Shown in pieces: positions 1-16,793 of a stretch of 16,793 bases of DNA. Below the pieces are notes generated by a model. It saw only the letters and a program-made list of their open reading frames with translations. It was not told where the DNA came from and made no database searches. Position 1 is the stretch's first letter, and each line of letters starts with the position of its first letter. The stretch comes from Rhodocyclaceae bacterium (GTDB lineage: Bacteria > Pseudomonadota > Gammaproteobacteria > Burkholderiales > Rhodocyclaceae): NCBI GenBank assembly GCA_030689585.1, contig JAUYFZ010000278.1, positions 1 to 16,793 on the forward strand. The letters run 5' to 3'. The translations under genes and the position numbers were made by a program.

Positions 1-127
1 ACTGCCAGTTCGCTTCCAGTTGCTCTCCACCCCGCTTCACAGCGACGCAGTTACCTTCAGCTTCGAGGTCATGGCTTAACTCGGCACGGACTTTCACCAT
101 GCTGTTTGTACGCCTTCGCAGGCGCAC
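1..127 (-). mobile_element. Group II intron, 5' end of RNA domain I (partial, runs off left edge)
   Basis: Read on the minus strand, the segment begins at 127 with GTGCG, the group II intron 5' consensus (GUGYG). It is followed at once by a hairpin CGCCT-GCGA-AGGCG with a GNRA tetraloop. A second stem follows, GCATGG/CCGTGC closing a TGAAAGT loop. The phrase GGTGAAAGTCC and the later GGAGAGCAACTGG recall the 5' regions of bacterial group II introns as I remember them. No protein is encoded here; the reverse transcriptase/maturase would lie beyond the left edge. The 5' exon, at 128 and above, is the palindromic repeat at 130-150, so the intron sits directly 3' of a stem-loop, as group IIC introns do. 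The motifs are visible; the class and completeness are inference. Another structured RNA or element end is possible. Confidence 0.55.
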
Positions 128-129
128 AG

Positions 130-199
130 CCCTCCCCTTGAAGGGGAGGGAGACCGCAACAACCGCTTCGATTACCCACTACAAACCGTATAGAGCCAA
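130..199 (+). repeat. Dispersed palindromic repeat, copy A
   Basis: A perfect palindrome at 130-150, with 10-bp arms CCCTCCCCTT and AAGGGGAGGG around one base, is followed by a 32-bp block (151-182). The block matches 14250-14281 at 31 of 32 positions. It ends in CCGTATAGAGCCAA (186-199), which also has a counterpart in copy B. The unit has no coding capacity of its own. It stands directly upstream of the phosphatase gene and its left side is interrupted by the putative intron. Confidence 0.8.
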
Positions 200-200
200 G

Positions 201-237
201 TATAATGACCGAACTTCGTTCTCTCGGTACTGTCATT
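201..237 (+). promoter_or_regulatory. Candidate -10 element and hairpin upstream of the phosphatase gene
   Basis: A perfect TATAAT lies at 201-206, 44 bases before the start codon at 250, but I find no good -35 at 16-18 bp spacing. An inverted repeat overlaps it: AATGAC (204-209) with GTCATT (232-237), enclosing GAA-CTTCG-TTC (211-221). The promoter and a full transcribed hairpin cannot both be right, because a transcript from this -10 would start near 213. If the promoter is used, copy A of the repeat forms its upstream region. Confidence 0.25.
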
Positions 238-249
238 CCGTGTTGATTT

Positions 250-753
250 ATGGGTAACGTAAGAATTTTATTCGTCTGCATGGGTAATATCTGCCGCTCT
301 CCTACGGCGGAAGGGATGATGCGTGCGTTGGTAGAACAACAAAACATGACAGAAAGAATCGAGGTTGATTCGGCGGGTACTCATGGTTATCACGTGGGGA
401 ATCCACCCGACATGCGTGCCCAAAAAGCCGCTGCCCTACGGGGGGTTGATCTGTCCGGCCTGCGGGCGCGTCGTGTGGCCGAGGAGGATTTTGCGGCCTT
501 CGATCTGATTTTGGCGATGGATCGAGATAACCTGAACTTGCTTCAACAGTCCTGCCCCAAGGAACATTTGGGGAAATTGGGGTTGTTTCTGGATTACGCA
601 GCAGACCACAAGGGCCAAGAGGTTCCTGATCCTTACTACGGGGGAGGCGACGGGTTCGATCTTGTTCTGGACTTGGTCGAACAGGCCGCCTCCGGCCTGA
701 TTGCTACGATACAGTTGGGTGAGTTTCTACCATCTGCATCGGTTCTGCGTTAA
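250..753 (+). CDS. Low-molecular-weight protein-tyrosine phosphatase
   Basis: This 167-residue cytosolic phosphatase of the LMW-PTP family hydrolyses phosphotyrosine through a cysteinyl-phosphate intermediate. The signature P-loop CMGNICRS gives nucleophile Cys10 and Arg16 (C-X5-R-S). The catalytic acid is Asp127 in the late DPYY motif (127-130). The length is close to the usual 150-165 residues. The ATG at 250 puts the P-loop at the expected N-terminal position; there is no strong ribosome binding site. The last 50 bases overlap the 3' end of rne on the other strand. Some family members (Wzb/Ptp types) control exopolysaccharide export, but no kinase or capsule gene is visible here, so the substrate is unknown. 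Confidence 0.93.
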   Translation: MGNVRILFVCMGNICRSPTAEGMMRALVEQQNMTERIEVDSAGTHGYHVGNPPDMRAQKAAALRGVDLSGLRARRVAEEDFAAFDLILAMDRDNLNLLQQSCPKEHLGKLGLFLDYAADHKGQEVPDPYYGGGDGFDLVLDLVEQAASGLIATIQLGEFLPSASVLR

Positions 754-3217
754 GAACAACCGCTTGCTTCGGTTTACGACCCAAAGTGGGGGCGGATGAT
801 TCCGTGGAAGGGGTGATTGCCCGCTGCTGAGTTTCGATCATCACGAGTCCGGCCTGCTTGAGAGACATGGTTTCCACCACAGGGGCCACAGAAATCGGAG
901 CCGGAGCGGGGGGGGTGATCTTGACAATGGGCGGTGCGATGATCTCCAGCACAGGTGCGGGGTTCATCACAGGCATGCTTTCCGTAACAGGCGTGCTTTC
1001 CGTAGTAAATGCGAGTTCACTCTGCGCGAGCACTTCCACGGCGGGCTGTTCGTCAGCGACACCTCCGCTACGCCCCCTGCCTCGTCCTTTACGACTATTG
1101 CGACCATTACGATTCTCGCGTTGCCCTTCCTGTGTTTCGGGAGGGGCAGCGTTTGGCAGAGCTTGCGATTCGTTCACGAGAACAGGCTCTCGATCCTGTT
1201 TTTTGGCTTCACCTCGTTGACGGGGTTGATTACGATTTCGGTTCTCCTTCTGTGGTTGCGGATCAGAAGGTTGTTCATTTCGCACAGGGTCATTTCGCAC
1301 AGGGTCATTTCGTTTAGGTTGTTGCCCCCCCTTATCAGGGCGTTGTTGCCTGTCTTGGCGCGGTGCAGCATCACGCGATGCATTACGTTCGCCACGGCCT
1401 CGTCCAGGGCGACGATTTTCATCGCCACGATCGCCACGATCGCCACGATCATTATGTCCACCGCGTCCACGATCTTTGCGATCCGCAGATTTTTTGGGGC
1501 GGGACGCAGAGGGTGACGGGGAGGATGTCCCCTTGAAGAACGCGATGATTCTGGCAAAAAAACCTAGTGGAGCATTTCGCTGAAGCGGTTCGACGATGGG
1601 GGCAGGAGAACCGAGCGTGATGCTTTTAACAACGGCTTCTTGTTTTGGGGTTTCTTTTTGAGCCGAAGGCGATTGATAGGCTTCTGCTGATTTTTCAGCT
1701 TTCTCGACCATCTGATAGCTGGGGGTGACGACCTCTTCCTCATTGAGCTGATCGTGCCGGAATCGGGCAATTTCGTGATGGGGAGTTTCCAGGTTGCGGT
1801 TGGGAACAATCACGAGATTGACGCGATGGCGTACTTCAATGTGGGCGATATCGACACGTTTTTCATTGAGCAGGAAGGTTCCTACATCGACAGGAACCTG
1901 AATGTGAAGGGCTCCCGTATTTTCCTTCATGGCCTCTTCTTCAATGATTCTAAGGATATGGAGTGCCGCTGATTCTGTGGAGCGGATATGACCCGTGCCG
2001 GTGCATCGCGGACAGGTGATGTAGCTGGTTTCAGCGAGGGCCGGACGTAGACGCTGGCGTGATAATTCGAGTAGTCCGAAGCGGCTGATTTTGCCTGTTT
2101 GAACGCGGGCACGGTCAAAGTGCAGTGCGTCGCGCAGACGATTTTCGACTTCGCGCTGGTTTTTGCTGCTCTCCATGTCGATGAAGTCGATGACGATCAG
2201 TCCACCCAAATCGCGTAGGCGGAGTTGTCGTGCCACTTCTTCGGCCGCTTCTAGGTTCGTCCTGAAGGCGGTTTCTTCGATATCAGAACCTTTGGTGGCG
2301 CGTCCCGAGTTCACATCCACGGAGACCAAGGCTTCCGTGTGATCGATAACAATCGCTCCGCCTGAAGGCAGGGTGACTTGGCGCGAGTAGGCCGATTCGA
2401 TCTGGTGTTCGATCTGAAAACGCGAAAACAGGGGAACGTCATCGCGGTAACGTTTCACACGGGCCAAGTTGCCCGGCATGACGTGCGACATGAATTGCTG
2501 GGCTTGTTCAAAGATGTCATCGGTATCGATCAGGATTTCGCCAATCTCCGGATGGAAGTAATCCCGAATGGCACGAATGACGAGGCTGGATTCCTGATAA
2601 ATGAGAAAAGCACCGCTTTGGGATTGGGCCGCTCCGTCGATGGCGCTCCAGAGTTGTGCCAGATAGTTGAGGTCCCACTGGAGTTCTTCGTAAGTACGGC
2701 CAATACCAGCGGTACGGGCGATCAGACTGGCCCCGGGTGGGGCTTCCAGTTGATCCATGACCTCGCGTAGTTCCTGGCGATCTTCTCCTTCGATGCGGCG
2801 CGACACCCCCCCCCCGCGAGGATTATTGGGCATCAAAACAAGATAGCGGCCCGCCAATGAAATAAAGGTGGTGAGTGCCGCCCCTTTGTTGCCTCGCTCA
2901 TCTTTTTCAACTTGGACAATAATTTCCTGACCGACAGTCAGGGCATCTTGAATACGTGCCTTGCCTGCGTCGATGCCTTGTTTGAAATAAGCGCGTGAAA
3001 CTTCCTTGAAGGGAAGAAATCCGTGTCGCTCGGCTCCATAATTGATGAAAGCAGCCTCGAGGCTGGGTTCGATACGGGTGATGATTGCTTTGTAGATGTT
3101 GCTTTTGCGTTGCTCTTTGGATGCCGACTCGATGTCGAGGTCAATTAATTTTTGACCATCAACGATCGCGACGCGAAGTTCTTCGGCCTGCGTCGCATTG
3201 AATAACATGCGTTTCAT
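704..3217 (-). CDS. rne: Ribonuclease E
   Basis: This 837-residue endoribonuclease starts RNA decay and processes rRNA and tRNA precursors. Start: the ATG at 3217 (MKRMLFNATQ) follows a GGGAG at suitable spacing and matches the family N-terminus; an upstream in-frame ATG would only add leader sequence. The S1 domain spans about residues 37-118. The catalytic metal ligands are Asp301 (in DVNSG) and Asp344 (in IDFIDM). The Zn-link cysteines are Cys402 and Cys405 (CPRCTGTG). Beyond about 510 the chain is a disordered scaffold: a hydrophobic stretch at 551-563 (LGFFARIIAFFKG) could be a membrane-targeting helix, and an Arg/Gly-rich region at about 578-720 suits RNA binding. A G10 tract (2806-2815) encodes GGGV at 135-138. 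The 3' end overlaps the convergent phosphatase gene. Confidence 0.97.
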   Translation of the reverse strand: MKRMLFNATQAEELRVAIVDGQKLIDLDIESASKEQRKSNIYKAIITRIEPSLEAAFINYGAERHGFLPFKEVSRAYFKQGIDAGKARIQDALTVGQEIIVQVEKDERGNKGAALTTFISLAGRYLVLMPNNPRGGGVSRRIEGEDRQELREVMDQLEAPPGASLIARTAGIGRTYEELQWDLNYLAQLWSAIDGAAQSQSGAFLIYQESSLVIRAIRDYFHPEIGEILIDTDDIFEQAQQFMSHVMPGNLARVKRYRDDVPLFSRFQIEHQIESAYSRQVTLPSGGAIVIDHTEALVSVDVNSGRATKGSDIEETAFRTNLEAAEEVARQLRLRDLGGLIVIDFIDMESSKNQREVENRLRDALHFDRARVQTGKISRFGLLELSRQRLRPALAETSYITCPRCTGTGHIRSTESAALHILRIIEEEAMKENTGALHIQVPVDVGTFLLNEKRVDIAHIEVRHRVNLVIVPNRNLETPHHEIARFRHDQLNEEEVVTPSYQMVEKAEKSAEAYQSPSAQKETPKQEAVVKSITLGSPAPIVEPLQRNAPLGFFARIIAFFKGTSSPSPSASRPKKSADRKDRGRGGHNDRGDRGDRGDENRRPGRGRGERNASRDAAPRQDRQQRPDKGGQQPKRNDPVRNDPVRNEQPSDPQPQKENRNRNQPRQRGEAKKQDREPVLVNESQALPNAAPPETQEGQRENRNGRNSRKGRGRGRSGGVADEQPAVEVLAQSELAFTTESTPVTESMPVMNPAPVLEIIAPPIVKITPPAPAPISVAPVVETMSLKQAGLVMIETQQRAITPSTESSAPTLGRKPKQAVVLNAEPMQMVETHPTVS
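1276..1312 (-). repeat. 15-bp direct repeat in rne (NDPVR units)
   Basis: Two exact 15-bp units (1276-1290 and 1291-1305) plus seven bases of a third encode repeated NDPVR in the disordered C-terminal part of RNase E, about residues 637-647. The unit is a multiple of three, so copy changes would keep the frame. Confidence 0.85.
1421..1447 (-). repeat. 9-bp tandem repeat in rne (RGD units)
   Basis: Three exact copies of ATCGCCACG on the plus strand encode the RGDRGDRGD stretch near residues 591-599 of RNase E, inside its Arg/Gly-rich RNA-binding region. This is coding simple-sequence repeat, not CRISPR. Confidence 0.85.
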
Positions 3218-3502
3218 ATGTGCTCCCGCGCGGATGACAGGGCATGATGACGAATGCAGAGTACCGCTCGGTATTCGGGCGGTCATGATTTTGTTTGCGG
3301 TGAGTGGTGGAAACAATCATCAATGTTTGAAGGTGGTGTCCTGTGGTCGCAGGCTTGGCGTGTGATAAGCCAAGCCGCCGCATGGTGAAATCGGCAATCG
3401 TCAGTGCCTGTGGTGTGCGCAATTCAGTGGTAATCAAGTAGTATCTCCGCTCTTTTAAGCGGACGATGAGTTCGGTGCCTCCTGTCACAAGAGGATAAAC
3501 CG
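3218..3502 (-). promoter_or_regulatory. rne 5' untranslated leader with hairpins
   Basis: About 285 nt separate the rne start from a candidate transcription start near 3502. The leader RNA can form several stems. One has 8-bp arms GGCTTGGC/GCCAAGCC (3352-3359 with 3369-3376, 9-base loop). Another is CCGCT/AGCGG (3447-3451 with 3458-3462). A third is ACCGC/GCGGT in the region 3264-3284. In E. coli a leader of about 360 nt lets RNase E destabilise its own mRNA; a similar role here is inferred. A weak open frame on the same strand (start near 3488) resembles nothing I know and I do not call it a gene. Confidence 0.45.
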
Positions 3503-3508
3503 GCGCAC

Positions 3509-3537
3509 AGTATATTTCAAATGAAGGACTTGAGCAA
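3509..3537 (-). promoter_or_regulatory. Candidate rne promoter
   Basis: On the minus strand, TTGCTC (3537-3532) and TATACT (3514-3509) are separated by 17 bp, a good sigma-70 layout with a fair -35 and a good -10. Transcription would begin near 3502. The -35 lies inside the first codons of the divergent rluC, so the two genes would share a very compact control region. Confidence 0.4.
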
Positions 3538-4480
3538 AGATTCTGTCACTTGGCTGACGATTGATGAAGATTTGGCCGGAGGGCGGCTTGATAATTTTTT
3601 GGTGAAGATCGCCAAGGGAGTACCGAAAAGCCACTTGTACCGGATCATTCGCAGCGGTGAAGTGCGCGTCAACAGTCGTCGGGCAGGTGCAGATTACAAA
3701 CTGGGCGCAGGGGATACCGTGCGTGTGCCCCCCATTCGCGTGGCGGAAAAACCAACGAATCTGGCACCGGCGAAAGAGTTCAGCATTCTTTTTGAGGATG
3801 AAGCCCTTCTGGTCGTTGATAAGCCTGCGGGGGTGGCGGTGCACGGGGGGAGCGGGGTGAGTTTTGGCGTGATCGAACAATTGCGTCAAGCACGTCCGCA
3901 GGCAAAATTATTGGAACTTGCCCATCGTCTCGACCGTGAAACCTCTGGAATAATGGTGATTGCCAAGAAGCGTGCCGCGCTGACAAAGTTACATGACATG
4001 TTCAGGGAAGGTCGCATCGCCAAACGCTACCAGGCCTTGGTGCTGGGGCGTTGGTTGAATCCAGTGCAGCATGTCAAACTTCCACTTCTGAAAACAGTCA
4101 ACGCGGAAGGTGAACGACATGTTCTTGTTTCTCCAGAAGGAAAGCCGTCTTACTCCATTGTTCGTCTGAAAGCCAGGTGGGAGAATTTCAGTCTGGTGGA
4201 GGTGGAGCTTAAAACGGGTCGTACCCATCAGATTCGGGTACATCTCGCGCATCTGGGATTTCAGGTGGCGGGGGATAGTAAATATGGTGATTTTTCGATC
4301 AACCGAAACCTGCAAAAAACGGGATTGAAGCGTATGTTTCTCCATGCGGGGCAACTTTCCTTGTCGCATCCGTTGAGTGAATTGCCGCTTACCTTGGAAT
4401 CTCCGTTGCCGGTGGAATTGGCAGAATTTTTGAAAATTTTGAGTTCACGTGAAAGGCAAGAGAATGGCGAGGCGTTTTGA
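3521..4480 (+). CDS. rluC: 23S rRNA pseudouridine synthase, RluC type
   Basis: This 319-residue enzyme isomerises uridines in 23S rRNA (955, 2504 and 2580 in E. coli numbering for RluC). The N-terminal S4 RNA-binding domain covers about residues 17-75, including RLDNFL and SGEVRVN. The RluA-family catalytic motif HRLDRETSG begins at His135 and gives catalytic Asp138. The later RTHQIRVH motif and LHA segment are also typical. The divergent arrangement with rne matches E. coli and supports RluC over RluD or RluA. The ATG at 3521 has no obvious Shine-Dalgarno sequence and I see no better in-frame start. It is followed with a 17-bp overlap by the HAD phosphatase gene, so it probably heads the four-gene operon. 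Confidence 0.92.
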   Translation: MKDLSKDSVTWLTIDEDLAGGRLDNFLVKIAKGVPKSHLYRIIRSGEVRVNSRRAGADYKLGAGDTVRVPPIRVAEKPTNLAPAKEFSILFEDEALLVVDKPAGVAVHGGSGVSFGVIEQLRQARPQAKLLELAHRLDRETSGIMVIAKKRAALTKLHDMFREGRIAKRYQALVLGRWLNPVQHVKLPLLKTVNAEGERHVLVSPEGKPSYSIVRLKARWENFSLVEVELKTGRTHQIRVHLAHLGFQVAGDSKYGDFSINRNLQKTGLKRMFLHAGQLSLSHPLSELPLTLESPLPVELAEFLKILSSRERQENGEAF

Positions 4481-5114
4481 ACTGATTGTCTTCGACTGGG
4501 ATGGCACGCTGATGGATTCAGCAGGCACTATCGTGACCAGTGTGCAGGCTGCTGCGGTCGATCTGGGGTTGGAACCCCCCTCGGATGAGCGGGCACGTCA
4601 TACCATCGGGTTGGGTTTGAAAGAAGCTGTGCGTTACGCGTTGCCGAATTTACCGGAAGAGCGATATGACGATTTCATTGATCGCTATCGGCATCATTAT
4701 TTATCACGCGACCATGACTTGATGCTGTTTGAGGGGGCGGACTCGTTGATTCGAACACTGCGAGAATCTGACTATTTGCTGGGCGTTGCAACGGGAAAAT
4801 CCCGGCTAGGGCTGAATCGCGCCCTGACGGTCAGCGGGTTGGGCGAATTCTTCCATGCCACTCGTTGTGCGGACGAATGTCATTCCAAGCCTCATCCCCA
4901 GATGCTGGAGGAATTGATGCAGGAATTTGAACTGTCACCGGAGAGCCTGTTGATGATCGGTGATACGACCCATGATCTACAAATGGCGCAAAATGCGAAG
5001 GTGTCTGCCGTCGCTGTGACGCATGGTGCGCATTCGCGTGCCTTGTTGGAAACGGAATCTCCCTTGTTTTTGGCAGATGATATGGGGGAACTCATGGAAT
5101 GGATAAAAGGATAA
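4464..5114 (+). CDS. HAD-superfamily (subfamily IA) phosphatase, phosphoglycolate phosphatase-like
   Basis: This 216-residue cytosolic hydrolase carries all four HAD motifs. Motif I is DWDGTLMDS, with nucleophile Asp11 and acid/base Asp13. Motif II is Thr110 in VATGKS, motif III Lys142 in SKPHPQ, and motif IV GDTTHD with Asp167 and Asp171. The inserted helical cap after motif I marks subfamily IA, as in phosphoglycolate phosphatase (Gph) and pyrophosphatase PpaX. Start: ATG 4464 has AAAGG seven bases upstream. A GTG at 4449 would only add MKGKR, and there the aspartate motif would lie further from the N-terminus. The gene overlaps rluC by 17 bp and ends 3 bp before sppA, so translation is probably coupled. 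The exact substrate cannot be read from sequence. Confidence 0.9.
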   Translation: MARRFELIVFDWDGTLMDSAGTIVTSVQAAAVDLGLEPPSDERARHTIGLGLKEAVRYALPNLPEERYDDFIDRYRHHYLSRDHDLMLFEGADSLIRTLRESDYLLGVATGKSRLGLNRALTVSGLGEFFHATRCADECHSKPHPQMLEELMQEFELSPESLLMIGDTTHDLQMAQNAKVSAVAVTHGAHSRALLETESPLFLADDMGELMEWIKG

Positions 5115-5117
5115 GGT

Positions 5118-6065
5118 ATGTCTGACATAACGCAAGAACCCCATTGGGAGCGCGGGGTTATCGAAAAACTGGCCTTGGACTCACTGACCGAACAGCGTCG
5201 GCATCGACGTTGGGGGGTGTTTTTCAAATTGCTTGGTTTTGCTTATTTGACACTCATTTTGGCTGTCTTGGGCGATTGGAGTGGATCCGGCGGTATGTCG
5301 GACGGGCAACGGCATTCTGCGTTGATCGACATTGAAGGCGTGATTGCCGCTAGGGGGGAAGGTTCGGCTGAAAATGTCGTCGCTGCCCTGCAAAGTGCTT
5401 TTGATGATAAAGGAGCGGTGGGGATTATCTTGCGCATCAACAGTCCGGGTGGTAGTCCCGTGCAGGCAGGCATTATCCATGACGAAATCTGGCGGCTTCG
5501 CGCAACGCACCCCGACAAACCTGTTCATGTGGTCGTGGAAGATATTTGTGCATCTGGCGGATATTACGTGGCGGCGGCGGCCGATCGTATCTTCGTGGAT
5601 AAGGCGAGTATTGTCGGTTCCATTGGTGTGCTGATGGATGGATTTGGGGCGACGGGGGCCATGGAGAAACTGGGTATCGAGCGGCGATTATTGACTGCTG
5701 GAGAAAACAAGGGGTTTCTGGATCCGTTCTCTCCGCAGAATGCGCAGCACAAAGCCCATGCACAACGCATGTTGAGCGAAATTCACCAGCAGTTTATTGA
5801 GGTGGTGAGGCGGGGCCGAGGCACACGTCTCAAGGAAACGCCCGGCATGTTTTCTGGTTTGATGTGGACGGGCACCAAAAGTATCGAGTTAGGGTTGTCG
5901 GATGGGTATGGCACGATTGATTCTGTGGCCCGTAATGTGCTTCAAGCCGAAGAGATTCGTGATTACACCGTTCGTAAAAACTTTGCAGAGCGTTTTGCCC
6001 AGCAGTTTGGGGCTGAGGTTGCCACGGGTTTATCGAGTACCTGGAGGTCTTTTAGACTGCAATGA
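5118..6065 (+). CDS. sppA: Signal peptide peptidase SppA-type S49 serine protease
   Basis: This 315-residue inner-membrane protease probably degrades signal peptides left after secretion. One transmembrane anchor lies at about residues 34-52 (FFKLLGFAYLTLILAVLG), after a charged cytoplasmic N-terminus. The rest is periplasmic. The Ser/Lys dyad is visible as Ser146 in CASGGYY and Lys198 in ENKGFLDP. The 52-residue spacing equals that of the single-domain Bacillus SppA (Ser147/Lys199). The protein is the short single-domain form, unlike the two-domain E. coli SppA of about 618 residues. The start has an AAGG-rich leader directly after the HAD stop codon. The TonB-like gene follows 7 bp after its stop. 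Confidence 0.9.
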   Translation: MSDITQEPHWERGVIEKLALDSLTEQRRHRRWGVFFKLLGFAYLTLILAVLGDWSGSGGMSDGQRHSALIDIEGVIAARGEGSAENVVAALQSAFDDKGAVGIILRINSPGGSPVQAGIIHDEIWRLRATHPDKPVHVVVEDICASGGYYVAAAADRIFVDKASIVGSIGVLMDGFGATGAMEKLGIERRLLTAGENKGFLDPFSPQNAQHKAHAQRMLSEIHQQFIEVVRRGRGTRLKETPGMFSGLMWTGTKSIELGLSDGYGTIDSVARNVLQAEEIRDYTVRKNFAERFAQQFGAEVATGLSSTWRSFRLQ

Positions 6066-6072
6066 GCTTGCG

Positions 6073-6618
6073 ATGAGATTGGCCCCTGCCTTGGCGATTT
6101 CGTTAGCTTTACATGGTGTGTTGTTGAGATCGTCCCCATCGTCGCAAGAGCAGGTGATTTCAGCAGCACCGCTGGTGGCGACGTTGCGGGTTCCAGTGCC
6201 GCGACCGACTCTACCGGCGGCGGCGATGGTCAACGGAACACGGGGGGTGACGAGAACGAATGACACGCCTGTCGCATCCCCTGTCGTGGCGGCCCCCACC
6301 CCTGTGGTGCCAATCATGCCGGAAGAAGGGTTGGATGCCGATGGGATGCGTTTGTTTCGGGTGTCTCTAGCGCGGCAAGCAAGCCGTTTCAAGCCGTATC
6401 CCTTTGTGGAAAAGGGGTCAGCAGATATCCGGCTGATATTTCGCACCGCAGGTGTCACTACAGGTATCACCACGGCAGAAGTCGCTCGAAGCAGTGGTGT
6501 TGGGAGTCTCGACGAGGCCGCGCTCGATATGTTGCGGCAGGCGGCCTCGGTGACGGTGATACCGGAATCACTTCGTGGGCGAGACTTCGCCGTGAATTTT
6601 CCGGTGGTGTTCGAGTGA
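6073..6618 (+). CDS. TonB C-terminal domain protein (short TonB-like)
   Basis: The protein has 181 residues. The N-terminus (APALAISLALHGVLL, about 4-18) is a single hydrophobic anchor of the TonB type. A low-complexity Pro/Val/Ala linker (about 40-85) follows, then a TonB_C-like domain at about 95-181. This has the family pattern of a YP pair (109-110), SSGVGSLDEAALDML (140-154), a proline near 164 and a closing FPVVF. TonB proteins link the proton motive force to outer-membrane receptors, but no ExbB/ExbD or receptor is nearby. The linker is short, so spanning the periplasm is doubtful. It may serve envelope integrity or act as a partner of SppA, though this is speculation. Start: ATG 6073 is the first in frame after the sppA stop; the ribosome binding site is poor and coupling to sppA is likely. 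Confidence 0.75.
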   Translation: MRLAPALAISLALHGVLLRSSPSSQEQVISAAPLVATLRVPVPRPTLPAAAMVNGTRGVTRTNDTPVASPVVAAPTPVVPIMPEEGLDADGMRLFRVSLARQASRFKPYPFVEKGSADIRLIFRTAGVTTGITTAEVARSSGVGSLDEAALDMLRQAASVTVIPESLRGRDFAVNFPVVFE

Positions 6619-6752
6619 TTTATTGGCTCTATGCATACACATGCTCGAAAAGCGCGTAGCGCGTTCGCCGCCTTTCAATTCTTCGCCACCACCGTGTCGT
6701 AAAGTCCATAGTGAGACAAGCCTAGGTGGCTCTCAATACCCGTATAGCGTAG
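6619..6752. other. Convergent intergenic region at the left edge of the defence island
   Basis: No gene is seen here. A stem CGAA-CGCG/CGCG-TTCG (6646-6667, three-base bulge) lacks a T-run, so it is a weak terminator candidate. A 12-bp palindrome GCGTAGCTACGC (6747-6758) spans the helicase stop codon. TTGGCTCTAT at 6623-6632 is an inverted copy of a 10-mer in repeat copy A (190-199). The junction between core genes and island probably lies here. Confidence 0.45.
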
Positions 6753-9215
6753 CTACGCATCTTCATAGCGACGGAAGGCGAAGACGGCCTGGTTCATCTG
6801 CTCGGTGTTGAACACCTTGAGGCGGACGAGCAGGTGAAAGTCTTTGACCGTCAATCCGGTAACAGCAAGAAAAAGGTCTGGTTCGAGTTTGGTGATGACA
6901 TCCTGCAACGTGTTCTCGCGGAAATCGGTGAGGTACATAAACGCCGGAATGCGGGTTGCGAACTTGATCAGCTTTTCCTGAACCAGCTTGCGCTTGGACT
7001 TGTATTCCCTCTCCTCGTCGGAGAGTTCCTTCTTCTCCTTTGCCGACAAGTCCCCGTTCTTCGCCTTGTTCTTGAGTTCCTTGATCTTCTCGCTTTTGTT
7101 GATGATGGTCTCGATAATGTGGTCGCCGAGTGCTCGCCAGCCTTCGATGCGCTCCACGGCGGCCATCGCATCGGGATTGCCCATGATGCGCCGGAGCGTG
7201 TCGTTATCGACGTTCACCAGCAGTGCGCTCTCCCACTTACGTGCCAGCAGCGTCGCCGACGTGCCCGCCATCGCGATGTCGAGAATGCCGCCCGCGTCAA
7301 TCTGCGTCATGTTCGCGCCGTCATAGGCCAGCACAGGCAGGAAGGACACCAGCTCCTTAACCGCATTCTCCGGGTTCGGCTCATTGGGAGACAGGCCGAT
7401 CCCGTACTCCGAGAGTTGCCGCAGGGCGCGGGTGGGCGCGAAGTCGAATACGAAACAGACCGGCTTGAGAATCTCCTCCTCGTTGGGGTTGTCGCCGTTG
7501 GGATTCTTGATGGACCACGGCGACTGCACGCGAAACGCGGCCTGAAAATAGGTCTCGGGCGACTTGAGATTGCGCAGCATCAGGATCGACGACCACTGCG
7601 ACACGGTGATGCCTGTAGTGAGCTTGCCGCACGAGAGCGTGATGGTCTTGGTGTCGAATCCGCTGCCGATGGCCTTGCGCACTGGCGGCAACGCCTCTAA
7701 TCCGATTCCCGCCGAGGCGCCTGCGGCGACGACCACTTTGTACTCATGCCAGAAGACATTGTGCTTCTCGGCCAGCAGGTTGGCCATCGCATGACAGGCC
7801 GCGACGTTGGGCAGGAACCAGAACGAATGTTGCAGGTAGGGCAGCAGGCGCACATCGGAATACGGGAACGGTGGCCGCGTCCCCGTCTTCAAGTGCTCCA
7901 CCGATTTGGACGCGTAGCCCCCCCGGATGATGTCCAACCATTTCTGCACATCGCTCTTGTGCTTGAACTGTGCCGCGTTACCTGTGCCCGATGCTTCGAA
8001 GAAGGTGTTGAGATCGAATTCGTCAAACTCGCCGCCGCTCGCAATAGCCAGTAGCTCATCCGGCATTTGATAGGTCAGCAGCCGCATCTGCGGCAGCGCA
8101 GCGTAGGGGTTCCGCTGGCCCGGATTTTGGGTGGGAAACGCCTCCTTGGCACGCTGCTCGTCGGTGTAGGTCCAGTTGAATATCTGTTCCTCGATGAACT
8201 CGCCGGTCGCCAGCGCCTTGAACGGTGTGCCGGAGAGGTACAGGTACGCCTTGGTGGTGATGGGCAGGAACTCGGCTTCCTTCTCCGAGAGCACAGTGAG
8301 GTCTTCGTTCATCTCCTCCAGCCCAACGGCGTATTCGAGCTTGGCCTCCTTCTTCGCGACGGCCTCCTCTTCGCCTTCGAACAATTCTTTTGCGGTCTCG
8401 CGCCAAGCCCCGAAGTGGTACTCGTCGAACACCACAAGATCCCAATTTACCGTGTGCAGCCACTCGTTCTTGGGTTTGATGTTCCCGACTGCGTCGCGAC
8501 CGAGCAGGTCCTGAAAGGATCCGAAATAGACCACCGGCTTCTTGCGGTCAATCTGCGTTGGGTCGCTGCCGGACGAACGCGAGAGGTACTGCCAGCCATT
8601 GAAGTCCACATGGTTTTCCAGGTCGGTCTGCCAGGCATCTTCCACCGCCGGTTTGAAGGTGAGCACCAGTACCCGCTTTGCGCCGAGCTTCTTGGCCAAC
8701 TGGTAAGCGGTGAAGGTCTTGCCAAAGCGCATCTTCGCGTTCCACAGAAAGCGCGGAGCAGCGTTCTTTTTTTCGGCCCAGATCGACTTGTAGTAGTCAA
8801 AAGTCTTGTTCACAGCCTCGGTCTGCTCCCAGCGCATCGGGAAGGTTTCGTGATGCGTTCCCGTGAAGTGCTGGCCGGTGCGCAGCTCGGTAAGTACAGT
8901 TTTCACTTCCTTGAGCGAACAGCGCATCCACTCCAACTCGACGTTCTCGAAACCTTTCCTGACAAGTGCCGCACGCACTTCGTGATCGCTGAAGAGGGTG
9001 CCGTCGTCGCGCTCGGCGAACTCGTCGAGTTCGATTCGGTAGTTCTTGATGGCCGCAGTCTTAAGCTGCTCGGCAACGCGTTGCTTCACGTCGCGCGTGG
9101 TCTGACCTACCTTGAGGAGACCCTTGTGCGCCTTGTCATCAATCGAATAGGCGTAAATGCGCGGTCGGGCTTCCGGCTTGGGCGCGAGGACTTCCTCGAT
9201 GCTGGGTTTACTCAT
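6753..9215 (-). CDS. GIY-YIG (T5orf172-like) nuclease fused to superfamily 2 helicase
   Basis: This 820-residue protein joins an N-terminal GIY-YIG-like domain of the T5orf172/MUG113 type (about residues 18-115; RIYAYSID, then LLKVGQTTRD) to a restriction-type SF2 helicase. Helicase motifs: Walker A-like MRFGKT (162-167), DEYH (264-267), SGTPF (328-332), TTGITVSQW (533-541) and the motif VI-like QAAFRVQSP (558-566). A charged coiled-coil-like stretch follows near 700-750. The architecture suits an ATP-driven translocase and nuclease that cuts unmodified DNA, like the R subunits of type I/III systems. It is the last gene of the operon; its ATG overlaps the fic stop by two bases (CATGA context). 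The GIY-YIG part is recognised by pattern only, and whether it is catalytic is unknown. Confidence 0.85.
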   Translation of the reverse strand: MSKPSIEEVLAPKPEARPRIYAYSIDDKAHKGLLKVGQTTRDVKQRVAEQLKTAAIKNYRIELDEFAERDDGTLFSDHEVRAALVRKGFENVELEWMRCSLKEVKTVLTELRTGQHFTGTHHETFPMRWEQTEAVNKTFDYYKSIWAEKKNAAPRFLWNAKMRFGKTFTAYQLAKKLGAKRVLVLTFKPAVEDAWQTDLENHVDFNGWQYLSRSSGSDPTQIDRKKPVVYFGSFQDLLGRDAVGNIKPKNEWLHTVNWDLVVFDEYHFGAWRETAKELFEGEEEAVAKKEAKLEYAVGLEEMNEDLTVLSEKEAEFLPITTKAYLYLSGTPFKALATGEFIEEQIFNWTYTDEQRAKEAFPTQNPGQRNPYAALPQMRLLTYQMPDELLAIASGGEFDEFDLNTFFEASGTGNAAQFKHKSDVQKWLDIIRGGYASKSVEHLKTGTRPPFPYSDVRLLPYLQHSFWFLPNVAACHAMANLLAEKHNVFWHEYKVVVAAGASAGIGLEALPPVRKAIGSGFDTKTITLSCGKLTTGITVSQWSSILMLRNLKSPETYFQAAFRVQSPWSIKNPNGDNPNEEEILKPVCFVFDFAPTRALRQLSEYGIGLSPNEPNPENAVKELVSFLPVLAYDGANMTQIDAGGILDIAMAGTSATLLARKWESALLVNVDNDTLRRIMGNPDAMAAVERIEGWRALGDHIIETIINKSEKIKELKNKAKNGDLSAKEKKELSDEEREYKSKRKLVQEKLIKFATRIPAFMYLTDFRENTLQDVITKLEPDLFLAVTGLTVKDFHLLVRLKVFNTEQMNQAVFAFRRYEDA

Positions 9216-10234
9216 GACAAGCTTTCGATGACTTCCCAGTGACCGGCCTTGTCGGAGCCGACACGGTTGAGCCGACCCTGTTCACGGAGTGTTTTGAGAT
9301 GGCGTTCTACGGTTCTCGTGGTCTTGTTCAGCAGGGTCGCCAACTCCCGGGCGGACAACTGGGGCTGCCGCACCAGCAATTCCAGAATTCCGTCGCTTAC
9401 ACCGACATTTACACCGACATTTACACCGACATTTACAGGAACATCGGCTACCGTCTCCGTCGCGACATCTATGTACTTGTACAGCGAATTGCCAATGGCA
9501 TCGAGCATAAAACTGATGAACGGACGGCAATCCATCGCGCCAGCATGTGAATCCTGCAACGCCTTGTAGTACAGCGCCTGATTGTGGTGAACCAGGGTTT
9601 CGACCGGCATCCAGGCAAACAACGGATTCCACTGGGCAAGAATCAGCGTTTGCCACAACCTTCCGATTCTGCCGTTGCCGTCACGGAAAGGATGGATATA
9701 TTCCAGCATGTAGTGGACAGCGGAACTCTTGATAAGCGGGTGCGCCCCGCTGGACTTCCCCCAGTCCAAGAGCTGCTCAACCCGATCGGGGACTTGAGCT
9801 GATAGCGCGCCGCGATGCAACAGCGTGCCATCGCCACTCACCACAGCCACACCGCCCGAACGGAACTGACCCGATTCGCCGATTAGCGCATCGGTCAGGT
9901 GCGCGTGCGCCCGCAGCAAGTCGGCTGACGACCAAGGGTCATAGCCAGGCAACTCGTTGTAGGCATGCCAGGCGTTCTGCACCTCTTTGATGTCCTTGGG
10001 AGGCCCCCAGACCGGTTTGCCGTTAATGACATCGGTCACCTGGCCCAAGGTGAGCTGGTTGCCTTCAATGGCAGTTGAGGCGTGCACCGAGAGAATGCGA
10101 TTGAGCCGGCGCAGGTGCAGCACATCACCGGACTGCTCCTCGCTGATCTTGACGCGCTCCAGCAGGGCGTGAATCGCGCCGATATTTTCGTGCCACTTCG
10201 GGTCTTCTGTGAAGAACTTCTCAAGCGGAGTCAT
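9212..10234 (-). CDS. Fic family protein with C-terminal winged helix
   Basis: This 340-residue protein has the complete Fic motif HPFRDGNGRIGR (181-192), which in active members transfers AMP from ATP to a target hydroxyl group. An N-terminal STAIEGN (53-59) matches the class II auto-inhibitory helix (S/T)xxxE(G/N), with Glu57 as the predicted blocking residue. The C-terminal segment (about 281-335) reads as a winged helix (LSARELATLL, then TTRTVERHLKTLREQG), so DNA binding or autoregulation is possible. Between them lies a VNVG repeat linker (about 267-278). The ATG has GGAGAG just upstream and sits 15 bp after the YhcG stop; the stop overlaps the helicase start. Its role in the defence operon (toxin-like, regulatory or passenger) is inference. 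Confidence 0.92.
   Translation of the reverse strand: MTPLEKFFTEDPKWHENIGAIHALLERVKISEEQSGDVLHLRRLNRILSVHASTAIEGNQLTLGQVTDVINGKPVWGPPKDIKEVQNAWHAYNELPGYDPWSSADLLRAHAHLTDALIGESGQFRSGGVAVVSGDGTLLHRGALSAQVPDRVEQLLDWGKSSGAHPLIKSSAVHYMLEYIHPFRDGNGRIGRLWQTLILAQWNPLFAWMPVETLVHHNQALYYKALQDSHAGAMDCRPFISFMLDAIGNSLYKYIDVATETVADVPVNVGVNVGVNVGVSDGILELLVRQPQLSARELATLLNKTTRTVERHLKTLREQGRLNRVGSDKAGHWEVIESLS
9397..9444 (-). repeat. 12-bp tandem repeat in fic (VNVG units)
   Basis: Three exact copies of TTACACCGACAT (9397-9408, 9409-9420, 9421-9432) and a degenerate fourth (9433-9444, three mismatches) encode the Val-Asn-Val-Gly linker between the Fic core and the winged helix. The unit keeps the frame, so slippage would change linker length rather than switch the gene off. 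Confidence 0.9.
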
Positions 10235-10249
10235 GAGCGGCTCTCCGGC

Positions 10250-11419
10250 TTACTCATCGGCGCTGCCCTCAAGGGCGGATTCGATGAGGCATCGCTCTTT
10301 TTCGATCTCCAGCCGGAGTTGCTCTTCGGTTGGCAGGTTGGGCAGGTATTTCGAAGCAAAAACCTGCCTGTTCTCGTTCAGGATCGAATATTTGGCCACC
10401 GCTTCGCCTTTGTCCGAGCAGAGCAGCAGGCCAATGGTGGGATTGTCGCCTGGGATTTTGAACCGGTCTTCGTAAAGCCGCACATAGCCGTCCATCTGCC
10501 CGACATCGGCATGGGTGAGTTTGCCCATTTTCAGATCAAGCAGCAGAAAGCACTTCAGGACATAGTTGTAGAAAACCAGATCGATGTAGAAATCGTCGTC
10601 CCCGAAGCGGATGTGCTTTTGCCGGGCGACAAAGGAAAACCCCTTGCCGAGTTCCAGCAGGAAGTTTTGCAAGTTGTCGATAATTGCCTGTTCGAGTCTG
10701 CTTTCATGCAGCTCACAAAAATCGGGAAGCCCCAGAAACTCCAGCACCATCGGCGACTTGAGCAGATGGGATGGCTGAACCCTTTCGCCGGGCAGGCGCT
10801 CACGGCCATCGGGCAGCAGCCCCTTCTCGCCGCGATTGGCCACAATCCGGTCATAGTAAAAACTGTGAATCTGCCTTTCCAATTGCACCTTTGACCAGCC
10901 GCATTCGCTGGATTCCCGTTCGTAGAAGTCGCGGGCAGCCATATTTCCTACCCGCATCAAGGCGCGATAATGCGACCAGGTGAGTTGCGGCGAGAAAGTC
11001 TGCAGGGATTGGCTACCTGCTGGGGATGAAATAAGGGGGGCAGCCAATTCTCTTCCCGCCGGGGAGAGAATCCCTGCCGTAGTCGATTCTCTTCCTGTCG
11101 GGAAGAGAATCGCATTTCTATCGGAATACGCCAGGTAGAACTGCCTGAAACTCCACAACACCGGGGAGGAAAATCCCTTACCGTACCGCTGCGTCAGCCG
11201 TCCGGACAGGTCTGCAATGACTTTTTTGCCATACTCAGCCCGCACCTCGCCACCCTGCAATTCCTGCACGATCTCGCGCCCGATCAACCAGTAGGCCAGC
11301 ACCATCTGGGTGTTTACAGCCTGGACAACATTGCCCCGCGCCTGATCAAGGATGGAAACGACGCGCCCAAAGAGGGCTTCCGGCTTTTCCGCAGAAATCT
11401 GCCGCTTGGGTTTATTCAT
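10250..11419 (-). CDS. PD-(D/E)XK nuclease, DUF1016/YhcG family
   Basis: This 389-residue protein has an N-terminal DUF1016_N helical domain (about 12-100, with AYWLIGREIVQ and WSFRQFYLAY) and a C-terminal YhcG nuclease domain (about 220-365). Candidate catalytic residues are Asp280 in FYIDLVFYN and Asp295/Lys297 in LLDLKMG. I chose the ATG at 11419 (MNKPKRQ), which overlaps the methylase stop by 8 bp; an ATG at 11446 would add nine residues. Residues about 103-140 are an extra segment of three related units (LFPTGRE, LSPAGRE, SSPAGSQ) encoded by palindromic DNA and lying in the linker before TWSHYRALMRV. Family members often sit in restriction loci, but their substrate is not settled. Confidence 0.88.
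   Translation of the reverse strand: MNKPKRQISAEKPEALFGRVVSILDQARGNVVQAVNTQMVLAYWLIGREIVQELQGGEVRAEYGKKVIADLSGRLTQRYGKGFSSPVLWSFRQFYLAYSDRNAILFPTGRESTTAGILSPAGRELAAPLISSPAGSQSLQTFSPQLTWSHYRALMRVGNMAARDFYERESSECGWSKVQLERQIHSFYYDRIVANRGEKGLLPDGRERLPGERVQPSHLLKSPMVLEFLGLPDFCELHESRLEQAIIDNLQNFLLELGKGFSFVARQKHIRFGDDDFYIDLVFYNYVLKCFLLLDLKMGKLTHADVGQMDGYVRLYEDRFKIPGDNPTIGLLLCSDKGEAVAKYSILNENRQVFASKYLPNLPTEEQLRLEIEKERCLIESALEGSADE
11007..11112 (-). repeat. In-frame palindromic repeats inside the YhcG gene
   Basis: Two hairpin units lie in the coding sequence. 11084-11112 has perfect 12-bp arms around a 5-base loop. 11047-11071 has 11-bp arms with one G-T pair around three bases. The units share the pattern ATTCTCT...AGAGAAT and are spaced about 38 bp apart. 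A third, decayed unit (about 11007-11035) still encodes SSPAG. All three are read in frame and encode the variable linker of the nuclease. Confidence 0.8.
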
Positions 11420-13064
11420 CGTCGCCTTCGTCCACGGAGACTTCATCGAACAAGTCGCTCGTCAGTTCCATCGGTCGGACAACTTTCTCAATGAACTCGA
11501 TCTCGCTCGCAGAAATGCCATATTTGGCGTACAGGTCTTCGTCCGTCCACCGCTTCGTCCAATCTTGCGTCGGCACGAAGGTGTAGACCTTGCGCGTGGT
11601 GTCTTGCGAAGGCTTGTGCAAAAGAATCAGGAAGCGCGTTAACCGACATGTGAGGTAGGACAAGACACTCTCAGCCTCGACCTTCGAGTCAAGCACCCCA
11701 ATGTACATATATGTCCACGACGAAATACTTCCCGGCTCCCCGATAAATGGGGTGCTGAGGATGCGGTGCGGGTAGGTGTCACGGTTGCCAGTGCCCGGCG
11801 CAGCGCGGCCAATGAAGACTTTCCACTTGTCGAAGACAGATCGTTCCTTTGGAATTTCTGATCTTGCGACGTATCCTATCCCGCCGTTGCGGTAGACCTT
11901 AAGGTCATCACCTGACCTCTTTTCTTTGCCCCTGAATGTGCTTTCGAGACCAAAAGAGCCAATCGAGCTAACAAGCTTCATGAACTTCTTCGCCTCGGGC
12001 AGTTCCAGGGTTTCATTGCTGCCCGTTTCGACGGCCATAACTTTCTTGAGGATCGACAGCCCTTCATTGAAGCGGATGAATACGTCCGCGCCTTTTTCCA
12101 GAAGTGGACGGCTGGCAGTGGAGACAGGCCAGTCCTTGAAATGGGTGGTCACTTCACAGAGGCCGGGATGGTCACGATTCCACAGGAAATAGCAGACGCC
12201 GCCTTTAAGTCCGACCCCTGGAAAAACGTCGGAGGCGGTGAGGAAATCGTCAATTGAGCGCAAGCGAGCATCGTTAAGCATCGACTCACGAAATTCGTCC
12301 AGACCCATGCCACCAGCGAACCATCGGGCCGGAATAATCAGGCATAGAAATCGGGGATCAAGCGTTTTGGCCTGCTGCACGAACTGCTGGTAGATGGGGC
12401 GTGCCTGCGTGCCAAAGCCGTCGGTGTTGAGCTGATACGGCGGATTTCCAATGATGACGTCGAACTGCATATCGCCTCCAAACAACTCGGTCATCCGAGT
12501 CTTGATGTTGTCGGTGTGAATGAACGCGTAAGCGTGAGTTTCCAGCACCTCGCCACGATCCAGCGCCGCCTGGCTGGCACCGCAAAAGGTGCATTTGCTG
12601 TTGGCCCAGGTGTGCTCGGTGCGCTCAAACCAGATGTTGCCCGCGCCACTCGTGAAGGATTTGGCAATGGAGTGCTGGCCATTGGCGTGCTTCGAGCAAT
12701 ACACGCTGCGCCGCGCCAGCAGGCTGGTGAGATGCGTGATGCCGATGCCGAACACCTGTTTGGTCAGAATGTGATTGACGCGCTCGTTGAGGTCAGGCAT
12801 TTCGTCTGCAAGACCTTTGTTCAGACGGTTGGTAATTTCCCGCAGGAACACGCCCGACTTGGTGCACGGGTCGAGGAACTTTACGGTTTTGTCCGTCCAG
12901 AGGTTCGCCCCGTTGTGGCTGGCCGCCCACGCGCAGGCCAAGGTATCCAGCATCCGGTTGGCGAACTCCGGCGGGGTGAATACCTCGTCGTTGGAAAGAT
13001 TGGCAATGCAGGTCAGCACATCGGGATTGCGGCCGCGCAAGGAGAAACTGACCTGTTCGGTCAT
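11412..13064 (-). CDS. Eco57I-like N-6 adenine DNA methyltransferase
   Basis: This 550-residue protein has TPPEFANRML (30-39) and a variant SAM motif I, FLDPCTKSGVF (63-73), where the usual GSG glycine pattern is changed to TKSG. The catalytic motif IV is IIGNPPY, with NPPY at 207-210. A cysteine/histidine-rich insert (Cys123, His126, Cys158, Cys161) between motifs I and IV could bind zinc. The C-terminal half (about 300-550) would be the target-recognition part. It probably methylates adenine in the recognition site of the island's restriction system. Start: ATG 13064 has AAGGAG six bases upstream. An ATG at 13085 overlapping the kilA-N stop would add seven residues, and longer versions run through that gene. 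The stop overlaps the YhcG gene by 8 bp. Confidence 0.88.
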   Translation of the reverse strand: MTEQVSFSLRGRNPDVLTCIANLSNDEVFTPPEFANRMLDTLACAWAASHNGANLWTDKTVKFLDPCTKSGVFLREITNRLNKGLADEMPDLNERVNHILTKQVFGIGITHLTSLLARRSVYCSKHANGQHSIAKSFTSGAGNIWFERTEHTWANSKCTFCGASQAALDRGEVLETHAYAFIHTDNIKTRMTELFGGDMQFDVIIGNPPYQLNTDGFGTQARPIYQQFVQQAKTLDPRFLCLIIPARWFAGGMGLDEFRESMLNDARLRSIDDFLTASDVFPGVGLKGGVCYFLWNRDHPGLCEVTTHFKDWPVSTASRPLLEKGADVFIRFNEGLSILKKVMAVETGSNETLELPEAKKFMKLVSSIGSFGLESTFRGKEKRSGDDLKVYRNGGIGYVARSEIPKERSVFDKWKVFIGRAAPGTGNRDTYPHRILSTPFIGEPGSISSWTYMYIGVLDSKVEAESVLSYLTCRLTRFLILLHKPSQDTTRKVYTFVPTQDWTKRWTDEDLYAKYGISASEIEFIEKVVRPMELTSDLFDEVSVDEGDDE

Positions 13065-13081
13065 TGGGTCTCCTTCAGCAT

Positions 13082-13444
13082 TCATGGTTGTTTCCCTTCC
13101 AGTTGCCGTGTGCCCGCATCGGCCAACAGCAGCTTCATTTGATGAATGGCGGTTTGGTTCAGCAGTGTCAGCCGTTCGGTCTGCGCTACCCATTCTTTGA
13201 CGCTGAGCTTGTAGTTGTTGAGCCCCGCCTGACTTTTAATTGTGGCGAAACCGCCATAATTAAAATTCGGGTTATGAACCTGCTCCCAGATGCCTATAAA
13301 TTCAACGGTGTTACGGTTGCGCAGCCAGTCGGAAATGAAAAACTCCCCATCCTTTGCCCTGAGCATGTCCGTAAGCGAGATGAAATCCTTGTCGTCTTCG
13401 GAATAGACCGTAATGGATGTGCCCTTCACGTTGATTTTCGTCAT
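13082..13444 (-). CDS. KilA-N domain protein, apparently internally deleted
   Basis: The protein has 120 residues. The N-terminal part (MTKINVKGTSITVYSEDDKDFISL onward, in pieces: INVKG, DFISLTDM, WLRNRNTVEFIGIWE, AGLNNYKL) matches the KilA-N DNA-binding fold found in phages and defence loci. Remembered relatives are about 260-280 residues long. Here the chain passes directly from NYKLSVKEW (residues 77-85) to TERLTLLNQTAIHQMKLL, which resembles the extreme C-terminus of relatives. About 150 residues, including the GRYGGT core, appear to be missing without loss of frame. The start has AAAGGAG seven bases upstream, and the gene begins 2 bp after the methylase stop. It may be a minimal regulator or a decaying gene. 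The deletion rests on family memory, not an alignment. Confidence 0.75.
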   Translation of the reverse strand: MTKINVKGTSITVYSEDDKDFISLTDMLRAKDGEFFISDWLRNRNTVEFIGIWEQVHNPNFNYGGFATIKSQAGLNNYKLSVKEWVAQTERLTLLNQTAIHQMKLLLADAGTRQLEGKQP

Positions 13445-13446
13445 GA

Positions 13447-14082
13447 TTATTCTCCTTTGATACCAGTCAACTCGCTCACCGTCATCGGCGAATAGGTCTT
13501 GATCGGAGTAAATATCTCATGCTTGCCGAGGTGAGCGAAGAGAGATCCTTCCTGGCTGAAGGCCGACGAATGCGTCAGGGTGTCGAAGCGAAAGTCGCGG
13601 CGCTGAAACTTTCCCTTGCCCAGGTAGCCCCATTCGGCAAAGGTAATCGGCTCGTTGCGGCTAGTGCACATCGCCAAGGCATCGCCATGCACCAGATTCT
13701 GCGAAAGTACGAATGTGGCTGCGCGATAAAAATTATCGGCCTCCTGCATATTCAGGTAGTCGGCGAAGACTTCCAGCATATTTTCACGGCACTCGGCGAT
13801 GTTGTCGGCCAGAAGCTCGATCCCGTAGATACACATCAGTGCCAGCAGCGCATAGTGCCGCTTTTCAAAGTCAGATTTCCCGAACTTGCACTCGACGGCC
13901 GCGAGCTTGCGCTGCAAGACCTTGACAATAAAGTTACCGCTTCCACATGCCGGTTCCAGAAAGCGAGAATCAATGCGCTCCGACTCTTCCTTCACGAGGT
14001 CGAGCATGGCATCGACCATCCATGCGGGGGTGAATACCTCTCCGTGGTCAGCGACGCGTTCTTTAGACTTGATCAGGCTCAT
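13447..14082 (-). CDS. Small N-6 DNA methylase-like protein (SAM-binding, no NPPY)
   Basis: This 211-residue protein heads the island operon. It has the pre-motif GEVFTPAWMV (14-23), a canonical SAM motif I FLEPACGSGNF (41-51), an acidic motif II-like YGIELLADN (86-94) and NLVHGDAL with Asp134. No (D/N/S)PP(Y/F) catalytic motif follows, so it is unlikely to methylate alone. The length seems normal for this small family as I remember it, so it need not be truncated. With the NPPY-containing methylase two genes on, it looks like one half of a split modification enzyme. The ATG at 14082 has only a weak ribosome binding site, so expression may be limited at this step. Confidence 0.82.
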   Translation of the reverse strand: MSLIKSKERVADHGEVFTPAWMVDAMLDLVKEESERIDSRFLEPACGSGNFIVKVLQRKLAAVECKFGKSDFEKRHYALLALMCIYGIELLADNIAECRENMLEVFADYLNMQEADNFYRAATFVLSQNLVHGDALAMCTSRNEPITFAEWGYLGKGKFQRRDFRFDTLTHSSAFSQEGSLFAHLGKHEIFTPIKTYSPMTVSELTGIKGE

Positions 14083-14143
14083 AGGTAAACGTAGGCGGCG
14101 CTATGTGGTTTGTACTGGGTGACATGCCATACCGCTGACATGA
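14083..14143 (-). promoter_or_regulatory. Upstream region of the island operon with a TGACATG direct repeat
   Basis: TGACATG occurs at 14120-14126 and 14136-14142, 16 bp apart start to start. This spacing (about 1.5 helical turns) could suit a dimeric regulator such as a controller protein or the KilA-N protein. I cannot place a convincing sigma-70 promoter on the minus strand here, so both promoter and operator remain guesses. Confidence 0.2.
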
Positions 14144-14255
14144 CAGTCTCCCTCCCCTTGAAGGGGCTACCGTATGCACACATCTTTTAACTTGTTGATT
14201 GCACACGGGAAAAGATGCGCACCAAGTTCCCTCCCCTTCAAGGGGAGGGAGACTG
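14144..14255. repeat. Nested inverted-repeat element (MITE-like)
   Basis: Perfect 23-bp inverted arms lie at 14144-14166 and 14233-14255. Inside the 66-bp interval is a second inverted pair, CATCTTTT (14181-14188) and AAAAGATG (14210-14217). A short direct repeat GCACAC occurs at 14176-14181 and 14201-14206. Each outer arm contains the CCCTCCCC core of the dispersed repeat; the right arm is part of copy B. The 112-bp unit has no reading frame and lies between the island operon and the DUF559 remnant. A transcript could form a long hairpin. Confidence 0.75.
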
Positions 14256-14293
14256 CAACAACCGCTTCGATTACCCACTACCGGATAGAGCCA
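14229..14293 (+). repeat. Dispersed palindromic repeat, copy B
   Basis: The palindrome at 14229-14249 has the same 10-bp arms as copy A and differs only in its central base. The downstream block 14250-14281 matches copy A at 31 of 32 bases. It ends with CCGGATAGAGCCA (14281-14293), where copy A has CCGTATAGAGCCA after a 4-base gap. Over palindrome plus block the two copies agree at 51 of 53 positions. Confidence 0.85.
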
Positions 14294-14316
14294 CGTAGGC
14301 GAAGACCACACCCTAA

Positions 14317-14445
14317 TTAGCCGGATGTAAATTTCGTCGCCAACATCCGTTTATGGATTATGTGCTGGACTTTGTTTGTCTGGAGAAGTGCTTGATTATT
14401 GAAGTAGATGGTGGACAACACATGGGAAGAGAGCATGACAGTGAC
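14317..14445 (+). pseudogene. DUF559 (Vsr-like) endonuclease remnant
   Basis: The frame opened after a TAA at 14314-14316 reads LAGCKFRRQHPF, then DYVLDFVCLEKCLIIEVDGGQH. This is the conserved centre of DUF559 proteins, including the acidic EVDGGQH nuclease segment. Intact relatives are about 110-130 residues and begin some 30 residues earlier. Here the N-terminus is cut by the stop, and after HMGREHDSDH the C-terminal part is lost and replaced by sequence leading to the 3' end of the isomerase gene. An ATG at 14353 exists but would start inside the fold. The remnant lies immediately downstream of repeat copy B. I am fairly sure of the family; the history is inference. Confidence 0.75.
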
Positions 14446-14462
14446 CACCGCATAGAGCCGAT

Positions 14463-15257
14463 TTACTCTACTTTGGCCTTGCTGCGCAGCTCATTGATAT
14501 GTCCATCGACAATGCGTTGCTGGATGCGTTGGGTGAGTTGCTGTTTGACTTCATCGAGGGCGGGAGCCTTGATGTCACGTACGTCTTCCAGAAGAATCAC
14601 ATGCCAGCCAAAATCGCTCTTGACGGGTTTGTCGGTGTGCTTGCCTTTGGATAAAGCCGTCATGGCGGCGGAAAAATCTTTGACATAGGAAGCCGGTGCG
14701 GCCCAACCCAGATCGCCCCCTTTGTCTTTGGAACCGGGGTCTTTGGATTGCTTGGCGAGTTCTTCAAATTTTTCACCCTTGGCGAGTTTCCCAATGAGGG
14801 CTTTTGCCTCATCTTCTTTTTCAACCAGAATGTGACGGGCCTTGTACTCTTTGTCGCCCATGGCAGCGCGGATGATCTCGTATTCCTTTTTGATGGCTTC
14901 GTCTGTGACCGGATGGGTTTTGACGTAGCTTTGGAGATAAGCACCAATCAGCACGTTTTGCTGGGCCATTTCTACCTGTAGACGAACTTCGGGGACTTTG
15001 TCCATTTTCAGGCGCGTGGCTTCCTGTGCCAGAATCTCACGTCGAATCAACTCTTCGCGCACGGCTTGGCGCATCTGGTCGGACTCGGCTTGTCCTTGGG
15101 CTTTTTGCGCCGCGATAATGGCATCGGCCCGTGCTGGGGAAATTTGTTTGCCATTGACGGAGGCGTAGGGCTTGGCTGCCGTGGCAGTAGGGGCGGCGGC
15201 CAATGCGGAAGTGGCCAGCAGGGCTGTAACGAGTGTGAGAGAGAGTTTTTTCATCAT
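14463..15257 (-). CDS. Periplasmic parvulin-type peptidyl-prolyl isomerase (PpiC/SurA-like)
   Basis: This 264-residue protein has a Sec signal peptide (MMKKLSLTLVTALLATSALA, about 1-20). A SurA/PrsA-like N-terminal helical domain follows (about 35-130, ASVNGKQIS onward). The rotamase domain lies at about 138-227, opening with YKARHILVEKEDEA and including GSKDKGGDLGW and PVKSDFGWHVILLED. It catalyses cis-trans isomerisation of prolyl bonds and helps fold exported or outer-membrane proteins in the periplasm. The start at 15257 is preceded by AAGGA; the second ATG directly after it is an equal candidate. A longer upstream extension would bury the signal peptide. It lies 41 bp downstream of yciB, probably in one operon. 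The DUF559 remnant reaches its 3' end. Confidence 0.92.
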   Translation of the reverse strand: MMKKLSLTLVTALLATSALAAAPTATAAKPYASVNGKQISPARADAIIAAQKAQGQAESDQMRQAVREELIRREILAQEATRLKMDKVPEVRLQVEMAQQNVLIGAYLQSYVKTHPVTDEAIKKEYEIIRAAMGDKEYKARHILVEKEDEAKALIGKLAKGEKFEELAKQSKDPGSKDKGGDLGWAAPASYVKDFSAAMTALSKGKHTDKPVKSDFGWHVILLEDVRDIKAPALDEVKQQLTQRIQQRIVDGHINELRSKAKVE

Positions 15258-15298
15258 GATGGAGTGTCCTTGAGGAGTGGGTTGGAACGCGGCGTATC

Positions 15299-15823
15299 TT
15301 ACTCGATATGTTTTGAAAGAAAAAAGCTTTGGGCGAAGATAAAGAGCAGCATCAGACCCATGCCGCCGAAAAGTTTGAAGTTGACCCAGGTTTCTTCGCT
15401 GAAGGAAAAAGCGACGTAAAGATTGGCGATTCCCATAAAAGCGAAAAAAACAGCCCAAGCCAGATTGAGGCGGTTCCATAACGAATCAGGGAGCGTCATC
15501 TGAACTTCCATCATTTTGCGGATGAGATTTTTCTTCAGGAAACTGTTTGATACGAGTAGCACGAGGGAAAACAGCCAATAGAGCACCGTGGGTTTCCATT
15601 TGATGAAAGTAGGATCGCGTAGTAACAGGGTGGCTCCCCCGAAGAACACAATCAGCCCCAGACTCACCCAGAGCATGGTGTCTACTTTTCTGTGACGAAA
15701 CCAGACCCAGCCGATTTGGGCAAAGGTAGCGGCGATGGCGACTCCTGTGGCGGCATAAATTCCTGCAAATTTATAGGTCGCGAAGAAGAGAATGATGGGG
15801 AAGAGGTCGAAGATGAATTTCAT
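15299..15823 (-). CDS. yciB: Inner-membrane septation protein A (YciB/IspZ family)
   Basis: This 174-residue protein is almost wholly hydrophobic, with about five membrane spans (roughly 3-22, 24-42, 50-68, 78-95 and 118-170 as the last pair). It is close in length to E. coli YciB (179). Family hallmarks seen are the [10 protein letters not shown] start, the [11 protein letters not shown] loop and the [12 protein letters not shown] segment. YciB takes part in envelope integrity, cell length and septation. No Shine-Dalgarno sequence stands before the ATG at 15823, and the only -10-like element upstream would place the transcript start next to the start codon. In many betaproteobacteria bolA separates this gene from the isomerase; here only 41 bp do. 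Confidence 0.93.
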
Positions 15824-15830
15824 AGGGCGG

Positions 15831-15838
15831 ATTATAAT
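15831..15838. promoter_or_regulatory. Symmetric -10 element shared by yciB and purL
   Basis: The 21-bp gap between the divergent start codons holds the palindrome ATTATAAT. On the plus strand TATAAT (15833-15838) would start transcription at about 15845, the A of the purL ATG. On the minus strand TATAAT (15836-15831) would start at about 15824, one base before the yciB ATG. The -35 regions are poor on both sides. Neither gene has a clear Shine-Dalgarno sequence, which fits leaderless messages. The position is exact, the function inferred. Confidence 0.45.
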
Positions 15839-15844
15839 TCGGAC

Positions 15845-16793
15845 ATGTCAAAAATTATCAAACTGCGCGGCACGGCCGCTTTTTCAGATGCCCGTCTTGC
15901 TAGGCTTCAGGAAAATATAGGGGCGGCACTGGTTGCCGAGTATTGGTATTTCATCGAAATCGAGGGAGAGCTTGATTGCAACGAACTCTGCCGCCTCAAG
16001 GAGTTACTGGGGACATCCCAAGAACCTCGTCGTGAATCAACGGGGTCGTTGATTCTGATTGTTCCGCGCTTAGGCACGCTGTCGCCCTGGTCGTCCAAGG
16101 CGACAGATATTGCGCACAACTGTGGTTTTACACAGATTAAACGGATCGAACGAGGCATCGTCTATGACACCACAGCTCCGGTTGACATGGCCCTGTTGCA
16201 TGACCGGATGACGGAATCGGTGTTGGATTCTCTTGATGCGGTCGAGCCACTGTTTCACCACGTCGCACCGCAACCTTTGTCGACGGTCAAACTTCTTGAG
16301 GGGGGGCGAGAGGCGCTTCTGGCCGCCAATGCCGCCTTGGGGCTGGCGTTATCTGAAGACGAAATCGATTATCTGGTTGAGAATTTCATCAAGATCGGAC
16401 GCGATCCAACGGATGTGGAACTGATGATGTTCGCTCAGGCCAACTCGGAACATTGTCGTCACAAGATATTCAATGCCTCGTGGACGGTGGATGGCAAAAA
16501 ACAACCTTTATCGCTGTTTGGCATGATTCGTGAATCGCACAAGGCCTCTCCAACGGGAACGGTGGTTGCTTATTCGGATAACGCCTCGGTGATCGAAGGG
16601 GCCAGAGTGAAACGTTTCATGCCTGATGGGGGGGGAACCTATGGCATGGTCGAAGAGATGACGCACATCCTGGCCAAGGTGGAAACTCATAACCATCCGA
16701 CGGCCATCTCCCCCTTTCCGGGGGCGGCGACGGGTTCCGGTGGCGAGATACGGGACGAGGGGGCCACAGGGCGAGGATCGAAGCCTAAAGCGG
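15845..16793 (+). CDS. purL: Phosphoribosylformylglycinamidine synthase (FGAM synthase), N-terminal part
   Basis: The first 316 residues of an enzyme of about 1,300 residues are present; the gene runs off the right edge. PurL converts FGAR, ATP and glutamine to FGAM in the fourth step of purine synthesis. Visible parts are the N-terminal PurS-like domain (about 1-145), the linker ([11 protein letters not shown], 168-178) and the start of the FGAM synthase domain with the conserved [12 protein letters not shown] (199-210). The motif [21 protein letters not shown] (from 280; only its ends are needed to recognise it) and [17 protein letters not shown] close the window. This is the large single-chain proteobacterial form. 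A G8 tract (16628-16635) encodes part of PDGGGT. The start lies 21 bp from the divergent yciB start and lacks a Shine-Dalgarno sequence. Confidence 0.96.

Follow-up and report, generated by a model that had tools for sequence, protein, structure and literature searches.

A DrdVI-type split restriction-modification system in a Rhodocyclaceae bacterium, with KilA-N, YhcG, and Fic genes as probable accessory modules

Six closely packed genes on the minus strand (positions 6753–14082) of a 16,793-nucleotide stretch of DNA from a Rhodocyclaceae bacterium (contig JAUYFZ010000278.1, hereafter the window) raise the question of which system they encode, and of whether all six belong to it. ORF calling and Pfam searches on the window confirmed six ORFs on this one strand. 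Foremost at the upstream end is M1 (13447–14082; 211 aa; N6_Mtase and, slightly below the cut-off, MmeI_Mtase), the putative SAM-binding half of a split adenine methyltransferase, with motifs X, I, II, and III but no NPPY. Between it and M2 (slot A) lies an internally deleted KilA-N gene (13082–13444; Pfam KilA-N), followed by M2 itself (11412–13085; Eco57I methylase), the predicted NPPY catalytic and target-recognition subunit. The second junction, between M2 and R (slot B), is occupied by the optional YhcG (DUF1016) gene for a PD-(D/E)XK nuclease (10250–11419; DUF1016_N and YhcG_C) and by an optional but seemingly dedicated Fic gene with a C-terminal winged helix (9212–10234; Fic and winged helix), in whose linker TRF detects a 12-bp in-frame tandem repeat (9397–9437). 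Last is R (6753–9215; T5orf172 and ResIII), a GIY-YIG/T5orf172 nuclease with an SF2 helicase that forms the restriction subunit and ends at an in-frame stop. All of these features are on the minus strand. Here, the strand and domain assignments of the first-pass annotation stand, though its spacing of up to 17 bp is corrected by the ORF ends, according to which adjoining genes either overlap or have gaps of no more than 15 bp. In fact, Fic lies 15 bp behind YhcG, while the ATG of R overlaps the Fic stop by 4 bp. Though the M2 ORF runs open to 13193 within the KilA-N gene, its start is most likely the ATG at 13085, which overlaps the KilA-N stop; likewise, the YhcG ORF is open to 11446, and the most likely start is at 11419, overlapping the M2 stop. 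Judged from their ORFs, the flanking genes on both sides look housekeeping-like. A palindromic dispersed repeat (CCCTCCCCTTGAAGGGGAGGG plus a tail) occurs in the window at 130–182, 14144–14166, and 14229–14281, and a 27-mer from its tail has 39 copies in the 1.7-Mb genome, many of them close to contig ends. Also, a 26-nt near-palindromic inverted repeat is found within yhcG (11047–11110).

To identify related systems, plasmid proteins were searched with R, and this revealed pDrdVI from Deinococcus wulumuqiensis NEB 479, where M1, M2, and R adjoin with nothing between them and in the same order as in the window. Sequence identity to the window is 69% over 205 aa for M1.DrdVI, 71% over 538 gapless aa for M2.DrdVI, and 78% over 824 aa for the DrdVI restriction protein. 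The earlier proposal that the GIY-YIG helicase (shortened in the window by the stop) is the restriction subunit is supported. The six genes had been thought to match no system that could be named, but DrdVI is a described one, and the window carries homologs of its three genes on one strand and in the M1-M2-R order, with other genes intervening. We therefore favor, at a probability of roughly 0.8, the reading that M1, M2, and R constitute a DrdVI-type restriction-modification system, and that KilA-N, YhcG, and Fic are accessory modules at two recurrent insertion points. Homology, operon composition, slot statistics, and motif conservation support this DrdVI-type reading, and the predicted folds are consistent with it; the recognition site in the window, the docking of R, translocation, cutting, and the roles of the cargo are what we infer. 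While DrdVI shares with the window the gene order, the split methylase, and the GIY-YIG helicase R, it differs in lacking KilA-N, YhcG, and Fic, and its R keeps a C-terminal tail.

The DrdVI paper assigns m6A in GCAGCC to the cloned pDrdVI methylase genes (the M1-2.DrdVI pair) and types DrdVI as IIG. A second paper assigns M1/M2.MaeIV to a family of DrdVI-like split methylase genes (PMC10113651). A third portrays the restriction protein of DrdVI as a translocase fused to a REase, and reports broken Bibersteinia relatives, including one that is M1-like at the N-terminus and M2-like at the C-terminus (PMC4996451). Likened here from its published description, MaeIV of Methanococcus aeolicus has a split methylase similar to DrdVI and a single-strand m6A motif, but is archaeal and has the site GCACY. 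We found no account of cutting by a DrdVI-type R in the literature searched. The window locus is a further member of this published family, and a two-polypeptide methylase is not new.

The locus was also compared with other classes of system. Type IIG enzymes are defined by restriction and modification within one polypeptide, whereas the window has three separate genes. Type ISP enzymes (LlaGI, LlaBIII) similarly combine nuclease, helicase, MTase, and TRD in a single polypeptide, without a separate M1 and with another nuclease, and fusions of R with M2 occur in distant relatives of the window only. A Type I assignment is not borne out, there being no separate HsdS among the six genes and the recognition part lying, by fold match, within M2. 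Scores with the NCBIfam equivalogs MAD2 (24.5 bits vs a cut-off of 720) and PglX (14.6–15.4 bits vs a cut-off of 400) likewise point away from MADS and BREX. YhcG genes beside HsdM-like genes in three other loci (L117, L119, and L130) represent the same kind of accessory gene adjoining a methylase gene, though these methylases are of another family than those in the window, and are HsdM-like by motif pattern only.

The complementary motifs originally noticed in the two methylase proteins proved to be widely kept. In all 79 M1 sequences (window included), motif I is present and NPPY absent, with the motif I glycines (G47/G49) found in 79/79, whereas all 78 M2 sequences (window included) have NPPY and a lysine at the motif I glycine position. 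Moreover, M2 is without an acid at the motif II position, while M1 keeps both this acid (motif II by reading) and the motif I glycine. As far as their sequences tell, M1 and M2 bear conserved, complementary lesions. In predicted fold, M1 corresponds to the N-terminal half of CamA, and M2 is CamA/BrxX/DrdV/LlaGI-like. That the two polypeptides form one modification enzyme, as first suggested, gains support from their travelling together and from the DrdVI and MaeIV papers, which treat M1-M2 as one split methylase. In our proposed mechanism, M1 (the SAM-binding half) and M2 (with NPPY and the target-recognition domain) would make up a single adenine-N6 methyltransferase. This enzyme would modify just one strand of an asymmetric recognition sequence, for which GCAGCC is the prediction. 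Here, the C-terminal part of the window M2 has 67% identity to M2.DrdVI. Over 78 compared rows (one duplicate pair among them), this C-terminal identity to M2.DrdVI forms two humps, with 41 rows at 62–71%, three at 51–52%, and 34 at or below 41%, and the N-terminal part ranges from 52 to 80%. Since the window M2 falls in the upper hump, we predict GCAGCC or a near variant as its site, though a recognition part with about 67% identity is no guarantee of the same site. In five loci (L049, L050, L053, L057, and L058), the N-terminal catalytic part of M2 is distant and the C-terminal recognition part DrdVI-like, likely by an exchange of recognition domains.

How constant the core is was judged from 89 loci, i.e., the best 80 of 103 loci confirmed in an M2 scan of genome contigs, together with the window and eight further genome-search loci having M2 (L004, a duplicate of L089, was removed). 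Because window-derived M2 peptide patterns were used to gather them, distant relatives are under-sampled. Nonetheless, the 80 scanned loci (best 80 of 103) cover 19 named phyla, with five loci unassigned. M1 is upstream of M2 in 84/89 loci (best 80 of 103 plus nine) and whole in 80, being partial in L008, L012, and L062 (contig end) and L082 (3′ relic); in the other five, the DNA before M2 is too short to hold it. Downstream, 82 of these 89 loci have R, whole or partial, with coverage of at least 85% in 72; R is reduced to a 5′ fragment in L039 and L062, masked in L090, and truncated by contig ends in others. Five of the seven loci without R end within or shortly after M2 or cargo, L022 has the first 19 R codons, with other genes following up to the end of the contig, and in L023 masked bases directly follow the R start. 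All three genes are present in 77/89 loci, 55 of which have less than 200 bp at both junctions. True breaks of the trio are rare, these being L082, where M1 is cut to its C-terminal third (1509–1742) beside an intact M2 and R, and L039, where R is only a 5′ fragment (2902–3072) with readable DNA behind. Second M1 and R relics behind the operon in L084 (9802–10119) are possibly a former tandem copy.

The intervening genes behave differently from this core. YhcG and/or Fic ORFs lie behind M2 in 11 of the 89 loci (best 80 of 103 plus nine), namely the window, L002, L013, L016, L053, L062, L063, L065, L074, L078, and L081, and nine of these 11 are among the 82 loci with readable R sequence, 5′ ends included; cargo in L022, L023, L033, L060, and L080 could only partly be judged, as their sequence downstream of M2 is masked or breaks off. 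Fic 5′ relics are present in L084 and L085. Relatives thus regularly lack yhcG and fic, the outcome that the first-pass annotation had itself named as refuting its six-gene reading, and with this, position between the genes of the system no longer serves to make YhcG and Fic part of it. Where both occur, the YhcG-Fic order is seen with intact genes in L065 as in the window, with YhcG truncated or fragmentary in L013 and L062, and as YhcG-Fic-R, with YhcG cut or broken, in L009 (a short contig without M2). The M1|M2 junction is at least 200 bp in 16 of 84 loci (drawn from the best 80 of 103 plus nine), and holds ImmA/IrrE-type peptidase and/or DUF4411 genes in L021, L023, L024, L048, L062, L066, L067, and L081, ORF6N in L016, PDDEXK_3 in L033, a Y1 transposase in L059, and KilA-N in the window, with no gene identified at this junction in L008, L022, L030, and L065. 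Other cargo at M2|R includes FRG (L005), PIN (L048), and Bro-N (L050, L057). When mapped onto a quickly built 65-row tree of R, in which many branches are weak, the presence of YhcG/Fic changes at least nine times (the L084 relic counted). Short R 5′ fragments adjoin cargo in L022 (19 codons), L062 (R 4–53), and L081 (R 1–44), and look as if cargo enters at the R start by recombination. The YhcG leader in L078 resembles the R leader. In the proposed scenario, YhcG, Fic, and the now broken KilA-N would have entered at these two recurrent points, M1|M2 and M2|R.

The three cargo genes differ in how closely they are tied to such operons. Genome G421 has a 273-aa KilA-N, and relative to it the 120-residue window protein is missing about 150 middle residues, with residues 1–89 being 53% identical to G421 residues 1–92 and residues 82–119 being 74% identical to residues 235–272, a two-part match that marks the window gene as an in-frame internal deletion. 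No KilA-N was found in the 88 other M2 loci (best 80 of 103 plus eight). However, it recurs at the M1|M2 place, since G421 (L136) has the full-length gene between M1 and M2 relics, where it has outlived its host system, and G461 has it in two ORFs ahead of a partial M2. YhcG has both DUF1016_N and YhcG_C (2.5e-51) with the PD-(D/E)XK residues in a D...DxK pattern. Its nearest relatives (74–91%) are in L002, L065, L009, L063 (85 aa), and G493, and identity is 27–66% in the remaining DrdVI-type loci; with up to 57% identity in a genome region lacking M1, M2, and R, YhcG is less exclusive to DrdVI-type operons than Fic.

The Fic protein (Pfam Fic 8.9e-18) has the HPFxDGNGR motif of AMP-transferases (HPFRDGNGRIGR) and an N-terminal (S/T)xxxE(G/N) motif, read by eye as STAIEGN, and its inhibitory-motif type we take to be class II. 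Identity to it is 73–83% in seven DrdVI-type loci across phyla (L016, L074, L065, L009, L081, L062 over 253 aa, and L013 over 184 aa), four of which (L074, L065, L081, and L062) have M2 recognition parts only 31–38% identical to that of DrdVI. A search of 150 related genomes matched Fic at E 1e-60 in the window and G385 only, and both of these are DrdVI-type loci. In 398 genomes of the phylum, 25 other Fic places at E 1e-50 show 39–49% identity, and M1, M2, and R are absent from their flanks of about 1.5 kb. All 25 plasmid Fic records are below 60% identity, and at or below 45% among the 20 matches listed. From these sequence comparisons, Fic is a dedicated, co-travelling, albeit optional, subfamily in DrdVI-type operons, with regulator, back-up killer, or addiction module as candidate roles. 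Repeats similar to those of the Fic linker are visible in the L074 Fic region and the L085 Fic relic. The Fic gene lies immediately ahead of R and overlaps it by 4 bp, and its product has a winged helix and is probably self-inhibited. As a long shot, Fic might exert a dedicated post-translational control of R; it would AMPylate R or M2 in DrdVI-type systems of differing specificity, restraining restriction or triggering a YhcG-dependent second attack.

Regarding R, the helicase motifs AKMRFGKT, DEYH, SGTPF, and QAAFR, and Tyr21, Lys35, Gly37, and Thr39 in the GIY-YIG region, are invariant or nearly so among 65 R sequences, and no recognition domain was found in R itself. Plasmids of Enterococcus faecium and Leuconostoc encode R and M2 fused in a 1445- or 1474-aa protein, with M1 separate, which argues for an R-M2 complex. 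Wherever a site is unmethylated, R would dock on M1-M2, and then move along DNA with ATP and cut. R relatives (51–55% identity) also appear in phage records from human faeces (PV036449.1 and MT835565.1). In the window, the in-frame stop follows residue 820, past the nuclease and helicase domains but ahead of a conserved C-terminal tail, of which 25 tail-like residues are readable by eye behind the stop in the same frame (6675–6752, minus strand). By eye, this tail is in 76 of 77 other R rows (some loci give more than one), L008 being the exception, and relatives hold intact R copies. The stop is either a real mutation or an assembly error (the genome is in 314 contigs), and with the tail frame still readable, it would be recent or an error. 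Given this stop and the deleted KilA-N, restriction may be impaired in the window.

Of the competing explanations, a single integrated system with YhcG and Fic as required parts draws on the tight packing, the recurring YhcG-then-Fic order (intact in L065, with YhcG cut or broken in L009, L013, and L062), and close Fic relatives being confined to such operons among the genomes searched. Set against it are the mere 11 of 89 loci (best 80 of 103 plus nine) with either gene, their absence from pDrdVI, the other modules occupying the same slot, and the nine or more changes of state on the R tree, and we regard it as highly improbable. A far stronger contender, if still somewhat short of an even chance, is that YhcG and Fic hitchhike as selfish, addiction-type elements that are functionally unconnected with R. 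The toxin-antitoxin-like modules in the same slots, the decayed cargo (Fic relics in L084 and L085, KilA-N in the window), and the R 5′ fragments beside cargo in L022, L062, and L081 all fit this, but the conservation of Fic at 73–83% across phyla in these operons, with nothing that close elsewhere, suggests a tied function.

Two further explanations concern the core rather than its cargo. Restriction might have been lost in this genome, with M1-M2 persisting as an orphan methyltransferase, a possibility we consider doubtful. Decay is suggested by the stop ahead of a tail present in 76/77 other rows, the KilA-N deletion, R in pieces in L036, L059, L069, L076, and L086, M2 in two pieces in L013 and L054, the R fragment of L039 and the M1 relic of L082, and the relics around an intact KilA-N in G421. 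However, the frames of M1, M2, YhcG, and Fic are open, as is that of R for 820 residues, and their motifs are kept; the still readable tail frame makes for a recent or erroneous stop. Rather unlikely is that methylation is the work of M2 alone, with M1 serving as its structural or regulatory partner. While the M2 model does match complete CamA/DrdV-like enzymes across about 400 residues, and L082 keeps M2 and R beside an M1 relic, the lysine replacing the motif I glycine (78/78) and the missing motif II acid, both features being supplied by M1, speak for the pair, as do the whole M1 in 80 of 84 loci (drawn from the best 80 of 103 plus nine) and the published clones, named as M1-M2 pairs.

Taken as a DrdVI-type system with accessory modules, a puzzling six-gene "new system" becomes a named one, and close gene packing alone is no proof of one machine. 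Given the conserved complementary lesions, the M1-M2 pair poses a sharp enzymological question about its SAM-binding subunit. If control by Fic were true, this would be a restriction system with an active site split over two polypeptides (SAM site vs catalytic motif) and a modifiable restriction arm. More broadly, DrdVI-type operons in 19 named phyla (best 80 of 103 loci) have two recurrent positions that are occupied by interchangeable accessory genes.
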